This document shows, piece after piece, positions 1-64,000 of a stretch of 64,000 nucleotides of DNA (its first letter is position 1; each line of letters opens with the position of its first letter). A model generated the notes under the pieces. That model did not search any database. It had not been told where the DNA came from and worked only from the letters and a program-made list of their open reading frames with translations. The position numbers and the translations under genes are program-made. The DNA is from Coleophoma eucalyptorum (Eukaryota; Ascomycota; Leotiomycetes; Helotiales; Dermateaceae), in the NCBI GenBank assembly GCA_026120035.1, contig JALRME010000004.1:186001-250000 (forward strand), written 5' to 3'.

Positions 1-822
1 ATCCGTCTGATCCATCAACTATGCTTCCGCAGCTGGTGCCAAATAAACTTAACGAATCATGTAGACCACGAGTTGGGCTGCTCCAGTCTTACTTTCCAAA
101 TGAAACAAATGGAGAGGATGCCTCCATTGTCCTAGATGTCATGAAGACAGCCTTAGGTGAACTTGCGAGCATAATTGACTTTTGCAATGTTGAAGTGGAT
201 GAATCCCTCCTAGATGTCTCCCATCTCTTATCTGCAGTTGATGTCCAAAAATTCGAGATGCGGTCCGAATTCGATGAGCTTTTGACTTCTGACTATATTA
301 CATATACGCCCCACCGGAGTTTGGCTTCTATTGCGCAGAGTAATAGCTACGATAAGCGCGCTCTTACCGATGTGTTCTATAATACGCTTAACGACGAGAT
401 TAACACGTCGAGTCCCGAATATAAAAAGCGACTTGAGAGGATGACGATATTACGACAAATACTAAAGCACATATTCCAGGATCAAGTACTGGATGCAATT
501 ATGTTTCCTCATCAGAGACGCTTGGTCATGAAAGTTGGCACGACTGCTCAGCTTGATCGTAATGGTATACTATCTTCCCTGTCAGGATATCCCTCCCTAT
601 GTCTTCCAGGTATGTCCATTGAAGCTCTCTTCCACCACGCACAAGGTTCGGCTAATACTGCTGCCCCGGAAAGCTGGGTTTAGTCCTGCGACGGAAGATG
701 CTCCATTAGGAGTCCCGATTGGAATGGAGTTGCTTGGCCAGGATTGGGATGATAGGAACCTCTTGGATCTTGGCCAGCTGATAGAATCTGTTCTAGGGAG
801 GAGAAGGGCTCCAAAACTATGA
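1..822 (+). CDS. Amidase (amidase-signature family), 3' part only
   Basis: This is the C-terminal part of an amidase-signature hydrolase, which would cleave a carboxamide. The frame is open from the left edge, so the 5' end and the catalytic Ser/Lys region lie outside the window. Exons are <1..609 and 674..822, with a GTATGT donor at 610 and an AG acceptor at 672-673. Joining them gives the family C-terminal core: SGYPSLCLPAGFSP followed by PLGVPIGMELLGQDWDD. The Gly-Tyr-Pro and 'P-x-G-hydrophobic-P' blocks are the usual last conserved amidase elements. The first ATG (21) is probably internal, because the frame has no stop upstream of it. Substrate cannot be inferred. It is co-directional with the MFS transporter that follows 580 bp downstream. 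Confidence 0.8.
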
Positions 823-1401
823 ACATGGTCAAAGATGGCTTTATTCGTCTCGCTCGCATTCACTAATGTGGGTATCCCGCCCAGGAATGCGGATTCTGCG
901 GGACGCGGCTTGGAGGTTTAGATTCTACTAGGGTCCAATGGCAATTGTTTTTAGATGGTCAACTAACTTAATAATATAGGAAGCAACTTGATAGTTATGA
1001 ACTCTAAAATGAAGGAACGGCTTCATCAGTGATTTAATCAAATTTGATTGTGACTTTAATAATCTTGCTGGCTATTGTGGAACATACGGAACTGACCATC
1101 AGGCGCAATGTGTGTATATGTATGCACTTATATATACCTCCCAATTACTTACTGATAAGAGGCACTTGAATTGCCGTCCCCAAGTTGTGGGGAGGTGCGG
1201 GGAAGTGGAACCGCTTCCCGAGCATGTTCCTGTACCCCAGATTCAACTACTCCATAGTATAGATGAATGCCCCCCTTCTAAGCGATGTCGCTAGCCACTG
1301 TGGGACCCATATAGAAGCTCTCCTCCCTCTTTTTTTCAAGCAAGGAGCTATTATCTCAGCTCAACTACAACAGAAGTAAGCCTCAAATTGCAACTTTCAC
1401 T
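823..1401. other. Intergenic: 3' flank of amidase and promoter of MFS transporter
   Basis: No coding signal. A TATA-like run lies near 1128-1138 and a CT-rich tract at about 1318-1338, both in a position typical of the downstream gene's promoter and leader. Confidence 0.5.
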
Positions 1402-3389
1402 ATGGACGACAGCATGATCGAATTCATTCCGGGCACGGAGATGATGACTGGGCTTGAGAAGGGCGATACCACTGATGGCCATGAATCACCCAATGCGCCT
1501 ATTCTTATACCTGCCCCATCTGACCAGGCCAACGATCCATTGGTAAGTCATCACCGTCACCGTCAATATCAAAGCCAGCCGGCCGCAACGTCTAACATGA
1601 AGAACATCAAAGAACTGGAGCAAATTCTGGAAGACGGCAACAGTTGTAAACCAAGGGATCTTCGTGCTGCTCAGTGTGATCACGAACCTCTCCATCGCTC
1701 CCTTGACACCTATTTTCATGGCTAAATGGAACCAGTCATTGTCACAAATTGCTCTTCTGGTCAGTAAACTCGATAGAATCTCCACAAAGTATAACATTCA
1801 TCGGTAACTAACATTGGACGCTTGACATATTAGACTGGCGCAACCGTCATAGCTCTTGGGTACGCAAATTTCATCATCGTGCCGTGCACCGAAATCTTTG
1901 GTAGACGACCGGTAACCCTGACATGTGGCGCCATTTGCACCGCCTCCAACGTCTGGCAAGCCCTTGCAAGTTCATATGGGTCCTTCTTAGGAGCTCGAGT
2001 CCTCGGCGGCTTGGGAGCTGCAGCTAATGAGAGTATCATGACGATAGTCGTCGCTGATATTTTCTTTTTGCATGAGCGGGGTACATTCGTTGGAATTTAC
2101 TTGTAAGTCTCTATAGCAGATGACTATCCATAAAACAAAATAAACAATACTAAACTTCTGTTGAAATTAGTTGGTGTTATTTCATGGGTCTTTTCGTTGG
2201 GCCGATTATATCGGGCAACATCGCTTCGCACGTCTCCTGGAGATGGTTTTTCTGGGTGTGCACAATCGCACAGGCACTCAATGTTCTCGTTCTCATTGTC
2301 CTATTCCCAGAAACCCGTAGACCGAGGGAAATGCACAACTCAGGAGTTGTCATAATCAGCACAGTGGGAGAACCCGAAGAAAAATGCGTCGTTGCTCAAA
2401 CCGAGACCACGAGCCCAGCAGTAGATGTTATTGTCTATCGGCGACATCATCAACGCGGCCAGCCCAATCGGGCTCAGTTCAACTTATTCCAACCTGTGGA
2501 TCGTGCTGTTGCCTCAACCGTCTTTCGACACATCCTCACTCCGGTACAGATTTGCTTCTTTCCTATCGTCTTCTGGGCCTCCATGTCCATGGGCGCAGCA
2601 GCCAATGCGCTGCTGGCGGTCAATCTCATACAATCGCCGGCGCTGTCGGCACCGCCTTATAACTTCAACCCGGGAAGTGTAGGATTTGCCAATTTTGCTC
2701 TTATGGGAGGCGGTATGATCGGCCTCGCAGTCTCAGGTCCTTGTTCAGATGGGATAGCTATGAGGGCAACCAGGGAAAACAATGGTATTAGAGAGCCGGA
2801 GATGCGCTTGGCTGCGATGTACCCATTTAGCGCTGCAGCGCTGGTTGGATTGGTTGTGAGTTGCTTGTTTGGTTAGATCACCAACCTGAGTTGATATTGA
2901 CTATCTCGATAGATTATTGGTGTAGGCCTAGATCGTCATTGGCCATGGGAAGCCGTCGTTGTTCTTGGATTCGGGCTTGTTGGTGTACAAGTCGTTAGCA
3001 TTCCTACCATCTCGATTACTGTAAGTGTATCAAAAAGCTACCTCCTAAAGTGACGAAGCTGACACACTATCTCCTTTGTAGTATGCGATTGACTGCTACA
3101 AGCCGATTGCTGGACAGATCATGGTGATTGCTACAGTTTGCAAAAACACATTCGGGGTAAGCCTTGCGCGCATGCACAATTGTTTTAATGCGTAATAATG
3201 GCTAATCTCTTGTAGTTCGGCATGACGTATTATTACAATCAATGGGCAGCAAAAAGTGGATATACACCGCCACTCATGCTGCTGATGGGCATGACTGTCG
3301 GGTTTTCTTTGATTGGAACAGTTATATTGCCACACTGGGGAAAGACAATGCGCAAATGGACACGCAATTCGAAAGTTCACGAGTTCTAA
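1402..3389 (+). CDS. MFS transporter, drug:H+ antiporter type (DHA1-like)
   Basis: A plasma-membrane proton-coupled exporter or importer of small molecules. Exons are 1402..1542, 1613..1759, 1834..2102, 2171..2855, 2913..3020, 3082..3156 and 3216..3389, totalling 532 codons plus stop. The splice joins restore membrane helices, for example ANDPL|NWSKFWKT and the 'SLSQIALLTGATVIALGY' helix. Visible hallmarks are an acidic N-terminus (about 50 residues), the motif-A-like TEIFGRRP loop after helix 2, ARVLGGLGAAANES, the RWFFW turn after helix 5, and a long central loop rich in charged residues. The C-terminal half ends in WGKTMRKW. The gene is convergent with the C2H2 regulator, leaving only 170 bp between stops. 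The substrate is unknown. All exons are in frame, so the gene looks intact. Confidence 0.88.
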
Positions 3390-3559
3390 GGTGTAAGTTC
3401 GTAAGACTGGCGAACGAACCATTCTATTAATCTCAGGCAAACGAACATAAATATGAATTTTATTTTGATAAAACGTAACTCATGCAGTTGATCTGCAAGT
3501 TTTGGAGCTGAAAAGTTGTCTTGTGTGACTTTAATTATCAAAACTAGAATCCAATAGGC

Positions 3560-6318
3560 TCAATCAGCTCTTGTTAACCGCCCCATACCAGCCTCTGTAT
3601 CCCCATGGATCAATATCTCCAACACCTTTGCAAACCGCCGCGAAATTCCCCATTGACCGACCCTCGGTAACATGTCAGAAATACCATATAGGGGACTGGT
3701 TTCAATTGCCACGTATTTGCCATTTATAAAGCTGCTCGCTTCAACTATATAGGAAGAAGGGTTAATACCCAAGATGCTGATCTCAGGGAATTCCATGATC
3801 TCACTCGCTGCAATCTCACCCGTCAACGTCTTGGGCCCGAAGTGAATGTGGCAGTACCATACCAGCGCGGCCCAGAACACACTGTGAGGAACATGGATTG
3901 CAGGCTGGGAGGAAACGCGCATATTTCCAAATTCTTCATGGATCAGAGAGGCGTGGATAATGCATTGCTTGGCCTCGGGGGCCAATAGCCAAGACTTGAT
4001 ATATGCCTGAGACGTCGACACAGCTGCCGATCCGTCTCGACCTACTGCGCGTTCCAGTGCATCAAAATCCACCATCAACAACATGAAAATAGTGTGCCAC
4101 AGAATCATCAGACAGAAAGGATCATGTTCCGAACGTTGTTTGTCACCTCCAAACGTGCGGTACCATAGGATCAGAGAGTCGCTATGTCTGCATCGGTCGG
4201 CATTCGTGATTGTCCCTGCTTCACGACACTGCTCAATGCTACCAGCGATTCCATGCAGTATAATATAAGCCGAAAAATTCTGCTTTGTGCTTAGAGACTC
4301 AGGAAGGAGTTGTTGCGACAGTGAAAGTGCTGGATCCACTGGGTACAGGTCCGCTTGTCCCAGTGTAGAAGTATATACCAAGCTAGCCCATTGTGTTGCT
4401 GTCGGTGCCATGAATACATCAGTGTTTGACACTACTGGCGTCTTCATAGCAGTGTGTCTCATGAAAGGATCATGATGAAACATGATGGCTAACTCAGAAT
4501 CATGTATACGAAGTCCTTGTACAACGCTACACAGATTGTCAGCTTAATGGGCGGGTATGACGATTTCATGAGTCTGTACCGTTTAATCTCTTCAACTCTT
4601 GCCCAGGAAATCCACTGCTTGTTTAATGCTTCATATGACTGGTCTTTTAGGTCCGGACTATATGCATCGTCATTAAACATTCCGAGTGATCGAGCCCACT
4701 AAAATTGTTAGCTTACATTTGAACCAGAGGTTGATGTGATCGTACTGCAATCACAGTCCCATGAAAAGCTTCCACGGTTGCTAATTCCTGGGGGTTCTAT
4801 TTAATTTGATTAGAAGTATTCACATATCCAATAGAGGAATTTACTCCTGAGAGAAAAGCGAAAGTTTGTCCAAGTGTAGCCGCCTGGACTAGAGAGATGC
4901 TCTCAGATGATTTTCGAGGAATTATAGTCTCCCACTAGGTCCTTATCAATAAAATATAGTGAACATCTCGAGAAGAAACCCACAGATGCTAAAATGACTT
5001 TGTGAAGTCTCTCCCATATCCTTGACCCCTGGGCCCGAGCTCCAGCAGATCTGATAAAGAGGCTTCCAATCGAGCATATCGATAATAGTAAAAGAGAATT
5101 TTCATGGCTAGGGCGAAACGTAGGCTCATGAATTATTGGAAAGATAGGATTGAACTTGGTGAAGAATAATTGTAATGCTAGATTCTGGAAGCCATCAGTT
5201 AGTCATACACATCAATGCTGGGGATACAGGAACGTACTAAGAACTCAGTAGATGGCAGAGGATATTCTTTCCATCGAGGGTGTAGCTTCATCGAGAGGTT
5301 ATGTCGGAACGTATCATTCAAACGGTTATGCTCTGTCTCTGCTACCTCGGGTGTCATCTGTCTTGTCGCAGCAACTAAGTACACCGGCTGGTCACGTTTT
5401 CCAGTCACAGAGTTTACAGTCGTGTGCCAAGCATCGTGTACCATATCGAGGAGCTCATTGCTTGGATAGTGTAGAGCCAATACAGTCTGAGGCATGTTGT
5501 TGATGTCTCCGTTATCTATCGGTGACATTGCGCGGTACGCAAGCTCATCTGCGGCCATAGGCGACAAGAGATACGCGTTGAAAGCCTGTAAGTCGAAATC
5601 GTCTCCAATATACCATGCTGGATTGCCTAGTTCGTTACTGATGGCCCACTCCTCAATCTGAGGTGCTGTATGAACATTTCCAGCTTGGCTGGAACCAGTC
5701 ATGTACGATATCGAGTCATCTACAGCCTGTCCATTGGGTGCTATTGTTTCAGTCCTGCCAGACATTGTGGAACTATGATTCTCTGGTCCAGAGCCCTCTA
5801 GCCCAGATCTTGGAGGATTTGTAAACTGTAGAGTTTCTGAATTTGTGATATTAGTGACAGACCCAGAGTCAGGCCCATCTGGACCTTGCATCGCATGAAT
5901 ATCTGCTGCATTTTGGATTGTCGGAGCAGGTGACTCATTTTCAAGCGGTGCCTTTTGTTCCTCGTAGGAATTGGTGTGTAGTTTGGCATGCCGGAGTAAT
6001 GTATCTCTGGGGATGAAAAAGTATCAGCAAAGAAGGATAAGTTCAACAGGCATAACACGAAGGGGGGATAGCGATGACGACAGGGAACACAGCCAGTAGC
6101 CGTTGCACATCGAAGAAGCGGAACAGGCTCTCGCGCTAAACATACTTCCTACTAAAATCTCTTCCACAAGACCTGCAGTGAAAAGGACGTTCCTTTGTGT
6201 GGCATCTTTCATGCCGCAAAACATGCTCAGTCTTGGTAGAAGTCCGGGGGCAGAAACGGCATTTCTGGCATCGCGGCTGGTACTTGGGTAAAGAGGAAGC
6301 TTGCAGACCAGGATCCAT
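3560..6318 (-). CDS. C2H2 zinc-finger transcription factor with fungal-specific regulatory domain
   Basis: A probable DNA-binding regulator. Exons in transcription order are 6318..6146, 6006..5238, 5184..4984, 4934..4845, 4796..4746, 4698..4580 and 4526..3560, giving 789 residues. Two N-terminal fingers fit C-x2-C-x12-H-x3-H exactly. The first is C-RF-C ending in RHERCH. The second is C-RS-C ending in RHAKLH and is completed only by the first splice. A Ser/Asn-rich linker follows. The fungal transcription-factor middle region then starts at about residue 315 (LFFTKFNPIFPIIHEPTFRP) and continues through EEIKRVVQGLRIHDSELA. The first intron splits the second finger, so an unspliced transcript would encode a defective finger. 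Its targets may include the adjacent transporter (inference from position). Confidence 0.85.
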
Positions 6319-6639
6319 GGAAAATAAGATGCGAAATGATCAGAGGAGATCAGGCCACATTGGAGGTTAAACGTCAGATGTTGTAGAGACAGGAGTGGTT
6401 TGGGGTTGGACATTACCCTGTGTGCCATCTCCCGACCCCACACATCAATAAACCGCGGGGTATACGCTAAGGAGGAGAGCTTTCCGAAGCCTTTTCCTAA
6501 TGAGTAACTAATGCGAAGTCAAAGGGCTTTATGGCTTAAGATCAGCTTGAACTGTATCAGTGGAACATCCTCAAGATTTGTTATACAGGAGCATTGGTCC
6601 ATGTGTTGCATTTATCTCTTCCTATACACCGGTACTAGC
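6319..6639. other. Intergenic: promoter side of the C2H2 regulator
   Basis: Short gap between the C2H2 start codon and the 3' end of the Dabb-domain gene, both on the minus strand. I see no coding signal and no clear motif. Confidence 0.4.
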
Positions 6640-7039
6640 CTAGAACAATAAAGATGCGTCGCCTGAGACAAAATCCAAGACCAAGATTCCCTTCGCCAGC
6701 TTGCCCTGAACAAACGCGACCAACTCCTTATGCGCCGGGTCCTGTTGAACGAAATACTCCCGATCTTCGTTACTCTTAAACGTCATTATGCTAACCACAT
6801 TGTAACCTAAGGTTTGTGAATACTGGTCTCATATCTGTGTGCTGACGAAGAATGAACCCACCATCCGTGCGAATTGGCATCACTGGCTTCACGCTACCAC
6901 ACTTGACATCGGTCACATATTCTTGCCCAGCCTGCATTGACTTTGATTGTAGGGATAGAATAAAGTCGATAAGGGGCTGTTTATCGACCTCGTCTTTTAC
7001 GGGAAAGAGAACAACGTGTTGGACGGAACCGTCGACCAT
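6640..7039 (-). CDS. Stress-responsive alpha/beta-barrel (Dabb) domain protein
   Basis: A small single-domain protein of 114 residues with exons 7039..6862 and 6806..6640. Splicing restores the continuous barrel sequence ...PIRTDG|YNVVSIMTFKSNEDRE..., then QDPAHKELVAFVQ, the pattern of Dabb proteins (VQHVVLFPVKDEV at the N-terminus, a YN-hydrophobic strand, a DPAHKE helix). Family members are dimeric. Some are enzymes or cyclase-like tailoring proteins in natural-product pathways, while others are stress proteins of unknown role. I chose the ATG at 7039 because it sits just before the first beta strand. An in-frame ATG at 7081 would add 14 residues. It neighbours a C2H2 regulator and a GFA-domain gene. 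Confidence 0.75.
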
Positions 7040-7994
7040 TCTGAATGAAGGAGCTGAATAAGTGAATGATGGCCGATGCAAACTACAACAGTACCAAAAT
7101 GGCTTACGGTCCTCGTAACGGTAGATGATTTGTACTGCTTCCTCAATTATGATACAAAATAGTCCTGTCAGTATGATTCATAGGCTGTCGGGCTCATCCA
7201 GGCCACAGCGGGACCAGCTATGTGGGACTCTCAATGATGTGGGACGCCAAGCGCGTCCCGCAATGCTGCACAACCCAATCTCGTGACTGGCAGGTGCCGG
7301 TGGGAATACACAGCACTACTCTCAATAACCAATCACCCTATTTTTGATTTCTAGCTCGTTACATTTCAACCGGTCCTATGATTCTTGAACGATGATTCCG
7401 GTCGCATAGTGCTGTGTTTTGAACAGAGCAATGTTTTGGCTTCGCAGGAATACCTTACGATCAAAACGGACTTAGCTATCCCGACAGGCCTAGTTAAGTC
7501 CGTAAACAGGCATTTCCCCATAATGTAGAAAAAAGAAAGCTTATTCGCCATCTCAATAACAATTAAGTCTTGGTTGATAAATTATGTATTGTGTATTGTG
7601 TATAGTGGGGAATTGGGTAATGCTAGCTACACGCATTGCCAAAAATGTCCAATGGAGACTCAATAGCCAGTCGCCACGGTGAAGTTATGTTGCCGCCTTT
7701 CCATGACCAGAGCTGCTGTCCGCTGAGGGCATGCCGTGCCGCTTCCATTTAACGATATTAGGTTGTAATCTGATTCTGGCTGCTGGCAGAACAAGGTAGA
7801 GGCGGTGCTGACATAACCTTGCACTGGAACTGTGCCTCGATGAAGCCTCAAATGACCAAATTCAAGATAAGCACTAGACATCACCTTTACGACGGATGTT
7901 TATAACCAGGAAGCGCCACAACGAGCGGTTCCAGTTGACACTACCATCAAATTCCACCTCAAGAATCCGACACCTTATACCCAGAGGTATCAAC
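7040..7994. other. Intergenic: divergent promoter region
   Basis: Gap of about 950 bp between the divergent Dabb-domain and GFA-domain genes. Short open frames on both strands here have no recognisable similarity. The region probably carries both promoters. Confidence 0.4.
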
Positions 7995-8756
7995 ATGCCT
8001 ACTGGAAGCTGCCTCTGCGGCCATGTCAAGATCGCTTATACCGGCGACGCGGCCTTCACTGTAAGCACACCAATCCACATCTACATGCCTCGAAAACCAG
8101 ATACGTCAACTCACACTCTGTGAAGGCCGTCTGCTACTGCCACGATGATCGCAAAATCAACAACTTCGCCGTGTACCAAGTGCCCAAGGCCAATTTCACC
8201 GTGACGCAAGGGGAGCCCAAGATATACACCAAGAAATCAGACCACGGGAATGTAAGTTACGTTTATTTGCTGCATTCGATTTTCTTTTATGGGTCACTAG
8301 CTCACAAAGCGATGGCGCAGAATATCAGCAATCATTTCTGCCCCGAGTGCGGTGTCACATTGTTTCGCACGGGCGGGGAACCTAGGATGGATAATTATGT
8401 CGGGCTCCGGGCTGGCGTGCTTGATGACCAAAGCATTTTGAACAGACCGCCCGCTATAGAGGTTTACGTAGAGAGACGACCACCGGTGAGTAACTTCCTG
8501 TTCTTCAATTTAGTTTCTCAGCTCTAGCGCTCCTCTGCCATGACTTCCTGGACTGGTCACCATGTCGGAAAGAAGGGATACTAATCTAAGGGACTGGATA
8601 TAGTGGATAAAGCCGATCGATGGAGCTATTCAGCTTGATGGGATGTATAATCTGGTTTCGTTGTGGAGCTTGTGGGGCGTGTTGACTGGGCGCATAAAGC
8701 TCCTTCTGGGTAGACTCTTGCCATTTCAGACTTCGGGAATCAAAAAGAATGTTTAG
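7995..8756 (+). CDS. GFA-domain protein (glutathione-dependent formaldehyde-activating / CENP-V family)
   Basis: A zinc-binding GFA/CENP-V fold protein of 169 residues. Exons are 7995..8060, 8126..8251, 8321..8485 and 8604..8756. Zinc ligands are visible in order: GSCLCG near the N-terminus, a shortened CYCHDDRK block in exon 2, and HFCPECGVTLFR in exon 3. The start at 7995 is used because GSCLCG follows within four residues. Many fungi carry large numbers of such genes, and only a few members have been linked to S-hydroxymethylglutathione formation, so an enzymatic role here is uncertain. The second Cys block reads CYCHDD, where the family usually has C-x-C-x2-C, so one of the usual cysteines is absent. 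That casts some doubt on full metal occupancy. Confidence 0.8.
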
Positions 8757-9332
8757 GGGGCACGTGTATGTATATATTCTGGTGCTGTTCCTTTAACGTA
8801 ACGGCTAGATGGTTTAAAAGAGGCATATGATTGAGGTGCCGCCTTCATCTTGATGTACTAAATAAAAACCATTGCTCCTAGGTCGCGACGTAGCTTTTGA
8901 CACCGTACACCTAGGTATCTCCACTGGGCTATAACTGGTTCAGCCAGGTATATTTAGAGTTACTTGAGTTTTTAATTTTTTACCGTCCAAGGTGATATAT
9001 ATTAATATATATATATCTCTCATTTATACTCCCTTTCCCCAGGCCATCCAGCTAGGCTATCAAGTGGCCATTTGCCATATCTCAAGCTACGCGATTCTAT
9101 TGAACACGACATAGTGTATAACTTTCTATATTACAAGCAAGCTTTATCCCATCTATATGAGTTAGCGAAACCCCTATGTCATTATATATTAACATGGTTT
9201 GTTTCAGCTCCTTTTGGCTAGAGGAACCCTTTCTTTTGTTGGAATGTAAGCCGTACGAGTAGTTCATCCACTCATGCTATGGTGGTTATTAGGCCATCTG
9301 GAATACATCCTTTCACTCTAGTAGGCAATTCA
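8757..9332. other. Intergenic: convergent 3' flanks, AT-rich
   Basis: Between two convergent genes. It contains an (AT)n run near 8995-9015 and no coding signal. Confidence 0.4.
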
Positions 9333-11064
9333 TTAATCGTTAAACTCCATTAACTCGATCCCACCACGGAACCCAGGGCCACTCATATTCTTGATGTTCA
9401 AACACCAGTCAAGTTCATGCTCACGATGAAGTTCTTGGAAGTACGCTTTCAAGATCCACTGCGCGTAGGTTATCATTTGAGGGCCAATGGTTCCATTCTC
9501 AATTCTGTGGCAGTATTCGACGGATTGGCAGAGGTAACGGGCCAACATTTCGGCTTCTTCTTTCACTGAATTTATCGTGGGGAACCTCGAGCTCAAATGA
9601 GACTCCGGTCCTACAAGATGCTTAGAGTTCGACGGGTCGTAGGTTGCCGAAATCATTGAGCTGTCGAAAAAGTGCTGGTGGAGATTTATCACACTGCACA
9701 AAACCTGTAATAATACTGCCCAACAAAAGACAACTTGACTCGCGGTTTGTAAGGATTCGAATTGGAGAGCGAATGGAAACAATTTGGTCCCATAGCGATC
9801 ATCAGCTGGATTATCCACCCTTGATGGCATGGCCCAATATAGCGGTCTGGCCTTTTCAACTCTATATTTCTGCTGGCGATCGTAGAGCTTCTCGAGCATA
9901 ACAAGGGAAGCTTCGAAAATGCCGGCTCTCTCTTGGGCGGGCAATATTTTGCGATTCGCAATGAGTTTGTCCAATTCTTCCAGGAGGTCAGGTACTTCGC
10001 AGGCAACATCGAGCAATGCGTGAAACGAATCATGCTCATCACTGGTGGACATTAGTTGGCGCAGATGAGAGATCGTCACTGATCTAGCACGACTCTTCAA
10101 AAGTGCTTCGATGAGCTAGAAACTGGGTTAGCATGCAAGCTACAAAGAAACCGTAGACATACAAGGATGATTCGAATCCGGAAGCAGAAGCTCTGCCAAG
10201 TTGGCGAGGAAGCGTCCATACCACTGCGGATGCGCAAGATATCCGATATGCCCTGGGCATGGGCACGCCAGGCATGATCGGTGTGGAAGGCGAATAGCTA
10301 ATTCCGTTAGAATTTGGAGTACTCAACTGAGGGTGACCAAAGAAATACTTCGCAGGTAGAAAGCACCGAAATAACGGCAAGAATCTCATCACTCTGCCCG
10401 GCGCGTTCGTCTGCTAACTCCACTAGCAGCTTTTGAAGAGCATCGGTATAGACTTGGATTGCCTCGCCAATTGAAGCGCTACCCGATTTGGTGACCGCGA
10501 CTTGTATCACACAAAATGCGAGCAGAGAATGGTCGAGAGCACGACTTTCTCCCTCGAGCGCGCAGACGTTGGGAAGCCAGGAGAATAAAGACGACTCTCT
10601 TATGTCGGCTTGGCTCGGTTGAGGTAAGTATAGCTTCGTCAAGATTTCCAAAGCGTGAAGGCGAAATTGGGTCGGAGGCCCTATAGGATTCCGGACATAC
10701 GATGCAAGCATGTGCAAATCCCCGTCCAGACCCTTAGCAACCGGGGGATTGAGGCGGGTATCCTTGGGCAATGGCAGCGCTGTAGTCGACAGGTTCCCAG
10801 GAGTTCGGTTCACAAATCTTGTGTCGCGTTGATAGCCCTTGCAGGCAATCTCAGCCTTCTCACATCTCAAACAGATTGGTTTGCGGTAGTCACACTAAGG
10901 TGGTGGTCAGTAGCTGTGGAATACATACAGTATCTCGCTCCTACTTTGACTTTGCGTCGTCGGCAGTCGTGACAGGCTCGAGATTTCGCCGTGTCACCCG
11001 ACTGAGAGCGAAGAATCGAACGGTTAGCCATAGTACAGAATCCATCCGTTGGTTCCTTCAACAC
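9333..11064 (-). CDS. Zn2Cys6 fungal transcription factor
   Basis: A binuclear zinc-cluster regulator of about 527 residues. Exons in transcription order are 11064..10945, 10894..10349, 10297..10163 and 10115..9333. The zinc cluster is split by the first intron: ACHDCRRRKVK|CDYRKPICLRCEKAEIAC, spacing C-x2-C-x6-C-x6-C-x2-C-x6-C once joined. A short RFVNRTP tail and an alpha-helical regulatory region follow, without an obvious second DNA-binding element. An in-frame ATG at 11031 is an alternative start. It is divergently transcribed from the MFS transporter at 11635 across a 570-bp promoter containing a CGG-N7-CCG palindrome, the type of site such proteins bind. Local control of that transporter is a reasonable inference. 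Confidence 0.85.
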
Positions 11065-11394
11065 ACACTGAGGGGGTTGAATGAAGAGTCTACCTTTCCT
11101 GACATGACGTCCACACTAGTGCCGCGAAGCTTAGAAATCGACGATTGGCCGAACACAGTCATTGCGCTTTGCTGAGGTGCCATAGGGCGTCGAAGCCTCA
11201 TCCCAATGCAGCAGCATTTTCCGAGGCAGGGACAGGGATGGGAGGCATGTTGGGTGATCGGCCTACGCGAGCGCAATAGAAAGTCCGTGGCTCGTCCGTC
11301 CAGTCTTCCCCCCACCAAATAGAGCTGACTGCTGTTGTAGTCGCGATCTTGAATTCCCGCGACGTCGTGAATCTGTCGGACTTATGGCTAGAGT

Positions 11395-11407
11395 CGGTTA
11401 TTATCCG
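11395..11407. promoter_or_regulatory. CGG-N7-CCG palindrome in bidirectional promoter
   Basis: Inverted CGG half-sites separated by seven bases lie between the divergent Zn2Cys6 regulator and the MFS transporter. Zn2Cys6 proteins recognise paired CGG triplets. Binding here is inferred and could be chance. A TATA-like TATATA follows at 11513-11518, about 120 bp upstream of the transporter ATG. Confidence 0.35.
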
Positions 11408-11634
11408 TCTTGGGAAGACTTCAGCGAGCATGCGACAGGGGAGCCTCATCGTGCTTTGCTTCTTTGCAGACATTATTCACCCACCAAGCAGCCCCTATCG
11501 TCGTTCGGTGGGTATATAGAGCTCGCGTCTTTCCTCGTCCGACGGCATGTAGAATCAGTAGCCTTCACACATTCTCTCGACTACTTCATTTCATCGGTTG
11601 TTTTCTTTTACTGTTGTTTTAATCTACATTTACG

Positions 11635-13247
11635 ATGGACTATTCATCGACGCAGTCACCTCATCGTGACTCCAACCTTTCTAAGGATCGGCTAGAGTCC
11701 TCTGATGTCGATACTACTCAAGAGTCGAAGCTAGAGCGAGAAGCCCAACCACAGCTAGAGCCACAGCCAGAGGAGCCGGAGACAAAGCTGGAGAAAGGAT
11801 TGACCGGGCCGAATCTTAATGACTATCCCGATGGTGGATTTCAAGCTTGGCTAGTCGTTGCAGGAGGATTCTGTGCAGTATTCTGTAGTTTCGGCTGGAT
11901 TAATTGTAGGGACGGACCGGTGTAGATCTCAAGGCAGCGTCATGGCTAACATCATCACCCAGGTATTGGTGTCTTCCAAAACTACTACGAGAAAAACCAG
12001 TTGCAAAACTACTCCTCGAGTACCATCGCCTGGATCCCTTCAACCCAATCGTTTATGTTGTTTTTCCCAGTATGTCGAGTAAACTGTATCGAACTTTTCA
12101 TCACGTGTTGACTATTCACTTGTAGGGTTTTATAGCCGGAAGACTCACCGATGATTTTGGTCCGCGGTTTCCGATCTTACTAGGCTCGTTTTTACACGTC
12201 TTTGGGTTAATGATGACTTCGATCTCGACGGAATATTACCAGATCTTCCTGGCACAAAGCGTATGCAGTGGACTGGGCTGTTGCTTTCTCTTCTACCCCA
12301 GTACGTCCAGCTCTCAGCGCATGTATAAGAACCCTATCTGATCTTCGCTTTAGTCATTGCAGCCTGCGGTACGTGGTTCCATAAACATCGCGCACTTGCC
12401 TTTGGGATCATGGTTGCCGGATCGAGTCTGGGGGGCGTGGTGCTGCCGATCATGGTCCAGCGACTGATTCCCAAAATCGGCTTTGGATGGACGATGCGAG
12501 CCGTTGCATTCATGTTTCTAGGTCTCCTGGTGATTGCCAGTCTCACCATCAAGTCCCGTCTACCACCGGCTCGTCGACCCTTTCACTTCACGGAATTAGT
12601 TAGTCCCTTTACGGAAAGGCCGTTCCTGCTACTCACCATCGGCTCCTTTTTCATCTACATTGGCGGATTCCTTCCTTTTAACTTCATTATCGTCCAAGCC
12701 CAATCTGTAGGAATGTCGGCAGATCTAGCGAGCTACATGGTTCCTATCGTGAACGCGGCATCGTGAGTGTTGTCCAAGTTTCCAACTCCATTTGAAATAT
12801 GCTAAACCGTAGAATAGAACCTTTGGCCGTATCGTCCCGGCTCATGTCGGCGACTCGTTCGGTGTTTTCAACGTCATGATTGTCCTCTCCGCATTTGGAG
12901 CCATTATGACTCTGGCCCTCTGGTTACCTGCGGCCGGAAATGCGCCACTCATCATTTATTCAATCATGTATGGATTTGCATCTGGCTGTACATTGTCCAT
13001 CATTCCCGCCATGGTCGCTCGGCTGGGGAAAATTAATCAACTTGGCGCGCGAAGTGGTGCTTTATATGCCGTCTCGTCTATTGGTGTCCTAGTCGGAAGT
13101 CCTATCGGAGGAGCGATACAGAACGCTCAGCACGGCGCATATTCCGGACTCATTATTTTCGCGGGCGTCGCATTGGTCATTGGCACGGTCTTTGCTGTCT
13201 TTGCGAGAGCTGCCCAGGTCGGGTTTAAGATCATGGTCAAGGTCTAA
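11635..13247 (+). CDS. MFS transporter, monocarboxylate (MCT)-like
   Basis: A 463-residue membrane transporter. Exons are 11635..11905, 11963..12069, 12126..12300, 12354..12762 and 12818..13247. After a Glu/Gln-rich cytosolic N-terminus of about 60 residues comes the signature of fungal MCT-like carriers, [16 protein letters not shown], before helix 1. IGVFQNYYE (after splicing), [12 protein letters not shown] and the [16 protein letters not shown] helix follow, then a second six-helix bundle. These carriers move carboxylates or act as exporters of unknown substrates. Splicing is phase-consistent throughout and no lesion is seen. The divergent Zn2Cys6 gene and shared promoter suggest paired regulation. 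Confidence 0.87.
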
Positions 13248-14014
13248 ATGCCACATATAGAATAATCGACCTACCTAGTCTTTCCCACTCTTCGGAAATG
13301 CCTCCTCTACATGATGTGGAAGTCTTCGCGATGTTCCACAATAAATGGTGGCAGAACTACGGGGAAGACACAAAATCAGGGGTGGTCCAGTGTAGCGAAA
13401 CCAAAATTAGCAGGGATTCCAAGCCTCACCCGCAAAGCATGGTGTGCTGCTTTCTCCGGACCTATCAATTCTAGGCTTCGCTGATGAACGGCTCTTCACA
13501 CAAAAAATGCTGTGCCTGCCCAATTGAAAAGCCGTAAGGAAACCTGCATCTTGGAGGGGTTATTCTGTAGCATATAGCAATCTCTAGATCTGGATAAAAT
13601 GGCATTTATTACTTAATGCATAGCCGTCCTCAATCTCGACAGCCGTGCTGCTTACTTCTCGCCTAATCCGACATCGACTTAGGGTGGGAGATGAAGCCAA
13701 CCAGGACCTTCAAAATTGCAATGTGTTAGACAGTTATGGTGGACCTTACTTACGGGAATAACCCCATAAATTGTTCAGAGTTTGGGACCTCTCCCTAACG
13801 CTTTGGTCACTATCCCTGCCACTAATTCTCGAGCTTGTTGAAGACCAATTGACTCATCTTGTACACGGATGTGACTCAGAGCCTCTTATAACTTGGTGCT
13901 TAGAGCAGTAACCAATTGTTCATTCTAGCATCTTATCATATATTCCTCAGTAGTCAATTGAGTTTTCTTCCTAGTATCGTTTCTCCCAAGTTATACTGGC
14001 CCAGTCAGCCCATC
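13248..14014. other. Intergenic: promoter of the dehydratase gene
   Basis: About 770 bp between co-directional genes. No coding signal is visible, and it presumably carries the dehydratase promoter. Confidence 0.4.
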
Positions 14015-15881
14015 ATGATGGCGCCCATCCTTCGATCCAGAGCCCCTAGGACTCTGGTGTTCAATCAACTCCTTAATAGCCATACAGGTTTGTAAGTGTA
14101 CCAACAAAGACCCATCCATCGATATTCATTTGTTTGCCGTCCAACTAACCATTCTCTCCAGCCGTCCATTATCCTATACCGCCCTCCGCCATGCCGACCA
14201 GAAGCTTAACAAAGTATCCTCCAAGATCACACAACCCAAGTCCCAGGGCGCATCACAAGCAATGTTATACGCAACGGGTCTCACAGAGGAGGACATGGCG
14301 AAGCCACAGGTGGGTATTTCATCCGTGTGGTTTGAGGGAAACCCGTGTAACATGCACCTGATGGACCTGTCATCGCTTGTGCGCGACTCTGTGATGAAGG
14401 CCGGCCTAGTGCCCATGCGCTTTAACTCCATCGGTGTGTCTGACGGCATCAGTATGGGAACGAGTGGCATGCGCTACAGCTTGCAGAGCCGAGAAATCAT
14501 CGCCGACGGCATTGAAACCGTCATGAACGGCCAGTGGTACGACGCCAACATCTCCCTACCCGGCTGCGACAAGAATATGCCTGGTGTGCTCATAGCTATG
14601 GGCCGTGTCAACCGCCCTAGTCTTATGGTCTACGGTGGCAGCATCAAGCCTGGCTGCAGCTCAAGCGGCCAGCAACTTGACTTGGTCAGTGCCTTCCAGT
14701 CGTACGGCCAATATCTCACTGGCGAGATCGACGAGAAGCAGCGGTTCGATATCATTCGCAATGCATGCCCCGGTAGCGGTGCCTGCGGTGGTATGTATAC
14801 GGCAAACACGATGGCCTCGGCTATTGAGACGCTCGGTATGACTCTTCCAGGAAGTAGTAGTTGTCCGGCGGATGACCCAAATAAGATGAGAGAGTGCGAG
14901 AGTGTTGGCGAGACGGTTAAGAATCTGCTCAAGGAAGATATTCGACCAACCGATATCATGACGCGGCAAGCGTTTGAGAACGCTATGGTTGTGGTCAACA
15001 TTCTCGGAGGCAGTACTAACGCCGTGCTCCATCTGATTGCCATTGCCGATTCTGTTGGCATTAATTTGACTATTGATGACTTCCAGGCCGTGTCGGACAA
15101 GACTCCTTTCTTGGCTGACCTGAAGCCGTCAGGCAAGCACGTCATGCATGACATGTATAAGATCGGCGGCACGCCAGCATTGCTGAAGTTCCTCCTTAAG
15201 GAGGGCCTTATTGATGGCTCGGGAGTTACCGTCACAGGGAAGACGATGAAGGAGAATGTAGCTTCCTGGCCTGAATTCGCTGCTGACCAGACCATTATAC
15301 GCCCTCGTAGCAACCCCATCAAGCCTACCGGCCATCTCCAGATCCTACGTGGATCCATGGCTCCTGGTGGCTCTGTTGGAAAGATCACTGGCAAGGAAGG
15401 CTTACGTTTCGAGGGTGTAGCCAAATGCTACGATTATGAGGACGCCTTTATTGAGGCACTTGAGCGTGGCGAGATCAAGAAAGGTGAGAAGACGGTTGTT
15501 ATCATCCGGTATGAGGGCCCCAAGGGCGGACCCGGTATGCCTGAGATGCTGAAGCCCAGCTCAGCCATCATTGGCGCTGGACTGGGTAATGATGTTGCGC
15601 TGCTCACCGATGGACGGTTTTCCGGTGGAAGTCATGGCTTCTTGATCGGTCATATTGTGCCAGAGGCTATGGAGGGCGGTCCAATTGCGCTAGCAAAAGA
15701 TGGCGATCGGATTGTTATTGATGCAGAGAAGAGGATAGTGGACCTAGAGGTCTCGCCTGAGGAGATGGCAAGCAGGAGGAAAGAGTGGAAAGCTCCTGAG
15801 TCCAGGGCCAAGAGAGGAACACTCAGAAAGTATGCCAAGCTCGTAAGCGATGCAAGCCATGGTTGTGTGACAGACCGCTAA
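14015..15881 (+). CDS. ILV3: Dihydroxy-acid dehydratase (branched-chain amino acid biosynthesis)
   Basis: Converts 2,3-dihydroxy-isovalerate and 2,3-dihydroxy-3-methylvalerate to the 2-keto acids that precede valine and isoleucine. Exons are 14015..14091 and 14162..15881, giving 598 residues. The first exon encodes an Arg-rich leader ([15 protein letters not shown]) consistent with a mitochondrial presequence. The three Fe-S ligand cysteines are present, at about residue 88 (NPCNMHL), 161 (GCDKNMPG) and 234 ([14 protein letters not shown]). GGSTNAVLH and the terminal [10 protein letters not shown] block are also present, so it looks catalytically complete. It could be the single housekeeping copy. 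It could also be a paralogue, because a DHAD copy gives self-resistance in the aspterric acid cluster (established), although no terpene cyclase is seen here. Confidence 0.95.
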
Positions 15882-16873
15882 ATGCCATGCATGAGCTTGA
15901 GGAGAAAGAGAGGGTGATTGGATTGAGTAATTAGATGATATCTCTGAGCAAGAAAGCGTTTGGCTATATCATTGGCATATGTATTTTTGGAAAAGGGGAA
16001 TAGGCGCCTACAAGGCCAAAAAGTTAAGGCTGGACTTCAAAATATTCTAGCTATCTTGTTTGCTTATATACTGTATTAACTGAAGGATTAGTTGCTTTGT
16101 GGCAATCGACTTCTGCATATTTACATTTAAATTTTGGCACATGTTGCTACGTGTTTTGTCCCACTTAAAGTAAGTTTACCCATCCTAAGCTCATTTCTAT
16201 TGTTTTGAACAAGGTTCCTAGCTATTATAAGTAGCGCGATCTGAATTTTTCTCCTGATAAGGCACTAGCAGTGATTAAGTAAGCTAGATTGCAGGATGTT
16301 GAGAAGAGATTACAAAATGTGTTCTTTTAGTAGCAAGAAATTCAAGTATAGCACTCTAGGGCCCAAGGATTATACCTCCTCAACTAGCTCCTTTTCCTAT
16401 ACAAGGGATAGAGAAGGTGATTTGATGAGAACTTAAAAAATAGCTAAACCAACTTCATTACTATAGTTATATACCTTAACTGCTGCTCGTGACTACTTGC
16501 ATAGGATTCTGTTTCGTAGTAAGGTAGATAGCCACAACTGCACTTGCTGTCAGCGTTAGGGCCACTCAAGCTTCCAGCCGTATTTCTTGACATATGCACT
16601 GTACCCAAACATTAGTACTCATTGCGGCACAATATATGACTACCCTGACACCAAGCATGACGTGATCACGTGATATACTTATGGGGCACAGCAGCGAAGC
16701 GATTCGGAAGTTATAAATGAAGACAAGCTATCCTGTAACCGGCCAACCGCTGAGCTAAAAAAGAACACCTTTTAAACCCCCGGTCTACCGAACTTCTACA
16801 ACTTACACCTATATGCCTGGTGTGTGTTGCTTTCTCTTTGTCTGACTTTATTTCCCCTACACCCATTGTCACG
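15882..16873. other. Intergenic: 3' flank and promoter, AT-rich
   Basis: No supported gene in about 990 bp. The stretch is AT-rich with scattered stops in all frames. A TATAAA at 16712-16717 lies about 160 bp before the next ATG. Confidence 0.4.
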
Positions 16874-17881
16874 ATGTCCTTGGATCACGTCCCTGCTCTT
16901 CCTCACCTTTTCCGACTTAACGGAAAGGTATCAGTACCAGCACCTCCAGCTGAAGACTTCAATGCTTTATTCGGTGGTATTCTACCACCAGCTCAGACAA
17001 TAGAGTCATATTGGGGTACCACAACCTACTATGTCATCCACCCTTCTCACCCCAATCCCTCCAAATCGGCGACTCCTCGACACGTCGTCCTCGTCCATGG
17101 CGTTGGCACTCCAGCCATTGGACTCCTTCCCCTTGCAACCCGCCTTGCTAGCAATGCCACTCCCACCACAGTCCTCATCTACGACAATTGGGGCCATGGC
17201 TTGTCCTCTACTCCGCTCACAGCTCACGTGCCCGGCCTCTTCCATTTGCAAATTCTGCAGCTCCTCTCCCATCTCCAATGGCCGCGTGCCCACTTCCTGG
17301 GCTACTCCATGGGGGCGGTGATTGCTACTTCCTTTGCCAGATATCACGCGTCGCTTGTTGAATCGCTGGTTGTGGTCGCGCCAGCAGGTTTGCTCAAATC
17401 GTCGAGTCTGAGTGCCTGGGCACGGTTTGTGGAGTGGGGAGGCTGGGGTTGGGGTTGGGAGGGCATCAGCGCGAGGAGAATCTATGCATTTCTAGGCCCA
17501 GGCCCAGTCGAGGAAGGGTGGGAGAAGAAGTTTAAGGAGAAGGGCTTGGATGCCGTGCCAAGAGAGGCGGTCCAGGTGTGGGAACGCGAGAAGCATAGTG
17601 GGCATGTGGCAAGCTTGATCAGCACCTACAGATATTGCAGCCTTTATGATGCTCATGACATGTTTGAGAGCGTTGCCAAAGGCAGCATTCCCACGCTAGC
17701 GCTTCTGGGCGAGCATGATGGGTTCTTTAAGCCAGACTATATAACGAAAGAACTGGAGACGCTGGGGTGGAGAGGCGAAATCCAAGTTGTGAAGGGGGTT
17801 GCGCATGGAGTTCCTGGAGAGAAGACAAAGGAGGTGGAGGAGTCTATGTTGGCATTTTGGAAGGGTTTGCCAGAGAAGTAA
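16874..17881 (+). CDS. Alpha/beta hydrolase
   Basis: A single-exon, 335-residue alpha/beta-hydrolase-fold enzyme. Visible elements are the oxyanion-hole strand VVLVHGVGTP, the strand-4 loop YDNWGHGLSS, the nucleophile elbow GYSMG (Ser about 145), an acid-turn candidate LLGEHDGFF, and the C-terminal catalytic His in VKGVAHGVP. A Trp/Gly-rich cap region (WGGWGWGWEG) sits between the elbow and the acid. The start is the ATG at 16874. The frame is open further upstream but has no earlier in-frame ATG. The substrate is not predictable, and related enzymes include epoxide hydrolases, esterases and lyase-like C-C hydrolases. There is no signal peptide, so it is probably cytosolic. Confidence 0.85.
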   Translation: MSLDHVPALPHLFRLNGKVSVPAPPAEDFNALFGGILPPAQTIESYWGTTTYYVIHPSHPNPSKSATPRHVVLVHGVGTPAIGLLPLATRLASNATPTTVLIYDNWGHGLSSTPLTAHVPGLFHLQILQLLSHLQWPRAHFLGYSMGAVIATSFARYHASLVESLVVVAPAGLLKSSSLSAWARFVEWGGWGWGWEGISARRIYAFLGPGPVEEGWEKKFKEKGLDAVPREAVQVWEREKHSGHVASLISTYRYCSLYDAHDMFESVAKGSIPTLALLGEHDGFFKPDYITKELETLGWRGEIQVVKGVAHGVPGEKTKEVEESMLAFWKGLPEK

Positions 17882-18146
17882 GAGGGTTGAGACCTTGTAA
17901 AGTATTTCTGGATACAAATGTTTAGACTATCGGTAGGGCTGCTAAAGGGATGTTATCGTTCTTGAACATGAAACAAAACAGATTTGATATCGAGTAAAAC
18001 TTTAGCATTATAAATCTTGTCACTGATATATAGGTTTTAGTGGTTATAATGGAGAAAACAATGGAATTTTAATAATCCACTCCATAAACTCGTATAAGTG
18101 ATGATTCGATTTTCTACAATATAACTATAGTGCAATCACTAATCCG

Positions 18147-18368
18147 GGTCCTCTTGAGAGTACGGCGCACATTGGAAAAACTCACAAGGTTGGTTCCCCA
18201 CCCTTAGTGTTAGAATAGACCAGATATAGTCCAGTTCCTAACCAGTTCTACTGGCTAAGTCGTATTTTAACTGTGTATAATAAGCGAGTTCTTTATCAGG
18301 CATACGTAGAATTCTAAGACAGAACGTACCTGGTGGGTTTTGCCAATGTGCGCCGTACTCTTAGGACC
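18147..18368. mobile_element. MITE-like element with about 36-bp terminal inverted repeats
   Basis: The left end (from GGTCCT at 18147, running through AGAGTACGGCGCACATTGG) matches the reverse complement of the right end (CCAATGTGCGCCGTACTCT through AGGACC, ending 18368), with a few mismatches and a 3-bp length difference. The element is 222 bp and has no coding capacity, typical of a non-autonomous DNA transposon. I could not identify a convincing target-site duplication, so the family is unassigned. Confidence 0.7.
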
Positions 18369-18610
18369 AGATTAAGACTGTGCTCAATTTAGATTGCCAG
18401 ACGCCACGACTAAGAATATACGGACCTGTCAATAATATTAAAAGTGTTCTCAAATGGCATCAAAGCATGATACCTATATGAAAGCAAAAGACGGTTTGCC
18501 TTAAGCTTTAGCTTATTGGGAGGGACAAAGGTGAGCGTTTGCAAGGCCTCCATTGCCAATGTATGGCTGACTAAGCTAATAATGATGCTTTTGACAGTTC
18601 TTTATTGCAG

Positions 18611-19526
18611 TATGTGTGGAATCTTAACACGCCTAGCTCAGATTATCGCATATTGCTCCTGTACTATAGTAAACGCGCCCTCACAAATCAGGCAGATGCT
18701 CTCCGTGCTATGACTGGAATTATGAGGCGCCTTTCAAGCAAAATGTAGTGTGGCTTCTTTCAGGGCATGCCCACGGCATCTTTCGATTGCTTTATGTTCT
18801 TTGAGGCGCACAATTCACTATTACGTCGCCGTCAAGGATTTCCGAGCTATTCGTGGTGGGATGGATTGGAGAAATAGATTTCAATTTTTCTATCTTTGGT
18901 GAGGAAAATGACTGGCTTTCTGAAAAGACCTGGATCATATGGTACAAGAGGAGCCCTTCTAGCACCGTTAATTTGGTGTGGGACCCTTTAGCCAACGAAT
19001 CATTCCCCATTAATACAATGGACTATATTGGATACAGGAGAAGATCTGCCTTTCCAAACCGGCATATGCTAGGGCTTCCTACCTCTAGAACGATCCCGAT
19101 GGAAACAATAAAGTTTGAACGATCAATACCACCATATCCCCTTCTTCAGTTTTGGACCCTTACAGTATTCTATATAATCTCAGATGTACAGGTGTTCCGT
19201 GCTACGGCATGCCTTTTAGACAGTCAGAAAGCACCATGTGGATCTATATTCCTTGATAGCTACGAAGATGATACCTTTTTTGAAAAGTAAGGTACATTCG
19301 AGTTAATTGTTCTCTCGGAGGCAGCCCCGTTGCCATCCCGTTTCCGTTTAGAGGACTACAACCACATAACCTACTCTGACTTAGAAGTTTCGGAATATTA
19401 CAACGTATTACTCCTCGAGTGGAGTAGGGCATTGCAGAAAGACGGGACGTTGGTATCATTTTCCAGAAGGCTGTTGAGAGAAGCTTCCTTCCAGGGCCTG
19501 TCTGGAAAGAGATTCTTTTGGCATGA
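18611..19526 (+). pseudogene. Decayed HET (heterokaryon incompatibility) gene, C-terminal part
   Basis: Remnant of the C-terminal half of a fungal HET protein. Family-like blocks are spread over three frames: YSKRALTNQADALRAM, then FDCFMFFEAHNSLLRRR, then GWIGEIDF, KTWIIWYKRSPS, LLDSQKAPCGSIFLDS and YYNVLLLEW, and finally GIAERRDVGIIFQKAV ending in ILLA. Lesions are an in-frame TAG at 18746-18748, a frameshift near 18857, an in-frame TAA at 19288-19290, and a frameshift near 19424. The N-terminal HET domain is not recognisable upstream. A possible splice acceptor lies just before 18611. Several independent lesions make a functional product very unlikely. Confidence 0.8.
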
Positions 19527-20011
19527 ATTAGCTAGAACTAATTAATAGATCTCAGTCCATTGACACCATAAAATAATTCGATATTTCGGCTTATGGCTCT
19601 TGAATAGAAAGATCAAACTAGGAGCCAGTATTGTTTAACTGTGTGAACTTGTTTCTAAAACAGGAATACTGATGAATATGTCTCATGCTTTCGAGCCAGT
19701 GATATATCACGTGCCTTGGGTCTAGTCGTTTCCCGCCATGAATTTCTTGTCGTTGGAGATAGCCCGTTAAATCCGCCAAAGCCAACTTTTGTAGTAGCCG
19801 TATAACACAACCTCAGGTATAATTGGCATAGAGACATACCGTCGCAGCGATCAATAACCTACATATTCAGATCATCTTATACATCGAATATTACTAACAT
19901 ATTCTCAGCCTGTTGATCTGGTTATCTCTATTGAAACCGTCAGTATTCTACCCACAACCTCAGGCTTGCTGGCTACAGTTACTCTGCTCCATTACTGAGT
20001 ATCTAATCTTC
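19527..20011. other. Intergenic: promoter of Zn2Cys6 gene
   Basis: 485 bp between the HET pseudogene and the next regulator. No coding signal. Confidence 0.35.
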
Positions 20012-21459
20012 ATGGTTCGTCGCACTCGAGCGTGCGCAGAGTGCCAGCGCCGGCGCCAGAGATGTGATGAGACGTTACCTCAATGCCAACAGTGCCAGAG
20101 AGCTACGCGCACATGCTCAGGCCCAAGACAAGGATTAATCGTAGTTGACATGACAAGGGATACTTCAAGTCATCCTAAATCTATTCATAGGCCTAGGCTC
20201 CGTGCCAAAAGCAAAGGCACTATGGTGCATCCACCGAACTACTTTTATCCTATCGTCAAGCCTCCAGAAGCTCATCGTGTTATGGCAGAGCTGTTTGTGG
20301 CCCGGTTTATTACTTCGTTTTGTGGGACACATTCAAGCCGCAGCAGGAAGTCATGGATGATGTTCTTACCTGATTCTCTTGCCGATGATGTGAAGTGGCC
20401 GACGATCCGGTTGTCGCTCCAAGCGGCTTCATTGGCTCATTATGCGGCAGAAGCAGCTGAGCCTGGGGCTACGATACGGTCCCATGAGATTTATGTGCAG
20501 GCACTTAACTTACACCGCCGATGTATACGCGACAATCTGGGATCTGCGAATATTCCGTTATCAATAGCTTTGGAAGTGGTGGCTTCCAACGTCGTTCTCG
20601 CCTTCTTTGAAGCTATTCGATGTTCTAACGTCGATGCTTATGGATTCCATATCTCCGCCGCTGCTACAGTCCTGGATATTATCGGCCCAGAGCAGTGCAA
20701 AAGTGGTCTTCTTAATCATCTTTTCTTCACCACACGCTCCCAAATGGTATGGTTTGACCTAACTGTATTTTATATATGCTAACATATTAGGCTTTCGTAT
20801 CCTTGATGACGCATACGCCAATCAAGTTTGCGACAAAGGCATGGGATCAAGTACTGTTTAGCAACCAGACTGCAAAACCGATGTCTGAGAGAGTGATGGA
20901 CAGCATAATCGCCCTTCTCCAGATTTCAAGGACCTGTATGACGGCCAAGCCTTTCGATGTGAAAGATATCAGAAATTCGATCTTTCACATCCGGTCGCAG
21001 CTCGAGGACCTTTGGGTTTTATACATGAGCAGTAGCACATCTTGTGATTATACACTCGTTTCCGCGGCTGCTTCTCAAGATCCGATTGACCAGAACCCGG
21101 TGGCGCTCTTAACCTCTATATATTTCAACTGTGCATGGCTAACCTTGTCCTATTTATCGGCTACATATATGGAGGATCATCTGGCAGACATAACGGCTGT
21201 AGCAAGTTGCGCTTCCATCATGTCTAGTATAGAGTATCTGGAGAAGAAGTCAATAGGTTGTGCATATATGCGCATGATGTTGCCTTTGGTCCTTGTCAGT
21301 CTCCAAAGTCCGGAGACAGATCAACGACAAAATGCCCAGGATAAGATACGAAGTTGGCATGCCCAGCAATTGTTAAGCGGGTTGTGCACAGTTACTTTGC
21401 ATCACCTTAATAATTATTCGACATTGGCTGGCGATCAATTTATAAAAGAGCAACGATAA
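20012..21459 (+). CDS. Zn2Cys6 fungal transcription factor
   Basis: A zinc-cluster regulator of 467 residues with exons 20012..20746 and 20791..21459. The N-terminal cluster is uninterrupted: CAECQRRRQRCDETLPQC then CQRATRTC, spacing C-x2-C-x6-C-x6-C-x2-C-x6-C. The start at 20012 places it about seven residues from the N-terminus. The rest is helical regulatory sequence with several hydrophobic segments and no other recognisable domain, in the manner of the fungal-specific TF superfamily. It is convergent with the dienelactone hydrolase (150 bp between stops). It lies between a HET pseudogene and a HET gene, with no metabolic partner beyond the hydrolase. Confidence 0.85.
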
Positions 21460-21607
21460 TTTAATTTAATGAATATCCTATATAGGGGCATAGTTGTTTT
21501 GATTTCATGCCCGAGGTTGGATTCGAAAGGTATCTATAGAGAACTTATCGAATCCAAAACTTATTCAACCCTATACATACCAACTATTCCTCCTATTTTA
21601 AGCTATA

Positions 21608-22467
21608 TTATTCCAAGTGTTCCTTCATCCATGCTACTGCTTGCTCGTGAGCCTGGTCCATCGCCCATCTCTCCCCTCTAGCCTCTCTATTGGCTCGGAC
21701 AGCAAAGCCATGATTGACACCAGAGTAGACGCTTATCTGCCAAGGAAGACTCTTTTTACTTTCCCTCAATAGATTCTCAGATTCAATTCGTTTCTCTAGC
21801 GAGAAATACGCGTCATGTTCTGCCGCGGCAATTGACAATGGGCCATCTATCGCAGACAATTCCGCAGCTGTGGAATTCGTTGGGTGTGCGACATATCCAA
21901 CATCAATGAAGGTGTCGCGAAGGTACCGTACGACGTACTATATAAATAGTTATAAGAAATACTAAAATGCATGCGAGTGAGGATCTTCGTACCTTTCCAC
22001 CAAAGCAGTACCCCGTCGCACCGATCTTGGTAATCTTCTTTTCATCCCTCAGCCAACAAATAATACCTTCTACGATAGGGTCAACCGCATCAGGTAGATG
22101 CCCCTTGCCACTGGCCCCGCTCTTGAGCCATGCCTGAAGATCGAATGTCGCAGGCCGCGGATCCGGAAATGGATCGCCTTCAAACAGGTCCGGGACAACA
22201 GTGAAATATCCTTGGGCAGCGAATCGATCCGCAAGCAGTTTTGCATTGTTGGAAAGACCAAATCCATCGGTCAAACACAGAATCGCAGAGTTGGGGAGGG
22301 TTTGGCCAGATGGCTCGGAAACATAGGCGTGAGCTACAAAGTCAGTTGATGCTCAGGGTGGAAGGATAATAAAACTCACTCTTGCCAATAAGGATCACAC
22401 TGCCAGTTGATTCCCCGGAATGTCTCAGAGGGACAGTGCAGCATTCAGATATGGGATTGGAAGCCAT
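21608..22467 (-). CDS. Dienelactone hydrolase family protein (copy 1)
   Basis: A DLH-family alpha/beta hydrolase of 252 residues. Exons in transcription order are 22467..22380, 22333..21993 and 21937..21608. The triad is visible: nucleophile Cys in GYCFGGK, Asp in AAEHDAYFS, and His in YSGVNHGFAVR. The N-terminal CCTVPLRHSG region, the TDGFGLSNNAKLLAD helix and VVPDLFEGD match fungal DLH-like proteins. True dienelactone hydrolases open muconate-derived lactones, but most fungal members have unknown esterase roles. It is a paralogue of the DLH gene at 48431-49386: the first two exons of both are 88 and 341 nt and the first two intron positions coincide. Confidence 0.9.
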
Positions 22468-23278
22468 GTTCGGGAGGATTTACACAACAAGTAACTGTAA
22501 AGTTTGGCCTACAAAAATTGCTAGATGATCGTTGATGTTGTTGTTTCTCAGATTTACAGCATTCTATTCTCTACTTTATATACTACAAGCAATTTGGGAA
22601 CTCGCCTTTAAGAACGGATTTAGGGATCTTAACAGCGTATTTTGCTATGATCATTTGGTAGTAACTTGCATGCAATGGTTGTCTAACATCCGTCTTGTGA
22701 GGTTAGCAAGGGATATACGTCTAACCGTTTAAAGAAACATTTGCTAGCGTTGGAGGAGAAGACCCCACTACCCCACTACCACCTATTCCCGGCTTATTTT
22801 GGTGGGGCAGGTATGAGAGGTTGGCTTCTGCGACATACAGTCGATTATCTTCGTAGTTATAAGCGCCGAGTTTATAGTCGCTCTCCTCTTTGGGTTATTT
22901 AATAGTGCAAAGTGCAAAATTCGTAAATGTTATTCCCCTTTCTCGTCGACCAGGTGCATATAGTCACGTGTCCAAAGAACATCTTCCCCTCCCTTCCGTG
23001 CCTCCTATTGCACCACTTATCTCAGCCACAGACATGTTGTAACTCTTTGATATGTATACTATAACGCTATCTTCAACAAGTGGAATAACCATCATAGATA
23101 TAAATACAACTTTGTAGTAGGGTCGTTGATACCGTGATTTTAGATTTTTTTTTAAACTATTAACATATAATTACAGCAAGTCTATAGAGTATGTGAAGAT
23201 CTAAACCAAAGTACTATACACGCTTAGCCCTTCAACAAATATCTACTTGAATATATTAACATAAAATTTGGTAATTCA
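22468..23278. other. Intergenic: promoter of DLH copy 1 and 3' flank of HET gene
   Basis: About 810 bp, AT-rich toward 23280. It contains no frame with recognisable similarity. Confidence 0.35.
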
Positions 23279-25015
23279 TTAGTCCCATTCGTCCATAATT
23301 CTTGCTTTGAGTACTAGCCTCTCAGCCGGCTGGACTTTGTACTCAATCCTGGCAATATGTAAGCATGAGAGAAATGAGATAGTGGAGTTTGGAATCACAT
23401 ACAAGTCTTGCACTTCTAGATCACAGTCTCTGGCCGCCAGGCCGAGGACTTGGGATAACAAGTTGGCGAAACGGGTTCTATCCCTGTCAACTTCCTTCAT
23501 AACCATAAAGAAGACTTCTCGTGTTGACAGCGCATAATCAGGCACGGTAGTAGTGCATGTAGCGGCCATGCTAACTAATGCAAACACCTTGTCCTTAATC
23601 TCACTGCATTTCCAGTCGCGGAAGATTTCTACGAGGCGTTGTAACCGCGGTGCAGGAGTTTCTGGATGCCGCCAATGTGCTCGTTGCCAGACCATAGTCA
23701 TGGCAGAGCTCTGCATTACCACTATGTGGAATTTGTGGTGTGCAGACCAGTTCGTGTCTTCCAATATCTTTAGCTTGAGGTATAGACTCTCGATATCATT
23801 CCATCCAAAGCTTTTGCTGCCACACCAGACTGTAATCTTCTCGGCGTGAAGAATTTCTTGTACGACCCATATTCGACTCCAGTATTGCCGTTCACAAAGC
23901 GCATGAAGGGCTTTGCCTACTCCTTCGGACCAGATTGGATGATACCCTGGACCTTTCCTCCGAAGCGACTTAGTCGTCTGCTGGAGAATGAAGTCCATGG
24001 CTTGGTCACTGTTGTCGGCGTCTTTTCCCAGCCATACAAAAACATCCGTGGCACAGGCGTAGATCTGCTTCATCAATCCGACCTGGTGGTTTCGTTCGTG
24101 GAGATTAGCCTGGTTGATGCAAATTGCATCAATCCAGAACAGTGTCGGCTGAGTGATAATCGAGCTTTGCAAGCGCAGGAAATACCATAGATTCTGGCCA
24201 ACGTCGATCGTTGAGCCGCCATCAATATGTATCTTCCACTGGATAGTTTGATCCCCCCAGGTGTATGAAAGAGCGATATAGGGCGGGCAGGTCACCAACT
24301 CCTCGCATCGGAACGAGCCTTTAATGTCCTCGGTCCCCTTGGCTGGATGCAATTCAAATAGTCGGATCTGCCGATTGCACAAGTTTAATTTCACGTAGGG
24401 AAATGCCTCGTTTTCGCTAAAATCGTAGGGAGCAACTGGAGTCATAAATCTAGGCTCGGTATTTCGAGCGGACGGGGCTTTCTGGCCGGATTGAGTTACG
24501 AGCCTTTGCTCCCGGCTGGTAATCTCAGGTTCCGCGGGCGATAGACCCATGACACTCAGAACCATCTTGCTTAGCTGTCTCATGGTCTCGTCAGTGGTGG
24601 TTCGGGCACGCTCGAGATTGGTGAGCGTAGTGCGCAAATCCTGGAAAAACAACAAAAATTCATTGTGCGGTTCAGGATGATCAGGCGTCAAGCTGCACCC
24701 GGGGAAAGGGCAATAGGCCCGGATGCGATGAGAACGAGGGTGGCCTTTCGGTAGAAGACAGTTTTTGACCGGACAATCATTCGGCGAGGGGCCCCGGTAC
24801 CATACTGGATAGCGATCATATTCTAGAGGCGGAATGGGAGACCAATGGTCCTTTATTTGGCACGTTAGGTGACCGCCGGAATCATGGAGATACTTGTGCA
24901 CCAGCTTCCGTTCACAGGGGTCCGGATTCCCCAGAGCTTCGGCGCAGAATCGTCGCCGCTCGCCGCCCCATATTCGACAACCGCAATAAAGCTTGATCGA
25001 ATCATAATAACACAT
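23279..25015 (-). CDS. HET-domain protein with N-terminal tandem Cys/His motifs
   Basis: A single-exon, 578-residue HET protein. The HET domain starts at about residue 246 with YIALSYTWGD, then LFWIDAICINQANLHER, MKQIYACATDVFVWLG and RIWVVQEI, all hallmarks of the domain. HET proteins trigger or modulate cell death after non-self recognition. The first 120 residues are unusual. They are Cys-rich and carry two motifs with identical spacing, C81-x4-C86-x5-H92-x3-H96 and C102-x4-C107-x5-H113-x3-H117, which look like metal-binding fingers. A short helical linker connects them to the HET domain. The frame is intact. It lies next to the kinase-HET gene on the same strand. Confidence 0.9.
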   Translation of the reverse strand: MCYYDSIKLYCGCRIWGGERRRFCAEALGNPDPCERKLVHKYLHDSGGHLTCQIKDHWSPIPPLEYDRYPVWYRGPSPNDCPVKNCLLPKGHPRSHRIRAYCPFPGCSLTPDHPEPHNEFLLFFQDLRTTLTNLERARTTTDETMRQLSKMVLSVMGLSPAEPEITSREQRLVTQSGQKAPSARNTEPRFMTPVAPYDFSENEAFPYVKLNLCNRQIRLFELHPAKGTEDIKGSFRCEELVTCPPYIALSYTWGDQTIQWKIHIDGGSTIDVGQNLWYFLRLQSSIITQPTLFWIDAICINQANLHERNHQVGLMKQIYACATDVFVWLGKDADNSDQAMDFILQQTTKSLRRKGPGYHPIWSEGVGKALHALCERQYWSRIWVVQEILHAEKITVWCGSKSFGWNDIESLYLKLKILEDTNWSAHHKFHIVVMQSSAMTMVWQRAHWRHPETPAPRLQRLVEIFRDWKCSEIKDKVFALVSMAATCTTTVPDYALSTREVFFMVMKEVDRDRTRFANLLSQVLGLAARDCDLEVQDLYVIPNSTISFLSCLHIARIEYKVQPAERLVLKARIMDEWD

Positions 25016-25551
25016 AGCATCGACTAGGATCGACCAAGGGCATAGGAACTATGGAACGACATCAAGAAATGGAATGGCCAGAGAGAAAGCCAGAGAGAAG
25101 CAAAGAATCAAAGCGACAACGAGCGAGTGATACGTCACTGAAGCAGGCAGGAGGCTATATACTTGAAGGTCTTCAGTTGTGGCTGAGCCACCCGCCTGCC
25201 CACCCGCTGTGCGACTCCCGCCGGTGGGCACCAGCGCCAAAGCAGCTGATGGGATGGGCTGGGCGCTGGTGACGTCCTGAAGGGACTGCAGGGACTAAAG
25301 CGCTTGCAAGAAGTCGCTGTCCGTGTCGGATTTGCAGGTCAACTGACCCGTCCCCAAGGCTAACCCCAGAAGGGCCACCGAGCCAAGGTGTGGCGGCTCA
25401 CCCTTCTCCTGCTGTTAATCAATCCATGAACTCGGACTATAGCATAGCTCTGTATCATCCGAGTTATAGCCAGGCTACTACGTACAAGTGTTCATAACCA
25501 GGATACATGATGTCTACAGAATGCTGACGAATGCCCGACGATTACATGAAG
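25016..25551. other. Intergenic: promoter of HET gene
   Basis: About 540 bp, GC-richer than its neighbours (25150-25400). It has no supported gene and separates two HET genes on the same strand. Confidence 0.35.
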
Positions 25552-28500
25552 CTAGCGAATATGCACCCAGCGCCCCGGGCGGCTGGTAGAGATCTGGGAT
25601 GGGAGGAGTTCCCCAACGCCAACTCGCTCATAAATATCATCCGAATCCACTTCAGAGGGAGAGGGTTTGATGACCATCACGTAGCACGTCCCCTTATCGG
25701 GTGTGTCGTCGCTTCCACTCACTGTCTTTTTCTTCCCTATCACCACACACATGAGAGCGTCGGTGTTAGTCGCGATGGTGGAGTACTCATCGAAGATCAA
25801 CCGGATGCTCATAGCCGACGGGGTGATGTCCAGCCTTCTGGCAAAGGCCTGAAGCTCTGCTGCGGGCTTGCTGTCTCGACTTCGCGTACTATGGCGAATA
25901 GACCCCGTGTCGAATGGGCTTCTGATCTCGTCGTTGTTCCAATCTACATGACCAAACCGGGCTTTGACGTACGTGATCCCCCCGCAGTAAGCCATCCAAG
26001 ACCATGATGGAACTTGAAGGTTGGGCATTCGAGCCATCACACCCGTGTCCTCCCTTCGCCATAGCAGGCTTCTTTGGAGATAGCATTCCAGAATCCCATA
26101 ATCTCCTTCGGTCTGGAATGTCCGCGCTATGCGTTTCTCTAGGCCGAGAAGTGCCACGGCTCGATCGCGGTCTCTGCTAAAAGCCAGTTTAGAATACATC
26201 CCGTAAAGATGCTGAAACAAGACGGTTCGCCCGTCTTTCCAGTGCTCCAAAACTGACTTGGGAAATTCAGAGTCTCCCAGGAAGGCAGCTTTGGAGCTGG
26301 GATCAAAGTTAGTTAAGCTGCAAGACCAGAGATGTGATTTCAAGGGTATGAACCACTCACTTGCGTAATCTAGCCAAAGTCTCGCAGTGGACCCCCTTTC
26401 CACATTCCCAGTAGATCTGGCTAGAGGTGAAATGGATCGTGCGGCGCGAGAGAGCCCTCTCTTGGAGAACCCACCCGCGCTTATTTAATATACTCTCCTC
26501 CGCATCACCATGAAAATCATCAATGGACTTGCAAATATAAAACCGGCCACCTTCCGGAGTTTGGAGTGTGATGCATGGCCTTGCATCGCGACGTGGGAGG
26601 AAACCCTCGACCGAGGACCCGGCTGAGCTTGCTGCAAGTGTACAGTAAGCCGAGCTGAAGACGGCTTCCATATTCCCAGCTTCTCTTTCCCAATCCTCAT
26701 CGTCGCGCTGGATGATGCAAATCGAATCGATCCAGAGATACTGGACGTTCAACCCCCGAGTGACGCGAACTGCATCTTGAAATGACCTAGGGAGTTGGTT
26801 ATAATCGATATGCTTCTGAAGCTCTGTAATATTATGCCGATACGTACAAAACCTTTGACTCTCTGTTAGATCTCCCCAGCAGTGGCTGAGGGCAGCATAT
26901 TTCGAGTGAAGCTGTCCATTAGTTTCAACTAGATGCAAGTGAGGGTTAGATGCTGACCCGACGTCTATAACTCTCGTGGGCATGCTGGGTGCGTCATCTC
27001 CTTCTTTAATTTGGTGAAGATTGCATGAATGAGTCTCATCACAAACTTTTAGCCACTCTTGTAGAAGTTTAAACTGGATATCACTGCCAAATGGTGGTAG
27101 CTGTGGAAAGCCAAGTTGCGCGGATGGAGGCAAGGTGGCTTCTGATTCTGTATTAAAAATTAGTTTCAAGAACCAGGAGCAAATTGTAACTAGAGGCATA
27201 GAATTGTAGATGAATACAGACCTGGATCAGCATAAATGGACAGGATAGAAGGCCCAGAAAGGCCGGCTTTCAACGTGGACCCAACACGACAGAGTTTCCC
27301 TGAGTCGTAGCCTTTGTTCTTTGTCTTTACAAGACTCTGGTAGAACAGTTTACAGAGGTCGCAGCCTACAGGCTTTCGCCCTAAGTTAGTTATATCGTAT
27401 GGGAGTTCGAAACCCGAGGACCAAAGATTCAAAGTTTTACAGGAGTCACATAATGATGAGCCTGAAATGGAGGGTCGCAATGCAGCCCAGTCAAACTGGC
27501 TGAACAGCTTGCGAGCGAAGACATTGTCTGGCTCAGACTCCCAAATATCATTCAATTTTCCAAGTTGCTATTGACAGTCAGTTGTAGATCGATCCAGCAA
27601 TATTATTTCTGCAGAATTTAGACGGAAAGGACAAAACTTACGAGCTGCTGCATGTCAGTGAAAACCACAGGAGTATGCGTGGAGTTTACTTACGTCCTAA
27701 ACCAGCAGAATTTGTTAGAACGTTTATCCCATGGTTTGTTGTGCAGGCAGAGTTACTCACATTCTATAATCCCGAACGAATCTAAGTCAATGATGTATCA
27801 GACTGATAGCGTGGATGCAGCCAAACTTACATACTGATCCAAAGTTAGCTCAGTATTTCGCGTACATCTTCGACATAGTAGAACTTACTTCTTCCTGATG
27901 CATAGAGGATTGAGGCCTGCTTACACCGTTGTGGTGGTGACCATCATCATCGTCAGCAGGTTGTATTATAACGGCAACGAAGTCATTGTTGGCCAAAGTA
28001 GGAGGGGAAGCCGGGAGCGACGCCGGTGAATTCTTGGGAACATGGGGCCTTTCCGGTAATTGGAGCGTGTTAGGACTGATTTTGGCCCATATTTGAGGTT
28101 CAAACTTGTATGATGGCTCTCGCATTGCACGGCTATGAATTGCATCCATTCGTTCCGACAACTCACTGGCAAGAGCTCGACCAAGTCCTGGTGGTTCCCC
28201 GTCCTTAGCCAATCTAATTACCAACAATCGCGTTTTTATTAGTTCTAAAATAGCCTTGAGTGCTGTATCGGCCGTTAGGTCGCGTGTCAAAAGATCAATC
28301 CAATCCTGATGACAACGATGCAGTCGGTATTCCTCATGGTGGAACTCCCAAAACTTCTCTACTCGACCATAGATACTAGGTTCGTAAATCTTGTCATATC
28401 CATAGAGGAGCCAAACGAGAAACTCCAAGAAAATGCAGCCCATGGACCAAACATCATATACACGTGATAAAGGTTTGCTAAGGTCCTGAATTTCAGGCGG

Positions 28501-29682
28501 TTCGTATCGAACTGTGCCAGCCTTGATAGAGGAGCCTTTATCCCGCTCTTTTGTCGCTGCGGTATGAAACTTAGAAAGACCAACGTCGGCAATCAGCAAG
28601 TTCCCTGGTCCATCCTTCTCCCTGAACCAAAGAATGTTTTCGGGTTTCAGATCACCATGACGACAGTTATCTTCGTGCAAAATCCGCAAGCAGTCAGTGA
28701 GGCCACGCATTTGACCCAGAACCCAAGACACCAGCGCCCGGTCCCGCCGAGGATTCTGGGGGTCGCCAGCTTGTTTCCAGTAGTCTTTGAGGTTTCCCCC
28801 CGCAGCCCATGGGAACATGAAGCAGCGATGGGTTCCATTTTCAAACGCCGCAAGCGGCTTGATGAGATTGGCATGATCAATTAGCCGGATGGTGTCAAGT
28901 GTTCTCAATTCTTTGTGGAAATAGCCATCGAGGCTCGGCTGGAAAACTTTCACAGCAACCAGGGGTGGTTTCCCTTCAGCCTATTCTCATTAACACGCCA
29001 TCAAAGGTGCTATCAAGGCCAATTTAAGGATGCTCACATGATGGAAAATGGCAGGATCGGCGTGTGCATGATGAATTCCTACCCTATACACCCAGCTGAA
29101 ATGTCCGCTTTTACGATTCTTCTCGTCCAAGTAAACAAAGGGCAGCGGGCGATCTCTCTGGAATTTGCTGTAGAAATGGTCCTTGGTAAAACTTGGGGCT
29201 AGAAATAACCACTGGGCAGAGATGAAATTATCGCGCTGGCGAGGTTCCCAGTCGTTGAAGACATCCCAGTCTTTTTTCATTGAGTTGGTGCTAGCATCCC
29301 ATGTTCCCACTACCTCTTCAGTTTCCCCATTGTCAGTCCTCTTTGGCCATGTACCAATTGGCAAGTCTTCATCATGAAAACCGTCTTCTTGTAGATCAAG
29401 TAAAGCCTCGATATTTCCAACCCGGATCAGCGTCAAAAAGACCCGCACAGCCTTCTGTAACACATACTGAATTAGCTCTTCCGTGGGAGTCACACCTGAT
29501 TCTTCAAATGCTTGTGCAACAGTTTCTTGAGTCAAGAAATTCAGGATCTTATCGACGGGCAAAAAGGACTGGGCCCCAAGTTCTTCCACGCTCTTGACGA
29601 GGGAAGATTGAATTTCCTTGTACATCTTGTCGCTAATTCTCTGGACCCGTCTGCCTCTCGAGCGCTTCGGAGAGTTATTCAT
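25552..29682 (-). CDS. Protein kinase-HET fusion protein joined by a microexon chain
   Basis: My model is 1,216 residues. Exons in transcription order: 29682..29038, 28980..27889, microexons 27833..27831, 27763..27761, 27696..27694 and 27647..27642, then 27567..27222, 27147..26361 and 26317..25552. The N-terminal part is a Ser/Thr kinase: GHFSWVYR loop, VAVK (K226), HGDLKPEN (D325), DVG in place of DFG (D347), and VYDVWSMGC. The C-terminal part is a HET domain: YAALSHCWGD at about 783, LWIDSICIIQ, then RGWVLQERALSRR. All linker introns are 46-74 nt, GT-AG, and in phase 0. The HET exon at 27567 has no ATG of its own, which argues for the join. The alternative is a kinase ending at 27850 by read-through of a GTAAGT donor, plus a HET gene with no start. 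Confidence 0.72.
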
Positions 29683-30307
29683 GGTGGCTTTAAGCTTCGA
29701 TTTTAATCGCCCGATTCTTGTGCGCCCAAAATTTGGCGATCAAGACACTGCATTGATGGAGGGTAGACTTTGATGCTGCGGCCGGGCGAAGTATTTAAAT
29801 CGAGTCAGCCGCACAAGGCTGAACCATCTGGCGTATTTTTTGTAGGTTCAGCTTGTCCCCTCCCTTTAGATTGCCTGCACTGGAAGAAGGTTGTCTTAGC
29901 CCACTCACCATACATGATAGTAAATGACTAAATAGCAAGTATGAATAAGAAACTATAGCCCCGTATGCGTTAGGGCTCCTTTTAAATATTCTAAGCTCTC
30001 TAAAGGCTTTAGTAGGTAAAAATATGCAAAAGAAGGGAAAGAAATAAATCTCCAATACACACACTTGTTTGTCTTCCCTCCGCATGTATATTTTGGGTCC
30101 TGTTGCAGTACTTCTTTATTTTAATGCCCGTTTTAAGGAAAGATTTGTAATACTCGAGTTCTGACTCCCCACAAACAAACCCCCTATAAGAGTTTGCATT
30201 TACTTTAACGATTCCCCAGGACAAGGGATTCACAACCTATATAACATGTAGCTTCAAATGCTTCATAAACTTTATTGCCTCGAAATGATTTTTCAACCAA
30301 GCATAGC
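29683..30307. other. Intergenic: promoter of kinase-HET gene
   Basis: About 625 bp between same-strand genes. No coding signal recognised. Confidence 0.35.
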
Positions 30308-32232
30308 TCATGAATAATTGTTTTCAACCACTGTGTTCTTCTCCTCCTTCTTGATCCCAGTTTTCGTCTCGACATGATCTTTGCTAAGATGGTGTCGGCT
30401 AACGAACAGGCCTGCAATGACAGACAACGCACTGAGGCATGTGGTTAGAATCCACATATTCCGCATACTCACTGCGTATGCCTCCTTGATAGCCAACTTC
30501 TGTACCGGATCCTGGACTGTTTTAATCAAATTGACATTCGCGGCAGCTGCACCACCAGAAAGCAGGTCTGTGATGTTTGACGGAAGGTTGAGGGGTGGCG
30601 CAGATAGCTTTTCAACCTGGGTGTTCATGCTATTTTGGAATATAACACCAGCAATCACGATAGATAGTGACGTAGCCAGATTGCGCACGAAACTAAATGT
30701 AGCTGTTGCCGTGGCGGTATCATCCTGTGAGCAAAGCGCTTGCAGAGCAATTAGAGGCGCTTCAATGAGCATCCCAGTACCAAGCCCGCCAATGATTTGA
30801 AATCCCACAATCTGTGCGAGAGAAGTGGATGTGCCGAAAAGAATAAACAAGCCGTTAGAAATCGCGATCAGAACAGTGCCTGCATAAATAAGTTCGAGGT
30901 AGCGCCCGGTACGATGGATAATAATTCCAGCGACGATGCCCATCAAGGCTTCTGTGATAGTGACCGGAAGGACTAAAACCCCGGAGCGAAGAGGCGATGC
31001 TTCCATAACAGATTGAAAATATAGGGGTAGATAGTAAGCAGCTACGATAATGACCTAGGGGAATTAGCAGGTGAAGAGCGAATTTTGGGAATGAGACAAC
31101 TTACCATGCCGTGCAAGAAGCATACCGCAAGGCTTGCGACGTTTGACTTCCTCTTGAATATCCCAAGAGGCATAAGTGGATATTTCGCTAGTCTTTTTTC
31201 ACCATAGATGAAGAAGATAGACATCAACGAGCCGAAGACAACCAAGCAAATGACTTGGGGAGAGTTCCACTATCATCCTGTTAGTGGCCTATAAGATTTG
31301 AAATTCGAAAGGTTCATTATTGCTAACAGGAAAGGTTGCACCACCGAATTCGAGTCCAAGTAGTAACATAAGGGTAAGAGCTAGTATGGTTATGCATCCA
31401 GACCAGTCGATAGCCTTGAGGCCTTCAACTATTGCAGTCTTGGGGTTATGCACATCCAAAAAGAAAAGCAAGAGCAAAAAGGCGACGCTCGAGATGGGAA
31501 GATTGATCCAGAAACACCATCTCCATGACAGTTTCTCGGTAAATGCTCCTCCCAAGATAGGGCCGACACCTCCGGCTAGTGCCCACATTACCTCTGTCAA
31601 TCCAATATAGAGGCTACGGTTTCTAGACAGGTTCAGCTTTTAGTCGACCAATCCTAGAACGATACAAACCTCATACTAAAAATATCAGATATTACGATCA
31701 AAACAAGCTGGATAAGTCCACCACCAGCGGTTCCCTGAAGGGCGCGACCGGCGATGAGCATTTGCATGCTCGATGCCTGTGCGCAAAGTATCGAGCTTAC
31801 TAGGAATATCGCAACGGCCGCAAGGAGTACAGGTTTGCGACCCCAAATATCCGAAAGCTTCGCCCATATGGGGCCAGCAGCTGCGTTTGCCAGCATATAA
31901 GCACCTCCAATCCAAACATAGCCTGCAGAAGACTTCAGGTCTGCAGTGATGGTGGGTACTGCAGTTGCTACGATAGTGTAATCTAGAGCTCCTAAAAAGA
32001 GGGATAACTGAGAAAGAGCTTAGCTAGAACAACAAAAACCATGAGAGATACGGACATTCAGGCCTGCCAGGACTAAGAACATTTTCAATGTGCTGCGAGG
32101 CTTATCAGAAATGGGCGCTGCGGGCAGCGCGTCTAATGGCTTAAGTTCTATCCCGACATTATTATTACCGACAGGATTCGCCGTGATGGCGAAGTCAGCG
32201 TCGATCTCGTTATTAGCCATGCTGTTGTTCAT
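30308..32232 (-). CDS. MFS transporter, DHA2 family (14-helix type)
   Basis: A 573-residue exporter-type carrier. Exons in transcription order are 32232..32056, 32007..31670, 31622..31328, 31269..31105 and 31054..30308. Motifs are GALDYTIVATAVPTI in helix 1 (DHA2 motif D1), AKLSDIWGRKP (motif A), AGRALQGTAGGG (motif B/C region) and FWINLPISS. A long second half with GGLGTGMLIEAPLIALQ and a charged C-terminal tail (KKEEKN) follows. The ATG at 32232 is used, and a second at 32220 is possible. The first donor is the weak GTCCGT, but the join LAGLN|LSLFLGALDYT is the family consensus. DHA2 proteins export drugs, siderophores or secondary metabolites. Here it sits between kinase/HET genes with no metabolic neighbour. 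Confidence 0.9.
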
Positions 32233-34359
32233 GAATTTATCTGTGCTCCTACTTGGATTCACAATAATTTTCACGATTTGTTTTTTTCATATATCAAAGA
32301 AGAGTGAGTCATTACTAACACTGACAATCGATGTCATCGGTAAGCGCTAGTATTAGTTGCATCAGAGTTCACAGGCACAGTCAAGGCTAAATTGCACGCC
32401 GAAACCCTTAAGTACTTAGGATTATAGAGTGACTAGGTTTGTCTTTGGTCCGGTTATATGTTCAAATCTAAATTATAACGCGATCACTTATCGAGGATAT
32501 GAGCTGCCGGATAATTGAAACGTCTCGAGGGACTTGATGAATTTGGTATATGACGTTTCAGATCAAAAATTACTATAATGGTCGTTCCAGCCCTGAATCC
32601 CGACAGTAAGTGGTTAGAGCCCAGGGATTGACGAAATAGTCGACATCGGAGTATGATACTATGTACAATGGTGTTATAAATGCGTCTTATATCCCTTTAT
32701 AACCTCCAAAATGGTTTCTTGGCTGGAAAATTCTTTGTCCAGCCTGCTGATGCCAATCTGGATAATTAATTATCCGCAGCTAGCTCAGCACGTCTCTCTC
32801 GGAGCCAGAACTCAAATCAAGATACCGGATTCCATTGATCTCAGGTACCACCACGTGTCGTCTTTACTCGTTTTCCGCCTGGCATTGACCCGTGGATTTG
32901 AATAATATAAATATCATTTCGCATTTCCACACTAAAGTCTTGACCGTTGCAAAGGTCTTTCATTGCGCTTGATACTTCTTCAAGGCTACCATAGTTGGAA
33001 TGGAGAGCAATTGTAGGTGTAGGTACACACTCGTCCCTGGACCGAATTGGCGCGTGGTTCTTTTCCGATTGCAGATACATTGGAATACCAGATTCTTGCA
33101 AGGGTAGGTCTGAATAAGGCCGGAATTTTATAACTTAAAAGTGTATCAGTCGGTAAAAACGTGACAAGATAAGGTGGAGAGGATAGGGTGTAAGTAGGCT
33201 AAGTTGTTGCGATAGATGTTGGTGAGGGAGAGTCCAATGTTTGGAGCAGCCAGATATATACGATATGAATAGATGGGGTCCAGAGAACCTAAATTCGTAT
33301 CAGCTCTTCTGACGCACTCAGTGGCATCTGCACTGCCTGGTGTTGTTCCGGCAAGCGCAGGGCAGGGCAACGACCTGCATGTCTGACCAAAGAATGGGGC
33401 CGGGCTGATGAAGGAGTTGTTCAGCTTTGCGCCACCAAATGAAATGGTAGACATTAGGCATTCCAAAGCAACATCATGTGTCCAACCTGCGCCGCCTCTG
33501 CTGAGCCAGGGTAATAAAATACGACCATGGTTGGTCCCAAAGCGAGTACACATCGCGCAAGCTGAACACCAACAAACTAATTGAGTCGAGCTTAAAGAAG
33601 TATGGAACTGGGTATGGTGAATGTAGTCAGTTTAGGCATAGATAGAATGTTAAAGGTCTTCTCCCGCACAATTCGGGATCTACCTTCTTCCCACTTGCTT
33701 TTCTTAATCGTGCCACTTTGCGAGCAAAACAACCTACTAGTGAGAAGCCTACTTCAGGTGTATACCCCCTTGCAACAGAAATATTCGGATATTCTTACTG
33801 TTGACAGCCAAATCTATGATGAGGCTCAGACATGACCACCCCTTATCAGCCATTTCTCTTGCTGCAGCTGAAGAGGCATCACACCCACCAAATCCACAGG
33901 AATTTCCTTTACTGGGTGAATAATAAAAGCCTGCTTCACTAGTCTTTGTAGCCGCCGCGCTGATTCCCGATATGGTTCTGCTACCACTACAACTGCATAC
34001 GGCCCCCGGTGGCTTTGTGGGATCGACAGATCCGGAATGATAGTTTTCAGTTTCTACAGTACTGTGATAGGCCATATCCACTGAGAGAGGGGATGATTGA
34101 GGCTCAAGGAGGGAGACGGCACACACCTCGAAATAAGGGCCAATGAAAAGCATATACATGAGGCCACCACGAGTTTGGGGGCCGCTAGAGCTCCCGCGAT
34201 AACCAGGTACCCTATGATTACACCGCGGTATATTTAGCAAGGCAGGTTGAGATTTCCGCCCGACTTGTTGTATAAGTCGTTAATTTACATCTCATCGTTA
34301 AATCAATACCCCACATCAGCTTTGAACAACTAAGAACAAGTTATAGGCCCACCTTTCCA
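32233..34359. other. Large gap with uncertain minus-strand open frames
   Basis: A 2.1-kb region between divergent genes. Minus-strand frames exist at 34159..33749 (Ser/Cys-containing, with VCSCSGSRTISG), 33553..33146 and 33101..32841 (with an ECVPTPTIALHS block and spaced Cys). None shows a recognisable domain, and I could not join them into one convincing spliced gene. One fast-evolving or decayed orphan gene is possible, but I do not support it as a call. Confidence 0.25.
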
Positions 34360-37300
34360 ATGGAATCTGATGTGGATTCGCCGATAGAGGCTGTTAACAT
34401 TGGGTCTGTTGTAACCTCCATAGCCTATGCCTCTGAAATAAGTCACCGAAGACAAGAACCGTCGGACGAAATCGATCTCGATGAGCAATTGAGGCAAACC
34501 TCAGTTCCACTGCCAAAGTCTGCCTCTAGTTTCGCTCAATCCTCAAACAGTGAATTCCCCTCAACCGAGCTGAAAGGTGCTCGAGTTGGTCCATGGATTT
34601 CCTCGTCAAAGCCAGCTTCCCGCTTTTCCCAAGCTTCTCTTTTCGACAACGAATTTTCCTCGGCCGAATTACGAGATGGTGCTGCTGATCAACGGCCAAG
34701 GGTGTTTATCGAGCCCCCAGACGGAGGAGCTCGAATTCTGGCCGATAATGATTACACGCCTGGTATCTCAGGTTCCGAGAGCTGGCATTCTGATTTCACA
34801 AGTATCATAACCGTCGATGACTTGGGGTTTGAGCACGAATGGATGCCATTAGTGAAGAAGCAGATATCAAATGGATCGCTGTCACCCACACAACATTACG
34901 AGGGTGCGCACCATCATCATACTGAGTCTCATGCTGAGCGTACAGAATTATCCGAAAGGCAACAAGATATCGACTTGCTCGGGGTTGGTGAAGGGTTCAC
35001 CTTGGCGCATCCAGAGCCGCACACAAACGCAAAAGTTTTGAGAACTTGCGTTGATAATGAACCATACCAAGTGGCTAGTAAGATTCAACACAAAGATCGC
35101 CTATATCGGAAGCTCCGTAGAGCGTATGTAAAGTCTCAGCACGATGGAAATCCTAACAAATATTTCTTGCCGCTTGATCGGCTGTTCAAGATCGTCCAGC
35201 ATGACAACGTCAGAAATGTCCTGACCCAAGCATTACCTCAATTACCAGAATCGGATCTGACATATTTAATGCAGCGGATACACAGCAACAAGTATAGTGA
35301 AAGTCTACGGATGATATTTGCGATCCTTATCGTAATAGACAAAGTCGCTGACATTGTTCACTTTTGTAGTGAAGAAATCTGGGATATAGATCTTCCTCTC
35401 AAACCCTTCGAAACTAATTATAGTGACACGGTCATATTTCATGGGAGAAGAGACTTGAAAGGAGATGCTAGAAGAAAGCGCCAACTCACATGTTGGCAAG
35501 ATCGAGATATGAACAACTTTTTCTTCCATCAGTACGAAATAATTGCCCCATTTCTCAATATGAATCGTGATCAACTACACTTCTACACGATGGATGACCT
35601 CCAGATTATACTCCCATTTGTGGAGTATGAGCCAAGGAACCGTGGGGGATACGGAACGGTTTGGAAAGCCAAGATCCACCCGGCTCACCACAACTTTAGG
35701 GAGTCACCAGTAGGTAGCATTGGATTAACTATACTACCATAAGCTGATTGTATATATACAGGGATCCAATATACACAGCGGTTACTTTGCAATCAAAGAG
35801 ATTAATTCTGGAACCTATGATGAATATCGAGATGAGATTAGGGTCTTGGAGAGATTCAGCGGATCTAATAGAGGCCACCCACACCTGATTCGGCTTATAA
35901 TGGCATTTCAGCATGGCAAGAAGTATTGCCTGATCTTTCCTTGGGCTCATGCGGGGAATCTTGTGGATCTTTGGAAAGCGATGCCGACGCCCTCTCCATC
36001 GCTAAAGCATACTCGCTGGCTTATCGATCAGTGTCTCGGCATTGTGGATGGACTACGAAAACTACATAACCACACTTCATGGTCCAAAAAGCAAACCACA
36101 AAAGGTAATGGTGGCGATGATTGTGAAGACAGAAATAAAGGCAGGCATGGCGACATCAAGCCAGAGAACATACTATGCTTTAAAGATCCCGAGAAACCGT
36201 ATCATCAGCTCGTTATCTCTGACTTTGGTCTGACTCGTTTTCATTCTTCTAATACGGTCTCCAATGTGGCCCAGGAGAAGATATGCGGCATGTCTCGTAC
36301 TTATCGACCTCCAGAGTTTGATCTGGATCAACCCATCTCTCAGAAATACGACATGTGGAGCCTAGGCTGCCTACTTCTTGAGTTGCTTACTTGGTTTTTA
36401 CTTGGATACGAAGAAGCTCGTGAGATATTTACCAGCAAGCGGATAGAAGATGAGCGAAAAATAGGCGGGCGAGAGGATAAATTCTTCTACCTGTCTAACA
36501 AGGGCGACAAGCCCGAGCCGCATCTTAAAAGTTCTGTGAAGTCGGTGCGTGATTTATGCCGGCAGCTATCAAAGATACATAATCGGATACTGATTCAAAA
36601 CAGTGGATATCCAGACTTAGAAAACTTCAGAACTGTGCCGAATGTATTCAAAAGCTCCTTGATATCATTGAGGCACACCTCCTCGAACCAAATGCTGAGA
36701 AGCGATCAAAAATTGACGAGTTCCATGTCGAGCTGAACGATATATCCGAAAAATGCTCACAAAACGAGAATTACTGTGTTAGAATTATATCTGGGAGCCA
36801 GAATACTGGGTTAAACCCTACTGAACAACCAGTTGTATGTCATACGACCCCTGGCTTCTATCACTGTACTAGACGTGTTAAATACTGACCAAATAAAAGA
36901 TACCAATCCCAGTAAATTACATTAACGATGATCCAGAAATCCTCACCAGCCCCGAGGAAGAACAATTCCAACAAGCCCTTATCAAACAGTTGCAAGAGAA
37001 CCGAAAAGCTGCCAAGAGCTTAGGATTAGGCTTACTAAGTCTGAACGCAGATCCGTTGATACAGCCTGAAGTGAATGAGATGGTCGAGTCTGGACATTTG
37101 GATAAAAGAGTCTACAATAAACCAAAGATGAGTACATTACTGCACGATAATTCACCTGGCAATGAAGAGCCAATCATTGGCTCTGGAACACTTCGGCCCA
37201 ATAGAAGCTGTACCACTTCCCCGCAAAAGATACCATTGCTCCATCGGGAGACAACTGAGAACACCTCGTTTTGTTCACAAACATCCCAGAATGATCCAGT

Positions 37301-37880
37301 ATCCTCAGCCGTGACGACTCCGTTAACATTAACGCCCGAGGATAGCAACAAAATTTCTAAGTCATTAGGGGACAAAGATCATCCAAATTATCATCGCACT
37401 AATCCCGCAAACACTGAAACCCCAACACGAAACCCATCTTCTACGGCTCCATTACATTTGTATAATCTAGAACAGCGAGAGGTGAACTCGAAAAGTCCGA
37501 ACGACCTGATAAGCTCGGCTTTCCCGAGTCAACATCAAAGTCAACCACAGACAAATGCTGGAGTGAATCATGGAGAAGGAAGTCCAAACTCAACCTCAAC
37601 TTACTCCTTGCAAAGACCTGTCCCACAAGGAGATAACTATCAGTTACATGAGATTGGCACCATTTCCAGGACGTCGAATCATCACGTTTCAGACAAAGAG
37701 ACCTTGGCAGGTAGTCTTCCAGACACGGTTAAATCTAACACCAGGAGCTCTACTTTGGTTGGAGTTGTACATCTACCTACGAAAAAACGTGCAACGCTTA
37801 AGCAGCATTGGAGGGGTTTGAAAGAAAAATGGGCATCATTGTGGCGAAGGCATAAACAATGGGCTAGGGAATTGGGATGA
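34360..37880 (+). CDS. Protein kinase with long disordered tail, related to the kinase-HET gene
   Basis: A protein of 1,114 residues with exons 34360..35709, 35762..36544, 36604..36834 and 36900..37880. A low-complexity N-terminal region with SSAELRD-like repeats precedes a helical domain (LPLDRLFKIVQHDNVRNVL) shared with the kinase-HET protein. The kinase domain then follows: GGYGTVWKAK loop, FAIKEI (K462), GRHGDIKPEN (D581), SDFGLTRFH (D604), KYDMWSLGC. Splicing at 36545-36603 restores QWISRLRKLQNC and LLEPNAEKRS in the C-lobe. The last exon encodes about 300 Ser/Thr/Asn-rich residues ending in a strongly basic Trp/Arg/Lys helix. Unlike its paralogue, no HET domain follows. Catalytic residues are intact. 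Confidence 0.85.
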
Positions 37881-38525
37881 TGTTATCGTTTCTAAGCTCT
37901 ATCCCTTTGCCTCCTGTATTTTGTTGTTTTAGTTCTTGTGTAGAGATTTACTTACCATAATCCTCTATTTTTGGGATGTCAGTCAGCAGCACTCTAAGCG
38001 CTGCTCATGTATAACAATAATTAGTATACGGTATTTCAATATCAGGGGCATCCGCTAAGGAGCACGACGGAGTTTGCGTCCAAAATCTCGAACGGCTTCT
38101 CACGCTTTTCTTCAAACAGGTTATCCTAATAAGGACTACTACATTTTGGACACTTATTTGTATTTTGTATTTTTGTGCTTGTTTGGCCATATTCCTATGG
38201 TTTTCAATGAATTGATAAAGTATAAAGTGCTTTATATGAGAGCGGGTCATGCATACAGCGGGCCGCTTTCCACTACTGTACTCTACCTTAATATAGTTAA
38301 CTTTAATTCCAACACTATAATACCTTAAATGAACTTTAAATATACCAACGGGAGCTAGATCAGATTAGTCTGTAAGCTTCTTGATAGGTACATGCATTGT
38401 GGCTAGGTTGAGCTGGTAGGTCTTTTTATCTTATTTCATAACTAATCTCATAAGCCATGCATATGCGGCTTAGCCTTCTAAAATCTATCTCAAGGCTTAC
38501 TGCCTATTGAAATCTCTATATACCT
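37881..38525. other. Intergenic: convergent 3' flanks
   Basis: About 645 bp between two convergent genes, with no coding signal. Confidence 0.35.
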
Positions 38526-39979
38526 TTACTTTAGATTTGCTTCGATCACAGAGAACTTTGTGCCTTCTTGTTGATGGATCTTCTCGAGGATGAGGCCCGC
38601 TCTGTCAAGAAGGGATATCCACTGCTTCTCTGATCTCTCCATTCCTCCGAATGCCAACATGGTGATATCCATCCATGCAGCTTCTGTATCGCGATCCCCC
38701 GGAGGCAACACTATCTCAGCTATCAAGGCCTTGGAAACCCCAGGTTTCATTGCTGCAGCAATATTTTGAAGAATTACAATGCACTCGTTATCTGGCCAGT
38801 CATGGAGACAACGGCGGATGTAGTAGAACAACGCCCCTGTATAAGCGAATTAGTCGACACATTTTGAGGAATTGTAGATCTTCATACCTTCGACCGGTTG
38901 CGGCTCAAAGAAATTATATCCCATCTTTTCAGCCCCGGGAATTTCTTTATCAAGGCTAGAGATAACCTCGGGCCGGTCTTGTAATATCATTTTCCCTGGG
39001 GTGTTCGGGCAAATTTCGCGGATTGCTGAGATCGCATGTCCTTTTCCACCGCCTACATCTACTAACAACACATCTTCTTCAGATGGTTGGATCTTACTGA
39101 AGCTCTCTTGGAAGGGGAAAATGCCAAAGGACAGGAAATTCTGCGACGTTTGAGCCTCCATAGCAGCCTCGAAACGCTTCAAGCGCTGTGGGTCTTGAGA
39201 CAGTATCTCGAACATGTTCATATTACCAGTAGAATTATGCGCGTAAGTGAAAGGGTTGTTAGTTAGAGAACTTGGGGTCTTGAAGCCATTCTTTTGGAAG
39301 AACTCATTCATCTTAATGCTTGGAGGTGCAAATTCGTCGAACCTTTTGCTATGTCAGTATCTGCGCGCAATGTGACATGATATCGCTTACATCATCATGA
39401 ATCCTGCTCGCAAGGGAGGAAATAAATAAATCAAAGAATTTGCAGAGTGTGTATACACCTCCGGGCTCGGCTCTTCAAAGATTGTGGGCACAAGGAGACG
39501 CATAAGCCGGACTAATGGTTGTCAGTAATCCTACAACACACGAGTGCGATATTTCTGATTACCCAAAAGAGCTTCCTCGACTTGAAGCTTAGCGGACAGA
39601 TCCGCAGCAGACATACTACCCCCATCGGCGGGTAAGGCCTCTATTACACCCATTTCCATCACGGTCCGCAAACAGCTAGAACGCATGAACTAACAGGCGA
39701 TTGTCAATAAGAACATCTCCAATCGACAGGCGACCATTTTAATCAAACCAAGTGACTTACCTCCTCAAAATTAGATGTAACCATATTCATAGGACCATAA
39801 ACCGTGGCTTTGGTCGCTCTCACGTTGTCCATCAAGGCAACATGTAATTGAGCTATTTCCCCTGGCTGGCCGGCACTATCACAGGCGTTGAGATAGCTAT
39901 CCGCCGCAGCATTGAGATTACGCATGGCATCTTTGATCGCGACATTCTGCCTCTGCATCATATCCTTTTGTGATAACAT
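38526..39979 (-). CDS. SAM-dependent O-methyltransferase (plant/fungal OMT type)
   Basis: Transfers a methyl group from SAM to a hydroxyl, usually on an aromatic natural product. Exons in transcription order are 39979..39761, 39689..39563, 39511..39391, 39348..38888 and 38836..38526, giving 412 residues. A helical N-terminal dimerisation region is followed by a winged-helix-like segment. The SAM-binding glycine motif VDVGGGKGHA is present, then QDRPEVI, and the LHDWPD block supplies the catalytic His. The last splice joins PVEG|ALFYYIRRCLHDWPD. It looks intact. It is divergent from the LaeA-like methyltransferase across a 480-bp promoter. No PKS is seen, so the acceptor substrate is unknown. 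Confidence 0.9.
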
Positions 39980-40461
39980 TGTGATAGCTCTGTTTTAATT
40001 GACGCTCTGAAGTCGTGACTGGAAGAAGCGGTGGTGAAGCGCAGATATGGTGTGAGATAACTTCGGATAGCTTAGACGAAAGTGGAGTCCGTCGGCCCAT
40101 TACGACGACAATGTTGGTGGCGTGAATCCTACCAGGGATTTCCAGATTTCGCTCCAATCAAAAGACAACAAAGGAACAAAAGTAGACAAGGAGGATGATT
40201 TTCAGTCTAGCCGTTGTAGCACATCGCGTGTCAATTGTCTATCTTCCTGTGCGTGTTGTATGTCCGAGCGACGACAGTATTTGTCTCCATTTCTATCGCG
40301 ATCTGCACGCTATCTGTTGCCTCCAGAATGGTTGCACGTTGATATAAAGTGAGAGCTAACGCTAAGACCGCTAAGACCGCCAGCTACAGCTCCTCTAGAG
40401 GGCACCTGCCGCCGACAACTGCCCCTTAGCAAGCCCACCAAACTCTTCAGGAATCACCATT
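39980..40461. other. Bidirectional promoter between two methyltransferases
   Basis: 482 bp separating divergent start codons. A short direct repeat of CGCTAAGACCG lies near 40358-40378. I found no other firm element. Confidence 0.35.
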
Positions 40462-41951
40462 ATGGCCGACCCGAAGGACGTTGAAGGAAACGTGAGTGAC
40501 TGCGCATAGTCAAACCTGAATGCCACGTCTTAATACGATGTAGTGCGGCACTGTTGTTACTCACGATGAGGCATTGAATTCTGGTGCACAGGTTAATGAG
40601 AGGGGTGATCATGCCCCCCAGACCGACCAGCTTGATAGCGATTCTGGAGAAGAACACGCTAGTCCCGATCATGAGGAGACTGACTCCGCCTATGAAGGGT
40701 CTGAATTAGACACCAACAGCATTACAGACACCTTGGCCTCATCCATCCAACGCTTTAGGGAGGAACATGGAAGGACATATCACTCATATGGTAAGCTGAT
40801 GTGTTAAATAACAATTCGTCCTTGCAATGCTGAGTACTTTAAGGTTCCACTGAATACTGGGGTGCCAATGATGAAGAAGCGAAAGACCAGCAGGACTTAA
40901 GGCATTTTGCGTCGTCCTTGATTTCCACTTTCTATGCTGATGCTGCGTGGTAGTCATCATTTCTGGACACTAATTCTGGAAGGTCAGCTATTTCTTGCGC
41001 CCGTACAAAACCCACAGGTAAGATTGGAAAAATAAGTATCTTTGCGGAACATCTGACACTCACGTCTCAATTCTAGAAAATCCTAGATCTGGGAACCGGG
41101 ACGGGAATTTGGGCAATGTAAGAAATGATATTATCTAATGATGTGTAGTTTGGCTGACACAGCTCATTCAGGGATGTAGCTGACCAGTATCCTGCTGCTA
41201 TTGTCAAGGGCATCGATCTTTCGCCAATCCAGCCACTTTGGGTAGCTCCAAATGCTGTATTTGAGGTTGATGACTATAACCACACAGCATTTGATATCTC
41301 TTCCAGTTACGATCTCATACACGCGAGAGAGCTTTTGGGCAGTGTTCTGGACTGGCCACGTCTTTTGCGACAGTGCTTTGAAGGGCTGAAACCTGGTGGC
41401 TGGGTTGAGTGCGTTGAGCCAGATATCCAGGTCGCGAGCAATTATACGCAGTTACCAGCGGATGATCCTAATGCGCAGTGGGTTGAGGTATTTCGTGAAG
41501 TCGGCCGGCAGACAGGAATGACATTCGAGGCAGCGGTAAGATTAAAAGATTGGTTGGAAAGGACAGGTTTCGTGAATGTGACGGAGGTTGTATACCCTAT
41601 TGCGGTGGGGACATGGCCCCGAGACAAAAAGCAGAGGGAGCTGGGCCTGTGGAATCAAGTAAGACTTGCTAAAGGGATGCGTGATTTTACAGAGAGGCGG
41701 ATGAGAAACTCCTTAGGTGTAAGTTGGTTATCATATTATCAAGTTGCGTTGCTGACTTGGGACCAGAAACAAGATGTTGAGATCGAAGTCCTGATTGCAA
41801 GATCCCGACATGCAGTCCAAAACTCAAGGCTCTGCACACATCAAAACATGTCAGTCCCACAAGATAATGAATTGGTCATAAAAGACCTGATGTCGATACT
41901 GATAAGAATTTCTCTAGATACTTTGTCTATGGACAGAAACCTGCAGGGTAA
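40462..41951 (+). CDS. LaeA-like SAM-dependent methyltransferase
   Basis: A 383-residue class-I methyltransferase of the fungal LaeA-like family. Exons are 40462..40491, 40544..40790, 40844..40901, 40954..41017, 41077..41117, 41172..41849 and 41918..41951. A Glu/Asp/Ser-rich N-terminus leads to RTYHSYGSTEYWGAND, then HHFWTLILEGQLFLAP. Motif I is ILDLGTGTGIWAMDVAD, then GIDLSPIQP, FEGLKPGGWVECVEP, and the C-terminal IYFVYGQKP block restored by the last splice. The junction at 40901/40954 needs a GC-AG intron to give DLSHHFW. A GT donor nine bases later would also keep frame and give DLRHFAHHFW. LaeA itself regulates secondary metabolism, but most paralogues have unknown substrates. Confidence 0.85.
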
Positions 41952-43555
41952 CAAATTTTCGAATACCTTGTGACCATAAAGATCCCTTAGGTGGAGGATT
42001 GTAATTTCAGTCCCTTAATATAAATTGCAAGGCTGTATTCGAAATAAAGGTCTTCAAGAGCAGCACGTGCGGATGAATACCAAGAGTACAGGGCTACGTT
42101 GGCGGACGTTCAGTTAAGTGTAATTCATAGGGGCAAAGAAAGAAAGCTGTGGCGTTGTAACTGGACTAGATACCAGTGACTAGAGCTAAATAGTTTTCGC
42201 GTATCGAATCCTTTGCGTGTAAACCTCGATTGACACCAAAATCTAATTTCTTTCACTTGAAATCTTGGGTTAGACGTCTCTCAAAGGCCCTACCAATCTC
42301 TCGTACTACTAGAGCGAGGATACGAGTGCTTGCATTATTCATACGATGATACGAGAGTACAAGGGAGATGGTCCATACAATTTGACTAGAACGATCTCAG
42401 CCCCGTAGTGTGTACTGCAACTAAAATTTCACTTGGGTGGACAACACCAACGGTCGCCCATTTTGTTAGCTGGTGCGACTAGGAAGCGACGGCAGATAAC
42501 GAAAAAGCCACTCATGCCATCCCGCGAACTAAGCTGTGCAAGCCTCAGACTACATATAAGAAGCCTTTGTAACAGTCCCAGGGACCCTTTAGAACTAACA
42601 TAACCTACTCCCCAAGTGATTGACAACTGCACCAAAAAGTAATTAAGCAAGCTTGTGAAGCATCTATTTACCACTCTAGAACGTCTCATTAAAAAACATT
42701 CATCGGGCGGAGCTGGTCCTCCTGTTGCATGGTGTAGACGATTTGTTCGAAGTACTGGCAACCGTACCTTCCTGATGTCATGATGCTTCTATTACCGAGG
42801 TGTAGATCTGAATCCTTCACTATCGAAGGATGCACTATCGTCAAACTTCACACATGGTCAACACACACGGGATACAAGCTTAAATGTGAATCCGTCAATC
42901 ATTAAAGCTTTGTTCGGTGATCCTTCACGGAAGGTTTGTCGCTTAAGTAAGTGTTAGAGCTTGGCATGGACGCTAAAACCTCTGGAATAATTTCCACAAT
43001 AAAATTGATACCCAAATCCTTCGCGTGTTCATTTTATGAGCTCTGTTAGCTCTGTTTAAATGCCAAATGTACTTGCTCTAAGCAATAGCCGTAATATATA
43101 TATATATGAAACTGTACTGAACTTGTCTGTTTTTGAAAAAGCTTGAATCCTTATCGTCCTTGATCCGAGGAGCGGTTGACAAGGACTTATTAGTTAGCAC
43201 TGATTTGGCTATCCAGATATCAACCGAATATAGCGGCCATGAACTAAGGGCCAAATGTGGAAGCCTACCAACTACAACGGTGATGCTGGAGATTTTCCTG
43301 TGGCACAGAGTATGGAGGTTTTGGACTATCTGTACCTCAACCATCCCTGACCGAAATCAAATCTTTGAGCAATCTCAGTAGGTGTAGTTGTGATTGGAGG
43401 TTATGCCGCGTGATTATATTCACAGGATCAAAGATACGAGCCCGGCTGACGCTAGAGTTCAGGATATATAAAGGGCAGCAGAAGTACATACAGAAGGACA
43501 CTTCACAATCACTCACTCACACTCATTCTTTCTTTCTTTCATTTGAAAATTCAAT
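41952..43555. other. Intergenic, 1.6 kb, no supported gene
   Basis: Several short open frames on both strands lack recognisable similarity. The right end carries the promoter of the secreted-protein gene. Confidence 0.35.
43465..43472 (+). promoter_or_regulatory. TATA box of the secreted-protein gene
   Basis: TATATAAA lies about 85 bp before the ATG at 43556. A CT-rich tract (about 43520-43547) sits between them, the arrangement of a well-expressed fungal promoter. Confidence 0.55.
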
Positions 43556-44854
43556 ATGCCGCTCTCTTCCCACCTACGAGCATCTCTGTATGCCTTCGTG
43601 GCTTTTACCAGTATCGCTCCTTTATGCAAAGCCGACACCCTCGCTACTAATGTCACTGAGTATTTTATTCAGCCTGACAATAGCACCGGTGACTATGTTC
43701 CTCTCAACTTCTCCGACATTAACCTCTGGGAACCTGCGGACACCTACAGAGGTCTGCCAATGAAAGCACCGGAGGATGGCAGTGACAATCACTTCGAGGT
43801 GGATATTTCTGCACTAAGCCTCGAAGAGTTCAAGGACTACTTCTTGATCTCAGATTCTTTCGCCAACTTCACCTTCACTGATGAAGCAGTTGAGGAGCAA
43901 AGGTAATTTTTATTTATTATTCATATATGATTCAGCGTCCTTGTTAGAAATCATTACGAACTAACCATTTTTAGGGCCATGCTTCTCAACCACACTCTGC
44001 CATCGGCAGAGCGTCAAGTCAAGTGCCGCGACTCCAATGACAAGCGCTGCATCGGGTTCGGTCCACCATGTGGCGACACTATCAAATATCACTTCGTATC
44101 ACATACCACTTCCCAGAACCTGGATGTCTGGGGCGGTTACCATTACATGTCAGACAAGATCTGCGGTCCCACCGGTGGTTCTTATAGCAAATCCATCACC
44201 CACACCTCCGGAATCTCAATTTCGGGTTCTGCTAGCCCAGCTGCTGTCGGTGTAAGTTTGACACTCAGATTGATCATTGCAGGATGAGATTTGCTGACAT
44301 AACTTTTCTTTCTTACAGAAAGGTGGAGCTACAAAGTTTTTGTCGACATTCCTGTCGGTATTTGGTGTCAGCATTTCGGGGCCATCGCCAGACTCGTAAG
44401 CATAGACCGTGTTTTTCCTTCAAATTGATCTAACATAGTTTAGAGTCTCATTGGGCCACACATACTCGGTAACTTGCCCTGATCGACATGTCTGCTTCCT
44501 CTATGAGAGACCCCATCTTGCCGTATATCAAGGATGGACTCAAGTAAGATTCTCTTCTCCTCGGGTAGAGCTAGCTAAAGACTAATTTTGTAGGCCAATG
44601 CATATGATCCTCAGTATAACACTGCTTGCCCCAAGTATAACAAGCGCTGGAACTGGAACGTCCACACTGTCTGGCCTGCTAACAGCGCTCGCGTCTCTGG
44701 TGAGTTCTATATCCAGTAGTAATGTTCACTGCAAAAGTCTAACAATGTTATTTTAGCTTCCTGGGGACAATGCTTCTCTAAGAACGGACATGGCTGCGGC
44801 TGGGGCCCAGTTGCTTCACCGGCCAATGAGTACTGCCCTAACCCAAACATGTAA
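43556..44854 (+). CDS. Secreted cysteine-rich protein of unknown function
   Basis: A protein of 334 residues with exons 43556..43902, 43975..44251, 44319..44395, 44444..44543, 44594..44699 and 44757..44854. The N-terminus is a signal peptide (LYAFVAFTSIAPLCKA). The acidic first third has several N-glycosylation sequons (NVT, NST, NFS, NFT). The C-terminal two thirds hold ten cysteines, an even number, in blocks such as VKCRDSNDKRC, GPPCGD, KICGP, VTCPDRHVC, GQCFSKNGHGCGWG and EYCPNP, with many aromatic residues. I do not recognise the family. The layout suggests a propeptide followed by a disulphide-bonded extracellular domain. All six exons are phase-consistent and the TATA box is strong. 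Confidence 0.8.
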
Positions 44855-45873
44855 ATTATAGAGTCCACAGGTGAGGAAAAGGGGTTAAAGGGATGAAGTC
44901 AGAGAAAAGGGTTGTTGGTACATTTCTGATTAGAAAGCTCACCAAAACTTCTTATGTTTTAATCATGCTACTAGTAGTATTTTTCGATTCTTAGTAATAA
45001 AATTAACATCTGTTCTATTATAAGATACAATAGACCCATTACACCCATAACCTAAAGGTGTAGACCTTATACAACAAGACAACTTGCTAGCTGCAACTCG
45101 CAAAAACAAAAGAATTAAACATATCCTTACAAAACTTTGCAAATATAGGCTAAGGAACCTTACGAATTTGCCCCTTGATATTAAACCTTCATCTCAAATT
45201 CTACAACAGCAAGTGGCGGATTTAGGTATATGGTAGAGTAGTGCGTTGTATGGCATGCCTAAAATATCACTTCATCAATACACCCATTATTTTGATCAGG
45301 CTCTTATTACTCCAATAACCAGGAATTTGCCCTTTTCCCTTATTTTCAGCCGTTTATCAATGGGTGTCACGTAGGTATGGGGGTATTCTCGATGGAACTA
45401 TGAATAGCAGGCATACTGTCGGTGTGTAGCTAATAGATCCCCGATGCTTAGTAGATGAACAGTAGACTTGCGTATAATGTTCAAGATGCAGAGTACTGTT
45501 CCAGAACTGTAGCGCCGCAGCATTCATTTGTCGCAAGGAGAAGCATGGAAACTGAGTTGAGTTCCTAAAGCACCCGGGTGACCCGTTGCCGAATACCGGA
45601 TGATGATGGCTGAATCAGGCTAGCTTCCGGGTTTTATGGTGGAGAAGCCGAAAAAGCGATGACAAAGGAACGTCGTATCTGTCGGATGGCGAAATGACAT
45701 CCGAAGCCTCAATCTTCCATCTACGAAACGGCGAAGACAACATTATCGCCATTTTCATTTCCACACTATCGGGAGATCTTCATAGTCTCTTTACCACATA
45801 CTATTGTGTTGGTAGTCCGGGATTCTCCTATCTCACAGCCTACCAACTCTCTCCACGGCTTTTCCTTCCCATT
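44855..45873. other. Intergenic: promoter of Zn2Cys6 regulator
   Basis: About 1 kb, AT-rich in the left half. The right half is GC-richer and contains inverted CGG elements (see the separate entry). Confidence 0.35.
45683..45703. promoter_or_regulatory. Inverted CGGAT / ATCCG pair upstream of Zn2Cys6 gene
   Basis: CGGAT and ATCCG are separated by 11 bases, about 170 bp upstream of the regulator's ATG. An everted or inverted CGG pair of this spacing is a plausible binding site for a Zn2Cys6 protein, possibly autoregulatory. Inference only. Confidence 0.35.
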
Positions 45874-47898
45874 ATGGGACCGTCTAAGTGTCCTCCTGGG
45901 GCCCGGACACCTCAGGCATGTGAAGTCTGGTATGTTACTGGCCAGGTATCAGAGTAATATGTGTGTGCAAGCATTAATGACGATTGGCAGCCGGAAACGC
46001 AAGACAAAATGCGACGGTATCAGACCACAGTGTCGAGGTTGTCTAAAGCGGAAGACGAAGTGTACATGGCTGAAGACGCTAGGCCCAGGAAGTCATTTCC
46101 CTCTTCAATCTGAAGAGCCAACATCGCTGCCAAACTCCACGACCGATGGACTTCTACTATCAAGAAGCCTAGGTGATAATAGTACTGACAATTTCAAATT
46201 TCCTGCCGACGCACTTCTCCAGCGATTATTGAAGATATTTCTTGCGCGCCATCATGATCTGGAACTATGCTCGTTCCTCCATAAGCCCTCCCTAGATATG
46301 TCTATATTAAAGATTCGATCACCACTACTGGTTGCTTCTATTATCACTTTATCAGCATTATATATCCCCGACGACGAAGTAGGCGGAGATTATGAGTATC
46401 ATTCGGCGGCAGAATTGTCCAATTATTGGGCAAATATCGCTAGAAGTCTCGCCCGTGCTGTCTCTGACGAGCCTTCAGGTACGTTCATCATTGTCATTAA
46501 CATTAGCTTGCTAAGACTCTTCTGACGATAGTATACACGATCCAAGGCTATTTAATTTTAGCTGTCCGGGAGCTTGTGACTTGGACAAACTTCAAGGCAT
46601 GGATGTATGCTGGTACTGCTACCAGAATGGCCCATGCCTTACAACTTGGATCAGAATTCAATCAACGCCATTCCCCAAGGCAGAAGGAAGTACGCCGGAG
46701 AACTTTCTGGGCCTGCTTTGTAGTAGATCGCTTGGTTTCGTACTCGTGCAATCGGTCTTTTGGAGTTGAAATGCTCTCAGTACGCATTCAACTTCCCTGT
46801 CCCGAGAATACGTTTGCTTTTGAAGAAGCCTACAGTGGGCCTACTCTTGAAAATGTTATGCTCTATGGCCAGCAAGTTTCGCAATTGGGTATCCTGCCCT
46901 TTTATATCACAATGGTGAAGCTCTGGGGTGAAATGGCTCTGCTGCATATGTCTGGAGGCCGCAGGCGTCTCAAGCATCCCCCACAGGATCCCCACGGGGA
47001 ATTTTTCCAGCGAGAAAAAGCGGTAGAGGAATTTATCGCTACATTACCGGCCAGTTTAAAATGGTCAACCCAAAACTACAAAATACATCAGATCACTGGG
47101 CAAGCACAAGGGTTTGTCAATATGAACTTTTTACTGCATCATTCGAGATGCGTTTTGCACCAAGAGTATCTACCTCAATTAGACTCACAGTACGCCCTTA
47201 CAACTGATCCTAATCCATCTACGATATTTGACAGCGCTGGTATCTCCCTTGACTATGGCGACCAAAGAGTTATAGATGTCTGCATTGCTAGCGTCAATGC
47301 TATAACAGACATGGCTATAACCCTTAGCAGCGGTAGCTCTCAAGATCGAGCTATGCTTCAGTCAACTTTCGCCGCTAATGCTATCTTGACTGCTACTGCA
47401 GTGCAACTATGGATACTGTATACCCAAACATGTGATAAATGCCCTAAGCATGTTGCAAGGGCTCGTGCTAACCAGCTCCTTAAAATTATTAAATCCTGGC
47501 AGCCTCAATGGCGTGTTGCAAATGCATGGGTCGAAACTCTCGAGATGCTTTTTAAGCTCTACGACTTTTCGTATGGCGCTGGTAATGTGTCAGCTTCAGA
47601 TATTTGGGAGGCGGGAATTGATGAAATTGGTGAGAGCCAGGCGCTTGAGGAAGAAGCAATGGATGAGAACGGAACTTATCCAGGACTCTCTGATGGAGAT
47701 GGTATACCGGACCCATCACTGATATGCCAACGGCTGTTTGACAAAGTTCGAAGTATATTGTTAAACCCTCTGGACCCAACGGATGTTAAAAAGAGGGTTT
47801 TGAGGATATATTGCAGAACCTTGTGGCAACATATGTGGAGCTATGAGCCATTTCAAGACTTGGGAGAGGACATTATACCTTTGGGCGGACAAGCTTAA
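45874..47898 (+). CDS. Zn2Cys6 fungal transcription factor
   Basis: A zinc-cluster regulator of 636 residues with exons 45874..45929, 45991..46478 and 46532..47898. The first intron interrupts the zinc cluster. Joined, it reads ACEVC|RKRKTKCDGIRPQC then CLKRKTKC, correct C-x2-C-x6-C-x6-C-x2-C-x6-C spacing. The fungal-TF homology region is clear: WTNFKAWMYAGTATRMAHAL, RRRTFWACFVVDRLVSYSC (the typical 'R-R-x-F-W-x-x-F-x-x-D-R' block) and a helical C-terminal half. Start ATG 45874 is chosen because it opens directly onto the cluster. It is the only regulator in the right-hand biosynthetic-looking region (38-64 kb) and so a candidate pathway regulator (inference). Confidence 0.88.
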
Positions 47899-48430
47899 TA
47901 CAAATATAAAGGCAGTGTAGAATTAGACTTATTTGAAACTGCCTCCCCGGCCCGAATATGGATTGTATCTGCTTGATATAATACGGCTGGAAGCATGGTG
48001 CGGGTAAGGTGGCAATATAACCCGCCTACCCCAAAGCAAGGTCGATAGTTGCTCTTGGAAAGAGTCTCTGTGGCGTTAAGACATCGCAGAATTAACTCGG
48101 GACTGGGGGTCCCAGGGTACCATACTATTTTAGCAACCCTAGGAATCATTGTGATCACTGAGAATTACAAGATTCCTAGAAGCGAAGGCGGTATTGGTAA
48201 TCCGGAGAGAGGTAGCGAAAATGCTGATGATATGAACGGCTTATCCGAGGTCAAGGAGTGGAGAACATTATTCATTCACCCATACCTCCAATGTCGAACA
48301 TGGCCAGCCCCCATGTCCCTTTATCCAATAAGATGAGTATATATAAATCTTCCTTTCTCTCCCGATTCTATTCCTCAGACTTCGTTCATCAAAAAACTCC
48401 TCATTAAAGCTGAAAGTTGCAAAATAAATC
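47899..48430. other. Intergenic: promoter of DLH copy 2
   Basis: 530 bp, no coding signal. It holds CCAAT at about 48324 and TATAAA at 48342-48347. Confidence 0.4.
48342..48347 (+). promoter_or_regulatory. TATA box of DLH copy 2
   Basis: TATAAA about 85 bp upstream of the ATG at 48431, with a CCAAT pentamer some 18 bp before it. Confidence 0.45.
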
Positions 48431-49386
48431 ATGACTTCACTACCGCCAGGAGACTGCTGCACCAAGGGCAGCAAACATGATGGACAGATCCAGGGCGCCA
48501 TTGAAAAGATTGGAGATAGTAAGCATTGATTAGACCTTATCAAAGTCTCTGCAAAGCGTATTATACGCATTACAGCCTTCGGAGCTAATGCTGTTTTCCT
48601 GCCCGTAGTCAACACCTACTTTGCCCGACCAGCAAGTGACTCCTTGCAAAAAGACAAAGCTATAGTAATTGTCAGCGATATATTCGGAATCTATCCCAAT
48701 GTTCAGTTAGTTGCAGACAAATTTGCCGAGGAGGGCTACCTCACCGTGGTTCCCGATCTCTTCAATGGAGATGCAATTTCCGTGGAGGCCTTCTTAGGAC
48801 AGAAGGTGGATCTTCCAAAATGGCTAAACGGTCCACCTGGACATTTACCCGACACAGTTGATCCAATTGTAGAAGCTGTCATCAACTATCTGCGGACAAC
48901 CTTAAAGGTAAAGAGGATCGGAGCCGTCGGATATTGTTATGGCGGAAGGGTGAGTTGGGTAGAAGATCCCTCATAATACGGGCTAATATTTACATTGATA
49001 TAGTACGTTGTACGCTTTCTGAAGGATGAACAATTTGACGTGGGATATACCGCCCATCCATCCTTTATCACTGAGGGAGAACTTCGCGCCATTCATAAAC
49101 CACTCTCAATCGCAGCATCTGGTAAGTTTTCCTTACTCATAACACTAAACACTGAGACTGATGGCTTTTTCCTTTTTCCAAAGAAATCGATACGATATTC
49201 ACTCGAGAATTCCGCTATGAATCAGAAAAGATCCTGGCTGGTCTACATTACCCATATCAAATAAACGTCTATGGTGCTGTTGAGCATGGCTTTGCTTTAC
49301 GCGGTGACCTTAGTGTCAAAGAGGTAGCCATTGCTCAGAAACGAGCTTTCCAACAAGCAACAGCTTGGTTTGAGGATTGGCTTTAG
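48431..49386 (+). CDS. Dienelactone hydrolase family protein (copy 2)
   Basis: A DLH-family hydrolase of 249 residues with exons 48431..48518, 48609..48949, 49004..49121 and 49184..49386. The nucleophile Cys lies in GYCYGGR and the catalytic His in YGAVEHGFALR. The Asp is in the EIDTIF segment rebuilt by the last splice. It shares DIFGIYPNVQLVADKFAEEG and VVPDLFNGD with the copy at 21608-22467 and has the same first two exon lengths (88 and 341 nt). It carries one extra intron in the third coding segment. Its N-terminus keeps the CC-x6-H arrangement of fungal DLH-like proteins. The substrate is unknown. It lies between a Zn2Cys6 regulator and a thioesterase. Confidence 0.9.
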
Positions 49387-50432
49387 CCTCTTATAATGAT
49401 ACATCGAATCGTCTTATGGAGATGTAGAATATTTAGTTCTTAAATTATTTGCTGAACAATGAAATCTATCCTTTTACTCAGTACCTACATCGAACTTGGT
49501 CCAGGCGAATTTGTAACTTTGATTTAGTTCGCAGGCCCAAACTGTCGACTTTTTGAGCTAAGCACTCAGTATAGCTAATAAAAGAGTATCACAATATATA
49601 AGGTAAATCAATTTGTGATTGGCCATCTACTTGGAAGGGCAGCCTTTACACTTAGACTCATCAACAGGAATTCGTAGACACGTTGGTCCTAACTAAATCA
49701 TCAATGTTCTTGGGCATGAACTCTTCCAGCATGTCCTGGAATGTTGCCAAGACGAGGCCGGCAATGCTTTCCAAGGGAGTCTACAATAGAAGTAGCGAAG
49801 CAATCACGAACTTTGAGAACGGGAACTCATTCGCAGACAACTTTTCTGTGATTATAGGAGAAGGGCAGCTCTGCAACTTGGACAAGTGCATTTGGCCGTC
49901 ATGACAGCGCACCTAGACCGTATCAGTAGCTTGTGAACTCTTCTTGACCGGCACTAGACCCTCGTGAGACCCGCCTTTGACGATTCCAGATATGCTAAGA
50001 GTAATGATACTGTTAACTCATATGCTAGCGAGGTGGAAATCGAGCCTGGTGGTGGTTGAGATTATTTTGGGGGCTGAGAGATAATTGTTCGCGCGGTGCG
50101 CGGCAAAAGGACGCTTGTCAGCGCACAAGGCCATGGAGCTAAATTTCAGAGTGCTATTATAGAATGATTCTGCGGAATGAGGATAGATTGAGCCTATATT
50201 TGGTTTTATTGTTACTCGAACTGCATACAGAGTCTTAACATGGAGCAACACTACGAGAATCCTAAATATAAAGATGGCAATCAGGTATTCTTGGGTCTGT
50301 ATCTTAGGACGCGAAATAATAGACTATATAGTAGACATATGATTCTTAATAATCTATGCTTATCAAAAGACAAAGAAAAAATGTCAAGTAAATTCCAAGT
50401 AAATGACTGCCTCTAGAAGTTACTATCCTTAT
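49387..50432. other. Intergenic, about 1 kb, no supported gene
   Basis: Convergent 3' flanks of the DLH and thioesterase genes. Small frames near 49683-49904 and 50018-50251 lack similarity. Confidence 0.35.
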
Positions 50433-51590
50433 CTAACGCTGTGTTTCCAGTACGTGCAATGCTGTCCGAACCTTCTCGTTCAGGGCCTCAACCTAAGTCT
50501 AGTTAACTATGATATTATGAACCTAGATACAAGCTATATATTACCTTATCAAAGCCAAACATATTATAATGGTGGCTGTCTACATCAACCACAGCAAGGA
50601 TGAAATCTGGATATTTCGTGTCCCAACCTAACAGCTTTTCATTGCGGAAGATATCGACTCGAACAGGAATATTTGAGGACGAAGACGAAATCGTAGGAAC
50701 AAACTTAGTTCCACGAAGGAGAACTGCTGGCGGAAGTGTTGGCTTAGAGAGTAAAGCAGCCTCGTACTCATCTGGTTTTTTTAACTTGCGAACGGGTTCT
50801 AAAACCGCGGGACCGTGCAATGGATAGTATAGCATGTGGTTTGGAGGAATGTGGATTTCAAGCCCATTCTTTGGACTTCCCCATTTGGAGCTACTTATCC
50901 CTCTTTTCTCGCGGGTATTCTCACTCCCAACACTACCATTATCACTCCATTCTGGCAATTCCCATGTGTACAACAAGTCTGCACATTGTTCAAAACACCG
51001 CCTTACAAGCTCGGGTAAATTTGGCAAGGCAGCTTGCGCGACCTCGGGGATATTGGCCCACGGAATATGGAGTGGTGAATCCATGAGCAGCAGTCCTTCC
51101 ACGGAAACCTTTGGTTTCGGCTGGCGTGTCGCGATGAGATGCGATATCGCAACGGAAAGGAGACCTCCAAGAGACCAGCCTTACGTGGGAGAGCGAGATC
51201 ACGTCAGCTTCAGGATACTTCTCATGCCACCGATAACACACAACATATAACAGTATATAAAATTCCTGGCTCGTGCGGATTTTGGCTGAGTAGAAAGTTA
51301 AAAGAGAACTAGGACTCACCACCTAGGAAAATTGGTCCTTCAATGCCCGCGGCTTCAATCAAGCCAAGATAGGTGCTCGCCATTTCGTCCACGCCGCCCT
51401 CCCAGGGAGCGCTTGTCTCGAAATGCGGGTTGTGAATAGCATAGACAGTTCGGTCAAGAGACCCGAGGGCAAAGTAGCTAAATACAGTGCCACCGCCATC
51501 ATGAATTAGAATGAGTGGTGTCTGAGGTGGGGACGTCGAGAATGGCTTCCTAAGGGGGCTTTCGATCCTGGTAGGATTAGTGTCAAGCAT
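50433..51590 (-). CDS. Stand-alone thioesterase-type alpha/beta hydrolase (PKS/NRPS TE-like)
   Basis: A protein of 321 residues; exons in transcription order are 51590..51320, 51179..50545 and 50492..50433. It matches thioesterase domains that release polyketides or peptides: [19 protein letters not shown] at the N-terminus, then the nucleophile elbow GGWSLGG (Ser about 93) restored across the first intron. [12 protein letters not shown] follows, and the catalytic His lies in [10 protein letters not shown] just before the short last exon. No signal peptide is present. A free-standing TE-like enzyme could act in trans on a synthase encoded elsewhere, hydrolyse an acyl-CoA/ACP thioester, or be an orphan esterase. 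No PKS or NRPS is in the window, although a fatty acid synthase subunit lies 12 kb to the right. Confidence 0.85.
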
Positions 51591-51951
51591 TTTGCGTGGG
51601 GTTGGTGCTGCTTAGCGACAGACACTTGTTTTACTGTGGGAAAGAAAATGTAGGGAGAAGATGCGTGTTCAGGAAAGTGGGAGCCAGCGTCTTTTTATGG
51701 GGTTCTTTCAATTACTAAAGGGCCAGCTTACCACCAAGACACTATCCACTTCGTGCATTCATTCGTGCATTCATTCGTTACTGCTGAGAGAAAACAAAAG
51801 TTGAACATGTTGTGCTCGCTCGTATCTTACATTGAATAAGCGACTCTGTCATCAGTTTCCGATTTAATATGTTTTTAAAGTGAACAACTACAATCTTACA
51901 ATAAAAACAAACTCCAACCAGGGGAATGATTATTAGATTTTCTTTATCATA
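51591..51951. other. Intergenic: thioesterase promoter
   Basis: About 360 bp. It contains a short tandem repeat (two full 12-bp units of GTGCATTCATTC) at about 51753-51776. No coding signal. Confidence 0.4.
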
Positions 51952-53388
51952 TCATGAATTCTGAATTACATACTCCTTTGTTTCGCCTGCCTCAGCCGTA
52001 TCAAAGACGCCAGTGGCAGGTAGTCCACTCTTCTTCAGAGCACTCTTCAACAAAATAGGAGGTTCAAAGGCATCTTCATCACCCAGCACCCATGTGCCCC
52101 AATGCATAGAGATTGCATAGCTACATTTGGTGTCTTTAAATATTTCCACGGCGTCATAAGGACTTGCGTGAATTGGAGCCATAAGATAGCGCGGGAAATA
52201 CGCTCCAATTGGCAACATACCTAGTGTGAAGGGCCCGCGCAGTTCCCCTATCTGCGCAAAGGCTGGGCAGACGGGCAGGTCAGCATATTTGGGGCCGTAG
52301 TCGTCTTCCTCGGGATCAAGGTCGGGAACGGAGCGGTAGCCCGTGTCACCGGCGAAATACACCGATGATGCGAGTTCTTGCTCTCCAGACTTCACTCCCC
52401 ACGATGCCCAGAGCGTTTTGTCAGTACCGAGCAAAGTCCGCCCGGTTGAGTGCTGAGATGGGAAACAGCTAATTTGAGCTGTGATGGGGCTTCCCGTTGG
52501 CAGGCTTTCATCCATCGAGCCGGAAAGGGTGAAATTTACTTCCTGCCACCAGTCAAGTTCAGTGACGTTCTTGAGGCCACGAGACTGAAACCATTTTTTG
52601 TTTCCCAGAGGGACAAAAAAGTGAGCTTTGGGATGGCACCGGTTGATATCCCTGATGGTTTGGGTGGACAACTACAGAATCGATTAACAACAATTTGCAT
52701 AACAATAGGCGTGGCCATAAGCCTTGAGTTGGTTACATGATCAAAGTGGTTATGTGATATTATCACAATGTCTATAATGGGAAGATCCGTGATTCGGCAG
52801 GGCGCAGGAGTAAAACGTCTAGGTCCCAACCATTTTAATGGTGAGCAACGATCCGTGAAGACAGGATCGAACAGCACTCTGAGGCCGGACGGAAATTCTA
52901 CAAAAAAACTGGCATGGCCAAGCCAGGTCGCGCGCAGTTTTGAGGAATCAGACCGAGTCTTTAAAAAGTATGGTGTCAAAACTGGAACCTAGATGGATCT
53001 CACAGGTCAGGCATCAGAAATCAGTTGAGGGCAAGCTGCAGATGCTATATACCTTTTCTCTCTCGGTTGAAGGGCTGCGGAAAACAATTTAGTCGTGCGA
53101 AATTCTGGAAAATCATGCAAACTCACTGAGTCCAGGTAGAAGACCATTTTCGCCTTTGTTGTAAGCCTGTCAATATTTGTCCAAAGCACGATTGTGACCA
53201 AGATCTACTGACTCTTTGAGATACTTCTTGACTTTCTCCGGTACCAGCGGTCTAAAGCTAGGCCATGGATTGGAGAAGACGTTCTTGTCGCCCTTCTGAG
53301 GGTGGTGCTTTTTGTCTGCAACGGCTTCCGGTGCAAAATCTGTCACTGGCGATATAGTGACCGTTGCTTCTAGGCTTTCAATGCCCAT
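51952..53388 (-). CDS. NAPE-PLD-like metallo-beta-lactamase-fold hydrolase
   Basis: A protein of 394 residues; exons in transcription order are 53388..53209, 53166..53127, 52981..52737 and 52671..51952. The metallo-beta-lactamase fold is shown by [16 protein letters not shown], then [10 protein letters not shown] (H-x-H-x-D-H metal ligands), [20 protein letters not shown] (metal-bridging Asp) and SMHWGTW near the C-terminus. This order and the WLGHA/HWGT blocks are those of N-acylphosphatidylethanolamine phospholipase D relatives rather than glyoxalase II. The PKS-release MBL enzymes of fungi are a different MBL branch, so product release is not implied. Splicing joins are phase-consistent. 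The small second exon (40 nt) is the least certain part. It may act on N-acyl lipids (inference). Confidence 0.85.
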
Positions 53389-54252
53389 CTCGTAATTGGA
53401 GCGAGCACAATGGGATTGATTAACTTTCGAAAGAAATTTAGTCTCTCAAGTACAATGGCAATCAAAGGGACATTTGAAGTCAAATGGGCTCCCGGCGGCT
53501 ATCGTTTTTCACAAAACAAGTGGTCTAAAACAAAAGCCAGCATCACATGTGCTACATCGATGGCATACAAGCAATATTGTAAATAGATAAGAAATTGGAT
53601 GCGTGGAAAGAATGTACCTGAGGCGATGCGGCGGTCGCTTATTGTATGACATGCGTAAGGGCGGGCTCGCGAAATGACAGCACGGACCAGCTAGGCAAGG
53701 GATGTGGATGTAAGTAAGGGATCTGAGTAAGAGTTCTGAGTAAAGGGATCTGAGTAATACAGCAATAACTCTCTGCAACCACACCATTCCTGTTCCTGTT
53801 GCGCAAATGGCTTAGACCAGCCTGGAGTAATTCAGAGTAAATCAGGGAACTCAAACTTTTTTACTATTGTAGCTCTACTCATACTTATGCCTCCACGTGA
53901 TGCGCGGGGTCCTTGAGACATGTGGTATTGAGCGAAGTCAAACGCATAGCTTAGTCATGATCTGGCTCCTATGTCAGGCTACATTACCACACGAGCACAG
54001 GAGATTCGACAGCTTCAGCTTCAGCTCCAGGAAAGACACCTGCAAGTCAGACATGAGATCCAAACCTGCACCGCCCTGATGACCCCACACATAAGTCACG
54101 TGGCGTACTACAGGTGACGGGAGACTACCTACCTAGTTTAGGTGACATTCCAACATCTTCAACAGCTCTTTTTTTGGACGACGTTCAACTTCTGAAAACC
54201 GACACAGAAAAACCAGGTATTCATCGGCCAAAGCTTCATCAGCGACCTGGCC
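53389..54252. other. Intergenic: divergent promoter region with short direct repeats
   Basis: About 860 bp between divergent genes. Three copies of TCTGAGTAA occur within about 40 bp (53720-53758). Otherwise there is no coding signal. Confidence 0.4.
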
Positions 54253-56398
54253 ATGTTCTCCGCCAAAAGCAGCCAGTTGGCTGCCAATGTACCTACACGC
54301 GCCACCGAAACTGAAGCCTGTATGTAGCATCTTGAAGCGCACTCCCGAGGCTGACATTTTTGGTATAGTGACAGATACCCTCTTTGCAATCGAGAGTGTC
54401 TTCAACAATGATATCACCCTGGCCGAAGAGGTACTTGCTAAGGGGAACTCCAGCTTCCATGAGGTTTGTGACTGAGATGGCGTCTTTCCTTTCGGAGAGC
54501 TGACTTAGATGCAGTTGGGGAAGGGACTGATGGTACTTTTGCGGACATCTTTGGGTTTTGATGGCGAGTCTTCGGGTAATGGTAAGTGATTCTGCGTCTC
54601 ATCAGTTTGGTCTGCATCTTTGACATTGAACTACCAGCTGCCAAATTCCTTGCCAACTCCCAAGCAAAGGCTAGCGCGCAACGATCGCAGATTGAAGCAC
54701 AAAGCGATACGAGCGATCCCATCTTTCCCCCTGGCTCTGAATACTCGGTCTGTCAAGCTGAGGCCCAGCTAGCCGCTGCCATTGTTGCGGTGCTCAGCCA
54801 GCGCATGGCAGAATATCTTCGAGGCCTTTACAAAATTCGACAGGCATACATGATTCTGCGAGGCATTGCAGATCATGAAAGACGTCGCGTGCGGCGTGAA
54901 AAGCTTAAGGAATTGAGCATCGCCAGAACTCGTGCAGCACTGGCAGCATCGACCCTAGACGATAAACCCCCGGTGGAGGACGAATCAGCCAACACCCTCT
55001 TTGACATCTCTACGCCAGACCTGAAGACGGTCGCCGACACCTATACTTATACGGGTACCAACTTGTGCTTCGGGGTTCTACTGGTGGCTCTTTCTATGAT
55101 CCCATCGGCTTTTCAACAGATCTTGCGAGTTGTAGGCTTCAAAGGAAACAAGGACCGTGGACTCGCTCTACTTTGGGAGACTTCCAAGTTCCCCAATGTC
55201 CATGGTGCTCTTGCTGCTTTGGTCCTCTTATCTTTCTACAATGCCGTCAGATCAGCCTGTGATATACTGGATGGTGAAAATTACCCCAAGAAGAGATGTG
55301 AAGAGTTGGTTGCAACAATGATCAAGAGGTATCCACAAAGTGTATTCTGGACTCTGGAGGAAGCTAGAATGACTGCTGCCCATCGCGAACTTGGGGATGC
55401 CATCGAAATCCTTAGTAAACCGGTTGACCATCCTGTTAAACAACTCATCTCCCTCACCTTGATTGAAAAGTCTATGTATCAGATGCTCCATCACGATTAT
55501 GAAGGTTGCGCCGAGAGCTTCGTTGGATGTATTGCTTTGAGCAAGTACTCACAGGCACTGTAAGTCCATTGATTTGAGAATTTCAAGATCCACTATTGAC
55601 GCTAACAGATACTACTACGATGCGGCCAACGCCAACGTTGAATTGTACCGCCTGGCCCAAACCTCTGATCCCGACCTCGCTGAAAAGTATAAGAAGCAAG
55701 CTACTGAGTATCTCCATACAGCTCTTCACGGAGTTGATAGGAAGACCTTGCTTTCTACCGAGCTTCCTTTTGATGCACTTGTAACCCGTAAAATCAACAA
55801 ATGGCAAGCACGAGCTGACCAGCTTGGTGTTGATCTTGTCGATGCTGTTGGAGTAAGTCCAATTGAGGAAATGATTTATTACTACGGTGGCCACAAGTGG
55901 ATGCAACGTCCAGAACTAGAGCAGTCTCTCGCTATGTTGTCATGGTCTGAAAATTCCAAAGACTGGGCTGTTGCCGAGGCCGATGAGCGTTGCATTCTGT
56001 ACCTTTTGAAAGCAGTCGTGCATCGCTGGCTTGGCGATCTGCCCGTGGCCAGATCACTTCTCATGCGCGTCTTGAATGAAGACCCAAAATCCTTCAAAGG
56101 GAAGTTAAATGACAATTGGATTTTACCATCAGCACACTATGAGATGGCCATTGTCTCCTGGACTGAGAGAAATGAACCTGGTAACAACCAGAAGGCCAAG
56201 GTTGAGGAGTGTGCTCAGTGGTTAGACAAAGTATCAAAATGGGAGAAATATGAGCTTGATGCACGGTATGTTCCGCTGGTATTGATAAATTAAAGTGACT
56301 CTGCTAATTTTGAACATAGTATTTCACTTAAGATCAGGGCTGCGCAAGATGTTGTTGCTACATATAGAAAGAAAGCCAAGATGGCAGCAAAGCATTGA
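54253..56398 (+). CDS. Iml2/TTC39-family protein (inclusion body clearance type)
   Basis: A tetratricopeptide-like helical-repeat protein of 626 residues with exons 54253..54319, 54375..54463, 54515..54581, 54638..55559, 55609..56265 and 56320..56398. Family blocks are the early 'LAEEVLAKGNSSFHELGKG', then PPGSEYSVCQAEAQL, LYKIRQAYMILRGI, CFGVLLVALSMIPSAFQQILRVVGFKG, and the repeats YYYDAANANVEL and RCILYLLKAVVHRWLGD. Yeast Iml2 acts with lipid droplets in clearing protein aggregates, and the role of filamentous-fungal copies is not established. The model seems shorter than I recall for the family (around 700), mainly at the N-terminus. The start is therefore the weakest element, and this could be a diverged paralogue. 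Confidence 0.82.
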
Positions 56399-57046
56399 AT
56401 TTTTCATTCTGACCTTTGAAATCAGTGTTTGTATTCTAGGCTTCAGGGGCGGCTCGCTTCATGGCTGTAGAGACAGGGCAGCAAGTCTTGTTATGGGGGT
56501 TCCTTTGATCAATATTTGGTCTATTATAAATCAAGAGCATGGTAACAGCCAGTTGCTCTGTGCATTAAAACAATAAACACGCATGAACAATCAAATATAT
56601 TTACTATACCGTAATAATTGAATATGAGTGTGTCTTCTGCTTCATCACAACTCACAAGATTATGTGACAGGGGCGACAATTTCTTTTCCCATGACTTGAT
56701 ACAAGCTGTGCCTATGTAACAACCAATACCGAATAAGCTACGTAAGACACTTAGTTGGACCATTGGCTTACTATCCTATCCTACCTGACCCGCTGAGTAA
56801 GATACCTGCGAAATCCTGGTCTCGCTTTCTTTCGCCTTCTAATCACTCACTGCCTTCAGTATATTTTTGGCTCACGTTATCAAGAATTACATCCAAAGTT
56901 TTTAAAAGTTGGATTCCTAATGTATCGATAACCGCGCTTGTAGCGCCAAGTTATACCTCCGGAAAATACTTTAGTATCACTTTGCTTTGAGGAATCTTAA
57001 AGACAATGACAAGTCTTTGCACCTTCCATCGAGAGATTTTTGAAGT
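56399..57046. other. Intergenic: promoter of PanE-type reductase
   Basis: About 650 bp between co-directional genes, with no recognisable coding sequence. Confidence 0.35.
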
Positions 57047-58230
57047 ATGGCAAAACCTTCGAAAGAAATTCTAGTCTATGGAACAGGAGGTATGTCATAG
57101 ATTAATTTTTTTGAGTTGTGGTTGACCTCTTTTGTGGTAGCTGTGGGATCGATATTCGGATGGCGGGCTTCTCGCAATCCTCACGTGCGTGTTACCACCG
57201 TATGCCGTTCAAACTTCGAGGCAGTCAAGAAGTACGGCTTCACGATGAAAAGTCAAATGTGGGGTGAAGGGCATTTCCACCCGCACCGAGTTGTCCAGCA
57301 TCCTGAGCAGGTAGCGAAGGTGAAATTCGACTATGTAATCTTCGCCAACAAAATCATTGGCACCCCAGATAGATCTTTTTTACAAGACATCCGCCATGTT
57401 ATCAATCCACATACTTGCCTAGTAGCAACGCAGAATGGGTTTTGTGTTGAACCGACTCTTCGCCAAAGGTTTCCGGAGAATATTATCCTCTCGTCCATTT
57501 GTTATATAAGTTGTATTCAGCACAAGCCGGGATACGTCCAGCAAGTCGCACAAATCAATCCCAAAGCCTTTATCATTGGGTTATATCCTAACACAAAGGA
57601 TGGTGTACGCGTTCCACAACTTGAACACCTAGTTGGGCTGGATCCCAGATTTGGCCAAACGGCAGATCTCAATTCTGAACGATGGATGAAGCTCATCTTC
57701 AACGGGTCATGGAACCCAGTGGCAGCTCTCACAGGCCTGACTACCGACGCAATCTATAGGGATGCTGAGGCTCTCTCTATGGTGAAGAGTCTGGCGAACG
57801 AAATCTATACTGTTGCTGTCGCGAGCGGTATCTGTCTCTACCCAAACGCACCTTTTGTCACGACAGAGTGTGCAAGAGACCAGCCACCCATCACCTTGTC
57901 CATGCTGCAAGATGTACGTGCAGGCCGACAGATTGAGATCGATGCGCTTTGCGGTATGCTCTATTATTACATTGTCAGGTATGTAGTATTGATTGCTAAC
58001 TTTCTCTACTAGGCACGGTTTTGCATTTAGGTAGTCAACTAGGTGTACCAGTTCCCGTACTGCAAAGGACATACGCCTTACTTCGGGTACTAAACCATGA
58101 GAATGCTCTTCGTTCAAGTCTATCCGTAAGAGAGCCGACTATGGAGTCTGGTGCGAATGAGTCGTGGGCGATTGGCGCTGCTGCGAGTCAGAGTAGTCAA
58201 ATTATGGCCGGTCCAGTTAAATTAGTTTAA
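57047..58230 (+). CDS. ApbA/PanE-family 2-keto acid reductase (ketopantoate / ketoisovalerate reductase-like)
   Basis: An NADPH-dependent reductase of 357 residues with exons 57047..57089, 57141..57953 and 58013..58230. The dinucleotide-binding motif is built across the first intron, LVYGTGG|AVGSIFGW (G-x-G-x-x-G type). FDYVIFANKI, ATQNGFCVEP and the catalytic-region block RWMKLIFNGSWNPVAALTG follow, then the C-terminal helical domain QDVRAGRQIEIDAL...LGVPVP typical of the family. Relatives make D-pantoate for CoA. In cyclodepsipeptide producers a member reduces 2-ketoisovalerate to D-hydroxyisovalerate (KIVR, established for beauvericin/enniatin). It is convergent with the P450 gene. The cluster context favours a specialised keto-acid role over housekeeping (inference). 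Confidence 0.88.
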
Positions 58231-58895
58231 ATATCTTCATAGAATTTGTGGAATCTAAGAATCTTTTTATAGAATACGGACAACATGTAAAGTCAACATG
58301 AGAAGTTTGCACGGAAAGACCTTTTGCCGCTGTTTCATGGTATGTCTTAATAATTAATAATCTCAGATGCCGTACACCTATGATGTAGTATTTGTCTACA
58401 GTTTATTTTGCGTTAAAGGAAGGTGGAGGTAACAATGCTCCGGGACTTCGCCACTACTCAGCTCCAACTACTTTTTCGATCAATGTGTGCCTTGACTTCG
58501 CTCACAATAATGCCGATCTGTCTCTGTATCATGATGCAGTTTTCACAAAATACTTCATAGGATTGACTCTTAGCATGAAATTTTTAAAGGACTATTCATG
58601 AAATCTTGTAGAATTTAATTATAAGCTGAAATCGGGGAGAATATACTTAAGCGACGAAGACGGAGGTAACTAGCAGTGGTGAAAGTAACTTGCCACTCGG
58701 TACGCACACAATTGCAGAACAAGATTGCAGAACGAAATAAATAGCAGATTGGCTCTCTATGAATTTCTGTACAGAAGTTTTCAAGGAAAACTAAGTTATT
58801 CATCCGCTCAATATCCCTAGTCCTGCTATCCCCTTCTGAACCAATGCCCGTAGAAGCGTTCATATCTTTTGCGATATCTTGTCTTTCGATCGTTG
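58231..58895. other. Intergenic: convergent 3' flanks
   Basis: About 665 bp between convergent reductase and P450 genes. No coding signal. Confidence 0.35.
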
Positions 58896-60843
58896 CTATC
58901 TCAAACGGAACTTCACAATAGGGCCTCTTTTGGAGCTTGTTACGTGGTCAAAAAGCTGGAATTCCGTTTCCCGCTGCCGTCCAGGGCAGGTATCGGCTGT
59001 GTTACCTTCACCTAGTCGGTTATTATCGCCCTCAACTGCGGCGATATCGAAGTTCCACAAGACAGTAGCAAATGTAAGCATCAGTTCTGCAAGCGCCAGT
59101 CCCTTACCCACGCAACTACGCGGTCCCAGCGAGAAGGGTGTGAAGGCTGATAAGGCAAGGTCGACCTGGCGCCGTGTCGCTGCTTCAGGACCTTCTAGCC
59201 AACGCTCTGGAAGATATTTGAAAGGGTCGGGAAAATAGGCCTTGTTGTGTTGAATACTATATATACCAGTGCCCACGTCGTACCCAGCAGGAATATGTTT
59301 TCCCTCTACCGTCAAGCCGCCAACATCGACCTCACGAAAAAGAGCACTACCAACGGGAGGCGACATCCTCATACATTCGTCAATACAGGCTCGAAGGTAG
59401 ATACAAGACGTTAATTTGGCTCCTAGTGCAATTTCTGATTCCGACTGGAAGCTCCTACGGACCTCAGCGGTCACTTTCGCGTAGGCATCCGGATTGCGAG
59501 TAAGGTAAAAAAATAAAGCAGCCATGGTGGTTGACGTTGTATCAGATCCTAAGAGCACGATCCAATATCAACGCTTGCACTTGGAATTGACTAAAATCAA
59601 GACGTTGGATTACGTACCAGCTACGACTAACGTTGTGCTTTCTGCACCAACTTCTGACATCTCTAAGTGATTGCCTGTGTCTGGATCTTTTGCTTCGATT
59701 AATACTGAGAAGATATCCTTGCTTTTCTGAGTACTCGCTGCTTGGAATCGAGCGAGTACGATCTTGGTGATAAATCTAATAAATGCATTTCGACCCTGGA
59801 TGGCATTGGGAAATAATTTCTTATCAAGCCGCCAGAATAAAAGCTGTGGGAAGAAGATGAGTGCACTTGTTCGCACATTCGACTTTTCGATGGCGTCGAC
59901 AACGTAGCGGCATACTGTACTGCCCAGGAGATTGTATTTCATGGTAAAAACGATATCGGACATAAGATCAAATCCCAAGTAGTTGCCTAATTTCATTAAT
60001 CAGTAAGCCAGCGCTTCGAGTTTCGGCACTGATTATCTTACACCATGGTGCCATGTCTCTTGGAGGTGACCATTCATTGTCGGAACACAATAAGCTGTTC
60101 TGTTCACCATGAATTCCAGGGTTGATGATAGGTGAGATACAGCTACAAAAGTGCTTGACATGTTCCATAATTATCCCCTCATATCGTCTTATGGCCGAGT
60201 CCGATAGCCCCTGTGCCATAATTCGGCGCCTCTTAGCTGCTTCTACCTTATTTAGGAGTGTAAGTGTATTCGGTGCCCGATGAATCATGGCGTTGTAAGA
60301 CTTGCTCTTGAGGATATTCTTTCCATTGGAGTAGATATCTGCATAATGTTAGCGAGATGCCTTATGAGAAGAGTCTAGGTATGCTTTGACTGCATAGCAA
60401 ATCAAGACATAATTCACCTTTCATTGCCCCAGCCGTGTTGCATAATAACTTATCAGGCCCATATCTGACATAGTCACCTGCAGTGATAGGTTAGCATCAG
60501 CGTCATCGCTTGCGTGGCCTGCGTCTAGGGATGAATGCCAACAAACCATATTTCTGATGGCACCGGTACATATCAAGGTGAATGTCACCTCTCCAGGCAT
60601 GGTAAGCAGCATAGGCACTGGTGAGTTTCCCCAACAGAGGTCCTGGATATTTGGCATATGGATGGAAGTATAACACCCATACTATATACCCACAGACCTA
60701 TCGAGCAAGGTTAGATATCAGATTCTGTTCTCGTTTCAGCTTGATTTACATACTGATGCGAGGAGACCCCCTAATATTAAACTCAATAATCTGAATAAAG
60801 AGACACCCAAATGACCTGGAAGTATCTCTTGAACAGACATCAT
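58896..60843 (-). CDS. Cytochrome P450 monooxygenase
   Basis: A membrane-anchored haem monooxygenase of 539 residues; exons in transcription order are 60843..60754, 60697..60547, 60477..60418, 60338..60042, 59986..59618 and 59548..58896. Features in order: N-terminal hydrophobic anchor ([15 protein letters not shown]), proline-rich hinge [14 protein letters not shown]-helix region, the oxygen-binding I-helix [10 protein letters not shown]-x-x-R in ECMR (about 380-383), PERW, and the haem loop [12 protein letters not shown] with Cys at about 468. It is complete and apparently functional. Beside a keto-acid reductase and a BCAT-like aminotransferase, oxidation of a fatty acyl or amino-acid chain is a reasonable inference. 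The substrate cannot be read from sequence. Confidence 0.9.
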
Positions 60844-61459
60844 GCTGGTTTGGGATGTCTGGATAAAATTTGAGCGCGAAATCTGGATTTGTAGAGAGCA
60901 CACGACGTGATTTAAAGCTGAGCTAAATTTCACAAATTGACTGTTCAAAGCATTATAATCCGGTAAGATGACAGCGTACGCTGAAGGTGGCCTGCTATGG
61001 CATCTAGCCTATGCCGGACCGTAAAAGGTGTTTAGGAACTTCATCGTACTTAGTGTAGAACTGTAGGCTCTCCCAGGATGAAAATGCCAGCAATCCCCTA
61101 GCATAACTAGTGCACATTTCATCTTACTCGCCAGTGGAAACACTGAGGGCTGGGACTTAGAGCCTGGTGCGGTAAATACCTCAATGACCTTACAACACTA
61201 CTATTGGTCTCTTAAAATATTACTATCCTGCTTCGTAATATCTCGGTCACTCTGCCGTTGTAAGTTTATGATCTTCCTTACTAAGAATGGCACATCATAC
61301 GAACTAGTCCTATAAGGGCACTGATTAATAATTGGGGAAAAGAGCCAAGCCATTCAGCCTTCAGCATTCAAAATTCTGAATCCGGCTTCTATGCAGATTT
61401 CAGCTATCTCAGTCAGACTATTTAAGATATGATTTTTTAACCAAATACTGCCCGTATAT
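60844..61459. other. Intergenic: P450 promoter
   Basis: About 615 bp between same-strand genes. No coding signal and no clear motif. Confidence 0.35.
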
Positions 61460-62902
61460 TTACGCTTGAACTGTTACAGAAACTATACCATTTTGTGTGC
61501 CATCGGTTGCCTTGTGTCCGTTGAGTTCAGTGCTCTCAGCCGCAGTCTCAGCTTGCACAACTCTCATTAGCCATCCAAAAGAGTCGACAGCCTTTCCCTT
61601 CTGGATATTCTTAAGCGCCGATGCAATGGCTATGGTACCTGATCCTGCCTCCACTGCACCGCCTTGATATGTGAATTTTTCACCTGTGCTCTTAAGCGTG
61701 ATGGACTTGATTGGAAGAAATGCAGCCGCTGTTCCAACGGCAACCACCTCTGAGAAGGAGCTCAACTCATGGTACTTAATCTAGGAAATAAATCAGTGAC
61801 TTAATTTCTGAAACGATAACGCATAAATTTAACAACTTACCGACCGCCGCTCGGTTTTCCATCCTAGACTTCTTGCTAGCTCCATTGCGCTCTCACTCGT
61901 GACACTTTGAACAATACTGGAACTATCGGGTACAACCATTGTATATTCAGTCATGTCTCCCACCTTGTTCTCTTTAATACCTACAAAGCCCGCAGTAGAG
62001 AACTCCTCAATGGTACTTCGTGTCTGGCTATCGAGGTGCAAAGTTATCCCGTAACCCTGACTGCGAGCGGCGTCGCTCCAACGCATGACTGGAGCATAAT
62101 TACCACCAACTTTGGCGGATCCAGTTCCACGAGGAGCAGCGCGGTCAAAGTCTTCCAGAATCAAACAATCGAGTGATTCAACCCCGTGATAGGAATTTCC
62201 AGGAATTGCATAGACGCAAAAGATATATTCGTCAGTTGGACTCAGGGCAAGGCTCGCACTAGAGCCAAACATGACAGGCCTTATGTAGAGCAGTGCCTCC
62301 GCTTCGTGTGGCGGTACAAACTCAGCGTTCTTGGATACAACCAAGTTAATACTTTCAAGGAAGACAGACTCAGGTACCGGGGGCATTGAGACGCATGAGC
62401 CAGAATGAGACATACGCGTAGCATGAAACTGAGGACGGAAAATATTAATATCATTACTGGGTGACCGGAAAGCTATCAAGGAAAGTTAGCAGGAAAAGGG
62501 ATAAAATTAATATGAACTTATAATTGAGCGAGCTCTTGCCTTTCAGTCCTTCATACGCCTGCTGACCTGCCACACTGTTAATTGACTTCCATACACAAAG
62601 TCATAGCTGCCATGATTACCATAATTGAGCGCTGGAGCCAACCCATGGATACGCAAAAATGGATCTTCTACAAAGACGGGAGTAGTCCATGCGCCTGTCT
62701 TTCTACTATATCTGGCTTCAACGTGCCCGTTAACTAAATTCGATTAGCGAAAATTCAGCGGCATGAAAAAGAACATGCAGACCTTCGGTGACTGCAACAC
62801 CAAGTTTCTTCCAGTCTCCATAGCATTTGTTAGCTTGTACGTGAATTTTTTTACAATCGTGACTTTACCAATAGACTCAGTTGGTGGTGGCGGGAATGAC
62901 AT
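61460..62902 (-). CDS. Branched-chain-amino-acid-aminotransferase-like enzyme (PLP fold type IV)
   Basis: A PLP enzyme of 386 residues that would transaminate a hydrophobic 2-keto acid. Exons in transcription order are 62902..62869, 62815..62783, 62733..62620, 62566..62540, 62472..61841 and 61780..61460. Family blocks are VNGHVEARYS, DPFLRIHGLAPALNYG, QQAYEGLKAFRSP, LYIRPVMFGSSASLAL, the PLP-lysine block GSAKVGGNYAP (Lys about 190), IEEFSTAGFVGI and a VAVGTAAAFLPI core near the end. The GLK|AFR junction needs a GC-AG intron (AAG|GCAAGA). The N-terminus (MSFPPPPTESIDWKKLG) has no mitochondrial presequence, unlike a housekeeping mitochondrial BCAT. BCAT-like genes accompany FAS genes in HC-toxin, apicidin and aspercryptin clusters (established), which fits its position next to a FAS-alpha gene. 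Confidence 0.9.
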
Positions 62903-63673
62903 TGCTCAATAACCTTCAGCTGGCTTAGTGGGTGATTTTATGTATCGACTTGCATAAGTTACTCAAGTATGCCTTGAGTTCGTTATTATCGAACTCGCCA
63001 TACTGTGCAGGAGAGAGCCTCTCCCTATATGTCTATGGAAACTTGTTATGTAAGCAACCCGGATTTCTGATAGTGAGCTTGCCCTCTAAATTGTACATTT
63101 GTTGTACGGCTTGGGGCTTACGGTTACAGTATCTTTCAGCTATCACCCCGCATCATTCCGCACAAATAAGCGGGGCGCTGCTACAGTACATGTATGTGTA
63201 ATCTGGTTCGCTGCATAGCTGTGCCACACCTGAGTCAGAAACATAGTCACTCCCTTGCAAGCATCAAGTTAGGTTTCACCAAAAGCCTCAGCCTCGTACA
63301 ATTGTGGTTGCAGAAGCAACCACTTTCAAGACATATAGGATTGAATAGTCACCCTCGATACCGCTCGTAAGAATTATCAATTTCTCTGTTGGTTATTGGG
63401 GTGTTGTTAAAATGGCATTGATTAATTTTTGATTTATATTCGAATTTTGTTCAATTAATGCCACATACTTCTATATATTGGTCCAAAGGAGTACCGTATA
63501 ACCCCCTATTGGATGCGAATCCATTTACACCTGACCTTCGTGATCTTAATTAGTGCCCTAATCAATTTTAATGTTATTAAGCTTAAAAGAAATCTATATC
63601 CCCAGTCCCAGACCAAAATATACTAAAATTATAACCCGTTTGATTGTTGTCAGTGACGTAACAAACTCCTACA
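62903..63673. other. Intergenic: BCAT-like promoter and FAS 3' flank
   Basis: About 770 bp. On the minus strand I see nothing resembling a phosphopantetheinyl-transferase domain downstream of the FAS stop codon. Confidence 0.5.
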
Positions 63674-64000
63674 TTAAAAACTGTAACTCCCGTCATTGTT
63701 TTCCGTTAATCTTGCATGCCAGTCTGTTAGCACGCTGAGCTCTTGCTCGGATGTATAAGGCGCATGGTCTTTGGAAACGAAGATGGTATTATTCAGTAAG
63801 GCATCGTGGAAGTGCCGATAGGCGTGTTGTTGCCTGTCTAAATTCCTTTTCTGGTACTCCATATATTTGTCTTCCTCGAGGGTTGCAAAGAAGTACCGAG
63901 GGTGAACACCGATGGCTTGAGCTCCTTTCTGTCCAAACCCAAAAGAGGTTACTGAAAACGCATCCACTCCATCCGTCTGTATTCCATTCATAGGGAAGGT
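63674..64000 (-). CDS. Fatty acid synthase alpha subunit, C-terminal end (runs off the right edge)
   Basis: The last 108 codons of a fungal type-I FAS alpha subunit, open through the window edge. The ketoacyl-synthase C-terminal block is unmistakable: VDAFSVTSFGFGQKGAQAIGVHPRYFFA, followed by an AYRHFHDAL helix and FVSKDHAPYTSEQE. In primary-metabolism FAS alpha subunits this region is followed by a phosphopantetheinyl transferase domain of more than 100 residues. Here a stop codon (63674-63676) follows shortly after, and no such domain is visible in the 770 bp beyond. That points to a specialised FAS depending on another transferase. It is transcribed in the same direction as the BCAT-like and P450 genes. 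Confidence 0.88.
   Translation of the reverse strand, partial: TFPMNGIQTDGVDAFSVTSFGFGQKGAQAIGVHPRYFFATLEEDKYMEYQKRNLDRQQHAYRHFHDALLNNTIFVSKDHAPYTSEQELSVLTDWHARLTENNDGSYSF

Follow-up and report, generated by a model that had tools for sequence, protein, structure and literature searches.

Several described fungal systems share parts of the locus reported here. The aspercryptin (atn) cluster of Aspergillus nidulans is said to join FAS to a BCAT-like gene under a linear lipopeptide logic, as here; it reportedly holds both FAS alpha and FAS beta and has 6 modules, whereas our locus has no FAS beta and 11 modules. In the beauvericin system, a PanE-family reductase (KIVR) reportedly stands beside an NRPS, and UcsF is said to serve the UCS1025A pathway by making 3-methylproline from isoleucine. 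As far as the consulted part of its report goes, the apicidin F cluster (APF, Fusarium fujikuroi) contains FAS alpha, BCAT, P5C reductase and P450 genes, and it leads to a cyclic tetrapeptide through four A domains (PMC4109984). The consulted part of the leucinostatin report (lcs, Purpureocillium lilacinum) gives LcsA as PCP-(C-A-PCP)x10-NAD, with Aminotran_4, acyl-CoA ligase, P450, bZIP and ABC genes alongside (PMC4946873).

Our locus resembles both. It has in common with apicidin F a FAS alpha without a FAS beta in the gene table, a BCAT-like gene, a P5C reductase and a P450, but differs in its 11-module enzyme, reductive release, acyl ligase and PanE-type gene (PMC4109984, in part). With leucinostatin it shares the free N-terminal carrier, the row of C-A-T modules and the terminal reductase, as well as an acyl ligase, a class-IV aminotransferase, a P450, a bZIP(-like) protein and an ABC transporter. 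The differences are that leucinostatin has 10 modules against 11 here, that the two epimerase domains have no counterpart in the published LcsA domain string, that FAS alpha is found where leucinostatin has two PKS genes, and that the PanE-type gene, the UcsF-like oxygenase and the P5C reductase are absent from the published leucinostatin gene table (PMC4946873, in part). The locus departs from the beauvericin system in the Asp235 of all 11 A domains, in showing no N-methyltransferase motif and in its layout, which is not that of a cyclodepsipeptide synthetase. We did not meet this cluster in the literature searched, whose coverage leaves out most subscription journals, and do not claim that it is absent from print.

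Gene content and extent of the locus

The window, i.e., the whole stretch of 64,000 nucleotides that was analysed (G000:C46:186001-250000), comes from an assembly of 45.26 Mb in 101 contigs. Because it sits inside contig C46, the right flank could be read as well; positions there carry on the window numbering past 64000 and are marked ext (ext 68784 = C46:254784). The four adjoining genes named by the sequence-only reading at the end of the window are all present. A PanE/ApbA-family (ketopantoate reductase-like) reductase, identified by family matches, lies on the forward strand (57047..58230; exons 57047-57089, 57141-57953 and 58013-58230). The other three are on the reverse strand: a cytochrome P450 (58896..60843, N-terminal exons approximate; family score of 201 bits on a model joined by hand from reading frames), a class-IV PLP aminotransferase of the BCAT-like kind with 6 exons (61460..62902; Aminotran_4, 84 bits), and the C-terminal end of a FAS alpha recognised by Pfam (63674..64000), whose gene continues to about ext 68784. 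Reading the contig onward gave the rest of FAS alpha, a 2OG-Fe(II) oxygenase, a P5C reductase, an ABC transporter, a bZIP-like protein (Pfam bZIP match of 24 bits, below the cut-off of 27.6 bits), an acyl-AMP ligase and an NRPS. The NRPS gene begins 27.4 kb to the right of the window, in agreement with the earlier prediction that a biosynthetic cluster would include one past position 64000.

We consider it fairly probable, in a judgement that covers the whole explanation given below, that a large fungal gene cluster of ~76 kb (C46:243047-318884) begins on the left with these four genes. On the left flank, the gene at 54253..56398 (forward strand) encodes a protein that appears, from its sequence, to resemble IML2, and probably lies outside the cluster. 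The reducing PKS that provides acyl and AHMOD units in leucinostatin-type systems has no counterpart among the ORFs above 1000 aa at ext 57-143 kb, where no PKS was found and which correspond to FAS alpha and three NRPS pieces (a PKS split by introns could escape this search).

FAS alpha and the aminotransferase

The main exon of FAS alpha matches the ACP, helical and both KS families, and the protein retains the ACP Ser, the KR YAESK and the KS motifs GACATS, HGTST and TGHSKGA; GACATS also occurs in the C57 and C10 copies of the genome, and not in exact form in that of C35. The protein stops after the KS domain and has no PPTase domain. Its being the only or housekeeping copy is ruled out: it is one of four FAS-alpha loci in the genome, its PPTase domain is missing, and the C35 copy is of the species orthologue type (90% to P0177). 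The nearest relative, P0138 (53%), likewise has no PPTase domain. The loss of this domain alone is no proof of a specialised role, because P0169, another FAS alpha without it, falls inside the housekeeping clade of a tree that has very long branches and came with a warning of false joins. A FAS beta had been expected nearby, and this expectation failed, since the three FAS-beta matches of the genome are all on contigs other than C46.

FAS alpha and the BCAT-like gene adjoin on the same strand, which is the pairing of an extra FAS alpha with a BCAT-like gene found in systems of the apicidin/HC-toxin type. The four-module NRPS and cyclic tetrapeptide of these systems do not recur; the enzyme here has 11 modules and a terminal reductase. 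In our own gene model, which includes one GC-AG intron, the BCAT-like protein starts MSFPPPPTESIDW and carries no presequence, confirming that this aminotransferase is without a mitochondrial one. It is 64% identical to the C35 copy and 27% to the C57 copy, presumably the mitochondrial/cytosolic primary type. A tree computed on a set without the characterised TOXF, Aps4 and AtnJ sequences places it outside the presumed housekeeping clade (support 97/94). Joining it to the genome's own housekeeping copy and the two nearest rows of that copy was rejected (AU p 2.9e-8, for a group picked after an earlier tree had been viewed). The identities to these two copies and both trees thus speak against the primary type, as the sequence-only reading had anticipated for the aminotransferase and, likewise, for FAS alpha. 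It joins P0104/P0108 of Aspergillus, presumably aspercryptin-type enzymes, at a weakly supported inner node (84/13). The branches of this specialised group are long, and a quick tree gave a false-join warning for the BCAT-like protein and P0104; the second nearest row by path (P0022) and the best-scoring matches are on the housekeeping side.

Architecture of the synthetase

The NRPS gene has two canonical introns and a single frame of 13,784 aa, with the domain order T-(C-A-T)x11-reductase and epimerases after modules 4 and 8. This is the T-(C-A-T)n-R synthetase with a free N-terminal T domain of the leucinostatin/lipopeptaibol type, and the acyl ligase and class-IV aminotransferase of such clusters are also encoded. 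Scanned with Pfam in six pieces, the protein gave 12 PP-binding stretches (the free T and 11 others), 13 Condensation matches (11 C and 2 E domains) and 12 AMP-binding matches; the true count of A domains is 11, as A6 straddles two of the pieces and was matched twice. The E domains carry HHLV[IV]DLVSW, and the terminal reductase is matched by PF07993 (140 bits) and TIGR01746 (238 bits against a cut-off of 213).

The N-terminal region differs from the rest. The free T domain is preceded by a mere remnant of an A domain, and the stretch between it and C1 is E-like and degenerate, matching E8 at 24% across 220 residues, with a broken motif and no Pfam match in residues 201-640. C1, C5 and C9 show 34-38% similarity to one another and 18-24% to the remaining eight C domains, and C1 thereby groups with the two C domains that stand behind E domains. 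A1 and A5 are 52% alike.

All A domains (11/11, read without a positive control) keep Asp235, so that selection of a 2-hydroxy acid by the NRPS is improbable. PMC10949194, in the part consulted, describes one keto-acid A domain in which Asp235 is retained. A motif look-up found no N-methyltransferase in the NRPS. Together with Asp235, this weakens the earlier idea that the NRPS incorporates a 2-hydroxy acid. There is also no support for a depsipeptide line of the KIVR kind, in which an A domain lacking Asp235 takes a 2-hydroxy or 2-keto acid. The A-domain codes gave no residue assignments.

Accessory enzymes

The 2OG-Fe(II) oxygenase matches PDB 9ktp ('ucsF') over its full length (340 bits over 319 residues; next chain, 104), a similarity that suggests a UcsF-type enzyme. 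There are five P5C reductases in the genome. The coding region of the one in the cluster is spread over three frames, the second and third of which have no visible intron between them; it looks interrupted, through assembly error, unrecognised splicing or decay. The gene model of the acyl-AMP ligase, which is a stand-alone enzyme, drops conserved pieces that include the A3 motif, and it scores slightly low because of these omissions.

The PanE-type reductase is well defined by Pfam (ApbA_C 106 bits, ApbA 81 bits) and by NCBIfam TIGR00745 (164 bits against a cut-off of 141). Its Lys198, Asn202, Ser268 and Glu280 (query numbering), which we take to be the catalytic residues, are invariant across 10 aligned rows. 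With this gene counted, the genome has ten ApbA-family loci (14 exon matches). We found 17 homologues (the best 7 at 42-58% identity) by an exact-word search that may miss relatives, and among them no named fungal relative and no KIVR. The role of this reductase in the cluster is uncertain, and it has no place in the best scheme; it might supply the free N-terminal T domain with a D-2-hydroxyacyl starter, or its gene might not belong to the cluster.

Proposed pathway and alternatives

From gene content, domain order, paralogy and motifs, we infer a pathway in which the chemistry of each step, the length of the chain and the identity of its residues are putative. The favoured reading, which we hold to be fairly probable, is a linear N-acylated undecapeptide of the leucinostatin/lipopeptaibol type, with reductive release and a FAS-derived 2-amino fatty acid. 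The product would probably be a fatty-acid-tagged chain of eleven amino acids for which the spare FAS subunit supplies unusual fatty building blocks. The cluster FAS alpha, with a FAS beta encoded elsewhere, would make a medium-chain acyl chain. Its oxidation by the P450 would lead towards a 2-oxo acid, from which the BCAT would form an L-2-amino fatty acid to be taken by one of the 11 A domains. The stand-alone acyl-AMP ligase would install the lipid cap by acylating the free N-terminal T domain, and the UcsF-type oxygenase could provide a methylproline-type residue with a P5C reductase (that of the cluster or another of the five). The NRPS would then link 11 residues, with residues 4 and 8 epimerised to D, its C-terminal reductase domain would free an aldehyde or alcohol, and the ABC transporter would export the product. 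The scheme of the sequence-only reading thus stands in part: the cluster and its NRPS were found, the nearby FAS beta was not, and the 2-hydroxy acid lost ground.

The limits of the cluster bear on this scheme. The PanE gene may well lie outside it, with the boundary between PanE and P450, although we rate this at slightly less than an even chance; such a boundary is compatible with the favoured reading. The gene is the outermost one and is needed by no step, the genome has ten loci of its family, and no common promoter word was found (the commonest words of 8 upstream regions are within the range of 60 shuffles). The small number of homologues found speaks against a widely conserved gene and thus against this boundary. 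A division further inside seems quite improbable. No gene clearly of the pathway is found between ext 73.7 and 76.1 kb or between ext 82 and 85.8 kb, and this leaves room for two neighbouring clusters, of which the left would make a small FAS/BCAT product and the right an NRPS peptide. Yet, in the parts of the reports consulted, apicidin F has FAS alpha, BCAT, P5C reductase, P450 and NRPS together (PMC4109984), and leucinostatin has a BCAT-like gene, an acyl ligase and an NRPS-reductase within one cluster (PMC4946873).

Other readings give the fatty chain a different use. It might serve only as the N-terminal acyl cap, through the acyl-AMP ligase and the free T, while the BCAT aminates the released peptide aldehyde or supplies an ordinary branched residue. 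The divergence of the ligase from the NRPS and the remnant A domain before the T domain agree with this, as does the proposal that LcsP acts on an aldehyde in leucinostatin (PMC4946873, in part). We find it rather unlikely, given that FAS alpha and BCAT adjoin here, that such a pair has been proposed to make the 2-amino fatty acid in apicidin F (PMC4109984, in part) and that the BCAT groups, if weakly, with the Aspergillus enzymes. Alternatively, the 2-oxo acid could be split between the BCAT, giving an L-2-amino acid, and the PanE enzyme, giving a D-2-hydroxy acid; the ligase would load this onto the free T as a starter for C1 to accept. The kinship of C1 with C5 and C9, the decayed E-like stretch before it, the intact conserved residues of the PanE enzyme and the lack of a chain A domain that looks fit for a hydroxy acid all point this way. 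However, C1-A1 may be a plain copy of C5-A5, the PanE gene is at the cluster edge, 33 kb from the NRPS, and the D form rests on KIVR, discussed with a D-hydroxy product in the consulted part of PMC10512319. This distinctly unlikely route is the one form in which the earlier idea of an aminotransferase/reductase branch point may survive, i.e., as a starter on the free T, its version as an NRPS hydroxy-acid unit being weakened. Its evolutionary counterpart, taken as a whole, is a speculative and doubtful proposition: an old first module (A-T-E) would have become the loading site for an in-trans D-hydroxyacyl starter, the T having lost its own A domain and a D-accepting-type C domain standing behind a decayed epimerase, with one FAS-derived 2-oxo acid shared by the BCAT (L-2-amino residue) and PanE (D-2-hydroxy starter).

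Implications

On the favoured reading of a lipid-capped undecapeptide, the cluster joins two schemes that have been documented separately: apicidin F exemplifies the FAS/BCAT route to a 2-amino fatty acid, and leucinostatin the linear line that starts with a lipid and ends in reductive release. It points to a concrete unknown product, with a Coleophoma-like fungus as candidate producer, and offers a test of how fungal NRPS lines exchange their lipid source, from PKS to FAS.

A large NRPS to the right of the lipid genes

The assembly counts 45.26 Mb in 101 contigs, and the contig studied here (C46) spans 1.75 Mb. The window is C46:186001-250000. We examined its sequence rightward of the window as far as C46:329000, with approximate gene models from our own splice finder; positions beyond 64000 carry on the window's numbering, and adding 186000 converts them to contig positions. 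The four genes that the sequence-only reading took for the edge of a fatty-acyl building-block cluster are all present: a PanE/ApbA-family reductase (PanE, 57047-58230, + strand), a P450 (about 58896-60843, - strand), a class-IV PLP aminotransferase (BCAT, 61460-62902, - strand) and a FAS alpha (63674 to about 68784, - strand). To the left of PanE, the gene at 54253-56398, presumably IML2-like, was taken as flank. The same reading expected an NRPS beyond 64000, and one lies at 91436-132884 (+ strand). On its left are an acyl-AMP ligase (88569-90621, -; AMP-binding, 132 bits), a bZIP-like protein (85787-87341, -; 24 bits, under the Pfam cut-off of 27.6), an ABC transporter (76701-81421, +; ABC_tran, 63 bits for one exon) and a putative NAD-binding protein (73752-74880, -); on its right are a putative zinc-cluster-like regulator (133884 to about 136900, -), a putative NmrA-like protein (137517-138233, +) and a putative OPT-like transporter (138927-141441, -). 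The NAD-binding protein and the last three were named by eye. GC content did not separate cluster from flank genes. The gene-poor gaps within the region, and the finding of no promoter word common to the cluster genes, count against the cluster reading.

The NRPS is stop-free over 13,784 residues, with two canonical introns joining three frames; these three pieces and the FAS alpha are the only ORFs above 1000 residues between 57 and 143 kb. It consists of an A-domain remnant, a free T, an E-like stretch, eleven C-A-T modules and a terminal thioester reductase, with E domains positioned after modules 4 and 8. Scanned with Pfam in six pieces, it gave 12 stretches of PP-binding, 13 of Condensation (11 C plus 2 E) and 12 of AMP-binding; a slice border splits A6, so the last number stands for 11 A domains. 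The remnant (residues 14-106), of an A-domain C-terminus, resembles the final portion of the DltA model (29 bits), the free T lies near residue 168, and the E-like stretch between it and C1 carries a broken motif. Judging from these features, residues 1-640 (91436-93355) would be a decayed first module. C1, C5 and C9 share 34-38% likeness, against 18-24% to the eight other C domains; since C5 and C9 come after E domains, C1 is probably also of the type accepting D residues. Among the A domains, A1 and A5 show 52% likeness and have a common code, DVFF[V/L]GIIC, for which we suspect a proline-type substrate. The Asp at position 235 is kept in 11/11 A domains. According to two sources, this residue holds the amino group in amino-acid-selecting A domains (PMC11355689) and is typically replaced in keto-acid-activating ones, with one exception on record (PMC10949194).

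Probably specialised copies of FAS alpha and BCAT

The FAS alpha is neither the only copy nor the housekeeping one. An ACP search found four FAS-alpha genes in the genome (six matches, two being first-exon pieces), which we name by contig. The C46 copy is 51% identical to that of C35 over 1458 columns and ends after the KS domain, as does the C10 open frame, whereas C35 and C57 continue into the PPTase region. The ACPS family was matched in C57, with no match in C46; the C35 PPTase was judged by alignment, and the scanned C10 piece stopped short of its last residues. Comparing the C35 and C57 PPTase regions with 59001-70000 gave only a match to the end of the FAS alpha itself (E 3e-12), in the stretch preceding the PPTase, and chance matches otherwise. 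Of 7994 proteins scored in a search, 363 had an E of 0.001 or lower, and the best 120 of these were taken. The nearest relative among the matches listed, P0138 (53%), is devoid of PF01648, as are P0156 (51%) and P0169, the last inside the housekeeping clade. In a tree of 23 of these 120 and the four own copies, with very long branches, C46 joins P0138 (SH-aLRT 99) and, less firmly, P0156 (83) and C10 (90), outside the clade containing C35.

The FAS beta also expected beyond 64000 did not turn up: the genome search pointed to three FAS-beta genes (three matches), close to the C35, C57 and C10 alphas, and gave no match on C46. The apicidin F gene table likewise has the alpha subunit alone (PMC4109984), so we do not regard the missing beta as counter-evidence to the pathway. 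Elsewhere, C10:22606-48676 is a second specialised FAS locus, with FAS beta, FAS alpha, a P450 and a cytochrome-b5 reductase-like protein. A third alpha/beta pair, its alpha carrying a PPTase domain, lies at C57:88716-109804 close to an AflR-domain Zn2Cys6 regulator, an FSH1 hydrolase and an O-methyltransferase.

The BCAT also falls away from the presumed primary type. Of 7998 proteins scored, 5864 were relatives with an E of 0.001 or lower; the best 120 entered a quick tree, and a careful one used 43 of these together with two rows from this genome. Both trees group the cluster BCAT with P0078, P0104, P0108, P0115, P0118, P0125 and P0137 (97/94 in the careful tree), apart from a large group, taken to be the housekeeping one, that contains the C35 copy. 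The latter is 64% identical to the cluster BCAT over 270 residues; it is 92% identical to a Coleophoma crateriformis protein and groups with it and one from Phlyctema vagabunda, so that, going by this one protein, the source is probably a Coleophoma-like fungus within the Helotiales. Forcing the cluster BCAT together with the C35 copy, P0043 and P0052, a group picked after the quick tree was seen, was rejected (AU p 2.9e-8). Against this placement stand the long branches of the specialised group and its weak inner support (84/13 next to P0115/P0104/P0108). In addition, the row second nearest to the cluster BCAT by path, P0022, belongs to the large group, as do the best-scoring matches among those listed. 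The trees, which included no characterised TOXF, Aps4 or AtnJ, thus point to an enzyme that is "not housekeeping" rather than one that "is TOXF".

Candidate building blocks and likeness to known clusters

A 2OG-Fe(II) oxygenase (70420-71513, -; DIOX_N 78 bits, 2OG-FeII_Oxy 43 bits) matches PDB 9ktp "ucsF" across its full length. Near it lies a P5C reductase (about 72170-73172, +, C46:258170-259172; P5CR_dimer 92 bits), one of five such loci in the genome. By analogy, the pair may follow the echinocandin-type methylproline route, which it fits: there, the leucine dioxygenase product cyclises and is then reduced by an enzyme encoded outside the cluster (PMC7778625). Pipecolate, which the apicidin F P5C reductase serves according to PMC4109984, is the alternative product. 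Three frames are needed to cover the P5C reductase coding region, and no intron was recognised between the second and the third. The interruption may reflect an error in the assembly, splicing of an unusual kind or decay of the gene, and it counts against the cluster reading.

So does PanE, which has no evident step in the cluster. It keeps the conserved Lys, Asn, Ser and Glu, and among PDB entries it comes closest to a 2-dehydropantoate 2-reductase (3i83, 124 bits); the search found 17 relatives only, the best seven of them (42-58%) being unnamed. PanE and BCAT might share one FAS-derived 2-oxo acid, giving a D-2-hydroxyacyl starter and a 2-amino acid, respectively, a division that we consider unlikely.

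The leucinostatin table describes LcsA as PCP-(C-A-PCP)×10-NAD, together with an Aminotran_4 protein (lcsP), an acyl-CoA ligase (lcsD), three P450s, a bZIP (lcsL), ABC genes and two PKS genes (PMC4946873). A similar cluster has been proposed for emericellipsins (PMC13207871). The locus keeps this frame, with a FAS alpha where leucinostatin has its two PKS genes. Apicidin F has a FAS alpha too, and there this enzyme and the BCAT are the proposed makers of a 2-amino fatty acid (PMC4109984). By this analogy the cluster would work like a leucinostatin-type line, yet we do not class it as a leucinostatin cluster. We regard it as a real, large NRPS line whose style is known and whose lipid supply is less common.
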